Part shown: piece by piece, positions 1 through 64,000 of the stretch | Numbering within the stretch: position 1 is the stretch's first letter | Layout of the letters: every line of letters starts with the position of its first letter | DNA from: Streptomyces sp. NBC_00708 | GTDB taxonomy: Bacteria; Actinomycetota; Actinomycetes; Streptomycetales; Streptomycetaceae | Assembly: GCA_036226585.1 (NCBI GenBank) | Contig: CP108997.1 | Coordinates: 1,612,001-1,676,000 of the forward strand | Direction of reading: 5' to 3' | Length of the DNA stretch: 64,000 nucleotides | Program-made: the position numbers and the translations under genes | The notes under the pieces: generated by a model | What the model saw: the letters and a program-made list of their open reading frames with translations, nothing else | The model's database searches: none | What the model was told of the DNA's origin: nothing

Positions 1-1538
1 AGGCCGCCGGCGCGAAGATCATCTCGGTGAACCCGCTGCCCGAGGCCGGCCTCGAACGCTTCAAGAACCCGCAGACCCCGCGCGGCCTGCTCAAGGGCGC
101 ACCGCTGAACGACCTGTTCCTCCAGATCCGCATCGGCGGCGACCAGGCCCTCTTCCGCCTCCTGAACAAGCTGATCCTGGAGACCGAAGGCGCCGTCGAC
201 AAGACGTTCGTCGCCGAACACACCCACGGCTACGAGGAGTTCGCAACGGCCGCCGCCGAAGCCGACTGGGACGAGACGCTCGCCGCGACCGGACTCGACC
301 GCGCCGCCATCGAACAGGCCCTCGACATGGTCCTCGCCTCGCAGCGCACCGTCGTCTGCTGGGCCATGGGCCTCACCCAGCACAAGCACGCCGTGCCCAC
401 CATCCGCGAGGTCGTCAACTTCCTCCTGCTGCGCGGCAACATCGGCCGCCCCGGCGCCGGCGTCTGCCCCGTGCGCGGCCACTCCAACGTCCAGGGCGAC
501 CGCACCATGGGCATCTTCGAACGCCCCGCGCCCGCCTTCCTCGACGCGCTCGACAAGGAATTCGGGATCACCTCACCCCGCCACCACGGCTACGACGTCG
601 TCCGCGCCATCCGCGCCCTGCGCGACGGCGACGCCAAGGTCTTCCTCGCCATGGGCGGCAACTTCGTCGCCGCCACCCCCGACACCGACGTCACCGAGGC
701 CGCGATGCGCCGCGCCCGCCTCACCGTCCACGTCTCCACCAAGCTCAACCGCTCCCATGCCGTGACCGGCGCCCGCGCCCTGATCCTGCCCACCCTCGGC
801 CGCACCGACAAGGACGTCCAGGCGGGCGGCAAACAGTTCGTCACCGTCGAGGACTCCATGAGCAAGGTCCACGCCTCACGCGGCAACCTCACCCCCGCGA
901 GCCCCCACCTGCTCTCCGAACCCGCCATCGTCGCCCGCCTCGCCCGCGCCGTCCTCGGGCCGGAATCCGCCACGCCCTGGGAGGAGTTCGAGAAGGACTA
1001 CGCCACGATCCGTGACCGCATCTCCCGCGTCGTCCCCGGCTTCGAGAACTTCAACGCGCGCGTCGCCCACCCCGGAGGCTTCACCCTCCCGCACGGCCCC
1101 CGCGACTCCCGGCGCTTCCCCACCGCCACCGGCAAGGCCAACTTCACCGCCGCGCCCGTCGAGTTCCCCGCGCTGCCCGAGGGCCGGCTGCTGCTCCAGA
1201 CCCTGCGCTCCCACGACCAGTACAACACCACGATCTACGGCCTCGACGACCGCTACCGGGGCATCAGGGGCGGCCGCCGCGTCGTCCTCGTACACCCCGA
1301 CGACGCCACCGCGCTCGGCCTCGCCGACGGCTCCTACACCGACCTCGTCAGCGAGTGGAAGGACGGCGTCGAGCGCCGCGCCCCCGGCTTCCGCGTCGTC
1401 CACTACCCCACCGCCCGGGGCTGCGCCGCCGCCTACTACCCCGAGACCAATGTGCTGGTCCCCCTCGACTCCACCGCCGACACCAGCAACACCCCCGCCT
1501 CCAAGTCCGTCGTGGTGCGCTTCGAGCCCGCGGGCTAG
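1..1538 (+). CDS. FdhF/YdeP-type molybdopterin oxidoreductase, 3' part
   Basis: The reading frame is open from the first base of the window, so the 5' end lies outside; about 512 residues are visible. The visible part begins AAGAKIISVNPLPEAGL and contains RGNIGRPGAGVCPVRGHSNVQGD-like molybdopterin-binding sequence and a C-terminal dinucleotide-binding domain ending in DTSNTPASKSVVVRFEPAG. This matches the C-terminal two thirds of formate dehydrogenase alpha/YdeP-like MopB enzymes. Such proteins carry bis-MGD and transfer electrons from small substrates; the substrate cannot be inferred. The N-terminal cofactor-ligand region is not in view. A short hairpin overlaps the stop codon. Confidence 0.88.
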   Translation, partial: AAGAKIISVNPLPEAGLERFKNPQTPRGLLKGAPLNDLFLQIRIGGDQALFRLLNKLILETEGAVDKTFVAEHTHGYEEFATAAAEADWDETLAATGLDRAAIEQALDMVLASQRTVVCWAMGLTQHKHAVPTIREVVNFLLLRGNIGRPGAGVCPVRGHSNVQGDRTMGIFERPAPAFLDALDKEFGITSPRHHGYDVVRAIRALRDGDAKVFLAMGGNFVAATPDTDVTEAAMRRARLTVHVSTKLNRSHAVTGARALILPTLGRTDKDVQAGGKQFVTVEDSMSKVHASRGNLTPASPHLLSEPAIVARLARAVLGPESATPWEEFEKDYATIRDRISRVVPGFENFNARVAHPGGFTLPHGPRDSRRFPTATGKANFTAAPVEFPALPEGRLLLQTLRSHDQYNTTIYGLDDRYRGIRGGRRVVLVHPDDATALGLADGSYTDLVSEWKDGVERRAPGFRVVHYPTARGCAAAYYPETNVLVPLDSTADTSNTPASKSVVVRFEPAG

Positions 1539-1562
1539 GGCCTGATCCAAACGACAGGCCCT
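1537..1562 (+). terminator. hairpin at the end of the MopB oxidoreductase gene
   Basis: AGGGCCTG (1537-1544) and CAGGCCCT (1555-1562) form a perfect 8-bp stem with a 10-nt loop and overlap the TAG stop at 1536-1538. There is no T-run, as is common for Streptomyces terminators. Confidence 0.55.
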
Positions 1563-1630
1563 AAGCGCTCGCTCAGCCGTCTGATATGAACGACGCACAC
1601 GAGCACCGCACCGAGACGAAAGGCGGACCC

Positions 1631-2101
1631 ATGGGCGAGCACACCGCACCCCAGTTCCCCCAGGAGATCATCGACGAGTACGCCGCACTCGGCGTCGACC
1701 TGCCCGCCCTCTTCTCCGCCGGCCACCTCGGGGAACGCATGGGCGTCCGCATCCTCGAAGCCTCCGCCGAGCGCGTCGTCGGCACCATGCCCGTCGAGGG
1801 CAACACCCAGCCCTACGGACTCCTGCACGGCGGCGCCTCCGCCGTCCTCGCCGAGACCCTCGGCTCCGTCGGCTCCATGCTGCACGGCGGCCCCTCCAAG
1901 GTCGCCGTGGGCGTCGACCTGAACTGCACCCATCACCGAGGGGTACGAAGCGGCCTCATCACCGGCGTCGCCACCCCCGTACACCGCGGCCGCTCCACCG
2001 CCACGTACGAGATCGTCCTCACCGACGAGCACGACAAGCGGGTCTGCACCGCCCGCCTCACCTGCCTCCTGCGCGACGCACCCGCACCCGAAGCCGCCTG
2101 A
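1631..2101 (+). CDS. hotdog-fold thioesterase (PaaI family)
   Basis: About 156 residues. It has the hotdog pattern LLHGGASAVLAETLGS, followed by GVDLNCTHHRGVRSG and a beta-rich C-terminus (GRSTATYEIVLTDEHDKRVCTARLTCLL). PaaI-type enzymes hydrolyse acyl- or aryl-CoA thioesters in the cytosol. I chose ATG 1631 because AAAGGCGGA lies just upstream. An in-frame ATG at 1586 would add 15 residues (MNDAHEHRTETKGGP) with a poorer ribosome binding site. The gene stands alone and is followed by a strong terminator. The physiological thioester is unknown. Confidence 0.85.
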   Translation: MGEHTAPQFPQEIIDEYAALGVDLPALFSAGHLGERMGVRILEASAERVVGTMPVEGNTQPYGLLHGGASAVLAETLGSVGSMLHGGPSKVAVGVDLNCTHHRGVRSGLITGVATPVHRGRSTATYEIVLTDEHDKRVCTARLTCLLRDAPAPEAA

Positions 2102-2125
2102 CCCCGCACCACACCCCGCCCCCCC

Positions 2126-2155
2126 TGCCCGGCCGTCGCCCAAAACGGCCGGGCA
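2126..2155 (+). terminator. rho-independent type terminator after the thioesterase
   Basis: TGCCCGGCCGT (2126-2136) pairs perfectly with ACGGCCGGGCA (2145-2155) around an 8-nt loop. It lies 25 bases after the thioesterase stop. Confidence 0.75.
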
Positions 2156-2732
2156 GTGGCATATCCGGGCACAACCACCGCCGCGATCAAGGAAATTGAC
2201 CGCCACACGGCAGCAACCCCCTTGACCCCGCACCGTGTTCCATGGCCCACTCAGTCGCCACACCCCACCCGCCCCCACCACCACACCGCGTCGCCGCACC
2301 CCCGCCACCGTAACGCTGCGTAACCAACGCCCGAGGTGAAGCGCCCCGCCGCGACACGACGAGCCCGGCCCCACCGCCACCGGGCCCCCCGGCATGCCCC
2401 CGCACACCCCCACCGGGCCCCCGCCGGGCGACAGCACCAAGATCACCTCAAGCCCCTTAGCAGAGCTGCGCGTTCTCACATTGCGGTCACTTCACGGTCC
2501 GGTAAAAAGCCGTACATGTCCGCCCAGCCACCTCAAGCCTTGCTCAAGGGCATAACAAGACAGTCACATCCTTGCCCGGCACCGCTCCCGACCCCCACCA
2601 CTGCCCTTAGAGTCACGGCCAGTCACCGCGCCGCCGGGCGCGTCTGCTGCACGGCCCTGTACCAACCCAGTACGGCCCGGCGAACGACACGGCACCTCAA
2701 GCGAGGAGGCCGCGCCAGGGAAAGGACCTTTC
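2156..2732. other. long intergenic region upstream of the liv operon
   Basis: About 580 bases without a supportable gene. Open frames here have no family resemblance and are Arg/His-rich, as expected for shadow frames. The last 250 bases must hold the liv promoter, but no convincing -35/-10 pair at normal spacing could be picked. TTGCCC (2572) and TAGAGT (2608) are 30 bases apart. A short inverted repeat CCTTG-CT-CAAGG lies near 2537-2550. The AGGAGG at 2703-2708 is too far from the GTG start; AAAGGA at 2721-2726 is the likely ribosome binding site of livK. Confidence 0.5.
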
Positions 2733-3965
2733 GTGCGACACCGTTCTTTGCTCATCCTCACCACAGTGCTCACCACCGGTGCACTGACGCTCACCGCCTG
2801 CGGGTCGCGCGACGACGACAACAAGAGCGACGGCAACAGCGGCAGCGGCAACACGACCGTCGTCATCGGCGTCGACGCACCGCTCACCGGTGACCTCTCC
2901 GCCCTCGGCCTCGGCATCAAGAACTCCGCCGACCTCGCCGCCAAAACGGCGAACAAGGACAAGACCGTCCCCGGCATCACCTTCGAGGTCCAGCCGCTCG
3001 ACGACCAGGCCCAGCCCTCCGTCGGCCAGCAGAACGCCACGAAGTTCATCGACAACAAGAAGGTCGTCGGTGTCGTCGGTCCGCTGAACTCCGGCGTCGC
3101 CCAGTCGATGCAGAAGCCGCTCAACGACGCCGGCCTCACCCAGGTCTCCCCCGCCAACACCGGCACCGAGCTGACCCAGGGCGACAACTGGAAGACCGGC
3201 GACAAGAAGCGCCCCTTCAAGACCTACTTCCGCACCGCCACCACGGACCAGATCCAGGGCGCCTTCGCCGCGAAGTACCTGTACAACGACGCGAAGATCA
3301 AGCAGGTCTACCTCATCGACGACCAGAAGCCCTACGGCGCCGGTCTCGCGGCCTCCTTCAAGGCCACCTTCACCAGCCTCGGCGGCAAGATCGTCGGCTC
3401 CGACCACGTCAACCCGGACGACCGCGACTTCAACGCCGTCGTCACCAAGGTCAAGAAGTCCGGCGCCAAGGCCGTCTACTACGGCGGCGAGTACCCCGCC
3501 GGCGCCCCCCTGAGCCAGCAGCTCAAGGACAGCGTCAAGATCCCGCTCATGGGCGGCGACGGCATGTACAGCGCCGACTTCATCAAGCTCAACAAGAAGG
3601 CCCAGGGCGACATCGCCACCTCCGTCGGCAAGCCCGTCGAGGAACTCGACTCCGCCAAGAAGTTCATCGCGGACTACAAGACCGCCGGCTACAAGGACGC
3701 CTACGAGGCCTACGGGGGCGGCACCTACGACGCCACCTGGGCCATCATCGAGGCCGTCAAGCTCGCCGTCGCCGACAACGACGGCAAGCTCCCCGACGAC
3801 GCCCGCGCCAAGGTGCTCGACGCCATGAGCAAGGTCAAGTTCGACGGCGTCACCGGCCCGGTCTCCTTCGACCAGTACGGCGACACCACCAACACCATGA
3901 TGACCGCCTACCAGGTCGACGGCGGCAAGTGGGTCTCCAAGCTCAGCGAGGCCTACAAGCCGTAA
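2733..3965 (+). CDS. livK: branched-chain amino acid ABC transporter, substrate-binding lipoprotein
   Basis: 410 residues starting at GTG 2733, with AAAGGA upstream. The N-terminus is a lipoprotein signal peptide: MRHR, a hydrophobic stretch, then lipobox LTAC with the acylated Cys at residue 23. The mature protein is a type I periplasmic-binding fold (VVIGVDAPLTGDLSALGLGI at the start; VYLIDDQKPYGAG and AYGGGTYDATWAII further on), typical of LivJ/LivK-like receptors for Leu, Ile, Val or related amides. It would be anchored to the outer face of the membrane and deliver ligand to LivHM. First gene of a five-gene transporter operon. A perfect 12-bp hairpin separates it from livH. Confidence 0.93.
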   Translation: MRHRSLLILTTVLTTGALTLTACGSRDDDNKSDGNSGSGNTTVVIGVDAPLTGDLSALGLGIKNSADLAAKTANKDKTVPGITFEVQPLDDQAQPSVGQQNATKFIDNKKVVGVVGPLNSGVAQSMQKPLNDAGLTQVSPANTGTELTQGDNWKTGDKKRPFKTYFRTATTDQIQGAFAAKYLYNDAKIKQVYLIDDQKPYGAGLAASFKATFTSLGGKIVGSDHVNPDDRDFNAVVTKVKKSGAKAVYYGGEYPAGAPLSQQLKDSVKIPLMGGDGMYSADFIKLNKKAQGDIATSVGKPVEELDSAKKFIADYKTAGYKDAYEAYGGGTYDATWAIIEAVKLAVADNDGKLPDDARAKVLDAMSKVKFDGVTGPVSFDQYGDTTNTMMTAYQVDGGKWVSKLSEAYKP

Positions 3966-3997
3966 CCCGCTCCCGGGCCACACCCGAACGACCCCAG

Positions 3998-4032
3998 ACC
4001 GCGCGGGAGCGCTACGAGCACTCCCGCGCGGT
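3998..4032 (+). terminator. intra-operon hairpin (attenuator or mRNA stabiliser) between livK and livH
   Basis: ACCGCGCGGGAG (3998-4009) pairs perfectly with CTCCCGCGCGGT (4021-4032) around an 11-nt loop. It lies 32 bases after the livK stop and 33 bases before the livH GTG. There is no T-run, so partial termination or protection of the livK mRNA 3' end are both possible. Confidence 0.7.
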
Positions 4033-4065
4033 GCCATATCCGAACCACTCCACGGAGGCCCTGCG

Positions 4066-4995
4066 GTGCACGAACTGCCGCAACAGCTGGCCAATGGACT
4101 CATCCTCGGCGCGATGTACGGACTCATCGCGATCGGCTACACGATGGTCTACGGAATCATCCAGCTCATCAACTTCGCCCACGGCGAGATCTTCATGATC
4201 GGAGGCTTCGGAGCTCTCACCGTGTACCTCTGGATGCCGGCCGGCTCCAACCTCCTCGCAATCGTCCCCCTCATGATCATCGGCGGCGTCATATGCTCCG
4301 TCGCCATCAGCGTCGCCGCCGAACGCTTCGCCTACCGGCCCCTGCGCAACGCCCCCCGGCTCGCCCCGCTGATCACCGCGATCGGACTCTCCCTCGCACT
4401 CCAGCAGGCCATCTGGAAGTGGTACCCCGACGCCACCAAGGACCACCCCTTCCCCCAGTTCAAGGGCGACGCCTTCGACATCTTCGGCGCCCACGTCCAG
4501 CGCGGTGACCTCTTCGTCCTCATCGCCGCCCCCGTCTGCATGATCGCCCTCGGGCTCTTCGTCTCCAAGACCCGCTCCGGCCGCGGCATGCAGGCAACCT
4601 CCCAGGACCCCGACACCGCCAAGCTCATGGGCATCAACACCGACCGCATCATCGTCATGGCCTTCGCCATCGGTGCCGCGTTCGCCGCCGTCGCCGCCGT
4701 CGCCTACGGGCTCAAGAACGGCCAGATCGGCTTCCGCATGGGCTTCCTCATGGGCCTCAAGGCCTTCACCGCCGCCGTCCTCGGCGGCATCGGCAACATC
4801 TACGGCGCCATGCTCGGCGGAGTCGTCCTCGGCGTCGCCGAGTCCCTCGCCACCGGCTACATGAGCGACGTCCCCGGCATGGACCTCTTCGGCGGCGGCG
4901 CCTGGAAGGACGTATGGGCCTTCGTCCTCCTCATCGTCGTCCTGCTGCTGCGGCCACAAGGCCTGCTCGGCGAACGCGTCGCGGACAGGGCGTGA
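4066..4995 (+). CDS. livH: branched-chain amino acid ABC transporter permease LivH
   Basis: 309 residues from GTG 4066, preceded by GGAGG at 4054-4058. It is a polytopic membrane protein of the LivH family: early LILGAMYGLIAIGYTMVYGIIQLINFAHGE-type signature (the GxIxLINFAHGE motif is diagnostic) and the conserved transport loop near GFRMGFLMGLKAFTAAVLGGIGNIYGAMLGG. About eight membrane segments are visible. It forms the translocation pore with LivM. It ends QGLLGERVADRA* and abuts the next permease gene. Confidence 0.94.
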   Translation: MHELPQQLANGLILGAMYGLIAIGYTMVYGIIQLINFAHGEIFMIGGFGALTVYLWMPAGSNLLAIVPLMIIGGVICSVAISVAAERFAYRPLRNAPRLAPLITAIGLSLALQQAIWKWYPDATKDHPFPQFKGDAFDIFGAHVQRGDLFVLIAAPVCMIALGLFVSKTRSGRGMQATSQDPDTAKLMGINTDRIIVMAFAIGAAFAAVAAVAYGLKNGQIGFRMGFLMGLKAFTAAVLGGIGNIYGAMLGGVVLGVAESLATGYMSDVPGMDLFGGGAWKDVWAFVLLIVVLLLRPQGLLGERVADRA

Positions 4996-5000
4996 TACGG

Positions 5001-6779
5001 ATGACCACCGCACTCCTCCCCGCACCCGCCCCCGCCGCCCGCATCGCCACCCTCACCGGCGCCGCGGCCGCCCTCGCCGGCACCCTCCTCCCCTGGACCT
5101 GGACCTCCGAATTCCCCGGCGACCTCACCGTCACCGGCTACCCCGGCGGCCTCCAGGTCCTCACCCTCACCGGCGCCGTCCTCACCCTGCTCTTCGCCCT
5201 CACCGGCTACGGCATCCCCGGACTGCGCTGGCTCACCCCCGCCGGCACCAACAGCCCCGTCCGCCTCCTGGCCCTCGCCACCTTCGGCACCACCGGCTAC
5301 GCCATGGGCGCCATCTCCTACGAGCTCGGCGGCGTCGTCAACCTCGAACCCGGAGCCTGGGTCAGCGGCATCGGCGCACTCGTCGCCGTCATCGCCTCCC
5401 TCGCCCTCCCCTACGACGTCCCCCTCACCACCGACGGCCCCGCACCGAACGGCTGGCAGCGCTTCCGCAACAGCCTCGCCGCCCCCTCGGCCCCCCGCGC
5501 CAAAGCCCTCCCGGCCTGGGCCGAGATCATCATCATCGCCGTCGCCTTCGGCCTCGCGCTGTACGTCTTCACCTACGGGATCGACATCCCCACCGAGGAC
5601 TCCGAACAGTTCATCGGCTTCCTCATCACCGCGGGCTTCGCCTTCACCGCACTCACCCGAGCCGGCCTCATCGGCCGCCTCACCGCGCTGACCACCAAGC
5701 ACCGCAACGTCACCCTCGCCGCCGCCCTGGCCGCAGCCCTCTGCTTCCCCTTCACCCAGGACACCGCCGAGTACGCCCTCATCGGCGTCAACATCCTCAT
5801 CTTCGCCACCGTCGCACTCGGCCTCAACGTCGTCGTCGGCCTCGCCGGCCTCCTCGACCTCGGCTACGTCGCCTTCCTCGGAGTCGGCGCCTACACCGCC
5901 GCCCTCGTCTCCGGCGCACCCCTCTCCGCGATCGGCGTCAAATTCCCCTTCTGGGCCGCCGTCCTCACCGGAGCCGTCGTCTCCCTGATCTTCGGCGTCC
6001 TCATCGGCGCCCCGACCCTGCGGCTGCGCGGCGACTACCTCGCCATCGTCACCCTCGGCTTCGGAGAGATCTTCCGCGTCACCGTCAACAACCTCAACGG
6101 CAACAGCGGCCCCGACCTCACCAACGGCTCCCAAGGCATCCCGAGCATCCCCGACCTCAACCTCCTCGGGATCGACTTCGGACTCAGCCACGACGTCGGA
6201 CCCTTCACCCTCAGCAGGCCCGCCAACTACTACCTGCTGATGCTCGTCGTCACCGCCGTCGTCGTCCTCGTCTTCCGCCGCTCCGGAGAATCCCGCATCG
6301 GCCGCGCCTGGGTCGCCATCCGCGAGGACGAAACCGCCGCCACCGCCATGGGCATCAACGCCTTCCGGCTCAAGCTGCTCGCCTTCGCCCTCGGCGCCAC
6401 CCTCGCCGGCCTCGCCGGCACCGTACAGGCACACGTCAACTACACCGTGACGCCCGAGCAGTACCAGTTCGCCGGCTCCGTACCCCCGAACTCCGCGTTC
6501 CTCCTCGCCGCCGTCATCCTCGGCGGCATGGGAACCCTCAGCGGACCCTTCGTCGGCGCCGCACTCCTCTACCTCATCCCGGCCAAGCTGCAGTTCATGC
6601 AGGACTACCAGCTCTTCCTCTTCGGCATCGCGCTCGTCCTCCTGATGCGCTTCCGCCCCGAAGGCCTGGTCGCCGACCGGCGCAAACAGCTCGAATTCCA
6701 CGAGACCGACCAGCTCGACGTGCCCACACCCCGGAAGTCCGACGAGACGGACGCCGGCATCGCCAAGGCGGGGGCGTAA
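5001..6779 (+). CDS. livM: branched-chain amino acid ABC transporter permease LivM, long form
   Basis: 592 residues from ATG 5001. A GTG at 4992 overlapping the livH stop is the alternative start. The C-terminal 330 residues are classical LivM (VVVGLAGLLDLGYVAFLGVGAY, then LRLRGDYLAIVTLGFGEIFR, and AAVILGGMGTLSGPFVGAAL). The first ~230 residues add several further hydrophobic segments absent from E. coli LivM (about 425 residues); this long form is common in streptomycetes. It pairs with LivH in the membrane. It ends in a hydrophilic tail and is followed after 4 bases by livG. Confidence 0.93.
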   Translation: MTTALLPAPAPAARIATLTGAAAALAGTLLPWTWTSEFPGDLTVTGYPGGLQVLTLTGAVLTLLFALTGYGIPGLRWLTPAGTNSPVRLLALATFGTTGYAMGAISYELGGVVNLEPGAWVSGIGALVAVIASLALPYDVPLTTDGPAPNGWQRFRNSLAAPSAPRAKALPAWAEIIIIAVAFGLALYVFTYGIDIPTEDSEQFIGFLITAGFAFTALTRAGLIGRLTALTTKHRNVTLAAALAAALCFPFTQDTAEYALIGVNILIFATVALGLNVVVGLAGLLDLGYVAFLGVGAYTAALVSGAPLSAIGVKFPFWAAVLTGAVVSLIFGVLIGAPTLRLRGDYLAIVTLGFGEIFRVTVNNLNGNSGPDLTNGSQGIPSIPDLNLLGIDFGLSHDVGPFTLSRPANYYLLMLVVTAVVVLVFRRSGESRIGRAWVAIREDETAATAMGINAFRLKLLAFALGATLAGLAGTVQAHVNYTVTPEQYQFAGSVPPNSAFLLAAVILGGMGTLSGPFVGAALLYLIPAKLQFMQDYQLFLFGIALVLLMRFRPEGLVADRRKQLEFHETDQLDVPTPRKSDETDAGIAKAGA

Positions 6780-6783
6780 CACC

Positions 6784-7661
<878 letters not shown>

Positions 7662-7665
<4 letters not shown>

Positions 7666-8378
7666 CCGCACTGCTGGAGGTCGAGGACCTCCGCGTCGCC
7701 TACGGCAAGATCGAAGCCGTCAAGGGCATCTCGTTCACCGTCGAAGCCGGCCAGGTGGTCACCCTCATCGGCACCAACGGCGCCGGCAAGACCACCACCC
7801 TGCGCACCCTCTCCGGGCTGCTCAAACCCCTCGCCGGACGCATCCTCTTCGAGGGCAAACCCCTCACCAACATCCCCGCACACAAGATCGTCTCCCTGGG
7901 CCTCGCCCACTCCCCCGAGGGCCGCCACATCTTCCCCCGGCTGACGATCGCCGAAAACCTCCTCCTCGGCGCCTACCTCCGCAACGACAAGGCCGGCATC
8001 GAGAAGGACGTCCAGCGCGCCTACGACCTCTTCCCCATCCTCGGGGAACGCCGAAAGCAGGCCGCCGGAACCCTCTCCGGCGGCGAGCAGCAGATGCTCG
8101 CCATGGGCAGGGCGATGATGTCCCAGCCCAAGCTGCTCATGCTCGACGAGCCCTCCATGGGCCTCTCCCCGATCATGATGCAGAAGATCATGGAGACCAT
8201 CGTCGAACTCCGCGCCTCCGGCACGACGATCCTCCTGGTCGAGCAGAACGCCCAGGCCGCGCTGTCCCTCGCGGACCAGGGCCACGTCATGGAGATCGGC
8301 AAGATCGTCCTCTCCGGCACCGGGGCCGACCTGCTCCACGACGAGTCCGTCCGCAAGGCGTACCTCGGCGAGGACTGA
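7662..8378 (+). CDS. livF: branched-chain amino acid ABC transporter ATP-binding protein LivF
   Basis: 238 residues. Walker A GTNGAGKT (37-44), signature LSGGEQ (138-143), Walker B ending LLMLDEP with Glu163, and the LivF hallmark SPEGRHIFPRLTI. It is the last gene of the operon; its start overlaps livG by four bases and a strong terminator follows 16 bases after the stop. Confidence 0.95.
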
Positions 8379-8394
8379 GCGCTCACGCACACGA

Positions 8395-8427
8395 GAAAGG
8401 CCCGCGCCTCGACGGCGCGGGCCTTTC
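8395..8427. terminator. bidirectional terminator between livF and the ANTAR regulator
   Basis: GAAAGGCCCGCGCC (8395-8408) and GGCGCGGGCCTTTC (8414-8427) form a perfect 14-bp stem with a TCGAC loop. It lies between two converging genes and ends in a short A/T tract on either strand, so it can serve both. Confidence 0.9.
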
Positions 8428-8442
8428 CTCTGTTCTACGCGC

Positions 8443-9093
8443 CTACTCGGCGGCCTTCTTCTTCTCCTCGGCGTCCGCGATCAGCGCCTCGGCGAGCTGC
8501 TGCATCGAGAGCCGGCGGTCCATCGACGTCTTCTGGATCCACCGGAACGCCTCCGGCTCGGACAGCCCGTAGTCCGTCTGCAGAATGCTCTTCGCCCGGT
8601 CCACCAGCTTCCGGGTCTCCAGCCGCTGCGCGAGGTCGGCGACCTCGTTCTCCAGGGCCTTCAGCTCCGAGAACCGCGACACGGCCATCTCGATCGCCGG
8701 GACGACGTCGCTCTTGCTGAACGGCTTCACGAGGTACGCCATCGCCCCGGCGTCCCGGGCCCGCTCCACGAGGTCGCGCTGCGAGAACGCGGTGAGCATG
8801 AGGACCGGCGCGATGGACTCCTCGGCGATCTTCTCGGCGGCGGAGATCCCGTCGAGCACGGGCATCTTCACATCGAGGATCACCAGGTCCGGCTTGTGCT
8901 CCCGAGCGAGTTCAACGGCCTGCTGCCCGTCCCCGGCCTCCCCGACGACGGAGTAGCCCTCTTCTTCGAGCATCTCTTTGAGGTCGAGGCGGATGAGCGC
9001 CTCGTCCTCGGCGATGACGACGCGGGTCGTCAGCGGCGGGACGTGCGACTTGTCGTCGTCGGCGACGGGCTGGGGCGACTCGGGGGTGGTCAC
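8443..9093 (-). CDS. response regulator with C-terminal ANTAR domain (PdtaR-like)
   Basis: 216 residues. Receiver domain about 24-140: acidic pocket AEDE (29-31), phospho-acceptor Asp74 in VILDVKMP, Thr101 in MLTAF and Lys123 in LVKPF. A coiled linker (ELKALENEVADLAQRLETRK) leads to an ANTAR RNA-binding domain about 160-205 (RAKSILQTDYGLSEPEAFRWIQKTS). ANTAR proteins bind dual-hairpin RNA and usually act as antiterminators when phosphorylated. The partner kinase is not in this window. The gene is monocistronic and converges on the liv operon. The family match to Mycobacterium PdtaR (Rv1626) is close by eye. Confidence 0.92.
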   Translation of the reverse strand: MTTPESPQPVADDDKSHVPPLTTRVVIAEDEALIRLDLKEMLEEEGYSVVGEAGDGQQAVELAREHKPDLVILDVKMPVLDGISAAEKIAEESIAPVLMLTAFSQRDLVERARDAGAMAYLVKPFSKSDVVPAIEMAVSRFSELKALENEVADLAQRLETRKLVDRAKSILQTDYGLSEPEAFRWIQKTSMDRRLSMQQLAEALIADAEEKKKAAE

Positions 9094-9187
9094 GGGGGCT
9101 CCTTGTTCCAGGACAGGACTGCTGCCTCTGAGCCTACCTAGCTATAGCAATCCCAGGTGACCCGGTACACTCTCACGAGCATGACCT

Positions 9188-9270
9188 GCCCGGTTGGAGG
9201 AACTGGTTATACTCGCGGTGCTCAAACCACCGTGCCTTTGGGCATGTGGGTTCGAATCCCACACCGGGCA
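9188..9270 (+). tRNA. tRNA-Leu (anticodon CAA)
   Basis: The acceptor stem GCCCGGT (9188-9194) pairs with ACCGGGC (9263-9269), followed by discriminator A at 9270. The anticodon stem CGGTG (9216-9220)/CACCG (9228-9232) encloses loop CTCAAAC, giving anticodon CAA at 9223-9225, which reads UUG. There is a long variable arm typical of tRNA-Leu and a T arm GTGGG-TTCGAAT-CCCAC. CCA is not encoded. A TACACT at 9166-9171 is a plausible -10. Confidence 0.93.
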
Positions 9271-9274
9271 CATG

Positions 9275-9312
9275 GAAAGCGGATGTTCACGTTCTCGTGA
9301 ACATCCGCTTTC
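9275..9312 (+). terminator. terminator of tRNA-Leu
   Basis: GAAAGCGGATGTTCACG (9275-9291) pairs perfectly over 17 bp with 9296-9312 around a TTCT loop and is followed by TTAC. It starts 5 bases after the tRNA. Confidence 0.9.
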
Positions 9313-9352
9313 TTACTGCGTGTAGCAACTGTCGATCATCCACCGTGTTCCC

Positions 9353-10123
9353 ATGAACTTCCACGGAACGGAATTAAGGCAGAAGGCCCTCACCCTTCTC
9401 CGCGGTGGCATCCGCAACGCGGACGTCGCACGGGAGCTCAATGTTCCCGCCGGAACGATCGGCTCGTGGCTGTACGCAGATCGCAGACAGCGCGGCCTCC
9501 CGTTCGAGCGGGCCGCCGACTGCCCCCGATGCACGGGCGGGAAGGTCGATCGCCTCGCCTACGCATATCTGCTCGGGCTCTATCTCGGAGATGGCCACAT
9601 CAGCGCTGGCAAGCGCGGCGTGTACTCCCTCCGCATCGCCTGCGCCGACGCCTGGCCGGGAATCATGGACGCGTGCACCGAGGCCATGGCGACCGTACGA
9701 CCGGACAACAAGGTATTCCGCGTGCAGCGGCAGGGCTGCCAGTACGTCACGTGCACGAGCAAGCACTGGCCCTGCTTGTTCCCGCAGCACGGTCCAGGCA
9801 AGAAGCACGATCGCGCCATCGCTCTCGCCGACTGGCAACGGGAGATCGTCAGCACGCATCCATGGGCGTTCATCCGGGGACTGATCCACTCCGACGGAAG
9901 CCGGGTCATCAACTGGACCACCCGTCTCATCGCGGGCGAGCAGAAGCGCTACGAATACCCCCGGTACTTCTTCACCAACCTGTCGGCCGACATCCTGGGG
10001 CTCTTCACCGACGCCCTCGACCAAGTCGGGGTTGAGTGGAGACGGGCCAGCAGCAAGAACATCTCCGTCGCCCGACGGGCGTCCGTCGCTCTCATGGACG
10101 CTCACGTCGGGCCGAAATACTGA
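9353..10123 (+). CDS. HTH-LAGLIDADG domain protein, function unknown
   Basis: 256 residues. Residues about 8-42 form a helix-turn-helix (LTLLRGGIRNADVARELNVP, then GTIGSWL). A CPRC pair follows at 57-60, then two LAGLIDADG-like motifs: YLLGLYLGDG (72-81) and FIRGLIHSDG (about 173-182). The two motifs with an acidic residue at the end of each helix are the dyad used by monomeric homing endonucleases, and also by WhiA-type regulators that kept the fold but lost cleavage. Base use is visibly less GC-biased than in its neighbours (GAATTAAGGCAG, GCATATCTGCTC), which suggests acquisition by transfer. It lies directly after the tRNA-Leu terminator and converges on pyk with a gap of 7 bases. Nuclease or regulator: undecided. 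Confidence 0.75.
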   Translation: MNFHGTELRQKALTLLRGGIRNADVARELNVPAGTIGSWLYADRRQRGLPFERAADCPRCTGGKVDRLAYAYLLGLYLGDGHISAGKRGVYSLRIACADAWPGIMDACTEAMATVRPDNKVFRVQRQGCQYVTCTSKHWPCLFPQHGPGKKHDRAIALADWQREIVSTHPWAFIRGLIHSDGSRVINWTTRLIAGEQKRYEYPRYFFTNLSADILGLFTDALDQVGVEWRRASSKNISVARRASVALMDAHVGPKY

Positions 10124-10130
10124 GCCGCCC

Positions 10131-11564
10131 CTACTTCGGGCTGTCGTCCTCGCCGATGTGGTGGACGCGGACCAGGTTCGTCGAGCCGGCCACGCCCGGC
10201 GGGGAGCCGGCCGTGATGACCACGACGTCGCCCTTCTGACAGCGGCCGATCTTCAGGAGTTCCTCGTCCACCTGGGCGACCATCGCGTCCGTCGAGTCCA
10301 CGTGCGGGCCGAGGAAGGTCTCGACGCCCCACGTCAGGTTGAGCTGGGAGCGCGTGGCCGGGTCCGGGGTGAAGGCCAGGAGCGGGATCGGCGAGCGGTA
10401 GCGCGAGAGGCGCTTGACCGTGTCGCCGCTCTGGGTGAAGGCGACCAGGAACTTCGCGCCGAGGAAGTCGCCCATCTCCGCCGCAGCGCGGGCGACCGCG
10501 CCGCCCTGGGTGCGGGGCTTGTTGCGTTCGGTCAGCGGCGGGAGCCCCTTCGCGAGGATGTCCTCCTCGGCGGCCTCGACGATGCGGGACATCGTGCGGA
10601 CGGTCTCGATCGCGTACTTGCCGACGCTGGTCTCGCCGGAGAGCATCACCGCGTCCGTGCCGTCGATGATCGCGTTCGCGACGTCGGAGGCCTCGGCGCG
10701 GGTGGGCCGGGAGTTGTCGATCATCGAGTCGAGCATCTGCGTCGCGACGATGACCGGCTTCGCGTTGCGCTTGGCGAGCTTGATCGCGCGCTTCTGGACG
10801 ATCGGGACCTGCTCCAGCGGCATTTCGACGCCGAGGTCGCCGCGGGCGACCATGATGCCGTCGAAGGCGGCGACGATGTCCTCGATGTTCTCGACGGCCT
10901 GGGGCTTCTCGACCTTGGCGATGACGGGGAGGCGGCGGCCCTCCTCGTCCATGACGCGGTGGACGTCCTCGATGTCGCGGCCGCTGCGGACGAAGGAGAG
11001 GGCGATGACGTCGGCGCCGGTGCGGATGGCCCAGCGGAGGTCGTCGATGTCCTTCTCGGAGAGCGCGGGGACGGAGACGGCGACGCCGGGGAGGTTGAGG
11101 CCCTTGTGGTCGGAGACCATGCCGCCCTCGACGACGGTGGTGCGGACGCGGGGGCCGTCGACCTCGATGACTTCGAGGGTGACGCGTCCGTCGTCGATCA
11201 GGATGCGTTCGCCGGGGGTGACGTCGGTGGCGAGGCCGCTGTAGGTCGTACCGCAGCCGTTGCGGTCGCCTTCCATGGGCTCGACGGTGATGGTGAAGTC
11301 GTCGCCGCGTTCAAGGAGTACGGGGCCTTCGCTGAAGCGTCCGAGGCGGATCTTCGGGCCTTGAAGGTCGGCGAGGATGCCCACGCTGCGGCGGGCCTCG
11401 TCGGATGCTTTGCGCACGCGGTGGTAGCGCTCTTCGTGTTCGGCGTAGGTGCCGTGGCTGAGGTTGAGGCGGGCGATGTCCATTCCCGCCTCGACGAGGT
11501 CCTTGATCTGGTCGTATGTGTCGGTTGCGGGTCCCAGGGTGCAAACGATTTTGGCTCGGCGCAT
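10131..11564 (-). CDS. pyk: pyruvate kinase
   Basis: 477 residues. The N-terminal barrel starts MRRAKIVCTLGPATDTYDQI and ARLNLSHGTYAEH; the active-site signature includes VIAKVEKPQAVENI and IMVARGDLGVEMP, followed by KPVIVATQMLDSMI and TRAEASDVANAI. The C-terminal allosteric domain carries FTQSGDTVKRLSRYR. It converts phosphoenolpyruvate plus ADP to pyruvate plus ATP in the cytosol. The length is normal. It is transcribed leftwards, with a small dyad just ahead of the ATG. The gene ends seven bases from the converging LAGLIDADG gene without a visible terminator. Confidence 0.96.
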   Translation of the reverse strand: MRRAKIVCTLGPATDTYDQIKDLVEAGMDIARLNLSHGTYAEHEERYHRVRKASDEARRSVGILADLQGPKIRLGRFSEGPVLLERGDDFTITVEPMEGDRNGCGTTYSGLATDVTPGERILIDDGRVTLEVIEVDGPRVRTTVVEGGMVSDHKGLNLPGVAVSVPALSEKDIDDLRWAIRTGADVIALSFVRSGRDIEDVHRVMDEEGRRLPVIAKVEKPQAVENIEDIVAAFDGIMVARGDLGVEMPLEQVPIVQKRAIKLAKRNAKPVIVATQMLDSMIDNSRPTRAEASDVANAIIDGTDAVMLSGETSVGKYAIETVRTMSRIVEAAEEDILAKGLPPLTERNKPRTQGGAVARAAAEMGDFLGAKFLVAFTQSGDTVKRLSRYRSPIPLLAFTPDPATRSQLNLTWGVETFLGPHVDSTDAMVAQVDEELLKIGRCQKGDVVVITAGSPPGVAGSTNLVRVHHIGEDDSPK

Positions 11565-11581
11565 GGTTCGAGCCTAGACCT

Positions 11582-11597
11582 TACCTATGGGTAGGTA
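11582..11597. promoter_or_regulatory. inverted repeat in the pyk leader
   Basis: TACCTATGGGTAGGTA is a perfect 6-bp dyad with a 4-nt spacer, 17 bases upstream of the pyk ATG. On the minus strand TTGGAC lies 17 bases before TACCTA, so the dyad could overlap the -10 of a pyk promoter. Operator function is inferred only. Confidence 0.4.
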
Positions 11598-11710
11598 ATT
11601 GGCTCTGTATGACTGTCCAACCACCTTTGCATGAAGGGTTATTGACAAGTGTTGAATTGTGCGGCGGCGTGCTCGGATGAGCACGCGCCGGGGTGCCCGT
11701 GGGTGGGAAT

Positions 11711-12415
11711 TCAGAGTTTCGGCGGGGTCATGGTGAAGCGGGCGTTCACCTGGGCGTAGACGGTCTGGCGCTGGGGTTCGAGGTCGATGGGGGGCGGGGG
11801 CGGGGCGCCCGCTCCGCCGGGGGCGGCGGGCATCGGACCGCCGTAGCCGCCGGTCCGGGCGTAGGCGACGGGGGCGGCGTTCTCCGCGCCTATGTCGGCG
11901 AGTTCGACGAGGGCGGCGAGTTCGGCGCCGAGGGCGCCGGCGTATTCGCGGGCGCGTTTGACGGCCTCGCGGACGGCTTGGCGGCGGGCTTCGCCGTGGG
12001 CGGGTGAGGTGGGGCGCAGGGCCCACCAGGGGCCGTTGACCTGGGTCATGTCGAGGTCGCCGACGCGGGTGACGAATTCGCCGAGTGCGGTGAAGTCGTT
12101 GAGGGCGGCGGTGATGTGGACGCGGCCGTGGTAGGCGCGGATCTTCTCGTCGCGGCCGCGGTGGACGAGTTCGGGGGTGATGGAGAGGGCGCCGGTTTCG
12201 AGTTTTTCGACGGCGTCTCCGTAGCTGCGGGCGAGTTCGAGGACGGTGGCGTTGCGGCGGGTGAGGTCTTCGAGGGCGGCGCGGCGGTCTTTGCCCCGGG
12301 CGGTGACGGTGAGGGAGAGGCGTGCGATTTCGGGGTCGACTTCGAGGCGGGCTTCGCCGCGGACGGCGAGGCGGGGCTGGTCCGGGGTGCCGTAGGGCTG
12401 GGCGGTGTCGGTCAT
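11711..12415 (-). CDS. SIMPL domain protein (DUF541)
   Basis: 234 residues from the ATG at 12415 (MTDTAQPYGTPDQPRLAVRGEA). An upstream in-frame ATG at 12490 would add a low-complexity Thr/Pro stretch and is less likely. Features are the SIMPL/BP26-like pattern RLAVRGEARLEVDPEIARLSLTV at the start, an Ala/Arg-rich helix (EARRQAVREAVKRAREYAGAL) and a Gly/Pro-rich C-terminal insert before QTVYAQVNARFTM. The family forms oligomeric rings or channels of unclear function. No signal peptide is visible, unlike Gram-negative members. It lies upstream of pyk in the same direction, with 146 bases between. Confidence 0.8.
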   Translation of the reverse strand: MTDTAQPYGTPDQPRLAVRGEARLEVDPEIARLSLTVTARGKDRRAALEDLTRRNATVLELARSYGDAVEKLETGALSITPELVHRGRDEKIRAYHGRVHITAALNDFTALGEFVTRVGDLDMTQVNGPWWALRPTSPAHGEARRQAVREAVKRAREYAGALGAELAALVELADIGAENAAPVAYARTGGYGGPMPAAPGGAGAPPPPPIDLEPQRQTVYAQVNARFTMTPPKL

Positions 12416-12661
12416 GGGTCCACTGTGGCATCCGGGTGTGACAGGTGGGGTGGTCGGGCGGGTGTTGGCCGGTGGACGGTGTGTGGTCATGGAACGGAAA
12501 CCTGTCGGGGGTGTTGCCGGGGGCGGTGCGTGGGTGATTATCTACGCGCGTTGTCCGTGGTGGTGTGCGATCTACACGCGTCACGGGTGAACGGGGCCGG
12601 GCACGGCACGACCGTGCATGGCTGGACTTCGCACCAAGAGAACTGGGATGTGGGAGACGAG

Positions 12662-14473
12662 ATGCCGCTGAACCGAAGGACGTTCCTGGGGACATCGGCC
12701 GCGGCCGGCGCGGGTGCGGTGGTGGTGGGCGGTGCGGCGTCGCCCGCCCAGGCGCACGGCCGTGGGCACGGTCATGGTCACGGGCGTCCGCAGAAGCGGT
12801 ACTCGTTCACCGTGATGGGGACGACGGACCTGCACGGGAACGTCTTCAACTGGGACTACTTCACGGATGCCGAGTTCGACGACAAGGACCACAACGACGT
12901 CGGTCTGGCGAAGATCTCGACGCTGGTGGAGCAGGTGCGGCGCGAGAAGGGCCGTCACAACACGCTGATGATCGACGCGGGTGACACGATCCAGGGCACG
13001 CAGCTGTCGTACTACTACGCGAAGATCGATCCGATCACGGCGAAGCGTGGTCCGGTGCATCCGATGGCGCAGGCGATGAACGCGATCGGGTACGACGCGG
13101 CGGCGCTGGGGAACCACGAGTTCAACTACGGGATTCCGGTGCTGCGGAAGTTCGAGGAGCAGTGCGATTTCCCGCTGCTGGGGGCGAATGCGCTGGATGC
13201 GAAGACGTTGCGGCCGGCGTTCGCGCCGTATGTCATCAAGAAGCTGCGGACGCCGCACGGGCGTGATGTGAAGGTGGCGATTCTTGGGCTGACGAATCCG
13301 GGGATCGCGATCTGGGACAAGGCGAACGTGGGCGGGAAGATGGTGTTCCCGGGTCTGGAGGAGCAGGCGGCGAAGTATGTGCCGCGGCTGCGTTCGATGG
13401 GCGCGGATGTGGTGATCGTGTCGGCGCACTCGGGGAACAGTGGGACGTCGTCGTACGGGGATCAGATTCCGTATGTGGAGAATGCGGCGGGTCTGGTGGC
13501 GGAGCAGGTGCCGGGGATCGACGCGATTCTGGTGGGTCACGCGCATCTGGAGATTCCCGAGTACTTCGTGGAGAACAAGGAGACCGGGAAGAAGGTCGTG
13601 CTCTCGGAGCCGTTGAAGTGGGGGCAGCGGCTGACGCTGTTCGACTTCGATGTGGTGTGGGAGAAGGGCCGCTGGGTGGTCGAGAAGGCCGGTTCGCGGG
13701 TGTTGAACTCGAACACGGTGGCGGAGGACCGGAAGATCACGAAGATGCTGGCGGACGAGCACAAGAAGGTTGTGGCGTACGTCAACCAGGTGATCGGTAC
13801 GGCGGCGTCGGAGATGACGACGGCGGAGGCGGCGTGGAAGGACGAGCCGATCATCGATCTGATCAACGTCGTCCAGGCGGAGACGGTGAAGGCGGCGCTG
13901 GCGGGTGGTGAGTACGCGGAGCTGCCGGTGCTGTCGCAGGCGTCGTGCTTCTCGCGTACGGCGCGGATTCCGGCCGGGAACGTGACGATCAAGGATGCGG
14001 CGGCTCTGTACCCGTTCGAGAACACGCTGGAGGCGCGTCTGGTGACGGGTGCGCAGATTCTGGATTACCTGGAGTTCTCGGCGAAGTACTACGTGCAGAC
14101 GGCGGCGGGTGCTCCGGTGGATCCGGAGAAGCTGACGAATGCGGAGAACACGCCGGATTACAACTATGACGCGGTGTCGGGGCTGACGTACGAGATCGAT
14201 ATCGCGAAGCCGGTGGGTTCGCGGATCGTGAATCTGTCGTTCGGGGGGAAGCCGGTCGACCCGAAGGCGCAGTTCGTGCTGGCGGTGAACAACTACCGGG
14301 CGAGCGGTGGGGGTAATTTCCCGCATGTTCCGGCGGCGAAGCAGCTGTGGGCGAATTCGGAGGAGATCCGGAACACGATCATCGCCTGGGTGCAGGCGAA
14401 GGGTTCGGTGGACGGTGCGGAGTTCGCTTCGGTGGACTGGCGGCTGACGCGGGACGGTGTTCCGGTGTTCTAG
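12662..14473 (+). CDS. Tat-exported 5'-nucleotidase / metallophosphoesterase
   Basis: 603 residues from ATG 12662 (GGGAG ribosome binding site upstream). Tat signal peptide RRTFLG (residues 5-10), hydrophobic stretch, likely cleavage after SPAQA near residue 31, then a His/Gly-rich segment GRGHGHGHGRPQ. The calcineurin-like metal site is TTDLHGN (54-60), DAGD (105-108), GNHEFN (150-155) and later GHAHLE. The C-terminal half is the 5'-nucleotidase substrate domain (SCFSRTARIPAG, then ALYPFENTLEARLVTGAQILDYLE). It should hydrolyse nucleoside monophosphates or cyclic 2',3'-nucleotides outside the cell to scavenge phosphate and nucleosides. Monocistronic with a strong terminator. Confidence 0.93.
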   Translation: MPLNRRTFLGTSAAAGAGAVVVGGAASPAQAHGRGHGHGHGRPQKRYSFTVMGTTDLHGNVFNWDYFTDAEFDDKDHNDVGLAKISTLVEQVRREKGRHNTLMIDAGDTIQGTQLSYYYAKIDPITAKRGPVHPMAQAMNAIGYDAAALGNHEFNYGIPVLRKFEEQCDFPLLGANALDAKTLRPAFAPYVIKKLRTPHGRDVKVAILGLTNPGIAIWDKANVGGKMVFPGLEEQAAKYVPRLRSMGADVVIVSAHSGNSGTSSYGDQIPYVENAAGLVAEQVPGIDAILVGHAHLEIPEYFVENKETGKKVVLSEPLKWGQRLTLFDFDVVWEKGRWVVEKAGSRVLNSNTVAEDRKITKMLADEHKKVVAYVNQVIGTAASEMTTAEAAWKDEPIIDLINVVQAETVKAALAGGEYAELPVLSQASCFSRTARIPAGNVTIKDAAALYPFENTLEARLVTGAQILDYLEFSAKYYVQTAAGAPVDPEKLTNAENTPDYNYDAVSGLTYEIDIAKPVGSRIVNLSFGGKPVDPKAQFVLAVNNYRASGGGNFPHVPAAKQLWANSEEIRNTIIAWVQAKGSVDGAEFASVDWRLTRDGVPVF

Positions 14474-14491
14474 GTCTGCCGGTTGGTTCGG

Positions 14492-14541
14492 GCGGTCGTT
14501 CCGCCTCCCCTGGTGCGGGGAGGTGGGGCGGCCGCTTTTTT
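14492..14541 (+). terminator. rho-independent terminator of the 5'-nucleotidase gene
   Basis: A 19-bp stem (14492-14510 with 14517-14535, four G-T wobbles) with loop TGGTGC is followed by TTTTTT at 14536-14541. It is one of the few terminators in the window with a classical T-run. Confidence 0.92.
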
Positions 14542-14545
14542 GTGG

Positions 14546-15952
14546 TCAGTTGTGGCGGGTGAGGGGGACGAGGGTGGGTTGCTGGGTGGGGATGGCGGGC
14601 TGGGTGAGGCCGAAGGTGGTGAAGGCGGTGCGTTGCGGGAGGGGGTAGGGGGTGGTGCCGGTGAGGTGGTTGAGGATGGTGGCGCTGCGCCAGGCGGCGA
14701 GGCCGAGGTCGGGGGCGCCGACGCCGTGGGTGTGGCGTTCGGCGTTCTGTACGTAGATGTGGCCGGTGATGGCGGGGCCGAGGTCGAGGCGGTGGTGGGC
14801 GTCGATGTGGGGGCGTCCGGCGGTGTCGCGGCGGAGGTGGGGGGCGAGGTGGTGGAGGAGGGTGTCGAGGGGGCGTTCGCGGTAGCCGGTGGCGAGGACG
14901 ACGGCGTCGGTGGTGAGGCGGGTGCGGGTGCCTTGCTGGGTGTGTTCGAGGTGGAGTTCGACGCGGGTGTTGGCGACGCGTCCGGCGGTGCGGACGGCTA
15001 CGCCGGGGGTGAGGGTGGCGTCGGGCCAGCCGCCGTGGAGGGTGCGGCGGTAGAGCTCGTCGTGGATGGCGGTGATGGTGTCGTGGTCGATGCCTTTGTG
15101 GAGCTGCCATTGCTGGGGGACGAGGGTGTCGCGTACGGGTTCGGGGAGGGCGTGGAAGTAGCGGGTGTAGTCGGGGGTGAAGTGTTCGAGGCCGAGTTTG
15201 GAGTACTCCATGGGGGCGAAGGCGGGGGTGCGGGCGAGCCAGTGGAGGCCTTCGTTGCCGGTGGGGCGGGCGCGGAGGAGGTCGAGGAAGATTTCGGCGC
15301 CGGACTGTCCTGAGCCGATGACGGTGATGTGGGGGGCCTGGAGGAGCTGGTCGCGGTGGTGGAGGTAGTCGGCGGAGTGGATGACGGGGGCGGTGCCGGT
15401 GTCGGTGAGGGGTTTGAGGGGTTCGGGGATGTGGGGTTCGGTGCCGATGCCGAGGGCGATGTGGCGGGTGTGGGTGCGGCCGAGTGATTCGGCTTCGCCG
15501 TGGGCGTCGAGCTGGGTGTGGTCGACCTGGAAGTGGGCGGTGTGGGGGTCCCAGCGGATGGCGTCGACCTGGTGGCCGAAGTGGAGGCCGGGGAGGCGGG
15601 TGCTGACCCAGCGGCAGTAGGCGTCGTATTCGGCGCGGTGGATGTGGAAGCGCTCGGCGAAGTAGAAGGGGTAGAGGCGGTCCTGGGTGCGTTGGTAGTT
15701 GAGGAAGCTCCAGGGGCTGGTGGGGTCGGCGAGGGTGACGAGGTCGGCGAGGAAGGGGACTTGGAGGGTGGCTCCGTCGATGAGGAGGCCGGGGTGCCAG
15801 TGGAAGGCGGGGCGTTGTTCGTAGAAGGCGGTGGTGAGGGGGGTGGGGAGGCCGTGGGCGAGGGCGGCGAGGGAGAGGTTGAAGGGGCCGATGCCGATGC
15901 CGACGAGGTCGTGGGACCGGTGGGGGTCGGGGGTGGGTGGGGCGTCGGTCAT
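14546..15952 (-). CDS. lysine/ornithine/cadaverine N-hydroxylase (DesB/IucD family)
   Basis: 468 residues. FAD motif GIGIGPFNLSLAAL near residue 18, the siderophore-monooxygenase hallmarks FHWHPGLLIDGATLQVPFLADL and SPWSFLNYQ, NADPH motif VIGSGQSGAE, and ATGY in VVLATGYRE. These flavin enzymes N-hydroxylate the terminal amine of lysine, ornithine or cadaverine for hydroxamate siderophores. Sequence by eye is nearest to DesB (cadaverine hydroxylase). The start overlaps the decarboxylase stop by four bases (ATGA), as in desAB. No desC/desD partner is in the window and no DmdR iron box was recognised upstream. Confidence 0.88.
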   Translation of the reverse strand: MTDAPPTPDPHRSHDLVGIGIGPFNLSLAALAHGLPTPLTTAFYEQRPAFHWHPGLLIDGATLQVPFLADLVTLADPTSPWSFLNYQRTQDRLYPFYFAERFHIHRAEYDAYCRWVSTRLPGLHFGHQVDAIRWDPHTAHFQVDHTQLDAHGEAESLGRTHTRHIALGIGTEPHIPEPLKPLTDTGTAPVIHSADYLHHRDQLLQAPHITVIGSGQSGAEIFLDLLRARPTGNEGLHWLARTPAFAPMEYSKLGLEHFTPDYTRYFHALPEPVRDTLVPQQWQLHKGIDHDTITAIHDELYRRTLHGGWPDATLTPGVAVRTAGRVANTRVELHLEHTQQGTRTRLTTDAVVLATGYRERPLDTLLHHLAPHLRRDTAGRPHIDAHHRLDLGPAITGHIYVQNAERHTHGVGAPDLGLAAWRSATILNHLTGTTPYPLPQRTAFTTFGLTQPAIPTQQPTLVPLTRHN

Positions 15953-17352
15953 CGGAGGGTGCTGCCTTCCTCGAGTTCGGCGGTGAGGTGGGTGACGAGT
16001 GCGAGGAGTCGTTGGAGGTCGTCGGGGGTGGTGTGGGGGTTGAGGAGGGTGGCTTTGAGCCAGAGGCGGTCGTGGGCGTGGGTACGGCCGAGTACGGCGT
16101 GGCCGCGGGTGAGGAGGGTGCGGCGGATGGTGGCGACGGTGTGGTCGTCGGCGTCGGTGGGGCGGAAGAGGACGGTGCTGATGGTGGGGCGGTCGTAGAG
16201 GTCGAGGCCGGGGGTGTGGGTGATGAGGTCGGCGAGGGTGTGGGCGGCGGCGCAGGTGCGGTCGATGAGGTCGGCGAGTCCGGTGCGGCCGAGGGCTTTG
16301 AGGGTGACGGCGATCTTGAGTGCGTCGGGGCGGCGGGTGGTGCGCAGGGAGCGGCCGAGGAGGTCGGGGAGGCCGGCTTCGGTGTCGTCGTCGGCGTTGA
16401 GGTAGGGGGCGTGGTGGTGGAGGGCGTGGAGGTGGTGGCGGTCGGGGACGGCGAAGATGCCGGCGGATGCGGGCTGCCAGCCGAGTTTGTGGAGGTCGAG
16501 GGCGACGCTGTCGGCGCGGTCGAGTCCGTCGAGCAGGTGGCGGTGGGCGGGGCTGAGGAGGAGGGGTCCGCCGTAGGCGGCGTCGATGTGGAGTTCGGCG
16601 CCGTGGCGGGCGCAGAGGTCGGCGATGGCGGTGAGGGGGTCGATGCGGCCGGTGTCGGTGGTGCCGGCGGTGGCGGTGACGAGGAGGGGGCCCTGTCGCT
16701 GGTTGCGGGCGAGGGTCTCGTGGAGTGCGGGGACGTCGATGATGCCGTTGGGGGCGGGCACGGTGAGGGGTTCGGGGAGGCCGAGGAGCCAGGCGGCGCG
16801 GGTGATGCTGTGGTGGGCGTTGGCGCCGGTGATGGTCTGGACGGGGCCGCGGCGTTCGCGGGCGAGGAGGAGGCCGAGTTGGTTGGCTTCGGTGCCGCCG
16901 GTGGTGATGACGGCGTCGGGGGCGGGGTGGTGGGGGTAGATCTCGGCGGCGAGTGCGGCGGTGGTGTCGGCTTCGAGGGTGGAGGCGGCGGGGGCCTGGT
17001 CCCAGGAGTCCATGGAGGGGTTGAGGGCCGAGGCGGCGAGGTCGGCGGCTGCGGCGAGGGCGAGGGGCGGGGTGTGGAGGTGGGCGGCGCAGAGGGGGTC
17101 GGCGGGGTCGGCGGCGCCTTGGGCGAGGGCTTCGACGAGGGTGGTGAGGGCGTGGTGGGCACCGGTGCCCTGGTCGGGGATGAGGGGGGTGAGGGCGGTG
17201 CGTGTGCGGGGGGTGACGGTGTCGGGTCCGCCTGCGGGGAGGGGGCCGTCGCGGCGGTGGGCGCCTTCGGTGAGTGCGGTGAGGACGGTGTCGAGGAGGG
17301 GGCGCAGGGCGGTGGGTCCGGTGGTGGATCCGGCGAGGGGTGGTACGGGCAT
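15949..17352 (-). CDS. PLP-dependent group II decarboxylase (DesA-like)
   Basis: About 467 residues from ATG 17352 (MPVPPLAGSTTG, with GAAGGA upstream). An ATG at 17394 would add 14 residues. The fold-type I PLP signature is visible: TTGGTEANQLGLLLAR, HIDAAYGG, and the Schiff-base lysine in ALDLHKLGWQPASAG. SMDSWDQAPAASTLE matches the substrate loop of DesA and diaminobutyrate decarboxylases. Paired with the N-hydroxylase downstream, lysine decarboxylation to cadaverine is the most economical reading. L-2,4-diaminobutyrate or another amino acid cannot be excluded. Confidence 0.85.
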   Translation of the reverse strand: MPVPPLAGSTTGPTALRPLLDTVLTALTEGAHRRDGPLPAGGPDTVTPRTRTALTPLIPDQGTGAHHALTTLVEALAQGAADPADPLCAAHLHTPPLALAAAADLAASALNPSMDSWDQAPAASTLEADTTAALAAEIYPHHPAPDAVITTGGTEANQLGLLLARERRGPVQTITGANAHHSITRAAWLLGLPEPLTVPAPNGIIDVPALHETLARNQRQGPLLVTATAGTTDTGRIDPLTAIADLCARHGAELHIDAAYGGPLLLSPAHRHLLDGLDRADSVALDLHKLGWQPASAGIFAVPDRHHLHALHHHAPYLNADDDTEAGLPDLLGRSLRTTRRPDALKIAVTLKALGRTGLADLIDRTCAAAHTLADLITHTPGLDLYDRPTISTVLFRPTDADDHTVATIRRTLLTRGHAVLGRTHAHDRLWLKATLLNPHTTPDDLQRLLALVTHLTAELEEGSTLR

Positions 17353-17532
17353 GGGGTGGGTGGTCCTTCGGGCGCGCGGACGGGTTGCGGGCATGGGTAT
17401 GCGTGCCAGCTTGTCCGGGTTTCGGGTGGCGCGGCCGGGGAGCGGGGTGATCTGAACTCGAAAGGGTGGTGGGGTGCGGATGGGGGCGCGTTGTTGGGTG
17501 TTGGGGTGGTATGAGCGTGCGGTGGTACGCGT

Positions 17533-17573
17533 GTGCCCGGCTCGCTCCTCGTCGTGAGGGGCGGGCCGGGCAC
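17533..17573 (-). terminator. terminator of pepN
   Basis: GTGCCCGGC (17533-17541) pairs with GCCGGGCAC (17565-17573), with a further inner stem of CTCCTC against GAGGGG. It lies 15 bases beyond the pepN stop. The remaining 180 bases up to the decarboxylase start show no iron box or other recognised site. Confidence 0.7.
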
Positions 17574-17587
17574 GGGGGTGGGTGGGG

Positions 17588-20089
17588 TCAGTTGGCGTCG
17601 CGTACGTTCAGGGCGCGGCGCAGGTCGTCGATCTGGTCGATGAGCTTGCGGCGGAGGGCCGGGATGAGGGCCGGGTCGTTCAGGGCTTCTTCTCCGGTGC
17701 GGAGGCTTTCGGCGTCGATGGCGTGGACGGGGAAGGCGTTGCGTCCGGCGGCTTCGGCGATGGCGGGGCCGCGGCGGACGGCGAGCTGGGCGGCCTCGGG
17801 GTAGAAGCGGGGCACGTATGCGCGTACGAGGTCGGTCTGTTCGGGCTGCCAGAAGCCCTGCGCGGTGGCGGTGAAGAGGTAGTTGGAGAGGCTGTCGTCG
17901 TGGAACATCGCGTCCCAGGCGGCGGCCTTGGCCTCGGCGGTGGGCAGGGCGGCGCGGCAGCGGGCGGCGCCTTCCTGGCCGGTGGCGCTGGGGTCGTCCG
18001 CCAGGGCGGCGGCGATGGCCTCCTCGTCGGTGGCGCCGAGGACGGCGAGGCGGGTGAGGATGCGCCAGCGCAGTTCGGGGTCGAGTTCGGGGCCGCCGGG
18101 GACGGTGTCGTCGGCGAGCCAGCCCTGGATGGTGTCGGGCTGGGTGGCGGCGTCGATGAGGTGACGTACGGCGGTGAGGCGCAGGCCGGGGTGGGTGCCG
18201 TCCTCGGTGCGGCGGATGAGGTCGCGGCACAGGGCGGTGAGGACGGTGAGGGCGGCGGGCCGGTCCTCGGGGGCGGTGTAGCGGCCGGCGACCTGGGTGT
18301 CCGCGAAGGCCAGGACGCCCTGGAGGAGGGCGAGGTCGGTCTCGTAGGGGAGGTGGTCGCGGGCGGCTTCGAGGTAGGTGCTGGGGGCGAGTTCGCCGTC
18401 GCGGACCATGTCGCGGGCGGCGTTCCAGACGACGGCGCGGGTGAGGGCGTCGGGGATGCCGGAGAGGCTGTCGAGGACGGTGTTCCAGGAGTGGGGGTCG
18501 AGGCGGATCTTGGCGTAGGTGAGGTCTTCGTCGTTGAGGACGACGAGGGCGGGGCGGCGGCCGGGGCGGGTGACGGGGGCTTCTTCGGGGATGCCGGCGT
18601 CGAAGCGTTCGCGCAGGACGAGGGGGGTGGGCCCGTGCTGGGTGTCGAGGCTGTGGTCGTACACCCCGACGCCGATGCGGTGGGGGCGGGTGCCCCGGTG
18701 GTCGATGTGGAGCGACCAGGTGGTGTCGGACTCGGTGGTGTGCGCGGTGAGGGTGTCGGCGCCGGTGGTGCGGAGCCACTGGTCGGCCCAGGCGTGGACG
18801 TCGCGGTCGGTGGCGGAGGCGAGGTTGTCGATGAAGTCGGCGAGGGTGGCGTTGGCGAACTTGTGGCGGGCGAAGTGGGTGTTGATGCCCGCGAGGAAGT
18901 CCTTCTCGCCGAGCCAGGCGACGAGCTGGCGCAGGGCGGAGGCGCCCTTGGCGTAGGAGATGCCGTCGAAGTTGAGGAGGGCGGAGGCGGTGTCGGGGAC
19001 GTCGGCCGGGTCGGGGGCGACGGGGTGGGTGGAGGGGCGCTGGTCGGCGTCGTATCCCCAGCCCTTGCGGGCGACGCCGAAGTCGACCCAGGTGTCCGTG
19101 AACCGCGTGGCTTCGGCGAGGGTCTGGTAGCCCATGTACTCGGCGAAGGACTCGTTGAGCCAGATGTCGTCCCACCAGGCGAGGGTGACGAGGTCGCCGA
19201 ACCACATGTGGGCCATCTCGTGGGCGATGACCATGCCGCGGGTCTGGCGTTCGGTGTCGGTGACGGCGGAGCGGTAGATGAATTCGTCGCGGAAGGTGAC
19301 GAGGCCGGGGTTCTCCATGGCGCCGGCGTTGAACTCGGGGACGAACGCCTGGTCGTAGGAGTCGAAGGGGTACGGCTCGGTGAACTTCTCCTGGAACCGG
19401 TCGAAGCAGGCCCGGGTGATGTCGAGGATCTCGTCGGCGTCGGCGTCGAGGTGGGGGGCGAGGGAGCGGCGGCAGTGGATGCCGAAGGGCAGTCCGGCGT
19501 GCTCGGTGGTCACGGAGTGCCAGGGGCCGGCGGCGACGGCGACGAGGTAGGTGGAGAGCGGCGGGGTGGGGGCGATGGTCCAGCGGCCGTCGCCGGTGTG
19601 CTCGGCGATGCCGTTGCCGAGGACGGTCCAGCCTTCGGGGGCGGTGACGGTGAGGGCGAAGACGGACTTGAGGTCGGGCTGGTCGAACGCGGCGAAGACG
19701 CGCTGGACGTCTTCCATGAAGAGCTGGGTGTAGACGTAGGTCTCGTTGTCGCTGGGGTCCGTGAAGCGGTGCATGCCTTCGCCGGTGCGGGAGTAGCGCA
19801 TGGCGGCGTCGACGCGCAGTTCGTGCGGGCCGGGGGTGAGGCCGGTGAGCGCGTACCGGTTCTCGGTGAGGTTTGCGGGGTCCAGCGGCTGCCCGTCCAG
19901 GCTGATCGAGCGCAGGGTGGCCGGCTTGAGCTCGAGGAAGGTGTCACCGGCCGTGCGGGCGGTGAACTCGATGACGGTCCGGGATTCGAAGGTCTCCTCC
20001 CCCGCGGTGAGATCGAGTTCGACCGTGTAGCGGTGTACGTCGAGGATCTGGGCTCGGGCCTGCGCTTCATCGCGCGTCAGTACGGACAT
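17588..20089 (-). CDS. pepN: aminopeptidase N (M1 family)
   Basis: 833 residues. The exopeptidase motif is GAMEN (256-260). The zinc site is HEMAH (His290, Glu291, His294) with Glu313 in LNESFAEY as third ligand. It begins MSVLTRDEAQARAQILDVHRY, typical of actinobacterial PepN, and has no signal peptide, so it is cytosolic. It removes N-terminal residues from peptides. The C-terminal helical ERAP-like domain is present and the length is normal. Divergent from marR, with about 100 bases between. Confidence 0.96.
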   Translation of the reverse strand: MSVLTRDEAQARAQILDVHRYTVELDLTAGEETFESRTVIEFTARTAGDTFLELKPATLRSISLDGQPLDPANLTENRYALTGLTPGPHELRVDAAMRYSRTGEGMHRFTDPSDNETYVYTQLFMEDVQRVFAAFDQPDLKSVFALTVTAPEGWTVLGNGIAEHTGDGRWTIAPTPPLSTYLVAVAAGPWHSVTTEHAGLPFGIHCRRSLAPHLDADADEILDITRACFDRFQEKFTEPYPFDSYDQAFVPEFNAGAMENPGLVTFRDEFIYRSAVTDTERQTRGMVIAHEMAHMWFGDLVTLAWWDDIWLNESFAEYMGYQTLAEATRFTDTWVDFGVARKGWGYDADQRPSTHPVAPDPADVPDTASALLNFDGISYAKGASALRQLVAWLGEKDFLAGINTHFARHKFANATLADFIDNLASATDRDVHAWADQWLRTTGADTLTAHTTESDTTWSLHIDHRGTRPHRIGVGVYDHSLDTQHGPTPLVLRERFDAGIPEEAPVTRPGRRPALVVLNDEDLTYAKIRLDPHSWNTVLDSLSGIPDALTRAVVWNAARDMVRDGELAPSTYLEAARDHLPYETDLALLQGVLAFADTQVAGRYTAPEDRPAALTVLTALCRDLIRRTEDGTHPGLRLTAVRHLIDAATQPDTIQGWLADDTVPGGPELDPELRWRILTRLAVLGATDEEAIAAALADDPSATGQEGAARCRAALPTAEAKAAAWDAMFHDDSLSNYLFTATAQGFWQPEQTDLVRAYVPRFYPEAAQLAVRRGPAIAEAAGRNAFPVHAIDAESLRTGEEALNDPALIPALRRKLIDQIDDLRRALNVRDAN

Positions 20090-20167
20090 GGGGACATGCT
20101 GCCGTATGCGCCGGGCGGCGCGCAGGCGGGTTCCGTTGGGGGCGGGCAGCCGCCCGTGGTCCTTTGA

Positions 20168-20186
20168 GGGCTAAGATTCTTACCCC
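20168..20186. promoter_or_regulatory. probable MarR operator over its own promoter
   Basis: GGGCTAAGATTCTTACCCC is a 9+1+9 dyad with 8 of 9 pairs. It contains TAAGAT (20172-20177), a good -10 hexamer for marR, so a bound dimer would block transcription. A related AGGGCT(T)AA element occurs at the aldehyde dehydrogenase/MFS promoters (31365-31495). Confidence 0.6.
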
Positions 20187-20216
20187 ATGGTGTACCTGCA
20201 CGGAGGTGTGGCCGGG

Positions 20217-20789
20217 ATGGCGAAGAACCGGAATGCGGCGGACGCGGTACCGGCCGGTTCGCCTCCGGCTCCGGGTTCCGGGGAGCGGGCGGACGCGGTG
20301 GCGTCGATCGTGGCGGACTGGCGGCGGGAGCGGCCGGAGCTGGACACGGCCCCGCTGGAGGTGTTCGGACGGCTGCACCGGGCGTTCCTGCGGTACAGCA
20401 CGGCGATCTCGCGGCCCGTGGAGCGCAAGGGTCTTTCGATGGCCGGTTTCGATGTGCTGACGGCGCTGCGACGGGCGGGGGCGCCGTTCCGGCGTACGGC
20501 GGGTGAGCTGGCCGATTCGGGGCTGATCAGTTCGGCGGGTGTGACGCTGCGGATAGACCGGCTGGAGAAGGACGGGCTGATCCGGCGGGAGCGCGATCCG
20601 CAGGACCGGCGGGTGGTGCACTCGCGGCTGACGGGCGAGGGGCTTTCGCTGATCGACGAGCTGTTCTCGGAGCATCTGGAGAACGAGCGGCGGATGCTGG
20701 CGGGGCTGTCGGCGGCGGAGTGCGTGGAGCTTGCGCGGTTGCTGGGGAAGCTGGAGCGGTCGGTGCTGTCCGCGGAGGGCGGGGAGTAG
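20217..20789 (+). CDS. MarR family transcriptional regulator
   Basis: 190 residues from ATG 20217, preceded by GGAGG at 20202-20206. An ATG at 20187 would add ten residues but would be nearly leaderless. Dimerisation helices flank a winged HTH about residues 60-125: SMAGFDVLTALRRAG, then SGLISSAGVTLRIDRLEKDGLIRRERDPQDRR, the classical MarR recognition helix and wing. MarR proteins usually repress catabolic genes and release DNA on binding an aromatic ligand. It faces a catabolic gene block transcribed towards it, and similar operator motifs lie at both ends of that block, so it is the best candidate regulator. Confidence 0.9.
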   Translation: MAKNRNAADAVPAGSPPAPGSGERADAVASIVADWRRERPELDTAPLEVFGRLHRAFLRYSTAISRPVERKGLSMAGFDVLTALRRAGAPFRRTAGELADSGLISSAGVTLRIDRLEKDGLIRRERDPQDRRVVHSRLTGEGLSLIDELFSEHLENERRMLAGLSAAECVELARLLGKLERSVLSAEGGE

Positions 20790-20791
20790 GA

Positions 20792-20852
20792 GCTCCGCGG
20801 GGGCACCGGGATCCCGGTGCGGGGATGTCCTCAATCGCCGGACGGGCTTGAT
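20792..20852. repeat. 61-bp direct repeat, copy A
   Basis: Begins GCTCCGCGGGGGCACCGGGA and ends CGGACGGGCTTGAT. It matches copy B at 25791-25851 with only two differences (T/C and A/G). It contains the palindrome CACCGGGATCCCGGTG. The two copies bracket the Rieske-to-SDR gene block. Confidence 0.85.
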
Positions 20853-20978
20853 TTGGGCGCCGCCACACGGCGCGAAGGCGTCCTCAATCGCCGGACGGGC
20901 TTGATTTGGGCGCCGCCACACGGCGCGAAAGTGTCCTCAATCGCCGGACGGGCTTGTAGTGGCCGGCGATTGAGGACA
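20828..20978. repeat. 53-bp tandem repeat ending in an inverted copy
   Basis: Two nearly identical 53-bp units (20828-20880, 20881-20933) start TCCTCAATCGCCGGACGG. A third partial unit from 20934 meets an inverted half unit, giving a 16-bp perfect stem TGTCCTCAATCGCCGG (20932-20947) with 20963-20978. The hairpin lies just after the Rieske oxygenase stop and could terminate both converging genes. Confidence 0.85.
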
Positions 20979-20982
20979 CGGT

Positions 20983-22050
20983 TCAGGCCGTCGCCGCCTG
21001 GGACTCCGCTTCCGTGCGGTACATGCGGCGGACCCTGACCACGCCCAGGTCGTGCTGGTAGAGGTTTTCCGCCTGGTCGGCGTCGGTGCGCAGGTCCTCC
21101 AGCATGACGCGGTCCTGTTCGAGGACCTCCCAGTGGCGGTCCTCCAGGAGCGTCTTGTACAGGAAGCGCCAGGTGTCGCGCTGCCAGCCGGTGACCTTGC
21201 GGTAGCGCCAGAAGAAGACGGCGCAGCGGTTCTCGTCGATGGGAGTGGCCATGCCGACGATGCCGAAGGGGCCGCCGGGTCCGGCGGTCGGCGGGTAGGG
21301 GATGGTGAGGTCGACCCAGTCGACGCCGGTGCGGCAGAGCTCGACCCAGTCGAAGTTGACGCCGCTCTGGTCGGTCTTCTCGAAGAAGAAGCCGCGTTCG
21401 GTCTCGCGGATGCGGAAGCGGGCGGTGGTCTGGCCCTCGGCCATGCTGTGCGAGTCGCGGTGGAGGAACGAGCCGTGCATGGGGTCGAGCAGGTTCTCGA
21501 CGGCGTAGCGCCAGTTGACGTTCCACTCGGCGTAGCAGAGGAAGGCCGAGGTGCCGGGGTCGGTGAGGGGTTCGGGGAGGGTGAGCGGGACGGGTTCGGC
21601 GTGGGTGTGGTCGCCGAAGTAGGCGAGGATCGCGCCGCCGGTCTCGATGAGGTGGGGGGCGGCGACGAGCTGTTTGCCCTCCAGGTTGCAGCCGGGGAGG
21701 CCGGGGACGGCGGCGACGGTGCCGGTGCCGTCGACCTGGACGCCGTGGTACCAGCAGGCGATGCGGTCGCCGAGGTGTTTGCCGAGGGAGAGGCGGGCGC
21801 CGCGGTGGGGGCAGCGGTCCTCCAGCATGTGGAGGGTGCCGTCGGCGCGGCGGAAGAGGAGCCATTCCTCGCCGAGGAGGGTGAGCCGTTTCATGCCGCC
21901 GGCGGGGACGAAGTCCGAGGGGCAGACGGCGTACCACTGGTTGCGGATGCCGGTGGCGAAGAGGCGGTCGGCGGTGCGTTCGCCGGGGCGGGCGACCTCG
22001 GAGGGGCGGGTCGGGGTGCCGGGCTGTACGGGGGTGGTGGCGGTGGTCAT
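20983..22050 (-). CDS. Rieske non-haem iron oxygenase, catalytic subunit
   Basis: 355 residues. Rieske [2Fe-2S] ligands are Cys80/His82 (CPHRG) and Cys99/His102 (CWYHG). The mononuclear iron site is in ENLLDPMHGSFLH: Asp189, His192 and His197. This architecture (Rieske domain, then helix-grip catalytic domain, with a separate reductase gene) is that of vanillate/phthalate-type oxygenases, which hydroxylate or O-demethylate aromatic rings with O2 and NADH. Last gene of the leftward catabolic operon; its reductase lies two genes upstream. The substrate is unknown. Confidence 0.9.
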   Translation of the reverse strand: MTTATTPVQPGTPTRPSEVARPGERTADRLFATGIRNQWYAVCPSDFVPAGGMKRLTLLGEEWLLFRRADGTLHMLEDRCPHRGARLSLGKHLGDRIACWYHGVQVDGTGTVAAVPGLPGCNLEGKQLVAAPHLIETGGAILAYFGDHTHAEPVPLTLPEPLTDPGTSAFLCYAEWNVNWRYAVENLLDPMHGSFLHRDSHSMAEGQTTARFRIRETERGFFFEKTDQSGVNFDWVELCRTGVDWVDLTIPYPPTAGPGGPFGIVGMATPIDENRCAVFFWRYRKVTGWQRDTWRFLYKTLLEDRHWEVLEQDRVMLEDLRTDADQAENLYQHDLGVVRVRRMYRTEAESQAATA

Positions 22051-22057
22051 GGCTGTC

Positions 22058-22288
22058 TCACGCTCCCAGGCGTCGCATCTCGGTGCGGAAGGTGTCCTCG
22101 GTCCAGGGGCTGCCGTCGGGGGCGGGCAGGTCGCGGGCGTTGAGTCCGGCGACGAGTCCGGGCAGGTCGTGGGCTCCGCCGCCGAAGACCTCCTCGATCA
22201 CGGCGGCGAGCTTCTTCTCGTACGGGGTGGGCTCGGCGGTGCGGGCCTGGTGCGGGTCGAGGTACTGCGGGCTGGTCGGGCCGGTCAT
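22058..22288 (-). CDS. small recombinase-like helix-turn-helix protein of oxygenase clusters
   Basis: 76 residues, ATG at 22288 with AAGGGAG upstream. The sequence has a helical core (YEKKLAAVIEEVFGGGAHDL, then PGLVAGLNARDLPAPDGSPWTEDTFRTEMRRLGA) resembling the HTH of serine recombinases (new variants 'PDGSPWTxxxFxxxLRRLG'), but there is no catalytic domain. Small proteins of this kind are found beside Rieske oxygenases in other actinobacteria and proteobacteria. It sits between reductase and oxygenase genes in the same direction, so an accessory or assembly role is as likely as DNA binding. Confidence 0.7.
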   Translation of the reverse strand: MTGPTSPQYLDPHQARTAEPTPYEKKLAAVIEEVFGGGAHDLPGLVAGLNARDLPAPDGSPWTEDTFRTEMRRLGA

Positions 22289-22308
22289 GTCGGCTCCCTT
22301 CGGGCGGT

Positions 22309-23265
22309 TCAGAGGTCGAGTACGAGGCGGGGGGTGTGGGAGCGGGAGACGCAGAGCATCATCGAGGCACCGGTTTCGCGTTCGCCCTCGCTGAGGAGGA
22401 AGTCGCGGTGGTCGGGGGTGCCTTCGAGGACCTTGGTCTCGCAGGTGCCGCAGATGCCGTCGCGGCAGGAGGAGGCGACGGGGATGCCGGCGTTCTCCAG
22501 GGCGTCGAGCACGGAGGTGTCCGGGGCGACCTCGACGGTGCGGCCGGTGCGGGAGCAGACGATGTCGAAGCCGGTGTCCTCGCCGTCGCGGGGTGCGGCG
22601 GCGGGTGCGGCGAAGCGTTCGGTACGGGCGTCGGGGCAGCGTTCCTCGACGGCGGCGAGGAGGGGTTCGGGGCCGCAGCAGTAGACCTGGGTGCCGGGTT
22701 CGATGCTGCTGAGGAGGGTGTCGAGGTCGGGGTGGCCCTGTTCGTCCTGGGGGATGAACTCGACGCTCCCGCCGGGGAGTTCGGCGAGGGCGGTGAGTTC
22801 GGCGGTGAAGGCCATGGAGGCGCGGGTGCGGCCGCCGTGGACGAGCCGCCAGGGGGTGCGGGTGCGGGTGGCCTCGCGGGCCATGGCCAGGAGGGGGGTG
22901 ATGCCGATGCCGCCGGCGACGAAGAGGTAGCCGGGGGCGTCGGGGTCGAGCGCGAAGTGGTTGCGGGGGCCCTGGACGTGGACGGTGCGGCCGGGGCGCA
23001 GCTCGGTGTGGATGTGGGCGGAGCCGCCGCGGGAGGCGGGTTCGCGCAGGACGCCGATGCGCCAGCGGGTGGTCTCGGCGGGGTCGGAGCACAGCGAGTA
23101 CTGGCGGATGTGGCCGCCGGTGTGGACGTCGATGTGGGCGCCGGGCTGCCAGGCGGGGAGGGGGGTGCCGTCGGGGTGGGTGAGTTCGATGCTCAGGACT
23201 CCGTCGGCCTCCCACGTCATGCGGTGGACGAGCAGGTCGAGCCGGGGCTCCTCGGCGGGTGTCAT
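22309..23265 (-). CDS. oxygenase reductase with FMN, NAD and plant-type [2Fe-2S] domains (PDR/VanB family)
   Basis: 318 residues. The flavin motif is RQYSLCS (54-60), the NAD-binding motif GGIGITPLLAM (118-128), and the C-terminal ferredoxin ligands are Cys267, Cys272, Cys275 and Cys305 (SSCRDGICGTCETKVLEG-type). This is class IA phthalate dioxygenase reductase order. It passes electrons from NADH to the Rieske centre of the oxygenase downstream. Its start overlaps the stop of the ThDP enzyme gene by four bases. Confidence 0.92.
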   Translation of the reverse strand: MTPAEEPRLDLLVHRMTWEADGVLSIELTHPDGTPLPAWQPGAHIDVHTGGHIRQYSLCSDPAETTRWRIGVLREPASRGGSAHIHTELRPGRTVHVQGPRNHFALDPDAPGYLFVAGGIGITPLLAMAREATRTRTPWRLVHGGRTRASMAFTAELTALAELPGGSVEFIPQDEQGHPDLDTLLSSIEPGTQVYCCGPEPLLAAVEERCPDARTERFAAPAAAPRDGEDTGFDIVCSRTGRTVEVAPDTSVLDALENAGIPVASSCRDGICGTCETKVLEGTPDHRDFLLSEGERETGASMMLCVSRSHTPRLVLDL

Positions 23266-24932
23266 GACGGGTTGCCTCCTGCTCGGGGGGTGTCGGTCGC
23301 GGCGGCGGGGAGTTTGACGGGCGGGGTGAAGGGGGTGTTCATGGGGCCGAGTGCGGCGAGGTCGATCTCGACGAGGGTGGGGCCGGGGGTGGTGGTGGCT
23401 TCCTTGATGACGGGTCCGGCGTCGGCCTCGGCGGCGATGCGGGCGTACGGGAGGCCGACGGCGGCGGCGAGCTGCGCGAAGTCGGGGGTGGTGAGGTCGA
23501 CTCCGGAGCGGCGGGGGAAGTGGTTGTCCTGCATGTTGCGCAGGACGCCGTAGCCGCCGTCGTTGAAGACGAGGAGGGTGAGGTCGGGCTTCTCCTGGGC
23601 GAGGGTGAGGAGTTCGCCGAGGTGGACGGCGAGGCCGCCGTCGCCGGCGATGACGACGGTGGGGGTATCGGGGCGGCCGAGTGCGGCGCCGATGCCCATG
23701 GCGAGGCCCTGGCCGATACCGCCGCCGCGCGGGAAGACGTTGGTGGCCGGGTCGGTGATCTCCAGGAGCCGGTTTCCCCAGGTGGAGGAGGGGATGGTGA
23801 CGTCCCGGGCGATGACGGAGCCGGGCGGGCAGGCGTCGCGTATCGCGTCGTTGATCGCGGCCTGCGGGCCGATGGCGTGGCGCTGCGCCGTGCGGGCGGC
23901 GGTGCGGGCTTCGCGTACGCGGCCGGGCCAGCTCGTCTCCGTACTGCCGCTGGTGACGCGGCCCAGGAGGGCGGCGAGTACGGCGGCGGCGTCGCCGGTC
24001 AGGGCAACGGTCGCCGGGTACACGCGGCCGGGGGCGGCGGGGTCCAGGTCGATCTGGATGTGGGTGGCGGGGAGTTCGAGGCCGTAGTCGGCGGTCTCGT
24101 TGGAGCGGAAGTGGGTGCCGATGGTGAGCAGGACGTCGGCCTCGGCGAGCAGGGCGCGGCCGGCGGGGGCGGTGGCGTAGTTGCCGAGGACCCGCGCGTC
24201 CGATTCGGGGACGGCGCCGCGGCCGGAGTTGGAGGTGACGAGCCCGGCGTTCAGGGCGTCGAGGAGTGCGGCGACCTCGGGGCGGGCGCTGTTGGCGCCG
24301 CCGCCGGCCCAGAGGAGGGGGCGGCGGGCGGCGGACAGCAGGGCGGCGGCCTCGTCCAGGAGTGCCGCGTCGGGCAGGGGCGGCGTGGCGGGCGTGGGGA
24401 CGGGGGTGCCGGTGAGCCGTTGGGGGGCGAACTGGAGGTCGATGGGCCACTCGACGCTGACCGGGCCGTGCGGGGCGGTCAGGGCGCGGGCGGCGGCCTC
24501 GCGCAGGACGTCGCCGGCACGGGCGGCGTCGGTGACGGTGACGGCGTGTGCGGAGACCGCGCGGAGCATGCCGAGCTGGTCCTTGGTCTCGTGGATGAAG
24601 CCGCGTCCGGAGCCGAGGTACGCGCTGTCGATCTGTCCGGTGATGTGCAGGACGGGGGTGCCGGAGCTGAGGGACTCGATGAGGGAACCGGCCGCGTTGC
24701 CGGCGCCCGTACCGGTGCTGGTGAGGGCGCAGCCGAGGTTGCCGGTGGCGCGGGCGTAGCCGTCGGCGGCGTTGACGGCGGCGGCTTCGTGGCGGACGGG
24801 GACGAAGCGCAGGTCGCGGTCGACGGCTTCGACGAGCGGCAGGTTGTGCACGCTGACGATGCCGAACACCGTGTCGACGCCCAGTCCTCGTAGCGTCTCG
24901 ACGAGCAGGTCGCCGCCGTTGGGTCGGGTCAT
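23262..24932 (-). CDS. thiamine diphosphate-dependent enzyme (acetolactate synthase / benzoylformate decarboxylase superfamily)
   Basis: 556 residues. The N-terminal Pyr domain has the ThDP-activating Glu49 in VRHEAAAVNAADGYAR. The C-terminal PP domain has the GDG...ND metal site (VVIAGDGGLAVHLGELL, then VFNDGGYG). There is no FAD-specific insertion I can identify. It could decarboxylate a 2-oxo acid or cleave a C-C bond in the catabolic pathway. A housekeeping acetolactate synthase is unlikely given the context and absence of ilvN. AGGAG precedes the ATG at 24932. Confidence 0.87.
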   Translation of the reverse strand: MTRPNGGDLLVETLRGLGVDTVFGIVSVHNLPLVEAVDRDLRFVPVRHEAAAVNAADGYARATGNLGCALTSTGTGAGNAAGSLIESLSSGTPVLHITGQIDSAYLGSGRGFIHETKDQLGMLRAVSAHAVTVTDAARAGDVLREAAARALTAPHGPVSVEWPIDLQFAPQRLTGTPVPTPATPPLPDAALLDEAAALLSAARRPLLWAGGGANSARPEVAALLDALNAGLVTSNSGRGAVPESDARVLGNYATAPAGRALLAEADVLLTIGTHFRSNETADYGLELPATHIQIDLDPAAPGRVYPATVALTGDAAAVLAALLGRVTSGSTETSWPGRVREARTAARTAQRHAIGPQAAINDAIRDACPPGSVIARDVTIPSSTWGNRLLEITDPATNVFPRGGGIGQGLAMGIGAALGRPDTPTVVIAGDGGLAVHLGELLTLAQEKPDLTLLVFNDGGYGVLRNMQDNHFPRRSGVDLTTPDFAQLAAAVGLPYARIAAEADAGPVIKEATTTPGPTLVEIDLAALGPMNTPFTPPVKLPAAATDTPRAGGNPS

Positions 24933-24965
24933 GTCGGGTGCTCCTGGAGGGGGTTGGCGGGTGGG

Positions 24966-25751
24966 TTACGCGACGGCGCGGTTGACGCCGCCGCAGACGT
25001 CGACGGTGGTGCCGGTGATGTAGGACGCCCGGGGTGAGAGGAGGGCGGTGACGGCGTACGCGACTTCGTCGGCGTTGCCGAGGCGGCCGAGGGCGATGCC
25101 GCGGTCGGCGGCCAGTTCCGCCTGCCAGGCGGGGTAGTCCAGCGGGCTGCCGGATGCTGCGTGGCGGCGTTCCCACTGTCCGGTGTCGATGAGGCCGAGG
25201 CAGACGGAGTTGACGCGGATGCCGTCGGGGGCCAGTTCCTTGGACAGCGAGGTGGAGAGGTTGAGGATGCCGGCGCGGGCGGCGCTGGTGGTCATCAGCC
25301 GGGTCTCGGGCTGTTTGGCGAGGACGGCGTTGATGTTGACGACGGAGGCGTTGCCGGAGGCGCGGAGGTGGGGCAGGGCGGCGTTGAGGGGGTTGAGGAC
25401 GCCGAAGAACTTGAGTTCCAGTTCCTCGCGCCAGTCGTCGGCGGTGGTCTCGGCGAAGGGTTTCATCCGGGAGGCGCCGGCGTTGTTGACGAGGCCGTCG
25501 AGGCCGCCGAGGTGGTCGGCGGCGGCGTCGGTGAAGGCGCGTACGGCGGCCTCGTCGGTGACGTCGCAGGGGGCGTGGTAGAGCGTGTCGGGTCCGGCGA
25601 GGCCGTCGAGGGCGGCGGCGAGGGCGTCGGGGCGGCGGCCGCAGGTGGCGACGCGGGCGCCCTCGTCGAGGAGCGCGCGGACCGTGGCGAGGCCGACGCC
25701 GGAGCTGCCGCCGGTGACGAGGATGCGGGTGCCTTTCAGGTGGAGGTCCAT
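24966..25751 (-). CDS. short-chain dehydrogenase/reductase-like protein with atypical active site
   Basis: 261 residues from ATG 25751 (MDLHLKGTRI, AAGGAA upstream). The NAD(P) motif is TGGSSGVG (13-20) and NNAGA follows at 89-93. The canonical Ser...Tyr-x3-Lys is missing: the expected region reads ARLMTTSAARAG-like with Thr155 where Tyr and Arg159 where Lys should be, and Asn/Ala in place of Ser near 141. The C-terminus YITGTTVDVCGGVNRAVA is SDR-like. It may be a non-redox member (isomerase, hydratase) or use another mechanism. Between two catabolic genes, same direction. Confidence 0.85.
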   Translation of the reverse strand: MDLHLKGTRILVTGGSSGVGLATVRALLDEGARVATCGRRPDALAAALDGLAGPDTLYHAPCDVTDEAAVRAFTDAAADHLGGLDGLVNNAGASRMKPFAETTADDWREELELKFFGVLNPLNAALPHLRASGNASVVNINAVLAKQPETRLMTTSAARAGILNLSTSLSKELAPDGIRVNSVCLGLIDTGQWERRHAASGSPLDYPAWQAELAADRGIALGRLGNADEVAYAVTALLSPRASYITGTTVDVCGGVNRAVA

Positions 25752-25790
25752 GGGGTTCCTTGCGGTTGGGGGGCGGCGGGGGTGCGGGGC

Positions 25791-25851
25791 GCTCCGCGGG
25801 GGCACCGGGACCCCGGTGCGGGGGTGTCCTCAATCGCCGGACGGGCTTGAT
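25791..25851. repeat. 61-bp direct repeat, copy B
   Basis: Same orientation as copy A at 20792-20852, with two mismatches. It lies in the 141-base gap between the two SDR genes and is followed by a degenerate short repeat (GGGCTTGATATGCC twice). Confidence 0.85.
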
Positions 25852-25892
25852 ATGCCCCTGCGGGCTTGATATGCCTCTGCGGGCTCGATCGA

Positions 25893-26651
25893 TCAGGTCA
25901 TCGTGAAGCCACCGTTGACCGCGAAGGTCTGGCCGGTGATGTAGCTCGACTCGTCGCCGATGAGGAAGGCGATCAGGCCGACCAGGTCGGCCGGTTGCTG
26001 GGGGCGGGAGATCGCCCGGTTGAGGCGGTAGAGCTCGTGGCGTTCGGCGGGGATGTCCACGGCGGACTCCCCTTCCGTGAGGCCGGGGGCCACCGCGTTG
26101 ACGGTGATGCCGAGGTCGCCCGTCTCCCGGGCCATGGCCCGGGTCAGGGAGATCACGGCGCCCTTGGACGCGATGTAGTGGGCGAGCCGGGGCGAGCCGT
26201 ACAGCGCGGCGTCCGAGGCGAGGTTGACGACGCGTCCGCTGCCGTGGGCCGCCATGAGCGGGAGGAGGGCGCGGGCGACGAGCCAGGGGCCGCGGGCGTT
26301 GACCGTCATGATGCGGTCCCAGGCCTCGACGTCGATCTCGTGGAACGGTTTGCCGCCGACCGCGTTGGCGAGTCCGGCGTTGTTGACCAGGCCGTACAGG
26401 CGGCTGCCGTCTTCGGCGAGGGTGCCGGCGAGGGCGGCGACGGAGTCCGGGTCGGCGACATCGAGCGGGTGGTAGTCGGCGGTGATGCCCTCGGCACGGA
26501 GGGCGTCGGCCGCCTGCCGGCCCGTGGTCCCGTCGAGTTCGGCGATGACGACGCGGTGTCCGTCAGCGCCGATCCGGCGGGCCGCGGCCAGTCCGAGGCC
26601 GCGGCCGGCGCCGGTGACGACGACCGTGCGGGGGGTGTCGTCGGCGGCCAT
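25893..26651 (-). CDS. short-chain dehydrogenase/reductase
   Basis: 252 residues. NAD(P) motif TGAGRGLG near residue 13, NNAG, catalytic Ser in NLASDAAL and YIASKG (Tyr-x3-Lys), and C-terminal SSYITGQTFAVNGGFTMT: a complete classical SDR, unlike its neighbour at 24966-25751. In a Rieske oxygenase pathway, cis-dihydrodiol dehydrogenase or alcohol dehydrogenase activity is a reasonable guess. The start overlaps the cupin stop by one base. Confidence 0.9.
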   Translation of the reverse strand: MAADDTPRTVVVTGAGRGLGLAAARRIGADGHRVVIAELDGTTGRQAADALRAEGITADYHPLDVADPDSVAALAGTLAEDGSRLYGLVNNAGLANAVGGKPFHEIDVEAWDRIMTVNARGPWLVARALLPLMAAHGSGRVVNLASDAALYGSPRLAHYIASKGAVISLTRAMARETGDLGITVNAVAPGLTEGESAVDIPAERHELYRLNRAISRPQQPADLVGLIAFLIGDESSYITGQTFAVNGGFTMT

Positions 26652-27172
26652 CAGCCGCGGGTGACGCCGTGCATCGGCGAGTGCTCGGGGTAGGTGGGGA
26701 CCTGCGGCTTCCGTGTGCCGATGATGACGCAGAACAGGGCGTCGGTGTCGCCCTCGTTCTTCAGGGAGCGGGCGACTCCGGCGGGGACGACGATCATGTC
26801 GCGGTAGCCGAGGGTGCGGTATTCGGTCTCGTCGGCGCCGCGGTGGATGCCGACCCTGACCTGCCCCTCCAGGACGAAGAACGCCTCCTCCACGTCGTGG
26901 TGGGTGTGCTCAGGGCCCTCGGCGCCCGGCGGGAGCAGCATGTTGGAGAGGGTGAAACCGCCCGAGGGCAGGATGCGGTTGTCGTTCTCGTGGTTGCCGG
27001 TGGCGCCGGAGCCGACGTACCGGATCTGCGCGCGGCGGTACTGGGCGCCGGCCTTCTCCTGGAAGGAGAGGGTGTCCCAGTCGGGTTCGCGGGAGTCCTT
27101 GGTGGCGATGAGGGAGTCGGTGAACTTCGCGAGGTCGCCGTTGTTCTCGTACGGGGTCTTGTCGATGGGCAC
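26651..27172 (-). CDS. cupin domain protein
   Basis: 173 residues from GTG 27172 with GAGGAG upstream. One cupin barrel: motif 1 GPEHTHHDVEEAFFVLEG supplies the metal ligands (His, His, Glu), and motif 2 runs around YRTLGYRDMIVVPAGVARSLKN. Single-domain cupins in catabolic clusters act as dioxygenases, isomerases or ligand sensors; here none can be singled out. Translationally coupled to the SDR downstream. Confidence 0.85.
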   Translation of the reverse strand: MPIDKTPYENNGDLAKFTDSLIATKDSREPDWDTLSFQEKAGAQYRRAQIRYVGSGATGNHENDNRILPSGGFTLSNMLLPPGAEGPEHTHHDVEEAFFVLEGQVRVGIHRGADETEYRTLGYRDMIVVPAGVARSLKNEGDTDALFCVIIGTRKPQVPTYPEHSPMHGVTRG

Positions 27173-27214
27173 GGGATGCTCCTCGGTGGGTCGGGGGTGG
27201 GTGGGGGCTCGTCG

Positions 27215-28000
27215 TTACGCGGGTACGCGGGCGACGACGTGGAGGTGGGCGCGGACCCAGGCGTTGAAGGCCTCGGGGCGTTCCTGGTTGGCGAGGTGTC
27301 CGGCGCCGGAGAGGGTGACGTAGACGGATTTCTCCAGGGCGCCGGCGATGGCCTGGGACTCGTCGGTGCCGGTGACCGTGTCCTGTTCGCCGCACAGGAC
27401 GAGGGCGGGTGCGGTGATGGCGGGCAGGTCGTCGGTGAGGTCGGCGGCCGCCATGGCCTCGGCGGCGTAGCCGTAGCCGGGTGCGCGGACGGACGCGGCC
27501 ATGGTGGCGACGACGCGTGCGACGAGTTCGGGGGGTGCGCCGTCCGAGACGAGGCGGGGTCCGCGGGCTGCGGCGAACGCCTCGGGGCCTTCGGCGGCGA
27601 GCTGTGCGGCGCGTCCGCGCATGCCCTTCGCCTTGTCCGGGTCGGTGCCGGACCCCCGGCTGGAGTCGGCGACGATCAGGGAGGCGACGAGGGCCGGGTG
27701 GCGGGCGGCGAGGCGCAGGGCGATGACGCCGCCCCAGGAGACGCCGAGGACGTGGGCGGGGCCGCCGTGGTCACGGATGAGGGCGGCGGCGGTGTCGGCG
27801 TAGCCGTCGAGGCCGGGGGCGTGGTCGGGGTCGGCGGAGTCCGCGTAGCCGGGGGCGTCCCAGGCGACGACCCGTACCCGGTCGGCGAGGCCGTCGAGCT
27901 GGGGGGCGAAGGCGGCGGAGGAGGAGCCGATGCCGTGGAGACAGAGCAGCAGCGGGGCGTCCGGGTCGCCGGCCTCGCGGGTGTGGATCCCGGCGGTCAC
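27215..28000 (-). CDS. alpha/beta hydrolase
   Basis: 261 residues from GTG 28000, overlapping the preceding stop (GTGA). Oxyanion motif CLHGIGSS (about 20-27), nucleophile Ser88 in GVSWGG, acid Asp in LCGEQDTVT, and His in GAGHLANQERP. This resembles meta-cleavage product hydrolases and 3-oxoadipate enol-lactonases. Located next to an extradiol-type dioxygenase, hydrolysis of a ring-cleavage product is plausible. Confidence 0.88.
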   Translation of the reverse strand: MTAGIHTREAGDPDAPLLLCLHGIGSSSAAFAPQLDGLADRVRVVAWDAPGYADSADPDHAPGLDGYADTAAALIRDHGGPAHVLGVSWGGVIALRLAARHPALVASLIVADSSRGSGTDPDKAKGMRGRAAQLAAEGPEAFAAARGPRLVSDGAPPELVARVVATMAASVRAPGYGYAAEAMAAADLTDDLPAITAPALVLCGEQDTVTGTDESQAIAGALEKSVYVTLSGAGHLANQERPEAFNAWVRAHLHVVARVPA

Positions 28001-28839
28001 AGGATCTGCCCCGCCCGGCCGACGACGGCGCCGAGGCTGCGGAGCACGGCGTGCGGGACGACCTGGCTGGTGGCGGGGTTGGCGGCGTCGGGCCGGTGGG
28101 CGACCTCGAAGCGGTAGCTGCCGTGCGGGCCCGCCGCCTCGATGACGTGCCGGGTGAGGGCGGCGGCCGGGTCGGCGACGACGACGACCTCGACGAGGTC
28201 CGGGTCGCCGGTGGCGAGGGCGACGGAGGCGGCGACGTTGGTGGACTTGGGGAACTTCACCGGGACGTCGCGTGCGGTGCCGCGCATGACCTCGACGGGT
28301 TCGGTGGTGGTGTGCAGCCGGGCCGTCAGCTCGTCGTCCATCCAGGGCTGGTGGAGGGTGGCGGGGAGCTTGGTGGTGGTGAGGGTGACGGAGGTGAGGG
28401 GGCCGAGTCCGCGCACGGCCTGGAGGAGGTCGAGTCCGCCGACGGCGCCGCCCGTGAAGTAGACGCGGCCGGGTCCGGCGGCGCGCAGCCGGCCGGTGAG
28501 TTCGGGGTCGACGAGGGCGCCGGTGGAGGCGATGAGCAGGTCGGCGCCGCTGGTGAGGACGCGCTCGGCCCATTCGCGTACGACGGCCTGGCCGGCGGCT
28601 TCGACGACAAGGTCGCAGACGGCGAGGGCGTCCTCGAAGGACAGCTGGGGTGCGGGGGCGTCGACGAGGGGCCGGTTGTCGATGACGCAGGTGAGTTCGG
28701 CGCCGGGGATGCGGCCTTCGGCGAGGGCGGTGCCGACGACGCGTCCGATGGCGCCCCAGCCGACGAGGCCGACGCGGCGCACGGGGCGGCCGGGGCGTGC
28801 GGGGGTGGTGTCCGGGCGGGAGTGGAGAACGGTGGTCAC
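27997..28839 (-). CDS. aspartate dehydrogenase-like oxidoreductase
   Basis: 280 residues from GTG 28839, overlapping the preceding stop by four bases (GTGA). Rossmann motif VGLVGWGAIG near residue 24, then STGALVDPELTGRLRAAG, FTGGAVGGLDLLQAVR and RDVPVKFPKSTNVAASVALATGD, which are the AspDH/NadX signatures. True aspartate dehydrogenase interconverts aspartate and iminoaspartate for NAD synthesis. Here it sits inside an aromatic catabolic operon, so a different imine or 2-oxo acid substrate is likely. Confidence 0.82.
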   Translation of the reverse strand: MTTVLHSRPDTTPARPGRPVRRVGLVGWGAIGRVVGTALAEGRIPGAELTCVIDNRPLVDAPAPQLSFEDALAVCDLVVEAAGQAVVREWAERVLTSGADLLIASTGALVDPELTGRLRAAGPGRVYFTGGAVGGLDLLQAVRGLGPLTSVTLTTTKLPATLHQPWMDDELTARLHTTTEPVEVMRGTARDVPVKFPKSTNVAASVALATGDPDLVEVVVVADPAAALTRHVIEAAGPHGSYRFEVAHRPDAANPATSQVVPHAVLRSLGAVVGRAGQIL

Positions 28840-29783
28840 GCGGTCACCTCTTCCGGTGTGGTGGCGAGCGGGCCGGGGTCGGGGACGCCGGCCATGTGGC
28901 GGCGGATGACGGGGGACGGGGGTCCGGCGGTGCCCCACAGGTCGGAGAGGTCGGGGGTGCGGCGCCAGACCTTGGCGATCCAGGCGTCCTCGACGATCTG
29001 GGCGACCTCGGAGGTGTACTCGCAGACGAGTCCGGCCGGGTCGGTGAAGTAGGAGAAGGTGTTGTTGCCGGGGCCGTGCCGGCCGGGGCCCCACTGGGGG
29101 ACGATGCCGTGGTGGCGGAGCCGGCCGAGGCCGCGCATGAAGTGGTCGACGGACGGCATCTCGTAGGCGACGTGGTTGAGGGAGGCCCACTCGGCCTGGT
29201 TGAACGCGATGCAGTGGTGGTCGGCGTTGCAGCGCAGGAACGCCATCTGGTGCTCGGACCAGTCGGAGACCCGCAGGCCGAGGACCGAGGTGTAGAAGGC
29301 GACGGCGGCGTCGATGTCCGTGGTGTTGAGGACGGTGTGGGTGACGCCGACGGGGACGGCGGCGTCCCGGCCGCGCGGGGTGACGGCGTGGGTCTGGGCG
29401 CTGAGTTCGATCAGCCGGCCCTCGGGGTCGGTGAAGCGCAGTCCGTAGCCGCCGCCGACCTGGTCGAGGGGGCCGGGGCCCGCGACGGGGACGATGCCAC
29501 GGGCCAGGAGCCGGCGGGCGGCCTCGTCGATCTCGGCGGGGGTGGCGACGGCGAAGGTGATGCGGCCGAGCCCGTTGCGGTCGGCGCGGGTGAGGTGCAG
29601 GACGTGGTGTTCCTCGCCGGTGCCGCGCAGCCAGGTGGCGCCGGTGTCGCGTTCGACGGGTTCCAGGCCCCAGACCTCGGCGTAGAAGTCGGCGGACTCG
29701 GTGAGTGCGGGGGTGTGGAGTTCGACGGAGCGCAGGGCGCGGAGCCGGGCGACCGGCCGGTCGTGGGGGTGGTCGTGGGGCAT
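28836..29783 (-). CDS. extradiol-type ring-cleavage dioxygenase (VOC superfamily)
   Basis: 315 residues with two VOC modules, as in type I extradiol dioxygenases. The metal triad appears in the second module: His149 (VTHTVLN), His204 (LNHVAYEM) and Glu255 (VCEYTSE). DHHCIAF (188-194) matches the active-site strand of 2,3-dihydroxybiphenyl/catechol 2,3-dioxygenases. It would open a catechol ring next to the hydroxyls using Fe(II) and O2. Module 1 is degenerate, as usual. Confidence 0.88.
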   Translation of the reverse strand: MPHDHPHDRPVARLRALRSVELHTPALTESADFYAEVWGLEPVERDTGATWLRGTGEEHHVLHLTRADRNGLGRITFAVATPAEIDEAARRLLARGIVPVAGPGPLDQVGGGYGLRFTDPEGRLIELSAQTHAVTPRGRDAAVPVGVTHTVLNTTDIDAAVAFYTSVLGLRVSDWSEHQMAFLRCNADHHCIAFNQAEWASLNHVAYEMPSVDHFMRGLGRLRHHGIVPQWGPGRHGPGNNTFSYFTDPAGLVCEYTSEVAQIVEDAWIAKVWRRTPDLSDLWGTAGPPSPVIRRHMAGVPDPGPLATTPEEVTA

Positions 29784-29821
29784 GGTGTTCTCCCGCTCGG
29801 GTGGGTGGGGCGCGTGCGGTG

Positions 29822-31306
29822 TCAGTGGGCGGCGGCCCAGGGCAGCGGGATGGTGTCGGTGGCCCAGTAGAGGGACTTCTGCCGTTGGTAGCCGCGGATG
29901 AGGTCGCGGCCCTTCTCGGTGCCGATGCCGCTGTCCTTGAGCCCGCCGAACGGGGTGGAGATGCTGAACTGCTTGTACGTGTTGATCCAGACGGTGCCGG
30001 CGTCGATACGGCGGGCGAGCCGCCAGGCGCGGGCGTGGTCACGGGTCCAGATGCCGCAGGCCAGTCCGTAGACGCTGTCGTTGGCCTGGGCGACGAGGTC
30101 GTCCTCGTCGTCGAAGGGCAGGGCGACCAGGACGGGGCCGAAGATCTCCTCCCGGCAGACCCGCGCGGTCGGGGGAAGGCCGTCCAGGACGGTGGGCAGG
30201 TAGTAGGCGCCGTCCCGGTAGCGCTCGCCCTCGGGGGCCGCTCCCCCGCAGCGGACGGTGGCGCCCTCCTCGCGGGCCAGGTCGACGTAGGCGGCGACGC
30301 TGTCGCGGTGGCGGTGGTGGACGAGCGGGGCGACCTGGGTGTCCGGGTCGGTGCCGGGTCCGACGCGCAACTTCTCGGTGCGGGCGACGAGTTCGCCGAG
30401 GAATTCCTCGTAGCGGGAGCGGTGGACGAAGAGGCGGGAGCCGGCGATGCAGCTCTGGCCGCTGGAGGAGAAGATCCCGTACATGACGCCGGCGAGGGCC
30501 TGTTCGAGGTCGGCGTCCTCCAGCACGATCGTCGGTGACTTCCCGCCGAGTTCGAGGGAGACGGGCATCAGCTTGTCGGCGGCGGCGTGGGCGAGGGTGC
30601 GGCCGGTCGCCGTACCCCCCGTGAAGGTGATCCTGCCGACGGCGGGGTGGCGGACGATCGCGTCGCCGATGACGCTGCCCCGGCCCGGCAGGACGGAGAG
30701 CAGGGCGGTGGGCAGCCCGGCCTCGGTGAGTGCCTGGTGGACCAGGCGGCCGAGTGCGAGGGCGACGAGGGGGGTCCACTCGGCGGGCTTGAGGAGGACG
30801 GCGTTGCCGGCGGCGAGGGCGGGGGCGAGCTTCTGGGCGTCGCTGGCGATCGGCGAGTTCCAGGGGGTGATCGCGCCGACGACGCCGATGGGTTCGTGGA
30901 CGCTCATGGTGACGTACGGGCCGCGGGCCGGGGTGAGCGCGTCCTCGGCGGTCTCCAGGGCGGCGGCGGTGTAGCGGAAGGTGCCGGCGGCGCTGAGGAC
31001 GAGGGCGCGGGTCTCGGTACGGCACTTGCCGGTGTCGGCGGTCTGGAGGGCACAGAGCCGGTCGGCGCTCCGCTCGACGAGGTCGGCGACGCGGTGCAGC
31101 AGCCGGGCGCGGAGGTGGGCCGGAAGTTCGCGCCAGGCGGGGTCCTGGGCGGCGCGGGCGGCCTCGGCGGCGGCCTCCTCGACGTCGTCGAGGGATGCGG
31201 CGTGCACGGTGGCGATGACCTGGCCGGTGGCCGGGTCGACGGTCTCGATGGGGGCGCCCCGGCCCTGGCGCCACTGCCCTGCGACCAACACCTCGTCGGC
31301 GAGCAT
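29822..31306 (-). CDS. aldehyde dehydrogenase
   Basis: 494 residues, ATG at 31306 with AGGAGG upstream. Active-site Glu252 (LELGGKSP) and nucleophile Cys286 (SSGQSCIAGSR). NAD-binding residues include ITPWN (146-150) and KPAEWTP. It is first in the leftward catabolic operon and close to hydroxymuconic-semialdehyde and betaine aldehyde dehydrogenases. With the adjacent extradiol enzyme, oxidation of a ring-cleavage semialdehyde is plausible. Confidence 0.93.
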   Translation of the reverse strand: MLADEVLVAGQWRQGRGAPIETVDPATGQVIATVHAASLDDVEEAAAEAARAAQDPAWRELPAHLRARLLHRVADLVERSADRLCALQTADTGKCRTETRALVLSAAGTFRYTAAALETAEDALTPARGPYVTMSVHEPIGVVGAITPWNSPIASDAQKLAPALAAGNAVLLKPAEWTPLVALALGRLVHQALTEAGLPTALLSVLPGRGSVIGDAIVRHPAVGRITFTGGTATGRTLAHAAADKLMPVSLELGGKSPTIVLEDADLEQALAGVMYGIFSSSGQSCIAGSRLFVHRSRYEEFLGELVARTEKLRVGPGTDPDTQVAPLVHHRHRDSVAAYVDLAREEGATVRCGGAAPEGERYRDGAYYLPTVLDGLPPTARVCREEIFGPVLVALPFDDEDDLVAQANDSVYGLACGIWTRDHARAWRLARRIDAGTVWINTYKQFSISTPFGGLKDSGIGTEKGRDLIRGYQRQKSLYWATDTIPLPWAAAH

Positions 31307-31364
31307 CAGTTGGCCTCCTGCGGTCGTATCGGGTTCTCGGTCCGGCCGGAGCCGGGTACCTCTC

Positions 31365-31402
31365 AGGGCTAAAAAGCTAAGGGCTTAAATAATTACCCGC
31401 AA
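31365..31402 (-). promoter_or_regulatory. promoter and operator-like repeats for the catabolic operon
   Basis: On the minus strand, TTGCGG (31397-31402) lies 17 bases before TAGCTT (31374-31379). AGGGCTTAA (31380-31388, + strand) lies in the spacer and AGGGCTAA (31365-31372) just beyond the -10, 15 bases apart as a direct repeat. A bound repressor would block the aldehyde dehydrogenase promoter. Confidence 0.6.
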
Positions 31403-31412
31403 GCCCTCCCGG

Positions 31413-31428
31413 GCAAAAAGTCTTTTGC
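31413..31428. promoter_or_regulatory. central inverted repeat of the divergent promoter region
   Basis: GCAAAAAGTCTTTTGC: 6-bp arms GCAAAA/TTTTGC around AGTC, midway between the two promoters. It is a possible second regulator or activator site. Confidence 0.35.
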
Positions 31429-31438
31429 TCCCCGGCCC

Positions 31439-31495
31439 TTGACGGCGTCCACCCCCGGACCGATAGAACTTAAGCCCTAAGAAGCTAGGTGCTTA
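31439..31495 (+). promoter_or_regulatory. promoter and operator-like dyad of the MFS gene
   Basis: TTGACG (31439-31444) lies 19 bases before TAGAAC (31464-31469). Directly after it is a dyad with arms TAAGCCCTA (31471-31479) and TAGGTGCTTA (31486-31495), which would cover the start point. The left arm contains the same TTAAGCCCT motif that occurs, inverted, in the facing promoter. Confidence 0.55.
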
Positions 31496-31642
31496 CAGAG
31501 GTTCGTGGGCGATGTCACCGCCTCACGGGCACCGCGTACCGCTCCCCCACCCGTACGCTCGGCTCACCCACACCCCTCTGCAAACCCGTACACCTGGCTC
31601 CCCAACCGCTCCGGGCCCCCCGCGGAGCAGGAGGAACCCTGG

Positions 31643-33073
31643 ATGAGCACCGACATCTCGCAGGACGCCGCACCGGGCCCCTCGCCCGCCGGCACCCCCC
31701 GCACCGCCATCGCGGCCCGGTTCGAGCGGCTGCCGCCCTCCCGCTGGCACATCACCGTCCGCCTGATCGTGGGTGTGGTCACCTTCTTCGAGGCGTTCGA
31801 CCAGCTGCTGATCGCCTACGCGCTGCCCGAACTGCGCGACGAGTGGCAGCTGAGCACCGGCGACGCCACGGCCGTCCTCACCGTCGGCTCGGTCGGCATG
31901 CTCGTCGGCGCCCTGCTCTCGGGGCGGCTGGCCGACCGCTACGGCCGGGTGAAGGTCATCGCGTACTGCATCGCCGTATCGGGCCTGGTCAGCCTCGCCC
32001 TCACCGCCTGCACCTCGCTCACCCCGTTCCTCGCCCTCCGGTTCGTCCAGGGGCTCGCGATCGGGGGCGAGGTGCCGGTGGCGGCGGCCTTCATCAGTGA
32101 GATCACGCGCAGCTTCAAGCGGGGCCGCTTCGTCCTGCTGTACGAGCTGGTCTTCCCGGCGGGCCTCACCGTCGGCGCGCTGGTCGCGGCCTGGGTGGTC
32201 CCGGCCGCGGGCTGGCGCACGATGTTCGCGATCGCCGCCGTCCCCGGCCTGCTGGCCTTCCTCGTCCAGCGCCGCGTCCCGGAGTCGCCGCGCTGGCTCG
32301 CGGACCGGGGCCGGCTCGCGGAGGCGGAAGCGGTGATGGCCGGGATCGAGGCGAAGGTCACGGCCGCGACGGGCCGGCCACTCCCCGCCCCGGCCCCCGC
32401 GAAACCCGCCGGCCCCGCCGCCCCGGCGACCGCCACCGACGCGGAACGGGCGGCGACCGGGATGCGCGGCCTGTTCACCGGCCGCTACCGGCGCCGCACG
32501 CTGGTCGTCGGCGCGATCTGGTTCACCGGCTACTTCGTGAACTACGGCGTGACGTCCTGGCTGCCGAGCATCTACAAGGACGAGTACGGCCTCGGCCTCT
32601 CCGACGCCCTGCTCTACTCCACGGTGACCTCGGTCGCCGGCCTGCTCGGCTGCCTGATCGTCGCGCTCACGGTGGACGTCCTGGGCCGCCGTAAGATCTT
32701 CGCGATCTGCCTCGGCGCCTCGGCCGCCCTGCTGCTCACCCTGGCCGCCCTCGGCGCCGGCTCCCCCGTCCAGGTGCTGATCTGGACCTCGCTCTCGGCG
32801 GTCGGCTTCTTCGGCTCCAACATCTGCCTCTACCTGTACACGCCGGAGCTGTACCCGACCCGGATGCGCGCGCTCGGCTGCAGCGTGGGCGGCGCGGTCA
32901 ACCGCCTGGGCGTCATCCTCGGCCCGATCCTCGTCGGCGTGGTCTACGCGGCGAACGACAGCGTCACCGCGGTCTTCGTGATGCTCGCCGCGGTGGCGGT
33001 GCTCGGCGCGGTGGTCGCCGGCACCCTCGCGGAGGAGACGGCGAACCGGCCGCTGGAGGAGATCTCGCCCTGA
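31643..33073 (+). CDS. MFS transporter, aromatic acid/metabolite:H+ symporter type
   Basis: 476 residues from ATG 31643 (GGAGG nine bases upstream; an earlier ATG at 31505 is not needed). Twelve membrane segments. Loop 2-3 signature is GRLADRYGRVKV, preceded by FFEAFDQLLIAYALPEL in helix 1, as in AAHS/PcaK and MHS-type symporters. A hydrophilic Pro/Ala loop separates the two halves, and TPELYPTRMRALGCS in helix 10-11 region is the sugar-porter-like motif. It likely imports the substrate of the divergent catabolic operon. Confidence 0.9.
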   Translation: MSTDISQDAAPGPSPAGTPRTAIAARFERLPPSRWHITVRLIVGVVTFFEAFDQLLIAYALPELRDEWQLSTGDATAVLTVGSVGMLVGALLSGRLADRYGRVKVIAYCIAVSGLVSLALTACTSLTPFLALRFVQGLAIGGEVPVAAAFISEITRSFKRGRFVLLYELVFPAGLTVGALVAAWVVPAAGWRTMFAIAAVPGLLAFLVQRRVPESPRWLADRGRLAEAEAVMAGIEAKVTAATGRPLPAPAPAKPAGPAAPATATDAERAATGMRGLFTGRYRRRTLVVGAIWFTGYFVNYGVTSWLPSIYKDEYGLGLSDALLYSTVTSVAGLLGCLIVALTVDVLGRRKIFAICLGASAALLLTLAALGAGSPVQVLIWTSLSAVGFFGSNICLYLYTPELYPTRMRALGCSVGGAVNRLGVILGPILVGVVYAANDSVTAVFVMLAAVAVLGAVVAGTLAEETANRPLEEISP

Positions 33074-33092
33074 CGGGCGGGCGGACGCGGAC

Positions 33093-33135
33093 GCGGAGGC
33101 GGCCGGGGCGGCTAACGCTCCCCGGCCGCCTCCGC
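33093..33135. terminator. bidirectional terminator overlapping the chorismate mutase stop
   Basis: GCGGAGGCGGCCGGGG (33093-33108) pairs perfectly over 16 bp with 33120-33135, with an 11-nt loop that contains the chorismate mutase stop codon. The right arm is part of that gene's coding sequence. It serves the converging MFS gene as well. Confidence 0.85.
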
Positions 33136-33450
33136 GCCGTTCCCGGACTCGTCCGCGATCCGCTCGTGGTGGCGGATGACCTCGGCGACGATGAAGTTGA
33201 GCAGCTTCTCGGCGAAGGCCGGGTCGAGATGAGCGCTCTCGGCGAGCTGCCGCAGCCGGGCGATCTGACGGGCCTCGCGGGCCGGATCCGCCGGGGGCAG
33301 GTGGTGGGCGGCCTTGAGGTGGCCGACCTGCTGGGTGCACTTGAAGCGCTCGGCCAGCATGTGGACGACGGCCGCGTCGATGTTGTCGATGCTCTGGCGC
33401 AGCCGGTCGAGTTCGAGGCGCACGGAGTCGTCGATGTCGTTCGTGGTCAT
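33112..33450 (-). CDS. chorismate mutase (AroQ type)
   Basis: 112 residues, all helical. ELDRLRQSIDNIDAAVVHMLAERFKCTQQVGHLKA is the AroQ helix 1 with its conserved Arg and Lys, followed by PADPAREARQIARLRQLAE and FAEKLLNFIVAEVIRHHERI. It converts chorismate to prephenate for Phe/Tyr synthesis. It is a free-standing short form with a disordered Asn/Gly/Ala tail. The terminator hairpin is built into its last codons. Confidence 0.92.
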   Translation of the reverse strand: MTTNDIDDSVRLELDRLRQSIDNIDAAVVHMLAERFKCTQQVGHLKAAHHLPPADPAREARQIARLRQLAESAHLDPAFAEKLLNFIVAEVIRHHERIADESGNGAEAAGER

Positions 33451-33468
33451 GGGCAGCGAGCTTACGGG

Positions 33469-34347
33469 TTACGGGATGATCGTCGGGGGGTGATCCGGAT
33501 CGGGGACCCGGTCGCTCCAGCCGCCGGGGACGGTGCGGCCCTGCTGTTCGCGGAAGCGGACGGGGGCCATGCCGACGCGGCGGGCGAAGAGGCGGGAGAA
33601 GTAGGCGGGGTCGTCGTAGCCGACGCGGCGGGCGACGGCGGCGACGGGCAGGTCGCCGGTGGCGAGGAGTTCCTTGGCGCGGCCCAGGCGGATGCCGAGG
33701 AGGTAGTCCTTGGGGCTGCATCCGGCGCCCCTGCGGACCGCGGTCCGCAGCTCGGCGGAGGTCATGCCGTGGCGGGCGGCGTGTTCGGCGACGGACAGGG
33801 GCTGGAAGGCGTCCCGGGCGAGCGCCTGGAGGACGGGGTCGCCGTCGGGGCCGATGTCGGCGCGGGCCCGGCGCAGGGCGACGAGGAGTTCGTGCACGGC
33901 CGCCCCGGTCTCGACCTCCAGGAGCGGGTTGCCGCGCCGGGCCGCCCGGACCATCCGGCCGATCGCGGCGCGCGGGGCGGCCGTGTCGGAGAGGGGCACC
34001 AGGGGGCGGTCGGGTTCGATGTAGCCGAGTTCGGTGTAGGTGGCGGTCGCGGGCCCGGTGAAGTCGACGAAGCTCTCGTCCCAGCCGGTCCCGGGGTCGG
34101 CGCCGTAGTGGTGCGGGGTGCCGGGGGTCAGCCAGATCAGGCTGGGCGCGGTCACCGGCAGGCGCCGCCCGTCGGGTCCGGCGAACCAGCCGCTGCCCGA
34201 GTGGACGACGACGGCGACGTGGTGGTCGAGGGTGCGCGGGCCGACGGTCGGCAGGGCGCCGTGCTGGAGGCCGACGCCGAGACAGACCAAGCCGAGGCGG
34301 TGGTGGAGCGGGCTGGGCGTGAAGAAGCGCATCCAGGTGTGGTACAT
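33469..34347 (-). CDS. AraC family transcriptional regulator
   Basis: 292 residues from ATG 34347. An N-terminal cupin-like ligand-binding domain (VVVHSGSGWFAGPDG, then WLTPGTPHHYGADP) precedes a C-terminal double HTH (LSVAEHAARHGMTSAELRTAVRRGAGCSPKDYLLGIRLGRAKELLA and VAAVARRVGYDDPAYFSRLFARRVGMAPVRFR), the AraC/XylS signature. It is divergent from a GH35 beta-galactosidase gene, so it probably senses a galactoside. Two TTGTCCA boxes 21 bases apart lie between the genes. Confidence 0.9.
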   Translation of the reverse strand: MYHTWMRFFTPSPLHHRLGLVCLGVGLQHGALPTVGPRTLDHHVAVVVHSGSGWFAGPDGRRLPVTAPSLIWLTPGTPHHYGADPGTGWDESFVDFTGPATATYTELGYIEPDRPLVPLSDTAAPRAAIGRMVRAARRGNPLLEVETGAAVHELLVALRRARADIGPDGDPVLQALARDAFQPLSVAEHAARHGMTSAELRTAVRRGAGCSPKDYLLGIRLGRAKELLATGDLPVAAVARRVGYDDPAYFSRLFARRVGMAPVRFREQQGRTVPGGWSDRVPDPDHPPTIIP

Positions 34348-34397
34348 CGGCCCCTTCTCTCCCCGGTCCCCGTGTCGTACGCCTGGTGAGCAGGCGG

Positions 34398-34425
34398 TTG
34401 TCCAAACAGCCAAGATCTTTGTCCA
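34398..34425. promoter_or_regulatory. candidate AraC-type operator (direct repeat)
   Basis: TTGTCCA at 34398-34404 and again at 34419-34425, exactly 21 bases (two helical turns) apart, in the 144-base gap between the araC-type regulator and the beta-galactosidase gene. AraC dimers bind such direct half-sites. Confidence 0.55.
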
Positions 34426-34491
34426 TGGACCGGCCGCACGCCAGGGGTGAGGCTGGACCGAGACATTCCGCGCATCAGGAGAACGGGCACC

Positions 34492-36267
34492 ATGGCTGAC
34501 TTCACCGTCGGGGACGACGACTTCCGGATCGACGGGAAGCCCGTACGGCTGCTGTCGGGGGCCCTGCACTACTTCCGGGTGCACGAGGGGCAGTGGGACC
34601 ACCGGCTGGCGATGCTGCGGGCGATGGGCCTGAACTGTGTGGAGACGTACGTCCCGTGGAATCTGCACGAGCCCCGGCCGGGGCGGTTCCGGGACACCGG
34701 TGCGCTCGGCCGGTTCCTGGACGCGGCGCACCGCGCCGGTCTGTGGGCGATCGTGCGGCCGGGCCCGTACATCTGCGCGGAGTGGGAGAACGGCGGTCTG
34801 CCGACGTGGGTGACCGGCCGGTTCGGCCGCCGGGTGCGGACCCGGGACGAGGGGTACCTCGACGCGGTGCGGTCCTGGTTCGCCGAGCTGCTGCCGCAGG
34901 TCGTCGAGCGGCAGGCGGACCGCGGCGGTCCGGTGATCATGGTGCAGGCGGAGAACGAGTACGGGAGTTACGGCACCGACGCCGTGCATCTGAGGCAGCT
35001 GGCGGACCTGCTCGCCGCGTCCGGGGTGAGCGTGCCGCTGTTCACCTCGGACGGGCCGGAGGACCACATGCTCACCGGCGGTTCGGTGCCGGGTCTGCTC
35101 GCCACGGCCAACTTCGGTTCGGGCGCCCGCGAGGCGTTCCGGGTGCTGCGCCGCCATCAGGAGTCGGGTCCTTTGATGTGCATGGAGTTCTGGTGCGGCT
35201 GGTTCGAGCACTGGGGTGCGCCGCCGGTGGTACGCGACCCGGCGCAGGCGGCCGGTGCGCTGGCGGAGATCCTGGAGTGCGGGGCGTCGGTGAACATCTA
35301 CATGGCGCACGGCGGCACCAACTTCGCGGGCTGGGCGGGCGCCAACCGCTCGGGCCCGCTCCAGGACCGGGCGCTGCTGCCGACGGTGACGTCGTACGAC
35401 TACGACGCGCCGGTCGACGAGTACGGGCGGGCGACGGAGAAGTTCCGCCTGTTCCGCGAGGTCCTGGCCGGGTACGCGGACGGGCCGCTGCCCGCGCTGC
35501 CGCCGGAGCCCGTCGGACTCGCCCCGGTGCGGGCGGAGCTGACGGAGTGGGCGCCGCTGCCGGCCGTCCTCGATGCGCTGGGGGACGAGGAGACGGCGGA
35601 GAGCGGGGTGCCGCCCACGTTCGAGGAGCTGGGCGTCGACCGGGGCCTGGTGCGCTACCGGGTCGCCGTGCCGGGTCCGCGCCGCCCGTACGCCCTGGGC
35701 GTCTCGGGGCTGCGGGACCGGGCGGTGGTGTACGTGGACGGGGTGCGCCGGGGCGTCCTGAGCGAGGAGGCGGGGACCCTGGAGGAGCCGGTGGCCGGGC
35801 CCGCCGACGTGGAGCTGTGGGTGGAGTCGCTGGGCCGGGTCAACTACGGGCCGCGCCTGGGCGAGCCGAAGGGGATCACCGGGGGCGTGCTGCACGAGCG
35901 CCAGTATCTGCACGGGGTGCGGGCGCGGGCGCTGCGGCTGGACGCGTTCGAGGAGCCGGGAGCGGTGGCGGACCTCCCGTTCGCGCCGGTCGACGGGGCC
36001 GGAGGGACGGGCCTGTACCGGGGCACGTTCGAGACGGCGGGCGGGGCGGATCACGCGGGGCTCGAACTGCCGGGCTGGACCCGGGGGTTCGTCTGGGTGA
36101 ACGGCTTCTGCCTGGGCCGCTACTGGTCGGCGGGCCCGCAGCACACGCTGTACGTGCCGGGTCCGGTGCTGCGGGACGGCGTCAACGAGGTGTGGGTGCT
36201 GGAGACGGAGGGCGCGGGGGCGCCGTTCGCCGAGCTGGGCCCGGGGCTGCCGGTCCGTAGCGGCTGA
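34492..36267 (+). CDS. beta-galactosidase, glycoside hydrolase family 35
   Basis: 591 residues from ATG 34492 (AGGAG upstream). GH35 TIM barrel: LSGALHYFRVHEGQWDHRL at the start, acid/base Glu156 in QAENEYG, nucleophile Glu232 in CMEFWCGWFEHWG, and NIYMAHGGTNFAGWAG. C-terminal jelly-roll domains include LGRYWSAGPQHTLYVPGP. No signal peptide is visible, so the enzyme is probably cytosolic and acts on imported beta-galactosides. A single-gene unit under the divergent AraC regulator. Confidence 0.95.
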   Translation: MADFTVGDDDFRIDGKPVRLLSGALHYFRVHEGQWDHRLAMLRAMGLNCVETYVPWNLHEPRPGRFRDTGALGRFLDAAHRAGLWAIVRPGPYICAEWENGGLPTWVTGRFGRRVRTRDEGYLDAVRSWFAELLPQVVERQADRGGPVIMVQAENEYGSYGTDAVHLRQLADLLAASGVSVPLFTSDGPEDHMLTGGSVPGLLATANFGSGAREAFRVLRRHQESGPLMCMEFWCGWFEHWGAPPVVRDPAQAAGALAEILECGASVNIYMAHGGTNFAGWAGANRSGPLQDRALLPTVTSYDYDAPVDEYGRATEKFRLFREVLAGYADGPLPALPPEPVGLAPVRAELTEWAPLPAVLDALGDEETAESGVPPTFEELGVDRGLVRYRVAVPGPRRPYALGVSGLRDRAVVYVDGVRRGVLSEEAGTLEEPVAGPADVELWVESLGRVNYGPRLGEPKGITGGVLHERQYLHGVRARALRLDAFEEPGAVADLPFAPVDGAGGTGLYRGTFETAGGADHAGLELPGWTRGFVWVNGFCLGRYWSAGPQHTLYVPGPVLRDGVNEVWVLETEGAGAPFAELGPGLPVRSG

Positions 36268-36337
36268 CAACCCCCGGGCGCCCGCCGCGGTCTACAGTGG
36301 TGAGGAGTCGAGCGTCGCGCGAGCGGGGGGTACGGAC

Positions 36338-37240
36338 GTGACGGACAGCCCCCGCAACAGCCCGGTCGAGCACGGCTTCCCGCATCTGGACACGGTCCGC
36401 TCGGCGATCACCGCGCTGTACCGGCGGCTGTCGGCCGACGGGGTCCAGCGGTTCGCCCCCAGCCTCGCCCCGGTCGACGCGGCGTTCGCGGACGCGGACG
36501 ATCTGCACCTGGGCGCGCAGCGGGTGGCGCGGGCGATGGTGCACCACTACCGGCTGCCGGACGCCCGGGTGATCGTGGCGTTCCGGGCGATGGAGCACGC
36601 GGGCAGTGTGGAACTCGCGGCGGGCCCCGAGTACTTCGTGGAGCTGAACGACCGCTTCCGTACGCACCGCCGGGACATCGGCGCGGCCCTGTCGCACGAG
36701 GTCGCGCATGTGCTGCTGCACCGGCTGGGCCTGGAGTTCCCCGGCACCCGGGACAACGAGATCCTGACCGACACGACGGCGGCCTATCTGGGCGCGGGCT
36801 GGCTGCTGCTGGACGCGTTCCGCGAGGACGCGGTCTCCAGCCAGAAGCTCGGCTATCTGACGCCGGAGGAGTTCGGGTACGTGCTGGCCAAGCGGGCGCA
36901 GGTGTTCGACGAGGACCCCTCGCCGTGGTTCACCAGCCCGCAGGCGTACACCGCGTACGCGCAGGGCCGGGCGCGGGCGCTGCGGGACGCGTCGCAGCCG
37001 CCGCTGACGGCGGCCGGCTGGGCGGGGCGCCGTCGGTACGCGAAGGACCGGCGGTACGCGTCGGAGCATCCGGGGGCGGGGGCGGCGCCGGGGGTTCCGT
37101 ACGCCTTCGAGTCCGCCGGGGACGGGTTGCGGGTCGCGTTCGCGTGCCCGACGTGCCATCAGCGCAACCGGGTTCCGGTGCGGGGGCGGGTTCGGGTGCG
37201 GTGCGCGCTGTGCCGTGCGGTGCTGGACTGCACGACCTGA
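36338..37240 (+). CDS. zincin-like metalloprotease-fold protein with C-terminal zinc ribbon
   Basis: 300 residues from GTG 36338. HEVAH (120-124) inside ALSHEVAHVLLHRLG is a complete zincin motif, and NEILTDTTAAYLGAGW (140-155) gives acidic candidates for the third ligand (Glu141, Asp145), as in gluzincins/ImmA-like proteases. The last 50 residues hold CPTC and CALC, a zinc ribbon that may recruit protein or nucleic acid. No signal peptide. The family is common in streptomycetes and has no assigned role that I know. TACAGT near 36292 may be its -10. Confidence 0.72.
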   Translation: MTDSPRNSPVEHGFPHLDTVRSAITALYRRLSADGVQRFAPSLAPVDAAFADADDLHLGAQRVARAMVHHYRLPDARVIVAFRAMEHAGSVELAAGPEYFVELNDRFRTHRRDIGAALSHEVAHVLLHRLGLEFPGTRDNEILTDTTAAYLGAGWLLLDAFREDAVSSQKLGYLTPEEFGYVLAKRAQVFDEDPSPWFTSPQAYTAYAQGRARALRDASQPPLTAAGWAGRRRYAKDRRYASEHPGAGAAPGVPYAFESAGDGLRVAFACPTCHQRNRVPVRGRVRVRCALCRAVLDCTT

Positions 37241-37275
37241 GCGCCCTCTTCGGGGGCGCTGCCCCCGGACCCCCG

Positions 37276-37354
37276 CTCCTCAATCGCCGGAGGGGCTTGA
37301 AGTGGCCCCCGGAGGTGCACGATCCGCCCGGCCGGAGGGGCTTGAAGTGGCCCC
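37276..37354. repeat. dispersed CTCAATCGCCGG-type repeat and 23-bp direct repeat
   Basis: A copy of the CTCAATCGCCGGA...GGGCTTGA element begins at 37278. A 23-bp sequence starting CCGGAGGGGCTTGAAGTGG occurs at 37287-37309 and again at 37332-37354. It lies between converging genes. Confidence 0.8.
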
Positions 37355-37370
37355 TCCGGCGAGCGGGGTA

Positions 37371-38969
37371 CTACGCGGCGCGGCGGCCGCGTGTGGGCGC
37401 GGAGCCGCGGCCCGTGCCGCGTGCGGGGGCCGCGCCCCGGCCGGTGCCGCGGGCGGCGCCGGTGCGGGGGGCGGCGCCCCGGGTGGTGCCTGCCGCGCTC
37501 GACGCGGACCCGCGGCCGCGGCCCCGGCTGCCCGAGCGGGTGCCGGTGCCGGACCCGGCCGGCCGCGTGCGCGGCTTCGGCTGGGTGGGCTGCGGGACCT
37601 CTATGACGACCGCGATACCGGACGGTTCACGGGCGCCGGTGATGCGGGTCAGTTCCTCGTCGCTGGACTTGATGCGGGTGGTGCGCGGCGCGATACCGGC
37701 GTCCTGCATCAGGCGGGTCATGTCCCGCTTCTCGTCGGGCAGCACCAGCGTGACGACGCTGCCGGACTCCCCGGCCCGTGCGGTGCGCCCGCCGCGGTGG
37801 AGGTAGTCCTTGTGGTCGGTCGGCGGGTCCACGTTGACGACCAGGTCGAGGTCGTCGACGTGGATGCCGCGCGCCGCCACATTGGTCGCGACGAGCGCCG
37901 TGACCTGGCCGTTCTTGAACTGGTCCAGGGTCCGGTTGCGCTGCGGCTGCGAGCGTCCGCCGTGCAGCGCGGCGGCGCGTACACCGCTGGCGAGCAGCCG
38001 CTTGGCGAAGCGGTCCGCCGCGCGCTTGGTGTCGACGAACATGATCACGCGTCCCTCGCGGGCGGCGATCTTCGTGGCGACGGCCTTCTTGTCGGTCTCG
38101 TCGAGCACATGGAGGACGTGGTGCTCCATGGTGGTGACGGCGCCGGCCGACGGGTCGACCGAGTGCACGACGGGGTCGGTGAGGAACATCTTGACCAGGC
38201 GGTCGATGTTCTTGTCCAGGGTCGCGGAGAACAGCATCCGCTGGCCGTCCGGCTCGACCTGCTTGAGCAGGGCGGTGACCTGCGGCATGAAGCCCATGTC
38301 GGCCATCTGGTCGGCCTCGTCGAGGACCGTGACGGAGACCTGGTCCAGGCGGCAGTCGCCCCGCTCGATGAGGTCCTTCAGCCGGCCGGGGGTCGCGACG
38401 AGCACTTCGGCGCCGCGCCGCAGGGTGGCGGACTGCTTGGTGATCGACATGCCGCCGACGACGGTGGCCAGCCGCAGGTTCACGGAGGTCGCGTACGGCG
38501 TCATCGCGTCGGTGACCTGCTGGGCGAGCTCGCGGGTCGGTACGAGGACGAGGACCAGGGGGGCCTTCGGTTCGGCGCGGCGGCCCGCGGTGCGGGCCAG
38601 GAGCGCGAGGCCGAAGGCCAGGGTCTTGCCGGAGCCGGTGCGGCCCCGGCCGAGGATGTCGCGGCCGGCCAACGAGTTGGGCAGGGTGGCGCCCTGGATC
38701 GGGAACGGCTCGGTCACGCCCTGCGCGGCAAGGGTCTTCAGCAGGGCTGCGGGCATGTCCAGCTCGGCGAACGCCTCGACGGCGGGCAGTGCGGGGGTGA
38801 TGGTTTCGGGCAGCGCGAATTCGCCCTGCGGCGGCGTGGCCCTGCGACGGGGCGACGCCTTTCCGGATCCCTTGCCGGAACCCTGCGCGGTTGCCTTTGC
38901 CTGGGCCGTGCCACGCCCCCTCGACGGGCGGTTGCGGGCGGGACGGTCCTGACGTTCGGAGCGGGTCAT
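37371..38969 (-). CDS. DEAD-box ATP-dependent RNA helicase
   Basis: 532 residues from ATG 38969, with AGGAGG 11 bases upstream. A basic N-terminus (SGKGSGKASPRRRATP) precedes the Q motif, Walker A GRTGSGKT (109-116), PTRELAQ, DEAD at 217-220, SAT in LFSATLDK, and C-terminal motifs LVATNVAARGIHV and HRGGRTARAG. The tail is Arg/Gly/Thr repeats, an RNA-binding extension. It unwinds structured RNA. The cold-shock gene lies directly upstream in the same direction, separated by a terminator that may allow read-through. Confidence 0.95.
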   Translation of the reverse strand: MTRSERQDRPARNRPSRGRGTAQAKATAQGSGKGSGKASPRRRATPPQGEFALPETITPALPAVEAFAELDMPAALLKTLAAQGVTEPFPIQGATLPNSLAGRDILGRGRTGSGKTLAFGLALLARTAGRRAEPKAPLVLVLVPTRELAQQVTDAMTPYATSVNLRLATVVGGMSITKQSATLRRGAEVLVATPGRLKDLIERGDCRLDQVSVTVLDEADQMADMGFMPQVTALLKQVEPDGQRMLFSATLDKNIDRLVKMFLTDPVVHSVDPSAGAVTTMEHHVLHVLDETDKKAVATKIAAREGRVIMFVDTKRAADRFAKRLLASGVRAAALHGGRSQPQRNRTLDQFKNGQVTALVATNVAARGIHVDDLDLVVNVDPPTDHKDYLHRGGRTARAGESGSVVTLVLPDEKRDMTRLMQDAGIAPRTTRIKSSDEELTRITGAREPSGIAVVIEVPQPTQPKPRTRPAGSGTGTRSGSRGRGRGSASSAAGTTRGAAPRTGAARGTGRGAAPARGTGRGSAPTRGRRAA

Positions 38970-38998
38970 ATCGGGATTGTCCTCCTGGGACAGCACGA

Positions 38999-39033
38999 GC
39001 CGGGGCCCGCACCTTCACGGTGCGGGCCCCGGC
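38999..39033 (-). terminator. terminator of the cold-shock gene
   Basis: GCCGGGGCCCGCACC (38999-39013) pairs perfectly over 15 bp with 39019-39033, loop TTCAC. It sits between the cold-shock gene and the helicase gene, 22 bases after the cold-shock stop. Confidence 0.88.
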
Positions 39034-39054
39034 TGCGAGGTACGCGTCCGGCAA

Positions 39055-39258
39055 TTAGGCCGGGACGATGTTCTCCGCCTGCGGGCCCTTCTGGCCCTGC
39101 GTGACGTCGAAGCTGACCTTCTGGCCCTCGACGAGCTCGCGGAAGCCCGAGGCGTTGATGTTGGAGTAGTGGGCGAAGACGTCGGCGCCGCCGCCGTCCT
39201 GCTCGATGAAGCCGAAGCCCTTTTCAGAGTTGAACCACTTCACGGTTCCCGTAGCCAT
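39055..39258 (-). CDS. cold-shock domain protein (CspA family)
   Basis: 67 residues, full length for the family. OB fold with RNP1 KGFGFI (13-18) and RNP2 VFAHY (27-31), start [14 protein letters not shown]. It binds single-stranded RNA/DNA and melts RNA structure. AGGAG lies upstream of the ATG within the palindrome CTCCTTAGGAG, which could occlude the ribosome binding site. The 230-base leader region also holds a hairpin with a U-rich tail. Confidence 0.97.
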
Positions 39259-39345
39259 GTCGTTCTCCTAAGGAGGTGCAGTGCCGGAAATTCGCACTTT
39301 ACGAATTCCAAGTCGCCGCATTGAGCCCCATCCGGAGAAAGCCGG

Positions 39346-39385
39346 AAAACAATAAAGCGCCTGACGAAGCATTCCCGTCAGGCGC
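39346..39385 (-). terminator. hairpin plus T-rich tract upstream of the cold-shock gene
   Basis: On the minus strand GCGCCTGACG (39385-39376) pairs with CGTCAGGCGC (39366-39357), loop of 9, followed by TTTATTGTTTT (39356-39346). It is a good intrinsic terminator. It lies 102 bases after the PPOX gene stop and about 100 bases before the cold-shock start, so it either ends the PPOX transcript or attenuates the cold-shock leader. Confidence 0.75.
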
Positions 39386-39487
39386 ACATAAAGTTCATGG
39401 GTACCAAAACTGCAACGGGCCCAACGGTAGCACGGATCACCGCCGTGTGGAGGGAGACGCGCCTCACGCGCGGCCGGCGCGTCGCGC

Positions 39488-39994
39488 TCAGCGGCCCTGC
39501 GAGAGCGTCTTGTCGTCGTTGCCCCTGCGGATCTCGCGCAGCGGGCGGCCGGGGCGCCAGGTGCTGATGACAAGCGTATCCCCGCCCTCCAGGCCGACGC
39601 GGACCACCTCGGTGGGCTCGACGCGGAAGAGGTGGAAGGGCTCGGGCGGAGTGCGCTCCTCGATGAAGCGGGCGAGCACCGCGGGGTCGGTGACTTCGAC
39701 GGCGCGTCCGGAGATCCGGACGTCGCCGTCGGCCATCGTGGCGTCGGGACCGGGGTTGGCGTGCACCGAGAAGCGGGGGTCGCGGCGCAGATCGAGGGCC
39801 TTGCGGGAGTTCGGCATCATGCCGAGGTGCGGCTCGTCCTCCCAGAAGTCCACCTCCAGGCCGGTGAGCCGGGGTGATCCGTCCTCGCGGAGGGTGGCGA
39901 GGACGTGGTGGCGGTACTGCGCGAACCGCCGGCGCACGGTGTCGGCGAAGTCCGGTTCGGCGGTGCGGAAGTCTGTCCAGGAACTCGTGGTCAT
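39488..39994 (-). CDS. pyridoxamine 5'-phosphate oxidase-fold (PPOX) family protein
   Basis: 168 residues. Split-barrel pattern HHVLATLREDGSPRLTGLEVDFWEDEPHLGMM, then SRKALDLRRDPRFSVHANPG and DGDVRISGRAVEVTD. Actinobacterial members of this kind bind F420, FMN or haem; the cofactor cannot be chosen from sequence alone. It has no operon partner other than the downstream cold-shock gene across a terminator. Confidence 0.8.
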   Translation of the reverse strand: MTTSSWTDFRTAEPDFADTVRRRFAQYRHHVLATLREDGSPRLTGLEVDFWEDEPHLGMMPNSRKALDLRRDPRFSVHANPGPDATMADGDVRISGRAVEVTDPAVLARFIEERTPPEPFHLFRVEPTEVVRVGLEGGDTLVISTWRPGRPLREIRRGNDDKTLSQGR

Positions 39995-40172
39995 GACCCC
40001 ATGGAACTCAGGAATCCCGACATCCTCTGTCCGGTTTCCCGTCCGTCCGTCCGCACCCCACCCGTTCGGGTGTACGGAGCCCGGGTCGGGCCCGCCCTGC
40101 CCGGTTCGCTATCTTGATCGCCGCCGTCCCCCCACCGGCCCCAGATCCCCCGTACAGACGAAGGAGCCGGCC

Positions 40173-41093
40173 ATGGAGGCCGTCACCACGTGCTACCGCC
40201 ACCCCTCGTACGAGACGTATGTGAGCTGCGTCCGCTGCGAGCGGTTCATCTGCCCGTCCTGCATGCGGGAGGCGGCGGTCGGCCACCAGTGCGTGGAGTG
40301 CGTGAAGGAGGGGCAGCGCTCGGTACGCCGGGCCCGCACGGCGTTCGGCGGCACGGTGACGCGGACCGCGGTGCCGGTCGTCACGTACGCCCTCATAGGT
40401 CTCAACGTCCTGGCGTACGTGGTGGAGCTGATACGTCCGGGGGTCGTCGACCGGTTCGCGATGGGCGGGGCCTGGCTGACCGATACGGAGGGCGGGCGGT
40501 ACGTCTACGTCGACGGCGGCTATCCCGGGTTCGGCGTGGCCGGGGTGGTCGACGGTGAGTGGTACCGGCTGCTGACCGGGTCCTTCCTCCATCTGCCGCC
40601 GGACGGCACCTCGTTCGGGTCGATGCCGTTCGGGGTGCTGCACCTGGTGTTCAACATGTACGCGCTGTGGAATCTCGGCCGGGTCGTCGAGGAGCAGCTG
40701 GGCCGGGTCCGCTTCCTCGCCCTGTATCTGCTGGCGGCGCTGGGCGGTTCGGTGCTGGTGTACCTGGTCTCGCCGTCGGACGAGGTGGTGGGCGCGTCGG
40801 GGGCGGTCTTCGGGCTGGCTGCGGCGTTCTACGTGATCAGCCGGCGCCTGGGCCGGGATCTGCGGGAGGTCAACAGCTTCCTGGCCGGGTTCCTGGTGTG
40901 GATGCTGATCTCGGCGGCCTTCACCTCGTGGGAGGCGCACCTGGGCGGTCTGCTCACCGGGGCGGCGGTGACCGTCGTGTACGCGTACGCCCCCGCCGGA
41001 CGGCGTACGGCGGTGCAGACGGCGGGCTGTGTGGTGCTGGCGGCGGTGCTGGTGCTGCTGGTGGTCCTCAAGACGTCCGCGCTGACCGGCTGA
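40173..41093 (+). CDS. rhomboid family intramembrane serine protease with N-terminal zinc finger
   Basis: 306 residues from ATG 40173 (AAGGAG upstream). Residues 7-43 form a B-box-like finger: Cys7/His10, Cys19/Cys22, Cys27/Cys30, His38/Cys40/Cys43. Rhomboid membrane domain: HLVFNMYALWNLG (oxyanion Asn161), catalytic Ser209 in VGASGAVFGL, and His256 in EAHLGGLLTG. It should cleave transmembrane substrates within the bilayer. A Gly/Tyr-rich loop between helices 1 and 2 is the usual L1. Followed 29 bases later by a transporter gene in the same direction. Confidence 0.92.
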   Translation: MEAVTTCYRHPSYETYVSCVRCERFICPSCMREAAVGHQCVECVKEGQRSVRRARTAFGGTVTRTAVPVVTYALIGLNVLAYVVELIRPGVVDRFAMGGAWLTDTEGGRYVYVDGGYPGFGVAGVVDGEWYRLLTGSFLHLPPDGTSFGSMPFGVLHLVFNMYALWNLGRVVEEQLGRVRFLALYLLAALGGSVLVYLVSPSDEVVGASGAVFGLAAAFYVISRRLGRDLREVNSFLAGFLVWMLISAAFTSWEAHLGGLLTGAAVTVVYAYAPAGRRTAVQTAGCVVLAAVLVLLVVLKTSALTG

Positions 41094-41122
41094 GCGGGGC
41101 CGGGCGGCCCCGGTCTGACACG

Positions 41123-42352
41123 ATGACCCGCATGCGGAAAGATCACCCCACGCCGCTCCCGCGTGCTCTGGCGCGGCGGCTGCACCCCCTGGACTGGCTG
41201 GCCGGCGGGCTGCTCCTGCTCGGGGTGATCGCGGCGGCGACCGGGCTGCTGCCCGCCGGTCCGGCGCAGGACCAGCTGCGGCGCATCGGGCCGCTGCTGG
41301 CGTTCCTGGCGACCGTGATCGTGCTGGCGGAGCTGGCGGGCCGGGCCCAGGTCTTCGACGTGGTCGCGGCGTGGGTGGCGCGGGCGGGGCGCGGGCGTTA
41401 TCCGCTGTTGTTCGGGCTGTGCGTGGCGTTCGCCTCGCTGACCACGATCACTCTGAACCTGGACACGACGGCGGTGCTGCTCACCCCGGTGATGCTGGCG
41501 CTCGCCGGGCGGGTGGGCATCGCGGCGGTGCCGCTGGCGATGACGACGGTGTGGCTCGCCAACACCGCGAGTCTGCTGCTGCCGGTGTCGAACCTGACCA
41601 ATCTGCTGGCGGCGGACCGGGTGGACCTCTCCCCCGCCGGGCTGGCGGCCGTGATGTGGCTGCCGCAGCTGGCCGCGATCGGGATGACGGCGCTGTGCCT
41701 GTGGGTGTTCTACTGGCGCCGGGGCCGGCGGGGCGCGGACACCTACACCCCGCCGCCGGTGCCCTCGCCCGACGACCGGGTGCTGCTGGGCGTGTGCTCG
41801 GTGGCGTGTGCCGGGTTCCTGCTGGCGATCCTGGCGGTGGACGTGCCGCTGTGGTCCGCGTCGCTGGTGGCGATGGTGGTCGTGGTGGTGGCGTACGCGG
41901 TGCGGCGCCGCGAGGAGCTGCGGATCTCGCTGATCCCGTGGCGGCTGCTGGTCCTGGTACCGGGGATGTTCCTGGTGGTGGAGACGGTCAACGCGCACGG
42001 GCTGCACGAGGTGCTGGTGCGGGCGCTCGGCTCGGACGACGGCCTGGCGGGCATGCTGCGTACGGCGGGGGTGGGCGCCGGGCTCGCCAACGTACTGAAC
42101 AACCTTCCGGCGTACGTGGCGGGCGAGGCGGTCGTTCCGGCGGACAACCACCATCAGCTGCTCGCCCTGCTGATCGGGGTGAACGTGGGCCCGCTGGTCA
42201 CGCCGTGGGGGTCGCTGGCGACGCTGCTGTGGTTCGAGCGGTGCCGGTTCCAGGGGACGCGCATCGGCGTACGGCGGTTCGCGCTGACCGGTCTGGTGCT
42301 GGCGGTGACGGCGACGGCCGCCGCGACCTGTGCGCTGGCGCTGACCGTCTGA
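41123..42352 (+). CDS. SLC13/ArsB-like anion permease
   Basis: 409 residues from ATG 41123 (ATG 41132 is possible). About 11 membrane segments. Family motifs are FASLTTITLNLDTTAVLLTPVM in the first half and GLANVLNNLPAYVAG followed by LIGVNVGPLVTPWGSLATLLW in the second, the repeated hairpin-loop pattern of the ion transporter superfamily. It could export arsenite or move dicarboxylates; no arsenic genes are nearby. Possibly co-transcribed with the rhomboid gene. Confidence 0.85.
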   Translation: MTRMRKDHPTPLPRALARRLHPLDWLAGGLLLLGVIAAATGLLPAGPAQDQLRRIGPLLAFLATVIVLAELAGRAQVFDVVAAWVARAGRGRYPLLFGLCVAFASLTTITLNLDTTAVLLTPVMLALAGRVGIAAVPLAMTTVWLANTASLLLPVSNLTNLLAADRVDLSPAGLAAVMWLPQLAAIGMTALCLWVFYWRRGRRGADTYTPPPVPSPDDRVLLGVCSVACAGFLLAILAVDVPLWSASLVAMVVVVVAYAVRRREELRISLIPWRLLVLVPGMFLVVETVNAHGLHEVLVRALGSDDGLAGMLRTAGVGAGLANVLNNLPAYVAGEAVVPADNHHQLLALLIGVNVGPLVTPWGSLATLLWFERCRFQGTRIGVRRFALTGLVLAVTATAAATCALALTV

Positions 42353-42383
42353 GACCGGGCGGCACCTGCCCCCGAATGCGCCA

Positions 42384-42425
42384 CGGCGCCTGCCGAATCG
42401 TCCGGTCGGGGACGGGCAGGCGCCG
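42384..42425. terminator. bidirectional terminator between the permease gene and gltD
   Basis: CGGCGCCTGCC (42384-42394) pairs with GGCAGGCGCCG (42415-42425) over 11 bp. The loop contains an inner stem CGTCC/GGACG. It lies between converging genes. Confidence 0.85.
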
Positions 42426-42469
42426 CGTTCAGTTCCGTACGCCGTTGTACGGGACGTCTGTGTGCCGTG

Positions 42470-43922
42470 TCAGACCATCAGGGAACGGTCCGTCGGGCGG
42501 ATCGGGGCCGGCAGGGCGCTGGCTCCGGTCAGGAAGCGGTCCACTCCGCGTGCCGCGGAGCGGCCCTCGGCGATGGCCCACACGATGAGGGACTGGCCGC
42601 GGCCCGCGTCACCGGCGACGAAGACGCCGCCGACGTTGGTCGCGTAGTCCGCGTCACGGGCGATGTTGCCGCGCTCGTCGAGCTCCAGACCGAACTGCTG
42701 GACCAGACCGTTGGCCTGGTCGGTGCCGGTGAAGCCCATCGCGAGCGTGACCAGCTGCGCGGGGATGACCCGCTCGGTGCCGGGCTTCTGCTCCAGCTTA
42801 CCGTCCTTGAACTCCACCTCGATCAGGTGGAGGGCCTGGACGTTGCCGTCCTCGTCGCCCTCGAAGTGGGTGGTCGAGACGGAGTAGACGCGCTCGCCGC
42901 CCTCCTCGTGCGCGGAGGTGACCTTGTAGAGCATGGGGAAGGTCGGCCAGGGCTGGTTGGCGTTCCGCTCCTCGCCCGGCTTGGGCATGATCTCCAGCTG
43001 GGTGACGGAGAGGGCGCCCTGGCGGTGCGCGGTGCCGACGCAGTCGGCGCCGGTGTCGCCGCCGCCGATGACGACGACGTGCTTGCCCTCGGCGGTGATC
43101 GGGGAGACCGTCAGGTCGCCCTCCTGCACCTTGTTGGCGAGCGGCAGGTACTCCATCGCGAAGTGCACGCCGTTCAGCTCGCGGCCCGGGACGGGCAGGT
43201 CGCGGGAGACGGTGGCGCCGGCGGCGATGACCACGGCGTCGTAACGGCGGCGCAGCTTCGCGGCGTCGATGTCCCGGCCGATCTCGGTCTCGGTGCGGAA
43301 CTTGGTGCCCTCCGCGCGCATCTGCTCGATGCGGCGGTTGATGTGCGACTTCTCCATCTTGAACTCGGGGATGCCGTAGCGCAGGAGGCCCCCGATGCGG
43401 TCCGCGCGCTCGTAGACGGCGACCGTGTGGCCGGCCCGGGTGAGCTGCTGGGCGGCGGCGAGACCGGCCGGGCCGGAGCCGATGACGGCGACGGTCTTGC
43501 CGGAGAGGCGCTCGGGCGGCTGCGGGGTGACGTCGCCGCTGTCCCACGCCTTGTCGATGATCGAGACCTCGACGTTCTTGATGGTGACGGCCGGCTGGTT
43601 GATGCCGAGCACGCACGCCGACTCGCAGGGGGCCGGGCACAGCCGCCCGGTGAACTCCGGGAAGTTGTTCGTGGCGTGCAGCCGCTCGGACGCGGCGGAC
43701 CAGTCCTCGCGGTAGGCGTAGTCGTTCCACTCGGGGATGAGGTTTCCGAGCGGGCAGCCGTTGTGGCAGAACGGGATGCCGCAGTCCATGCAGCGGCCGG
43801 CCTGCTTGCTGATGATCGGGAGCAGCGAGCCCGGAACGTAGACCTCGTTCCAGTCCTTGACGCGCTCGTCCACCGGACGGGTCTCGGCGACCTCGCGGCC
43901 GGTGGTCAGGAAGCCCTTGGGG

Positions 43923-43930
<8 letters not shown>
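42470..43930 (-). CDS. gltD: glutamate synthase (NADPH) small subunit
   Basis: 486 residues. N-terminal [4Fe-4S] cysteines Cys47, 50, 55, 59 and a second set Cys98, 102, 106. FAD motif [12 protein letters not shown] (149-160) and a second Rossmann motif GGGDTGADC for NADPH. It passes electrons from NADPH to GltB. Its start overlaps the gltB end by eight bases, so the pair is translationally coupled. Confidence 0.97.
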
Positions 43931-48482
<4,552 letters not shown>

Positions 48483-48540
48483 CGGCTCTCCCGTCGTCGT
48501 CGTGGCATATGCAGTGCCGAGGGACGACGTTGGCCCTCTG

Positions 48541-48560
48541 CGAAATTTCGTGCAGATTAC
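48541..48560. promoter_or_regulatory. palindrome and GlnR-box-like element upstream of gltB
   Basis: CGAAATTTCG at 48541-48550 is a perfect 10-bp palindrome with flanking CTG/CAG. On the minus strand 48560-48545 reads GTAAT-6 bases-GAAAT, one mismatch in each half from the GlnR pattern GTnAC-n6-GAAAC. It lies 60-80 bases upstream of the gltB start. Confidence 0.4.
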
Positions 48561-48723
48561 ATGATGGGGCGCTTCTCAAAAAGCGGATGAACCGTTCCAA
48601 CATACGGACACCGTCGAGGACGGTGGAGTGGGTCGCTGTCGGAGGATCGGCGCCCGGGAGACCGCGGAGAGCAGGCGTCGTTGCCTGCGGTGTCTACGGC
48701 TCTTGCCCGGTGGCAGCGGAAAC

Positions 48724-48739
48724 GAAACCGCCGGGTAAT
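48724..48739. promoter_or_regulatory. second GlnR-box-like element in the gltB-VIT gap
   Basis: GAAAC-cgccgg-GTAAT, matching the b-site/a-site order and 6-base spacing of GlnR boxes except for the last T. The rest of the 412-base gap (48483-48894) shows no gene; it should hold the gltB promoter. Confidence 0.3.
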
Positions 48740-48867
48740 GGCTACTTATGTGTAGCCCTGCATAGAGACTCATTTTACGGTGCGCGGGGCGGTCCCGCCC
48801 AGTGGCGCGGACCAAGACGTACGTCACACGCATGGCCTGCGTGTGACGGGCCGATTACATGGACGGG

Positions 48868-48896
48868 GACCGCCCGGACCGGGGAAAGGGGCGGTC
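48868..48896 (-). terminator. hairpin at the VIT gene end
   Basis: GACCGCCC (48868-48875) and GGGCGGTC (48889-48896) form an 8-bp stem that overlaps the VIT stop codon. Confidence 0.5.
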
Positions 48897-49629
48897 AGCC
48901 GCCGACGGCGACGCCGAACAGCGCGCCCAGGCCGTACGTGATCGCGGCGGCGGCACCGCCGAGGGCCAGCTGGCGCAGCCCGCTGAACCACCAGCTGCGG
49001 GCGGTCACCCGGGCCACCACCGCGCCGCAGCCGAACAGCCCGGCCAGCGCCAGCAGCACCGCCGGCCACATCGCGTCCGCGCCGAGCAGATAGGGCAGCA
49101 CGGGCAGCAGGGCGCCCAGCGCGAAGGCGCCGAACGAGGAGACCGCGGCCACCAGCGGCGAGGGCAGGTCGCCCGGGTCGATGCCCAGCTCCTCGCGGGC
49201 GTGTATCTCCAGGGCCTGCTCCGGGTCGCGCGAGAGCTGGCGGGCGACCTCGCGGGCGAGCGCGGGCTCGACGCCCCGGGACTCGTAGAGCCCGGCGAGC
49301 TCCCGCTCCTCGTCCACGGGGTGCTTGCGCAGCTCGCGCCGCTCGACGTCCAGCTCGGCCTCGACCAGCTCGCGCTGGGAGGCGACGGAGGTGTACTCGC
49401 CGGCCGCCATGGAGAAGGCGCCGGCGGCCAGACCGGCCAGCCCGGTGATGACGATCGTGCGGTGCAAGACGTCGCCGCCGGCGACCCCGGTCATCAGGGC
49501 GAGGTTCGAGACGAGCCCGTCCATCGCGCCGAAGACCGCCGGACGCAGCCAGCCGCCGTTGACATCACGGTGGGTGTGGTTGTCCCGGTGGGCCTCGTGC
49601 AGTACGGCGTCGGTCTCGATGATGGCCAC
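48895..49629 (-). CDS. VIT1/CCC1 family metal transporter
   Basis: 244 residues. Helix 1 region GGWLRPAVFGAMDGLVSNLALMTGV is the VIT signature, followed by GLAAGAFSMAAGEYTSVASQRE, and a charged cytosolic metal-binding domain rich in Glu (VEAELDVERRELRKHPVDEERELAGLY). Three further membrane segments follow. The family moves Fe2+ or Mn2+ out of the cytosol by proton exchange. Divergent from the ADP-ribosylglycohydrolase operon. Confidence 0.92.
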   Translation of the reverse strand: MAIIETDAVLHEAHRDNHTHRDVNGGWLRPAVFGAMDGLVSNLALMTGVAGGDVLHRTIVITGLAGLAAGAFSMAAGEYTSVASQRELVEAELDVERRELRKHPVDEERELAGLYESRGVEPALAREVARQLSRDPEQALEIHAREELGIDPGDLPSPLVAAVSSFGAFALGALLPVLPYLLGADAMWPAVLLALAGLFGCGAVVARVTARSWWFSGLRQLALGGAAAAITYGLGALFGVAVGG

Positions 49630-49723
49630 GGCCTATCCCTCTCCCCTGCTTCCGGAGACGGACTCCTGCCCGCCCGCCCCCGCTCGACACCCTCGAAAGT
49701 ACGCGCGAAAAATCGCTCCTGCC

Positions 49724-49781
49724 AGCAAGGAAGGCCGTACTTACCACCCTGAGTAACCGGATAGGTACGGCTTCCCTTGCT
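49724..49781. promoter_or_regulatory. long imperfect inverted repeat between VIT and the ADP-ribosylglycohydrolase operon
   Basis: AGCAAGGAAGGCCGTAC (49724-49740) and GTACGGCTTCCCTTGCT (49765-49781) are near-complementary, and the match extends a few bases inward (TTA/TAGG). It occupies the middle of the divergent promoter region. Operator, or cruciform or hairpin in a leader. Confidence 0.45.
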
Positions 49782-49901
49782 GTCCGGAAGGTTTCATCCG
49801 AGTGGCCCTTTTGTGTGGATAACCGGCCTTCGTCCGGTCTCCGCGTGGAACGGATCCCACAGGCACGAGTACTGGCTCGGTACGAGCGAAGGGTCGACGC
49901 G

Positions 49902-51197
49902 ATGGAGACAGTCGCAGGAAATCCGACGGCGCCGCGGGCGGGCGGCACACACACGGCACGGCTCCCGGACGCCCCGGACCGGGGCGGGCCCCGCGACCGG
50001 GCCAGGGGCGCCCTGCTCGGCCTCGCGGTCGGGGACGCGCTCGGCGCCCCCGCGGAGAACATGCGGCCCTCCGAGATCCGCCGCCGCTGGGGACGGATCG
50101 AGGGCTTCGTCAGCGACGACCCGGCGGGCACCGACGACACCGAGTACGCGATCTTCTCCGGGCTGCTGCTGGCCCGGCACGGCTCGGACCTGACCGTCAC
50201 CGACGTCGAGCGGGCCTGGCGGCTGTGGATCGCCGACCTGGACGAGGGGCCGTTCCGGGGCGCCGGCTTCAGCGAGCGCGGCACGCTGGAGAACCTGCGC
50301 CGGGGCCTGGCCGCCCCGATCTCCGCCCAGCACCGGCACGCCTGGAGCGACGGCCTGGCGATGCGGGCCGCGCCCTTCGGCGTCTTCGCGGCCGGCCGCC
50401 CCGCCGAGGCGGCACGGCTGGTCGCGGTCGACGGCCGGGTCAGCCACGAGGGCGAGGGCATCTACGGCGGCCAGGCGGTGGCCGCCGGGGTGGCCGCCGC
50501 GATGACGGGCGCCGGGGTCACCTCGGTGATCGCCGCCGCGCTCTCCGTCATCCCCATGGACTCCTGGACGGCCCGCTCGCTGCGCCGCGCGGTGACGGCG
50601 GCGCGGCGCCCGTACCCCGACCGCCTCACCGGGGAACGCGCGGTCCGCTCGGCCGTGGTGGTCGGCGGCTACCCGTGGACGGACCTGGCACCGGAGGCGG
50701 TGGGCCTGGCGTTCGGCGCCTTCGCGGCGGCGCGCGGCGACTTCCGTACGGCGGTGCTGATGGCGGTCAACATGGGCCGGGACGCCGATACGACGGCCGC
50801 GGTGGCGGGTGCCCTGTCCGGCGCCCTGCACGGCGCGTCGGCGATCCCGCGCATCTGGTCGGACGCGATCGGCCCGGTACGCGGAAGCTGCCTGCCCTCG
50901 ATGCGGGGCCACCACGTGGTGGACATCGCGGACCTGCTGGTGGCGGGGGCCGCCGAGGCGGCCGCACCCGGCGAACCGCCCCCTCGCGCGCCGGGGGCCG
51001 GCCCGGCGGCGGGCACGGACGAAGGGGCGGGCCGCAGCTCGGCGGCGGACGGCGGGCCCGGCCCCGGGCGGGATCCGGCAGACCCGGACGGACCGGCGGG
51101 CCGCCCCCCGGCCGGGGGCGCGGAGCCGGCCTCCGCAGCGGCCGGGCCCGCACGGCCGGGCGCCCGCCCCACCGGCGCCGGGGCGGTGTCCCGGTGA
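49902..51197 (+). CDS. ADP-ribosylglycohydrolase-family protein 1 (canonical metal site)
   Basis: 431 residues from ATG 49902 (GAAGG upstream). ARH/DraG fold: GLAVGDALGAPAE (40-52), first metal motif TDDT (77-80), second metal motif GRDADT with Asp294 and Asp296, then AVAGALSGALHG. All di-magnesium ligands are present, so it should be active. The last ~110 residues are a disordered Pro/Ala/Gly tail. ARH enzymes remove ADP-ribose or related ribosyl groups from proteins, nucleotides or small molecules. First of seven overlapping genes. Confidence 0.88.
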   Translation: METVAGNPTAPRAGGTHTARLPDAPDRGGPRDRARGALLGLAVGDALGAPAENMRPSEIRRRWGRIEGFVSDDPAGTDDTEYAIFSGLLLARHGSDLTVTDVERAWRLWIADLDEGPFRGAGFSERGTLENLRRGLAAPISAQHRHAWSDGLAMRAAPFGVFAAGRPAEAARLVAVDGRVSHEGEGIYGGQAVAAGVAAAMTGAGVTSVIAAALSVIPMDSWTARSLRRAVTAARRPYPDRLTGERAVRSAVVVGGYPWTDLAPEAVGLAFGAFAAARGDFRTAVLMAVNMGRDADTTAAVAGALSGALHGASAIPRIWSDAIGPVRGSCLPSMRGHHVVDIADLLVAGAAEAAAPGEPPPRAPGAGPAAGTDEGAGRSSAADGGPGPGRDPADPDGPAGRPPAGGAEPASAAAGPARPGARPTGAGAVSR

Positions 51198-52459
51198 GCG
51201 GCCGGCGCGCCCGCGTCGAGGGGCTGCTGATCGGGCTGGCCGCCGGGGACGCCGCGGGGTGGCCGGCGGCGCGGCACCGGGCGGCCCGAATGCCGGAGTG
51301 GACCCGGCGCCTGACCCGTGAGCTGGACACCTTCGCCGAGCAGAACGCGACGACCACGCTCCCCGTACCCATCGCGCTCAACCAGCCGCCCGAACCGCTG
51401 CGGCTCGGCCCGTCCGACGACGCCGAGTGGGCGGCGTTCGCGGCGGCGACCGTACTGGCGGCGAACGGACCGGGGCAGGTGCGGGCCGGGGCGGGCTCCG
51501 GACCCGGACAGCCGCGGCCCGACGCGGACGGCGTCGACGGACGGGTGCGCGCCGCCGTGGCCGGGGCCTGGAACGCGCTGGCCGCCGAGGTCGCCGCCGC
51601 CGCGGCCCGCGCGCCCGAGGTGGAGGCGGCGGTGCTGCCGCTGCGCGCCCGGATCTCGGTGCGGGCGGGGCTCGGCAACCTCGCCGCCGGGCTCCGGCCG
51701 CCCGCCACCGGACACGACAACCCGCACTACTTCGACGACGCGGCGTGCGTACGGGCGGCCGTGCTGGCGGTCGTGCACCCGGGCGACCCCGGCGCGGCGG
51801 CGGACCTCGCGGAGTTCGACGCGCGCTACACGCAGGACGGCGACGGGGTGCACGGGGCGCGGGCGATGGCCGCCGCGATCGCCGGGGCGCTCGGCGGGGC
51901 GGACGTCGACACGGCGGTGAACGCCGCGCTCGCCCAGCTCCCCGACGGCACCGAGATCGCCCGCAACGCGGCCCACGCGGTCCGGATCGCCCGGGAGTTC
52001 GCCGGGGAGCGGGCCGGCGCGTTCGCCCTGGTCCCGGTCCTGGAACACCAGATCGTGGACCACGTCTACAGCTACGGGATCGCCGCCGCCGAGACCGTAC
52101 CGGTCGCCCTCGCCCTGGCCACCGCGTCCCGGGGCGACATCGCGCAGGCCGTGCCCGCGGCGGCCTGCCTGTCCCGGGTCGCGGACTCGGCGCCCGCCCT
52201 GGCCGGGGCGCTGACCGGGACGCTGGGCTCGATCGGTTCCGTGCCCGACGGCTGGCGCGAGACCTGCCGGACCCTCGCCGGCTGCGCGCTGCCCCGGCTC
52301 GCGGGCACGGATCTGCTCGAACTCGCCGGGCTGCTGGCAGACACGGAACCGGCACCCATGGGTGGACAATTCGGACATGACTTCCACCGTGCCCCCGGCG
52401 CCCACGACGTCCCCCTCCCCCACGACAGCCACGACACCCGCGGCGCCCACGCTCGATGA
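51194..52459 (+). CDS. ADP-ribosylglycohydrolase-family protein 2 (degenerate metal site)
   Basis: 421 residues from GTG 51194, overlapping gene 1 by four bases (GTGA). The fold is recognisable: GLAAGDAAGWPAA (14-26) and SDDA (74-77) instead of TDDT. The second motif reads RVADSAPALAGAL, so the first Asp is Val329 while Asp331 and Ser332 remain. One metal ligand is thus lost. It may be inactive, partner-bound or differently specific. The C-terminal 80 bases overlap the next gene. Confidence 0.8.
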   Translation: MSGRRARVEGLLIGLAAGDAAGWPAARHRAARMPEWTRRLTRELDTFAEQNATTTLPVPIALNQPPEPLRLGPSDDAEWAAFAAATVLAANGPGQVRAGAGSGPGQPRPDADGVDGRVRAAVAGAWNALAAEVAAAAARAPEVEAAVLPLRARISVRAGLGNLAAGLRPPATGHDNPHYFDDAACVRAAVLAVVHPGDPGAAADLAEFDARYTQDGDGVHGARAMAAAIAGALGGADVDTAVNAALAQLPDGTEIARNAAHAVRIAREFAGERAGAFALVPVLEHQIVDHVYSYGIAAAETVPVALALATASRGDIAQAVPAAACLSRVADSAPALAGALTGTLGSIGSVPDGWRETCRTLAGCALPRLAGTDLLELAGLLADTEPAPMGGQFGHDFHRAPGAHDVPLPHDSHDTRGAHAR

Positions 52460-53588
52460 CCGGATCGCGGGCGCCCTCGTCGGCGCCGCGGTCGGCGACG
52501 CGCTCGGCGGCCCGGTCGAGGGCCGCCACCCGGACCAGATCACGGCGCGCCACGGCGGCCGGATCACCGGGATCGTCGGCCCCTGGGACGGCGACGACTG
52601 GCGCACCGCCCGCCCGATCGCCCCGTACCACAAGGGAGATGGGCATGTCACCGACGACACCCTGATGACCCACGCGCTGGTCCGGGTGTACGGGAAGGTG
52701 CGCGGCCATCTCGACGCGTACGCGGTCGCCGACCACCTCGTACCGGAGATGATCGGCGAGCCGCGCTGGATTCCGGAGCTGGAGGCGGAGGCGCTGCCGC
52801 TCCAGCGGGTCTTCCTCGCGGAGAAGTGGATCGTCGCCCGGCTGCACTACGGCCACGTCGACCCGCGCGAGGCGGGCTCCGGAAACATCGTCAACTGCGG
52901 GGCCGCGATGTACATGGCCCCGGTCGGTCTGGTGAACGCCGCCCATCCGCGGGCGGCGTACGCCGAGGCGATCGACGTCGCGGGCGCCCATCAGTCGAGT
53001 TACGGCAGGGAGGCGGCGGGCGTCTTCGCGGCGGGGGTCGCCGCCGCCTGCGCGCCCGGGGCGACGCCCGCCTCGGTCGTCGAGGCGTGTCTGTCGCTCG
53101 CCAAGGACGGCACCCGCTCCGCCATCGAGGCGGTCTGCGAAACGGCCGCCCGCCACCAGGACTTCGAGGCGGCGCTCGTCCCGCTCCGCGAGGCCGTCGC
53201 CCCCTTCGACACCGTCGGCCCCGACTACCGCGCCCCCTCGCTCGGCGCCCGTCGCCCCTCCCGGCTGCACGCCATCGAGGAGCTGCCCGTCGCGCTCGGC
53301 ATGCTGCTCGTGGCCGGCGGGGACTACCGGCGGGCGGTCCTCGGCTCGGTCAACTACGGGCGCGACTGCGACTCGATCGCCACCATGAGCGGCGCGCTCA
53401 CGGGCGCCCTGCACGGCGAGCGGGCCGTCCCCGCCGACTGGGCGGCGACGGTCGCTGAGGCCAGCCGCCTCGATCTGCGCGCCCCGGCCCGGACGCTGGC
53501 GGAGGTCGCCCGCGAGGTGTTCGCCCGGGACACCGCCCGCCGCCGCACCCATGAGGCCGCCTTCGCGACGCTGGCGGGGACATCGTGA
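52377..53588 (+). CDS. ADP-ribosylglycohydrolase-family protein 3 (canonical metal site)
   Basis: 403 residues from ATG 52377 (a GTG at 52362 is possible). It starts inside gene 2, overlapping by 83 bases. A Thr/Pro/Ser linker (residues 1-25) precedes GAAVGDALGGPVEG (36-49), TDDT (92-95) and GRDCDS with Asp330 and Asp332. All metal ligands are present. GSGNIVNCGAAMYMAPVGLVNA is typical of the COG1397 subgroup. Confidence 0.87.
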   Translation: MTSTVPPAPTTSPSPTTATTPAAPTLDDRIAGALVGAAVGDALGGPVEGRHPDQITARHGGRITGIVGPWDGDDWRTARPIAPYHKGDGHVTDDTLMTHALVRVYGKVRGHLDAYAVADHLVPEMIGEPRWIPELEAEALPLQRVFLAEKWIVARLHYGHVDPREAGSGNIVNCGAAMYMAPVGLVNAAHPRAAYAEAIDVAGAHQSSYGREAAGVFAAGVAAACAPGATPASVVEACLSLAKDGTRSAIEAVCETAARHQDFEAALVPLREAVAPFDTVGPDYRAPSLGARRPSRLHAIEELPVALGMLLVAGGDYRRAVLGSVNYGRDCDSIATMSGALTGALHGERAVPADWAATVAEASRLDLRAPARTLAEVAREVFARDTARRRTHEAAFATLAGTS

Positions 53589-54964
53589 CCGCGGCGGTGC
53601 GCGTGACCTGGGTGCAGCCGGAGGACCTGGTGGGCCACGAGCTGCGGCAGGCCGACGAGGACGGGCGCGACGCACGCGCCCTCGCACGCCGGTGGTACGA
53701 GGCCGGCGGCTCCCCCGCCCCGGAGCGCGCCGGCGCCTCCGATCCCGGTGCCCCGCCCGGACTCCGCGCCGTCGCCGAACGGCTGCTGGACGAACTCGCC
53801 CTGCTGGAATCCCCGCTGGCCGGCGACGAACCGGAGGGCCTGGACGCGATCCGGGCCGCCTGCCCGCAGTGGCCGCACGCCCGGAGCGGCCCGGCGGCCG
53901 GCCGGGAGCGGCTGCACGCGGCCTGGCTGGGCCGCGCCGCCGGCTGCCTGCTGGGCAAACCGGTCGAGAAGCTGCCCCTGGAAGGCATCCGCGCCCTGGC
54001 CCGCGCCACCGGCAACTGGCCGCTGGACACCTGGTTCACCGCCCGGGGCCTGCCCGCTCCGCTGGCCGCCACCTATCCGTGGAACCGGCGCTCCGCGGCC
54101 ACCTCGCTGGCCGAGAACATCGACGGGATGCCCGAGGACGACGACCTCAACCACCCGTTGCTCGCCCTGCTGCTGCTCCGGCGCCACGGCACCTCGTTCA
54201 CCACCGCGGACCTGGCCCGGCTGTGGCTGGACGAGCTGCCGGCGGGGCGTACGTTCACCGCCGAGCGGATCGCGTACCGCAACCTGCTCGACGGCATCGA
54301 GCCACCGGACACCGCCCGGTACCGCAACCCGTTCCGGGAGTGGATCGGCGCGCAGATCCGGGCCGACGTGCACGGCTGGACCCGGCCCGGCGACCCGGCG
54401 GGCGCGGCGGAGCAGGCGTACCGCGACGCGGTCCTCACCCACACCGGGAACGGCGTCTACGGCGCGATGTTCACGGCGGCGGCGCTGGCCGAGGCCGCCG
54501 CGGGCGAGACCGATGTGCACGGCTGCCTGGCCACCGGCCTGCGCGTGGTGCCGCCGCGCTCGCGGTACGCCCGAGCGGTACGGGACGGCATCGGCACCGC
54601 CCGCGAGGAAAGGGACTTCGATACGGTCGTCGACCGGTTGCACGCGGCGTACGGCAGGTATCACTGGGTGCATGTGCTGCCCAACGCGGCCCTGCTGGCC
54701 GCCGCCCTCACCCACGCCGACGGCGACTTCACCGGCTCCGTCTGCAAGGCGGTCTCCGGCGGCTGGGACACCGACTCCAACGGCGCGACCGCCGGTTCGC
54801 TCGCCGGGCTGCTCGCCGGGCGGCCGGACGCGCTGCCCGAGCGGTGGACCACCCCGCTGAAGAACCGGCTCGCCACGTCCGTCCCCGGCTTCGACGGGGC
54901 CGGCTTCGACACCCTGGCCGCCCTGACCCACCGGCTCACCCACGAGGAGGCACTCCGCCCATGA
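53585..54964 (+). CDS. ADP-ribosylglycohydrolase-family protein 4 (divergent, N-terminally extended)
   Basis: 459 residues from GTG 53585, overlapping gene 3 by four bases. About 110 extra N-terminal residues of unknown fold precede GRAAGCLLGKPVE (117-128), where the usual Asp of GDALG is Cys121. Metal motifs are EDDD (184-187) and WDTDS with Asp395 and Asp397. The site is probably functional, with a distinct substrate pocket. It has the lowest resemblance to gene 1 of the four. Confidence 0.82.
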   Translation: MTAAVRVTWVQPEDLVGHELRQADEDGRDARALARRWYEAGGSPAPERAGASDPGAPPGLRAVAERLLDELALLESPLAGDEPEGLDAIRAACPQWPHARSGPAAGRERLHAAWLGRAAGCLLGKPVEKLPLEGIRALARATGNWPLDTWFTARGLPAPLAATYPWNRRSAATSLAENIDGMPEDDDLNHPLLALLLLRRHGTSFTTADLARLWLDELPAGRTFTAERIAYRNLLDGIEPPDTARYRNPFREWIGAQIRADVHGWTRPGDPAGAAEQAYRDAVLTHTGNGVYGAMFTAAALAEAAAGETDVHGCLATGLRVVPPRSRYARAVRDGIGTAREERDFDTVVDRLHAAYGRYHWVHVLPNAALLAAALTHADGDFTGSVCKAVSGGWDTDSNGATAGSLAGLLAGRPDALPERWTTPLKNRLATSVPGFDGAGFDTLAALTHRLTHEEALRP

Positions 54965-55845
54965 CCAGGATCGCGGTGCTCGGCAGCACCAATATGGATC
55001 TGGTGGCCTACGTAGACCGGGCCCCGGAACGCGGACGGACCGTCACCGGACGGGAGTTCCGCACCGTCCCCGGCGGCAAGGGCGCCAACCAGGCCGTCGC
55101 CGCCGCCCGCGCGGGCGGTGACGTGATGATGATCGGCGCGGTCGGCGACGACGAGTACGGCGTACGGATGCGGGAGAACCTGGAGCACTCCGGCGTCGAC
55201 ACCGATCTGCTGCACACCGCCGAGGGCTCCAGCGGCACCGCGCACATCGTGGTCGACGCCAAGGGCTCCAACGCGATCGTGGTCATCCCCGGCGCCAACG
55301 GCACCGTCACCGCGCTCGGACCCGGCGAGATCGCCGCCATCGCCGAGGCCGACCTGCTGCTGCTCCAGCTGGAGCTGCCGCTGTCCGCCGTGACCGAGGG
55401 CGCCCGCGCCGCCCACGCCCAGGGCGTACGCACCCTCCTCACCCCCTCCCCCGTCCAGGAGCTGCCCTGCGAACTCCTCGACCACATCGACCTGCTGATC
55501 CCCAACGAGCACGAGGCGGCCGAGCTGTCCGGCTACGACGACCCGCACGCGGCGGCCGAGATCCTGCTCGGCCGGGTCCCGGCGGTGCTCATCACGCTCG
55601 GCTCGAAGGGCTGCCTGTACGCGGCCCGGGGCAGCCGCACCATCCACTTCCCCGCCCCGGACGTCACCGCCGTCGACACCACCGGCGCCGGGGACACCTT
55701 CGTCGGCACGCTGGCCGTGGCGCTCGGCGAGGGGCGGCCGATCCCGCAGGCCGTCGCCTGGGCCTCGGCCGCCGCCGCGCTCTGCGTACAGAAACCGGGC
55801 GCCTCGGTCTCCATGCCGTACCGCAGCGAAATCGACGCCGCGTGA
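54961..55845 (+). CDS. rbsK: ribokinase-family sugar kinase (PfkB)
   Basis: 294 residues, ATG overlapping the preceding TGA (ATGA). Substrate motif VPGGKGANQAVAAARAGG near 36-53 and catalytic DTTGAGD (239-245, base Asp245). GSTNMDLV at the N-terminus is ribokinase-like. It phosphorylates ribose at C5. After four ARH-like enzymes, the ribose could come from the released N-glycosidic product. No ribose transporter is adjacent. Confidence 0.9.
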   Translation: MTRIAVLGSTNMDLVAYVDRAPERGRTVTGREFRTVPGGKGANQAVAAARAGGDVMMIGAVGDDEYGVRMRENLEHSGVDTDLLHTAEGSSGTAHIVVDAKGSNAIVVIPGANGTVTALGPGEIAAIAEADLLLLQLELPLSAVTEGARAAHAQGVRTLLTPSPVQELPCELLDHIDLLIPNEHEAAELSGYDDPHAAAEILLGRVPAVLITLGSKGCLYAARGSRTIHFPAPDVTAVDTTGAGDTFVGTLAVALGEGRPIPQAVAWASAAAALCVQKPGASVSMPYRSEIDAA

Positions 55846-57041
55846 GCGCCCCCGCGGCGCCGCCGCTGACCGGACTGCGGGTCGTCGATCTCGCCACGCT
55901 CTTCGCGGGGCCGCTCTGCGCGACGATGCTGGGCGACTTCGGCGCCGAGGTGATCAAGGTCGAGCATCCGACGCGCCCCGACCCCTCCCGGGGACACGGG
56001 CCCGCCAAGGACGGCATCGGTCTGTGGTGGAAGCTCCTCGGCCGCAACAAGCGCAATCTGACGCTCGACCTGTCCGCTCCGGAGGGCCGCGATCTGCTGC
56101 TGCGGCTCGCGGCGGACACCGATGTGATCATCGAGAACTTCCGGCCGGGCACGCTGGAGCGGTGGGGGCTGGGGCCCGATGAGCTGCACGCGGTCAACCC
56201 CCGGCTCGTGCTGGTGCGCGTCACGGGCTTCGGCCAGTTCGGCCCGTACTCCCACCGGCCGGGCTTCGGGACGCTCGCCGAGGCGATGAGCGGCTTCGCG
56301 GCGATCACCGGGGAGCCGGACGGGCCGCCGACCCTGCCGCCGTTCGGGCTGGCCGACTCCATCGCCGCGCTCGCCACGGCGTACGCGGTGATGGCGGCGC
56401 TGGCCGGCCGGGACCGCACCGGGGAGGGTCAGGTCGTCGACATGGCGATCATCGAGCCGATCCTGACCGTGCTCGGCCCGCAGCCGCTCTGGTACGACCA
56501 GTTGGGTTACGTACAGCCGCGCACCGGGAACCGGTCGCGCAACAACGCCCCGCGCAACACCTACCGCACCTCGGACGGGCAGTGGGTGGCGGTCTCCACC
56601 TCCGCGCAGTCCGTCGCGGAGCGGGTGATGCGGCTGGTCGGGCGGGCGGAGCTGATCGACGAGCCGTGGTTCGCCTCCGGCGCCACCCGCGCCGAGCACA
56701 GCGACGAGCTCGATGAGGCCGTCGGCCACTGGATCGCGCGGCACTCCCGGGAGGAGGCGCTGTCCGCGTTCGAGAAGGCGGAGGCCGCGATCGCGCCCAT
56801 CCATGACGTCCGGGACGTGATGGAGGACCCGCAGTACCGCGCGCTGGACTCGGTCACCGAGGTCGACGATCCGGAGCTGGGCCCGCTGCGGATGCAGAAC
56901 GTCCTCTTCCGCCTCTCCCGGACCCCGGGGGCGATCCGCTGGGCGGGCCGCCCGCACGGGGCCGACACCGAGGAGATCCTCACCGAGCTGGGGCTGAGCG
57001 GGCCCGAGATCTCGGCGCTGCGGGCGGAGCGGGTGCTGTGA
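55842..57041 (+). CDS. class III CoA-transferase (CaiB/BaiF)
   Basis: 399 residues from GTG 55842. GLRVVDLATLFAGPLCATMLGDFGAEVIKVE is the family N-terminus; nucleophile Asp172 in FGLADSIAALATAYA; RNKRNLTLDL is conserved. It transfers CoA between carboxylic acids through an aspartyl thioester. Overlaps the ribokinase by four bases and the lyase by four bases. Its substrate pair is unknown; pairing with a CitE-type lyase suggests dicarboxylic (citramalate/itaconate-like) chemistry. Confidence 0.92.
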   Translation: MSAPAAPPLTGLRVVDLATLFAGPLCATMLGDFGAEVIKVEHPTRPDPSRGHGPAKDGIGLWWKLLGRNKRNLTLDLSAPEGRDLLLRLAADTDVIIENFRPGTLERWGLGPDELHAVNPRLVLVRVTGFGQFGPYSHRPGFGTLAEAMSGFAAITGEPDGPPTLPPFGLADSIAALATAYAVMAALAGRDRTGEGQVVDMAIIEPILTVLGPQPLWYDQLGYVQPRTGNRSRNNAPRNTYRTSDGQWVAVSTSAQSVAERVMRLVGRAELIDEPWFASGATRAEHSDELDEAVGHWIARHSREEALSAFEKAEAAIAPIHDVRDVMEDPQYRALDSVTEVDDPELGPLRMQNVLFRLSRTPGAIRWAGRPHGADTEEILTELGLSGPEISALRAERVL

Positions 57042-57850
57042 ACGCGGCGGCCCCCCTCACCCTGCTGTATGTGCCAGGCGACCGGCCGGACGTGGTCCGC
57101 AAGGCCGCCGCCTCGGGGGCGGACGTGGTGATCGTCGACCTGGAGGACGCGGTCGCCCCCGACCGCAAGGAGTACGCCCGTTCGGCGACGGCGGAGCTGC
57201 TGGCCGACCCGCCGTCCGCCACGGCGCCGCCGGTGCATGTCCGGGTCAACGACGAGGCGGACGTCCTGGCCCTGGCCGGGCTGCCGGGGCTCGGCGGGCT
57301 GCGGCTGCCGAAGATCACCCACGCCGCGTCCGTGCACCACATCGCGGCGCTGGCCCCCGGGGTCGCCCTCTGCCCGCTGCTGGAGTCGGCCCTCGGTATC
57401 GAGCACGCGTACTCGGTGGCCTCCGCACACCCCCAGGTCCGCGCCATCGCCCTGGGCGAGGCGGACCTCCGCGCCGATCTGGGCGTACGGGAGGACGCGG
57501 GGCTCGACTGGTCGCGCAGCCGGGTGGTGGTCGCGGCCCGCGCGGCCGGTCTGGCGCCGCCCACGCAGTCGGTGTTCGCGGACGTCCGGGACCTGGACGG
57601 CCTCTGGTCCTCCTGCGCCCACGGCCGGGCGCTGGGCTTCCTGGGCCGGGCGGCGATCCACCCCCGCCAGCTCCCGGTGATCGAACGCGCCTTCCGCCCG
57701 ACGCCGCAGGAGGTCGAGGCTGCCTGGGAGATCGTCGAAGCGGCCCGCGAGCAGGCGGGAGCGCAGGCCCTCCCGGACGGCCGCTTCGTCGACGCGGCGG
57801 TGGTCGCGCAAGCGCGGCGGACGCTGGCGCTGGCCCAACGAAAGCGGTGA
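57038..57850 (+). CDS. HpcH/HpaI or CitE-like CoA-ester lyase
   Basis: 270 residues from GTG 57038, overlapping the CoA-transferase (GTGA). LLYVPGDRPDVVRKAAASGADVVIVDLEDAV is the CitE start, with the metal acids in LLESALGIEHAY and GEADLRADLG. These enzymes cleave citryl-, malyl- or citramalyl-CoA. Last of the seven-gene operon. Confidence 0.9.
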   Translation: MNAAAPLTLLYVPGDRPDVVRKAAASGADVVIVDLEDAVAPDRKEYARSATAELLADPPSATAPPVHVRVNDEADVLALAGLPGLGGLRLPKITHAASVHHIAALAPGVALCPLLESALGIEHAYSVASAHPQVRAIALGEADLRADLGVREDAGLDWSRSRVVVAARAAGLAPPTQSVFADVRDLDGLWSSCAHGRALGFLGRAAIHPRQLPVIERAFRPTPQEVEAAWEIVEAAREQAGAQALPDGRFVDAAVVAQARRTLALAQRKR

Positions 57851-57867
57851 CCTGGCCCCCGTCCCAC

Positions 57868-58115
57868 CGCTTTGTCCTCAAGCGCCGGACAGGCTGAATG
57901 TCCGCCGCACCGCTTGTCCTCAATCGCCGGACGGCTGGATTTCCACCACACCGCTTGTCCTCAATCGCCGGACGGCTGGATTTCCACCACACCGCTTGTC
58001 CTCAATCGCCGGACGGCTGGATTTCCACCGCACCGCTTGTCCTCAATCGCCGGACGGCTGGATTTCCACCGCACCGCTTGTCCTCAATCGCCGGACGGCT
58101 GGATTTCCACCGCAC
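57868..58115. repeat. 41-bp tandem repeat array
   Basis: Five 41-bp units start at 57911, 57952, 57993, 58034 and 58075 with CGCTTGTCCTCAATCGCC, each differing by one or two bases. A diverged sixth copy begins at 57868 (period 43). The core is the same CTCAATCGCCGGAC sequence found at three other sites in this window. Confidence 0.92.
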
Positions 58116-58160
58116 CGCCCACCTCAGCCGGCGGAGCCGCTTCAACGGCGATCAGCCACC

Positions 58161-58234
58161 TCAAGCCCGTCCGGCGCTTGAGGACACGCCCCACGGACCG
58201 GGCCAATTCAAGCCCGTCCGGCGATTGAGGACAC
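58161..58234. repeat. two inverted copies of the dispersed repeat
   Basis: TCAAGCCCGTCCGGCG at 58161 and 58208, each followed by C/A-TTGAGGACA. These are the reverse complement of the element in the tandem array to the left. Confidence 0.85.
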
Positions 58235-58248
58235 CCCACGACGGCGAA

Positions 58249-58273
58249 GGGGCCGCCGGAATCCGGCGGCCCC
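58249..58273. terminator. terminator after lgt
   Basis: GGGGCCGCCGGA (58249-58260) and TCCGGCGGCCCC (58262-58273) form a 12-bp palindromic stem. It lies 21 bases beyond the lgt stop and also faces the end of the seven-gene operon. Confidence 0.8.
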
Positions 58274-58294
58274 TCACCCAGCTAGCGCGCGGCG

Positions 58295-59239
58295 TCAGCC
58301 CTTGGCCGCCTCAGCCGTACCGTCCGCCTTCGGCGCATCCGCATCCGCATCCGCATCCGCCTCCGGGGCCTCGGCCTCGTCGGAGGCATCCGCCTCGTCG
58401 CCCTCGGGCTCGTCCGATGCCTCCGGCGCCTGCGGCTCGACGATCTCCTCGCGCCCCGGCCGTACCTTCGCCGAGATCACGATGTACGCCACCGCCAGCA
58501 CGAACACGATCAGCGCGGTCCACACGTTCAGCCGCAGGCCCAGGATGTGGTGGGCCTCATCGACACGCATGTACTCGATCCACGCGCGCCCCGCGCAGTA
58601 CGCCGCGACGTACAGCGCGAACGCCCGCCCGTGCCCGAGCTTGAAGCGGCGGTCGGCCCAGACCACCAGGAGCGCCACACCGACGCACCACAGCGACTCG
58701 TACAGGAAGGTCGGGTGATAAGTGCCGGCCACCCGGTTCGGGCCCTCGCTGATCTTCAGCGCCCACGGGACGTCGGTCGCCTTGCCGTACAGCTCCTGGT
58801 TGAACCAGTTGCCCCAGCGGCCGCACGCCTGGGCGAGGGCGATGCCGGGGGCGAGCGCGTCGGCCCAGGCGGGCAGCGGAATCCCGCGACGGCGGCAGCC
58901 GATCCAGGCACCGACCGCGCCCAGCGCGATCGCTCCCCAGATACCGAGGCCGCCCTGCCAGATCTTGAAGGCGTCGACCCAGTCCTCACCGTCCTTGAAG
59001 TACAGCTGGTAGTCGGTGATGACGTGGTAGAGCCGGCCGCCGACAAGCCCGAAGGGCACGGCCCAGACGGCGATGTCGGCAACAGTGCCGGCGGTGCCTC
59101 CTCGGGCGACCCAGCGCTTGTTGCCGAACCAGACGGCGACGAAGACACCGATGATGATGCAGAACGCGTAGCCGCGGAGCGGGATCGGTCCGAGATCGAT
59201 CACGCCGGTCGACGGGCTGGGAATGTAGGCAAGGTTCAT
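58295..59239 (-). CDS. lgt: prolipoprotein diacylglyceryl transferase
   Basis: 314 residues. Seven membrane segments and the Lgt signature GRWGNWFNQELYG. It transfers diacylglycerol from phosphatidylglycerol to the lipobox Cys of prelipoproteins such as LivK. The last ~55 residues are an acidic Ala/Asp/Glu/Pro extension (beyond VRPGREEI) not found in E. coli Lgt. It is partly built of a hexanucleotide repeat (GCATCC, 58335-58358). Confidence 0.95.
   Translation of the reverse strand: MNLAYIPSPSTGVIDLGPIPLRGYAFCIIIGVFVAVWFGNKRWVARGGTAGTVADIAVWAVPFGLVGGRLYHVITDYQLYFKDGEDWVDAFKIWQGGLGIWGAIALGAVGAWIGCRRRGIPLPAWADALAPGIALAQACGRWGNWFNQELYGKATDVPWALKISEGPNRVAGTYHPTFLYESLWCVGVALLVVWADRRFKLGHGRAFALYVAAYCAGRAWIEYMRVDEAHHILGLRLNVWTALIVFVLAVAYIVISAKVRPGREEIVEPQAPEASDEPEGDEADASDEAEAPEADADADADAPKADGTAEAAKG
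58335..58358. repeat. hexanucleotide repeat in the lgt tail
   Basis: Four exact copies of GCATCC, then GCCTCC. It encodes Ala-Asp repeats on the minus strand. Confidence 0.85.
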
Positions 59240-59356
59240 GACAGCGTCGACGCTACCTTGCCGGGCGGGAGGTACGGCAACCCACCCGGCAACGTCTGGG
59301 TAACGAGCGGGTCATCGATTCCCCCGACCGGCCCTGTTCCTGCCTGCTCCCGGGCC

Positions 59357-60175
59357 CTACGACGCGGGCGTCGCGGTGCCCGGCTTCTTGCCCTTGTTGG
59401 CCTCGGCGACCCACTTCTTCAGGTTGGCCACGGTGATCGCCTCGTCACCCTTCTTCGGGAAGATCGACTCCCCGTTGAGCAGCGCGGTGGGCGTCCCCTG
59501 GAAGCCGCCGTCGCTGAAGGCCTTGTTCGACTTCTCCACCCAGGTGTCGTGCTTGCCGTCCTCGACGCAGCTGCGGAATCCGGGCGTGTCCAGCCCGTCG
59601 ACCTTCTTGGCGAGGTCGATCAGCTTGTCGTTGTCGCCGAAGGCGTCGTCGGTCTCCGGCGGCTGGTTGCGGTACAGCACGTCGTGGTAGGCGGAGAACT
59701 TGCCGGCGTCCTGCGCGCAGGCCGCCGCGTTGGCCGCCTTCAGGGAGCCGCTGCCGCCCATGTTGCCGTCGATGATCGTCGCGAGGTGGTAGTCGACCTT
59801 GATCTGGCCGCTGCGCTCCATCTCGTGGATCGTGTCGCGGAACGCGTTCTCGAACTGGGCGCAGACCGGGCAGCGGAAGTCCTCCCAGATCGTGAGGGTG
59901 GACGGGGCGTCGTCCGCGCCGACCCTGATGGCCAGGGCGTCCTTGCCGGTCGCGCCGGACGGTGCCACGGCGGGCCCGGACGCCTTGGACTTGTCGCTCT
60001 TGCCGTCGGTGTTCGCCGCGATCACACCGACGACGGCGGCCAGGCCCAGCACCCCGACCACGGCCGTGGACACGATCAGCGTCCGGCGCCGGCGGTCGCG
60101 CGCCTTCGCCTGCTCGCGCTGCTGGATCAGCCGGTCTCGCGCGGCCCTCTTACCCTGTTCGTTCTTCTCGCTCAC
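59357..60175 (-). CDS. membrane-anchored DsbA-like thioredoxin-fold protein
   Basis: 272 residues from GTG 60175. A charged cytosolic N-terminus (EKNEQGKRAARDRLIQQREQ), one membrane segment about 33-55, a linker, then a DsbA/thioredoxin domain with redox CPVC (Cys102, Cys105) in EDFRCPVCAQFEN and a second conserved pair Cys in AACAQDAG and SCVEDGK. It should promote disulfide formation or reduction outside the membrane. It lies between trpA and lgt in the same direction. Confidence 0.88.
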   Translation of the reverse strand: MSEKNEQGKRAARDRLIQQREQAKARDRRRRTLIVSTAVVGVLGLAAVVGVIAANTDGKSDKSKASGPAVAPSGATGKDALAIRVGADDAPSTLTIWEDFRCPVCAQFENAFRDTIHEMERSGQIKVDYHLATIIDGNMGGSGSLKAANAAACAQDAGKFSAYHDVLYRNQPPETDDAFGDNDKLIDLAKKVDGLDTPGFRSCVEDGKHDTWVEKSNKAFSDGGFQGTPTALLNGESIFPKKGDEAITVANLKKWVAEANKGKKPGTATPAS

Positions 60176-60189
60176 ACCGCGCAAACGAC

Positions 60190-60217
60190 CCGGGGAGGCA
60201 CTCGCGTGCCTCCCCGG
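60190..60217 (-). terminator. terminator of the trp operon
   Basis: CCGGGGAGGCAC (60190-60201) and GTGCCTCCCCGG (60206-60217), 12 bp with a TCGC loop, 33 bases after the trpA stop. Confidence 0.85.
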
Positions 60218-60250
60218 ACCGAGGTCCACCCGTTCGGGTTACCCCAGGTG

Positions 60251-61063
60251 TCAGCGCTTTCGAACACCTTCGGCAAGGTCGGCCGCCAGCGAACGGACGG
60301 CCACAAGGCCGGCCGCCTCGTCGGGGGCGTCCAGCATCCGCTTGACGAACGCCGAGCCGACGATGACGCCGTCGGCGAAGCCGGCGACCTCCGCGGCCTG
60401 GGCGGCGTCGGACACGCCGAGGCCGACGCAGACCGGCAGCTCGGTGGTGGCGCGGGTACGCCGGACCAGATCCTGGGCCTGGGCGCCGACCGAGGCACGG
60501 GTGCCGGTGACGCCCATCAGGGACGCGGCGTAGACGAAGCCGGAGCCCGCGTCGGTGATGGTGGCGATCCGCTCGTCCTTGCTGCTGGGCGCGACGACGA
60601 AGACGGTGGCGAGGCCGTGCCGCCCGGCGTGCTCGCGCCACAGCGCGGACTCCTGGACCGGCAGGTCGGGCAGGATGCACCCGGCGCCGCCCGCCTCGGC
60701 CAGCTCGGCGGTGAAGCGCTCGACGCCGTACCGGTCGATCGGGTTCCAGTAGGTCATGACCAGGATCGGGGCCCCGGTCGCCTCGTGCGCCTCGCGCACC
60801 GTGCGCATCACGTCGGCGATCCGCACGCCACCGCGCAGCGCGATGTCGTCGGCGGTCTGGATGACCGGGCCGTCGAGCACGGGGTCGCTGTGCGGGAGCC
60901 CCACCTCGACGACGTCGGCGCCGCCCGCGACGACGGCCTTGATCGCCTCGATGCCGCCGTCGACGGTCGGGAATCCGGCGGGCAGGTACGCGATCAGCGC
61001 GGCCCGGTCCTCGGCCCGGGCGGCGGCGAGCGTGGTGTTCAGCAGCTCGATGTTGCCACTCAC
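60251..61063 (-). CDS. trpA: tryptophan synthase alpha chain
   Basis: 270 residues. Catalytic Glu53 and Asp64 in [22 protein letters not shown] motif, with GTRAS for indole-glycerol phosphate binding. It cleaves indole-3-glycerol phosphate to indole, which is channelled to TrpB. Overlaps trpB by four bases. Confidence 0.97.
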
Positions 61064-62346
61064 TGGACGTCCCCCTCGATCTCCGCGTTCCCGCTGTCGG
61101 CGTCGGCCTCGACGGCCGCGTCCGTGTCGTACAGCCCGAAGTAGCGGGCCGCCGTGTCCATGTCCTTGTCGCCGCGCCCGGACAGGTTGACCAGGATCAG
61201 CCCGTCCTTGCCCAGCTCCTTGCCGACCTCCAGGGCCCCGGCCAGCGCGTGCGCGCTCTCGATGGCCGGGATGATGCCCTCGGTGCGGGAGAGCAGGCGC
61301 AGGGCCTGCATGGCCGCGTCGTCGGTGACAGCGCGGTATTCGCCGCGGCCGATGTCCTTGAGGTACGCGTGCTCGGGGCCGATGCCCGGGTAGTCGAGAC
61401 CGGCCGAGATGGAGTACGGCTCGGTGATCTGGCCCTCGTCGTCCTGGAGGACGTAGCTGCGCGAGCCGTGCAGGATGCCGGGCTCGCCCGCGGTCAGGGT
61501 CGCCGCGTGCTCCCCCGTCTCCACGCCGTGTCCGGCGGGCTCGCAGCCGATGAGGCGGACGTCCGCGTCGGGCACGAAGGCGTGGAAGAGGCCGATGGCG
61601 TTGGAGCCGCCGCCGACGCAGGCCACGGCGGCGTCCGGCAGCCGGCCGGCCTGTTCCAGGATCTGCCGTCGGGCCTCCACGCCGATGACGCGGTGGAAGT
61701 CGCGGACCATCGCCGGGAAGGGGTGCGGGCCCGCGACCGTACCGAAGAGGTAGTGGGTGCGGTCCACGTTGGCGACCCAGTCGCGGAACGCCTCGTTGAT
61801 GGCGTCCTTGAGGGTGCGGGAGCCGGACTTCACGGCGATGACCTCGGCGCCGAGGATCCGCATCCGTGCCACGTTGAGCGCCTGGCGCTGGGTGTCGATC
61901 TCGCCCATGTAGATGGTGCAGTCGAGGCCGAAGAGGGCGCAGGCGGTCGCGGTGGCGACGCCGTGCTGGCCGGCTCCGGTCTCCGCGATCACCCGGGTCT
62001 TGCCCATGCGCCGGGTGAGCAGCGCCTGGCCCAGCACGTTGTTGATCTTGTGCGAGCCGGTGTGGTTGAGGTCCTCGCGCTTGAGGAAGACCCGGGCACC
62101 GCCGGCGTGCTCGGCGAAGCGGGGCACCTCGGTGAGGGCGCTCGGCCGGCCCGTGTAGTGGACCATCAGTTCGCCGAGCTCGGCGGCGAAGGCGGGGTCG
62201 GACTTGGCCTTCTCGTACTCGACGGCGACCTCGTCCACGGCGGCGACCAGCGCCTCCGGGATGAACTTTCCGCCGTACGCGCCGAAGTAGCCCTCGGCGC
62301 TGGGGATCAGACCCTCGGGGTCCGGAATGAAGAAGTCGGAAGACAT
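61060..62346 (-). CDS. trpB: tryptophan synthase beta chain
   Basis: 428 residues from ATG 62346 (GAGGAG upstream). PLP Lys100 in [17 protein letters not shown] phosphate loop. TrpB1 type. It condenses indole with serine. Confidence 0.97.
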
Positions 62347-62497
62347 ACGGGACGTGCTCCTCGTGATGGCAGGGATGGCTTCACCGTCTGCGCCGCACGA
62401 GCGGAGCGCCGCCCCGGTCCGTGACCGGGGCGGTTGCGGCCGCATGCCATCGTGCGCCCTCGCGGGGCGGGTGGTGGTGCGGCGGCCGGGGCTCGCT

Positions 62498-62665
62498 CTA
62501 CAGCGCGGGCCCCGTGCGCCATCGCATGCCGTTGACCTGACCGGGCTCGGCACCGATCACGTACCGCACCCGCCGGCCGTGCACACGGCGTGCCGGAGCC
62601 CGGCAGCCGCGGTGCCACGAGGGCAGCGCGCAGCTCATCGGCTCGGGGTGCGGAAGGAGGGACAC
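62498..62665 (-). CDS. trpM: TrpM, small protein of the trp operon
   Basis: 55 residues from GTG 62665, seven bases after the trpC stop, with GAGG 11 bases upstream. Sequence [20 protein letters not shown], then an Arg-rich stretch, and [11 protein letters not shown]. Position between trpC and trpB matches trpM (SCO2038) of S. coelicolor, a small gene reported to affect tryptophan synthesis. No domain recognised; an internal ATG could also start translation. Confidence 0.72.
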
Positions 62666-62672
62666 GGCCGGA

Positions 62673-63482
62673 TCAGCCTCGCCCGTGGCGCAGGGCCGGG
62701 TGGGCGCCGGCGGCGACCAGGTCGGCGACGGCGGCACGCGGGTCGCGGCCGGTGACCAGGGACTCGCCGACGAGCACGGCGTCCGCGCCGGCGTTGGCGT
62801 AGGCGATCAGGTCGTGCGGGCCGCGGACGCCGGACTCGGCGACCTTGACGATGTGGTCCGGGATCTCGGGGGCGACGCGCTCGAAGGTGGAGCGGTCGAC
62901 CTTGAGGTCCTTCAGGTTGCGCGCGTTGACGCCGATGATCCTGGCCCCGGCCTCGACGGCGCGCTCGGCCTCCTCCTCGTCGTGCGCCTCGACCAGCGGC
63001 GTCAGGCCGATGGACTCGGCGCGCTCGATGAGGGAGACCAGCGCCTCCTGTTCGAGGGCGGCGACGATCAGCAGCGCGAGGTCGGCGCCGTACGCGCGGG
63101 CCTCCCACAGCTGGTACGAGGTGACGATGAAGTCCTTGCGCAGGATCGGGATGTCGACCTTGGCGCGGACGGCCTCCAGGTCGGCCAGCGAGCCGCCGAA
63201 GCGGCGCTCCTCGGTGAGCACGGAGATGACGGATGCCCCGCCGGCCTCGTAGTCCGCGGCGAGCGCGGCCGGGTCGGCGATGGCGGCGAGCGCGCCCTTG
63301 GAGGGGCTGGAGCGCTTGACCTCGCAGATGACGGTCACGCCCTCGCCGCGCAGGGCGGCGACGCCGTCCTTGGCGCGGGGGGCGCGGGCGGCGCGTTCCT
63401 TGAGCTCGTCGAGGCTGACGCGCGCCTGCCGCTCCGCGAGGTCGGCGCGGACGCCGTCGATGATCTCGTCGAGCACACTCAC
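62673..63482 (-). CDS. trpC: indole-3-glycerol phosphate synthase
   Basis: 269 residues from GTG 63482 (AAGGGGG upstream). [10 protein letters not shown] with catalytic Lys56 and Glu54, LRKDFI lysine, and the C-terminal NARNLKD and ESGV phosphate loops. It makes indole-glycerol phosphate from carboxyphenylamino-deoxyribulose phosphate. First gene of trpCMBA. Confidence 0.97.
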
Positions 63483-63609
63483 GCGAGCGGCCCCCTTCCG
63501 GAGCGGTGACAAAGAAACGTAACAGGCCACAGGATCAGCCACTCCGATGGTATCCGCAGGAGAGCGCTGGGCCCGCATCCGGCCACCGGGTGTCCCACTA
63601 CCTGGGACT

Positions 63610-64000
63610 TCACGGGGCGAGTGCCGATCCGAAGGGCAGGTTCCGGACGACGGTGAAGATCAGCAGGACGGCTCCGATCCCCCACCAGTGCACCGGCCGC
63701 AGGGCGATCCGCAGGGGCTTGCCGCGGACCTCGCGGACCAGCCAGACGGTCCACAGGACGGCGAAGATCCCGTAGCCGACGACGGCCAGGGCGTTGGCGC
63801 CGAAGGCGGCGGCCAGGTCGCCGTGGGCGAAGGCGTGGGCGCTGCGGAGGCCGCCGCAGCCGGGGCAGTAGACGCCGGCGAAACGCAGCATCGGGCAGAC
63901 GGGGTAGTGGCCCGGCTGGTTCGGGTCGACGGTGGCGACGTAGCCGAAGGCCCCGACGACGGCGGCCAGCACCCCGGCCGGGGTGGCGATCCGGCGCAGC
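63610..64000 (-). CDS. DUF2752 membrane protein, 5' end outside the window
   Basis: Open to the window end; 129 or more residues. [27 protein letters not shown] is the DUF2752 signature (Cys-x2-Cys-Gly), with two to three membrane segments. Function unknown; its position upstream of trpC is conserved in streptomycetes as I recall. Confidence 0.85.

Follow-up and report, generated by a model that had tools for sequence, protein, structure and literature searches.

In the window, a stretch of 64,000 nucleotides from Streptomyces sp. NBC_00708, seven overlapping genes at 49902-57850 encode four proteins of the ADP-ribosylglycohydrolase (ARH) family, a ribokinase, a CaiB-type CoA-transferase and a CitE-like lyase. 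We predict, with the balance about even, that they form a glycoside-catabolic operon, in which the ARH-fold proteins would be intracellular glycosidases and CaiB and CitE would cleave the released hydroxy-acid. This catabolic reading is based on relatives of the operon, in which genes for a LacI regulator and an ABC sugar importer immediately precede it.

Gene layout and products

The window sequence reads as seven open frames on the plus strand with six overlapping junctions, which measure 4 (GTGA), 83, 4 (GTGA), 4 (ATGA), 4 (GTGA) and 4 (GTGA) bases in gene order. The preliminary description, with five overlaps of 4 bases and one of 83, was exact, and its assignment of the seven products agrees with our profile search, with the caveat that the metal site of the second ARH is degenerate. 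The ARH proteins are ARH1 (49902..51197; PF03747 E-value 3e-61, 208.1 bits), ARH2 (51194..52459; 2e-28, 100.3 bits), ARH3 (52377..53588, with an alternative GTG start at 52362; 1.3e-49, 169.9 bits) and ARH4 (53585..54964; 1.7e-47, 162.9 bits). All four are above the curated cut-off of 26.2 bits, and they make up half of the eight PF03747 matches (ARH/DraG homologues) in the whole genome.

The metal-ligand motifs, which we take to be a Glu, an Asp-Asp and an Asp-x-Asp at their positions in the ARH alignments, are all present in ARH1, where they are invariant in every covered row (45-46 of 46). They are intact in 53 of 53 rows for both ARH3 and ARH4. In the 49-row alignment of ARH2, all 46 rows that cover the first Asp of Asp-x-Asp have V, L or I there instead, and all 48 that cover the Glu position have A, V, G or R. 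Judged from these alignments, ARH2 is a family member by profile that has lost two putative metal ligands. Its incomplete metal site makes a role as partner of ARH1 more likely for ARH2 than one as a separate enzyme. Of the four, ARH3 is the most constant, and in an alignment of 16 of its sequences (A4), drawn from Streptomyces and other families, identity to the window sequence is 54-83%. In ARH4, the ARH domain spans approximately residues 105-455 and follows an N-terminal extension (approximately 1-102) that is conserved and some 100 residues long.

To our knowledge, every characterised ARH-fold enzyme acts on ADP-ribose compounds, a point against the catabolic reading. The operon ARHs could be true ADP-ribosylhydrolases of proteins, nucleic acids or antibiotics, with the metabolic genes as targets or bystanders. 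Their PF03747 membership, the intact metal sites of ARH1, ARH3 and ARH4, and the structural match of ARH4 to ARH3 and DraG fit this explanation, as does the literature on SCO2028-SCO2031 of S. coelicolor, the probable equivalents of the operon ARHs. An excerpt of PMC9411070 counts these four among the hydrolases of ADP-ribosylation, as uncharacterised DraG/ARH homologues, and the inventory excerpted from PMC5087735 has the same set minus SCO2031. However, we consider the explanation improbable. None of the four proteins approaches the equivalog cut-offs of the specific models, with at most 78 bits against 337 for DraG (TIGR02662; the 78 bits are those of ARH1) and at most 57 against 490 for the ADP-ribosylarginine hydrolase Tri1 (NF041672). 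The relatives carry a sugar importer and LacI, and there is no transferase among the seven genes. A different ARH of the window genome (C1:1361662) adjoins Nudix-like and NadR-like reading frames, as judged by eye. Furthermore, SCO2028 and SCO2030, whose gene order makes them the probable counterparts of ARH1 and ARH3, showed no activity on the one substrate concerned, uracil-alpha-ADP-ribose (excerpt of PMC13036486). The ADP-ribosylated substrate that had been suggested for the operon finds no pointer in these results.

The ribokinase (54961..55845; PfkB family, 5.6e-71) scores 310.1 bits against TIGR02152, above the equivalog cut-off of 299.65, and 262.5 against a second model, NF008353, below its cut-off of 341; its top PDB matches are ribokinases. 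CaiB, a family III CoA-transferase (55842..57041), matches PF02515 (CoA_transf_3) with 1.4e-124 and 416.4 bits, against a cut-off of 23.3. Residue 172 is the Asp of its PPFGLAD motif, which is the conserved Asp of the family. Its top NCBIfam model is succinate--glutarate CoA-transferase, but the score of 243.7 is far under the cut-off of 750, so the profile does not fix the acid used. The CitE/HpcH-like acyl-CoA lyase (57038..57850; PF03328, HpcH_HpaI, 3.6e-31) has RipC_Ccl as its top NCBIfam model, with 148.5 bits against a cut-off of 375, and its top PDB match is 8khl, an acyl-CoA lyase beta chain (6.4e-35). The profile search gave no match to a hydratase family among the seven proteins.

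Conservation, regulator and importer

The gene order is kept in all 13 ARH4-orthologue loci from the same family and recurs in other families of the class, so the row of genes is more than chance. The module is patchy, since a phylum-wide draw found ARH3 in 10 of 396 genomes (E 1e-50), all of one genus, and other families were reached only by a class draw with the ARH4 alignment, which matched 67 of 394 genomes. Of 80 named Streptomyces loci, 78 have CaiB and CitE together with the ARH genes. Free break-up of the order, with these last two genes in other contexts, had been named as the outcome that would speak against a single route; it is not the rule, though exceptions occur. The pair is missing in view at L180, L188, L232 and L234, which are two of the 80 Streptomyces loci and two of a hand-chosen set of 15 divergent actinobacterial loci. 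In one further locus the region is interrupted by a contig end, in L237 the pair is located upstream instead, and in genome G072 the pair and ARH3 are far apart.

These exceptions bear on the possibility that two modules share one transcript, namely one for a sugar, made up of ARHs and kinase, and another, CaiB-CitE, for a dicarboxylate of the itaconate or citramalate type. CaiB-CitE-like pairs do occur beside other genes, without ARHs, at L089, L093, L094, L096 and L100, and the separation in G072 points the same way. At L097 an MmgE/PrpD gene lies inside the pair, and known itaconate clusters contain such a gene (excerpt of PMC12290011). On the other side, the 78 Streptomyces loci keep both parts, and the ARHs and CaiB-CitE also stay together in divergent families, of which the small genome G441 (L239) is an example. 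In the trees, the operon rows need only 2 (CaiB) and 3 (CitE) label changes, compared with a shuffled mean of 8.0. We consider two modules unlikely. The CitEs of L089 and L094 fall within the operon group of the CitE tree, which is a point against the catabolic reading.

The ribokinase is absent from 26 of the 80 Streptomyces loci and from L232, L236, L237 and L239. Ribose phosphorylation, earlier proposed as a step of the route, therefore cannot be essential to it, and the ribokinase is a dispensable member. In L194 (S. violaceorubidus), which bears on the assignment of the SCO numbers by gene order, six genes without a ribokinase lie between VIT1 and lgt. The names gltB, lgt and trpA are ones that we take from the translations.

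In all 15 divergent loci, the operon genes come right after those for a LacI regulator and an ABC sugar importer. The run in these relatives consists of LacI, two permeases, an SBP and intracellular hydrolases, and the importer is CUT1-like, of the class that carries oligosaccharides and glycosides. LacI and importer are adjacent in 5 of the 80 Streptomyces loci as well as in 5 of the 13 family loci, but not in the window. Importer-linked species include S. longispororuber (L160) and S. gossypii (L157).

The importer and the ribokinase also bear on nucleoside or N-riboside salvage, in which, as the preliminary description had it, the ARHs would free ribose from an N-glycoside and the ribokinase would capture it. 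A similar role has been proposed for other pairs of an ARH and a kinase, E. coli yegUV among them. The ribokinase score above its equivalog cut-off speaks for salvage, as do the top models of LacI, which include CytR, UriR and RbsR, though all are far under cut-off. The E. coli yegTUV genes combine an ARH and a kinase with what is putatively a nucleoside symporter (excerpt of PMC10819704). Salvage is nevertheless a poor candidate in our estimate. The ribokinase is often absent, the importer belongs to the oligosaccharide and glycoside class, a nucleobase needs no CaiB-CitE, and the seven genes include no deaminase or phosphorylase.

A related importer stands alone elsewhere in the window genome, possibly but not necessarily in the service of the operon. 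Among 150 Streptomyces genomes, 79 have both the stand-alone SBP and ARH3, 19 the SBP only, 32 ARH3 only and 20 neither, a weak co-occurrence with a Fisher p of 0.018, uncorrected for relatedness. More than 500 contigs make up nine of the 19 importer-only genomes, so some ARH3 absences among them may be assembly gaps. In genome G117 the importer occurs twice, once adjacent and once standing alone. In the window genome, the regions upstream of the operon and of the stand-alone importer have no common word of at least 9 bases, and a common operator was dropped as an explanation. A block at 49721..49745 (strand not assigned), between the divergent VIT1-like gene and ARH1, is conserved in an alignment of 70 Streptomyces upstream regions that includes the window; it may equally be a regulatory site of the VIT1-like gene or of ARH1. 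The catabolic reading has against it the non-adjacent importer of the window, the weak link to the SBP, and the loci in which CaiB-CitE is missing or split.

A predicted route for a sugar-linked acid

In the catabolic route that we favour, an organic acid linked to a sugar would enter through the importer. In the cytoplasm, ARH3 and ARH4, with the ARH1/ARH2 pair as a later addition, would act as metal-dependent glycosidases, and their target would be a ribofuranoside-like or other cis-diol-bearing glycoside rather than an ADP-ribosylated protein. The ribokinase, where present, would phosphorylate the freed sugar. CaiB would transfer CoA from an acyl-CoA to the 3-hydroxy (di)carboxylic acid that has been released, and CitE would cleave the resulting CoA ester to give acetyl-CoA plus a keto acid. 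The single salvage or catabolic route of the preliminary description survives in part: the genes form one conserved unit, with LacI and an ABC importer in relatives, but the ribokinase is dispensable, ARH1 and ARH2 are missing in 3 of the 15 divergent loci, and ARH2 lacks ligands.

In these three loci, ARH3 and ARH4 are the sole ARHs and occur with CaiB-CitE and a glycosidase-like protein. From this pattern of presence and absence, we infer that the oldest-looking versions consist of ARH3, ARH4, CaiB, CitE and the glycosidase-like protein, that the ARH1/ARH2 pair would have joined later, and that the window lineage would have lost its adjacent regulator and importer. The glycosidase-like protein may be GH13-like, as its VIA alignment (residues 48-412) and invariant Asp/Glu residues suggest, and its catalytic assignment is likewise putative; Foldseek TM-scores are at most 0.36 for the best ten matches.

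A broader proposal is more tentative, possible though doubtful. The ARH fold could have a large second role, in which its members break down sugars in bacteria as metal-dependent glycosidases. Here, a furanoside of a 3-hydroxy dicarboxylic acid, such as a ribofuranosyl citramalate-like or malate-like compound, would be imported. Its sugar would be freed by ARH3/ARH4 and by ARH1/ARH2 (one active and one inactive subunit), and the acid would be burned via CoA transfer and retro-Claisen cleavage.

If the ARHs are sugar-catabolic glycosidases, the inventory of ADP-ribosylation hydrolases of S. coelicolor needs revision, and an enzyme fold known for signalling would gain a metabolic role. On the broader proposal, most of the many DraG homologues taken as a sign of a rich Streptomyces ADP-ribosylation system would be unrelated to ADP-ribosylation. 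The route would be a new entry from a glycoside to acetyl-CoA, with a substrate abundant enough for several actinobacterial families to have kept the cluster. Since its importer-linked versions occur in named species, growth tests can address the prediction directly.

Comparison with known systems

Our search of the openly licensed PubMed Central literature found no described pathway with the set of ARH, ribokinase, CaiB and CitE, in line with the preliminary description; excerpts of PMC3810377 and PMC10434189 have no bearing on the point. The DraG/ARH1/ARH3 ADP-ribosylhydrolases (PF03747) have their fold, profile and metal-ligand motifs in common with ARH1, ARH3 and ARH4 of the operon. They differ from the operon ARHs, which are far under the DraG and Tri1 cut-offs and belong to a sugar-import context rather than one of ADP-ribosylation; operon ARH4 has its conserved extension and operon ARH2 is without ligands.

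As excerpted in PMC10819704, E. coli yegTUV likewise has an ARH-family gene by a sugar kinase and a transporter, and functions are unassigned there too. It has one ARH, compared with two to four here, and a nucleoside-type symporter with a GntR-type regulator, whereas relatives of the operon have an ABC importer and a LacI-type regulator; the excerpt describes no CaiB or CitE. The itaconate/methylsuccinate cluster Ict-Ich-Ccl (excerpts of PMC12290011 and PMC6689899) has a CoA-transferase beside a CitE of the citramalyl-CoA-lyase type, as here, and RipC_Ccl is the top NCBIfam model of the window CitE. However, the operon is without a hydratase gene, its CitE and CaiB are well under the specific cut-offs, and ARHs and a sugar importer take the place of dicarboxylate uptake.

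The LacI-regulated ABC (CUT1) glycoside-utilisation operons of Actinobacteria have the same run of LacI, permeases, SBP and hydrolase as the relatives of the operon. In contrast to them, the main hydrolases here are of the ARH fold and not ordinary glycosidases, and the predicted route would end in CoA transfer and lyase cleavage.

Gene content and conservation of the operon

The seven genes at 49902-57850 of the window encode, according to profile searches, four ADP-ribosylglycohydrolase-family proteins (ARH1 to ARH4), a ribokinase that scores above its equivalog cut-off, a family III CoA-transferase (CaiB) and a CitE/HpcH-type lyase (CitE). The overlap of neighbouring genes at every junction, noted in the preliminary description, is exact: five of the six overlaps are of 4 bases and one is of 83 bases. 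The genome, of 7.65 Mb, has eight matches to PF03747, four of them in the operon. A VIT1-family gene, identified by profile, neighbours the operon, and the other neighbours, which from their translations we take to be gltB, lgt, a DsbA-like gene and trpA, fit the Streptomyces trp region. The gap between CitE and the lgt-like gene (57865-58118) holds 6.1 tandem copies of a 41-base unit, with 96% matches, and the word CGCCGGACGG of this unit has further copies at several positions in the window.

The operon is real and conserved. When the family was searched with ARH4, 23 of 61 genomes matched at E 1e-20, and 20 regions were fetched, of which 13 carry ARH4 orthologues (at least 69% identity) and seven carry distant relatives (37-47%). 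The order ARH1-ARH2-ARH3-ARH4-(ribokinase)-CaiB-CitE is kept in all 13 orthologue loci, with the ribokinase absent from four (L040, L042, L044 and L048), while no operon of this kind was found in the seven other regions. From a longer list of relatives in named genomes we took the best 80 loci, which are the closest matches and hence a biased sample, all labelled Streptomyces except one, [Kitasatospora] papulosa. Among these 80, the gene order is never violated; ARH3 is found in 79 and CaiB with CitE in 78 (L180 and L188 have neither in view), and ARH1 is missing in 11 and ARH2 in four because contig ends truncate several loci. The earlier proposals that the genes form one route, and that CaiB and CitE belong to it, are borne out by this order and co-occurrence. 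The ribokinase gene, however, is optional, being found in only 54 of the best 80 loci. The operon is most likely catabolic. In one genome (G072) it is split, with CaiB and CitE adjoining lgt (L106) and ARH3 about 4.8 Mb away (G072:C1:8840773).

An importer at the head of the operon in relatives

Outside most Streptomyces, the relatives carry what is probably an older form of the operon, with an additional head. In other genera of the same family (L047-L051), and in L109 and L110, a LacI-family regulator, permeases and a solute-binding protein are encoded 5' of ARH1. The regulator and the binding protein were confirmed by profile, and the latter is similar to sugar-binding proteins of ABC importers. 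At E 1e-60, a class-wide search with ARH4 matched 67 of 394 genomes; among 20 divergent regions picked by hand, 15 encode an ARH4 of the full-length type, each with LacI, permease and binding protein genes 5' of the ARH block. ARH1 occurs together with ARH2 in 12 of these (neither in L236, L238 and L239), the ribokinase in 10 (absent from L232, L236, L237 and L239; L229 is cut by a contig end), and CaiB and CitE in 12 (absent in view from L232 and L234, cut off in L229, and upstream of LacI in L237). From this pattern, the steady core is the importer with ARH3, ARH4, CaiB and CitE. The ARHs are not equivalent as enzymes; the metal site is degenerate in ARH2, and the other three keep the metal-ligand motifs. 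The analysis shows the gene order, the setting of the importer and the state of the motifs, from which we infer the substrate and every chemical reaction of the route, and the importer context in relatives favours an imported glycoside over the ADP-ribosylated compounds that had been considered earlier.

Among the best 80 named loci, five have LacI, permease and binding protein immediately 5' (L157, L160, L169, L180 and L181), and in a sixth (L179) LacI is found without the importer. In L157 and L160, the importer-headed operon lies between gltB and lgt, the chromosomal place that it has in the window, and the simplest reading is that the window's lineage lost the head in place. A DHDPS-family aldolase gene, seen in one genus (L111 3888-4802, G006), lies 5' of LacI in the same direction and might be part of the cluster.

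An ABC sugar importer akin to this head stands alone in the window's genome (L245 6587-9650, at about 5.853-5.856 Mb of contig C1, 4.2 Mb from the operon), without LacI or ARH genes; its binding protein is 57% identical over 392 of 427 residues and its permease 67%. Among 150 Streptomyces genomes, 79 have importer and ARH3, 19 the importer only, 32 ARH3 only and 20 neither, a co-occurrence slightly above expectation (p 0.018, uncorrected for relatedness). The upstream regions of operon and importer share no common word of 9 bases or more, and this importer may or may not feed the operon.

CaiB and CitE

Neither protein reached a specific equivalog cut-off in the profile search. The best models are succinate--glutarate CoA-transferase for CaiB and the itaconate lyase RipC for CitE, as also in L239, the most distant locus. 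The itaconate CoA-transferase of P. aeruginosa is reported to accept (S)-citramalate also (PMC12290011), and Rv2498c of M. tuberculosis to cleave both citramalyl-CoA and HMG-CoA (PMC6689899). Since no hydratase gene is among the seven operon genes, the natural acid probably carries the 3-hydroxy group from the start. CaiB-CitE-type pairs also occur outside the operon (L089, L093, L094, L096 and L100), that of L089 with genes for an RraA-like protein and a DctM transporter. In the 34-row trees, operon labels need two changes for CaiB and three for CitE (shuffled mean 8.0), the placement of L239, L099, L100 and L101, on long branches, being unsure. In one relative (L228 12717-13187), a short opposite-strand reading frame lies between CaiB and CitE, which are about 800 bases apart there.

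Other ARH settings and known systems

In a Jiangella-like genome (G313), two loci with more distant ARH4 relatives (L240 and L241) each have LacI, a PfkB kinase and ABC parts nearby. L240 (1-19901) additionally encodes two more ARHs, an alpha-amylase-domain protein and a 651-residue ARH (PF03747, 2.4e-12) that adjoins a ribose-type permease (PF02653). The 651-residue protein is probably exported, judging by eye from an export-like signal at its start, and an exported ARH would hardly reverse intracellular ADP-ribosylation. In contrast to these sugar settings, the ARH that scores best in the window's genome (L001, C1:1360162-1364079) adjoins Nudix-like and NadR-like frames, by eye an NAD-type context.

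No description of this seven-gene set was found in the openly licensed PubMed Central papers searched. SCO2028-SCO2031 of S. coelicolor are listed among eight uncharacterised DraG/ARH homologues (PMC9411070), and their order fits ARH1-ARH4, a probable correspondence by gene order; SCO2028 and SCO2030 are reported as inactive on a single substrate, uracil-alpha-ADP-ribose (PMC13036486). The yegTUV genes of E. coli, whose functions are described as unknown, likewise combine an ARH, a sugar kinase and a transporter (PMC10819704).
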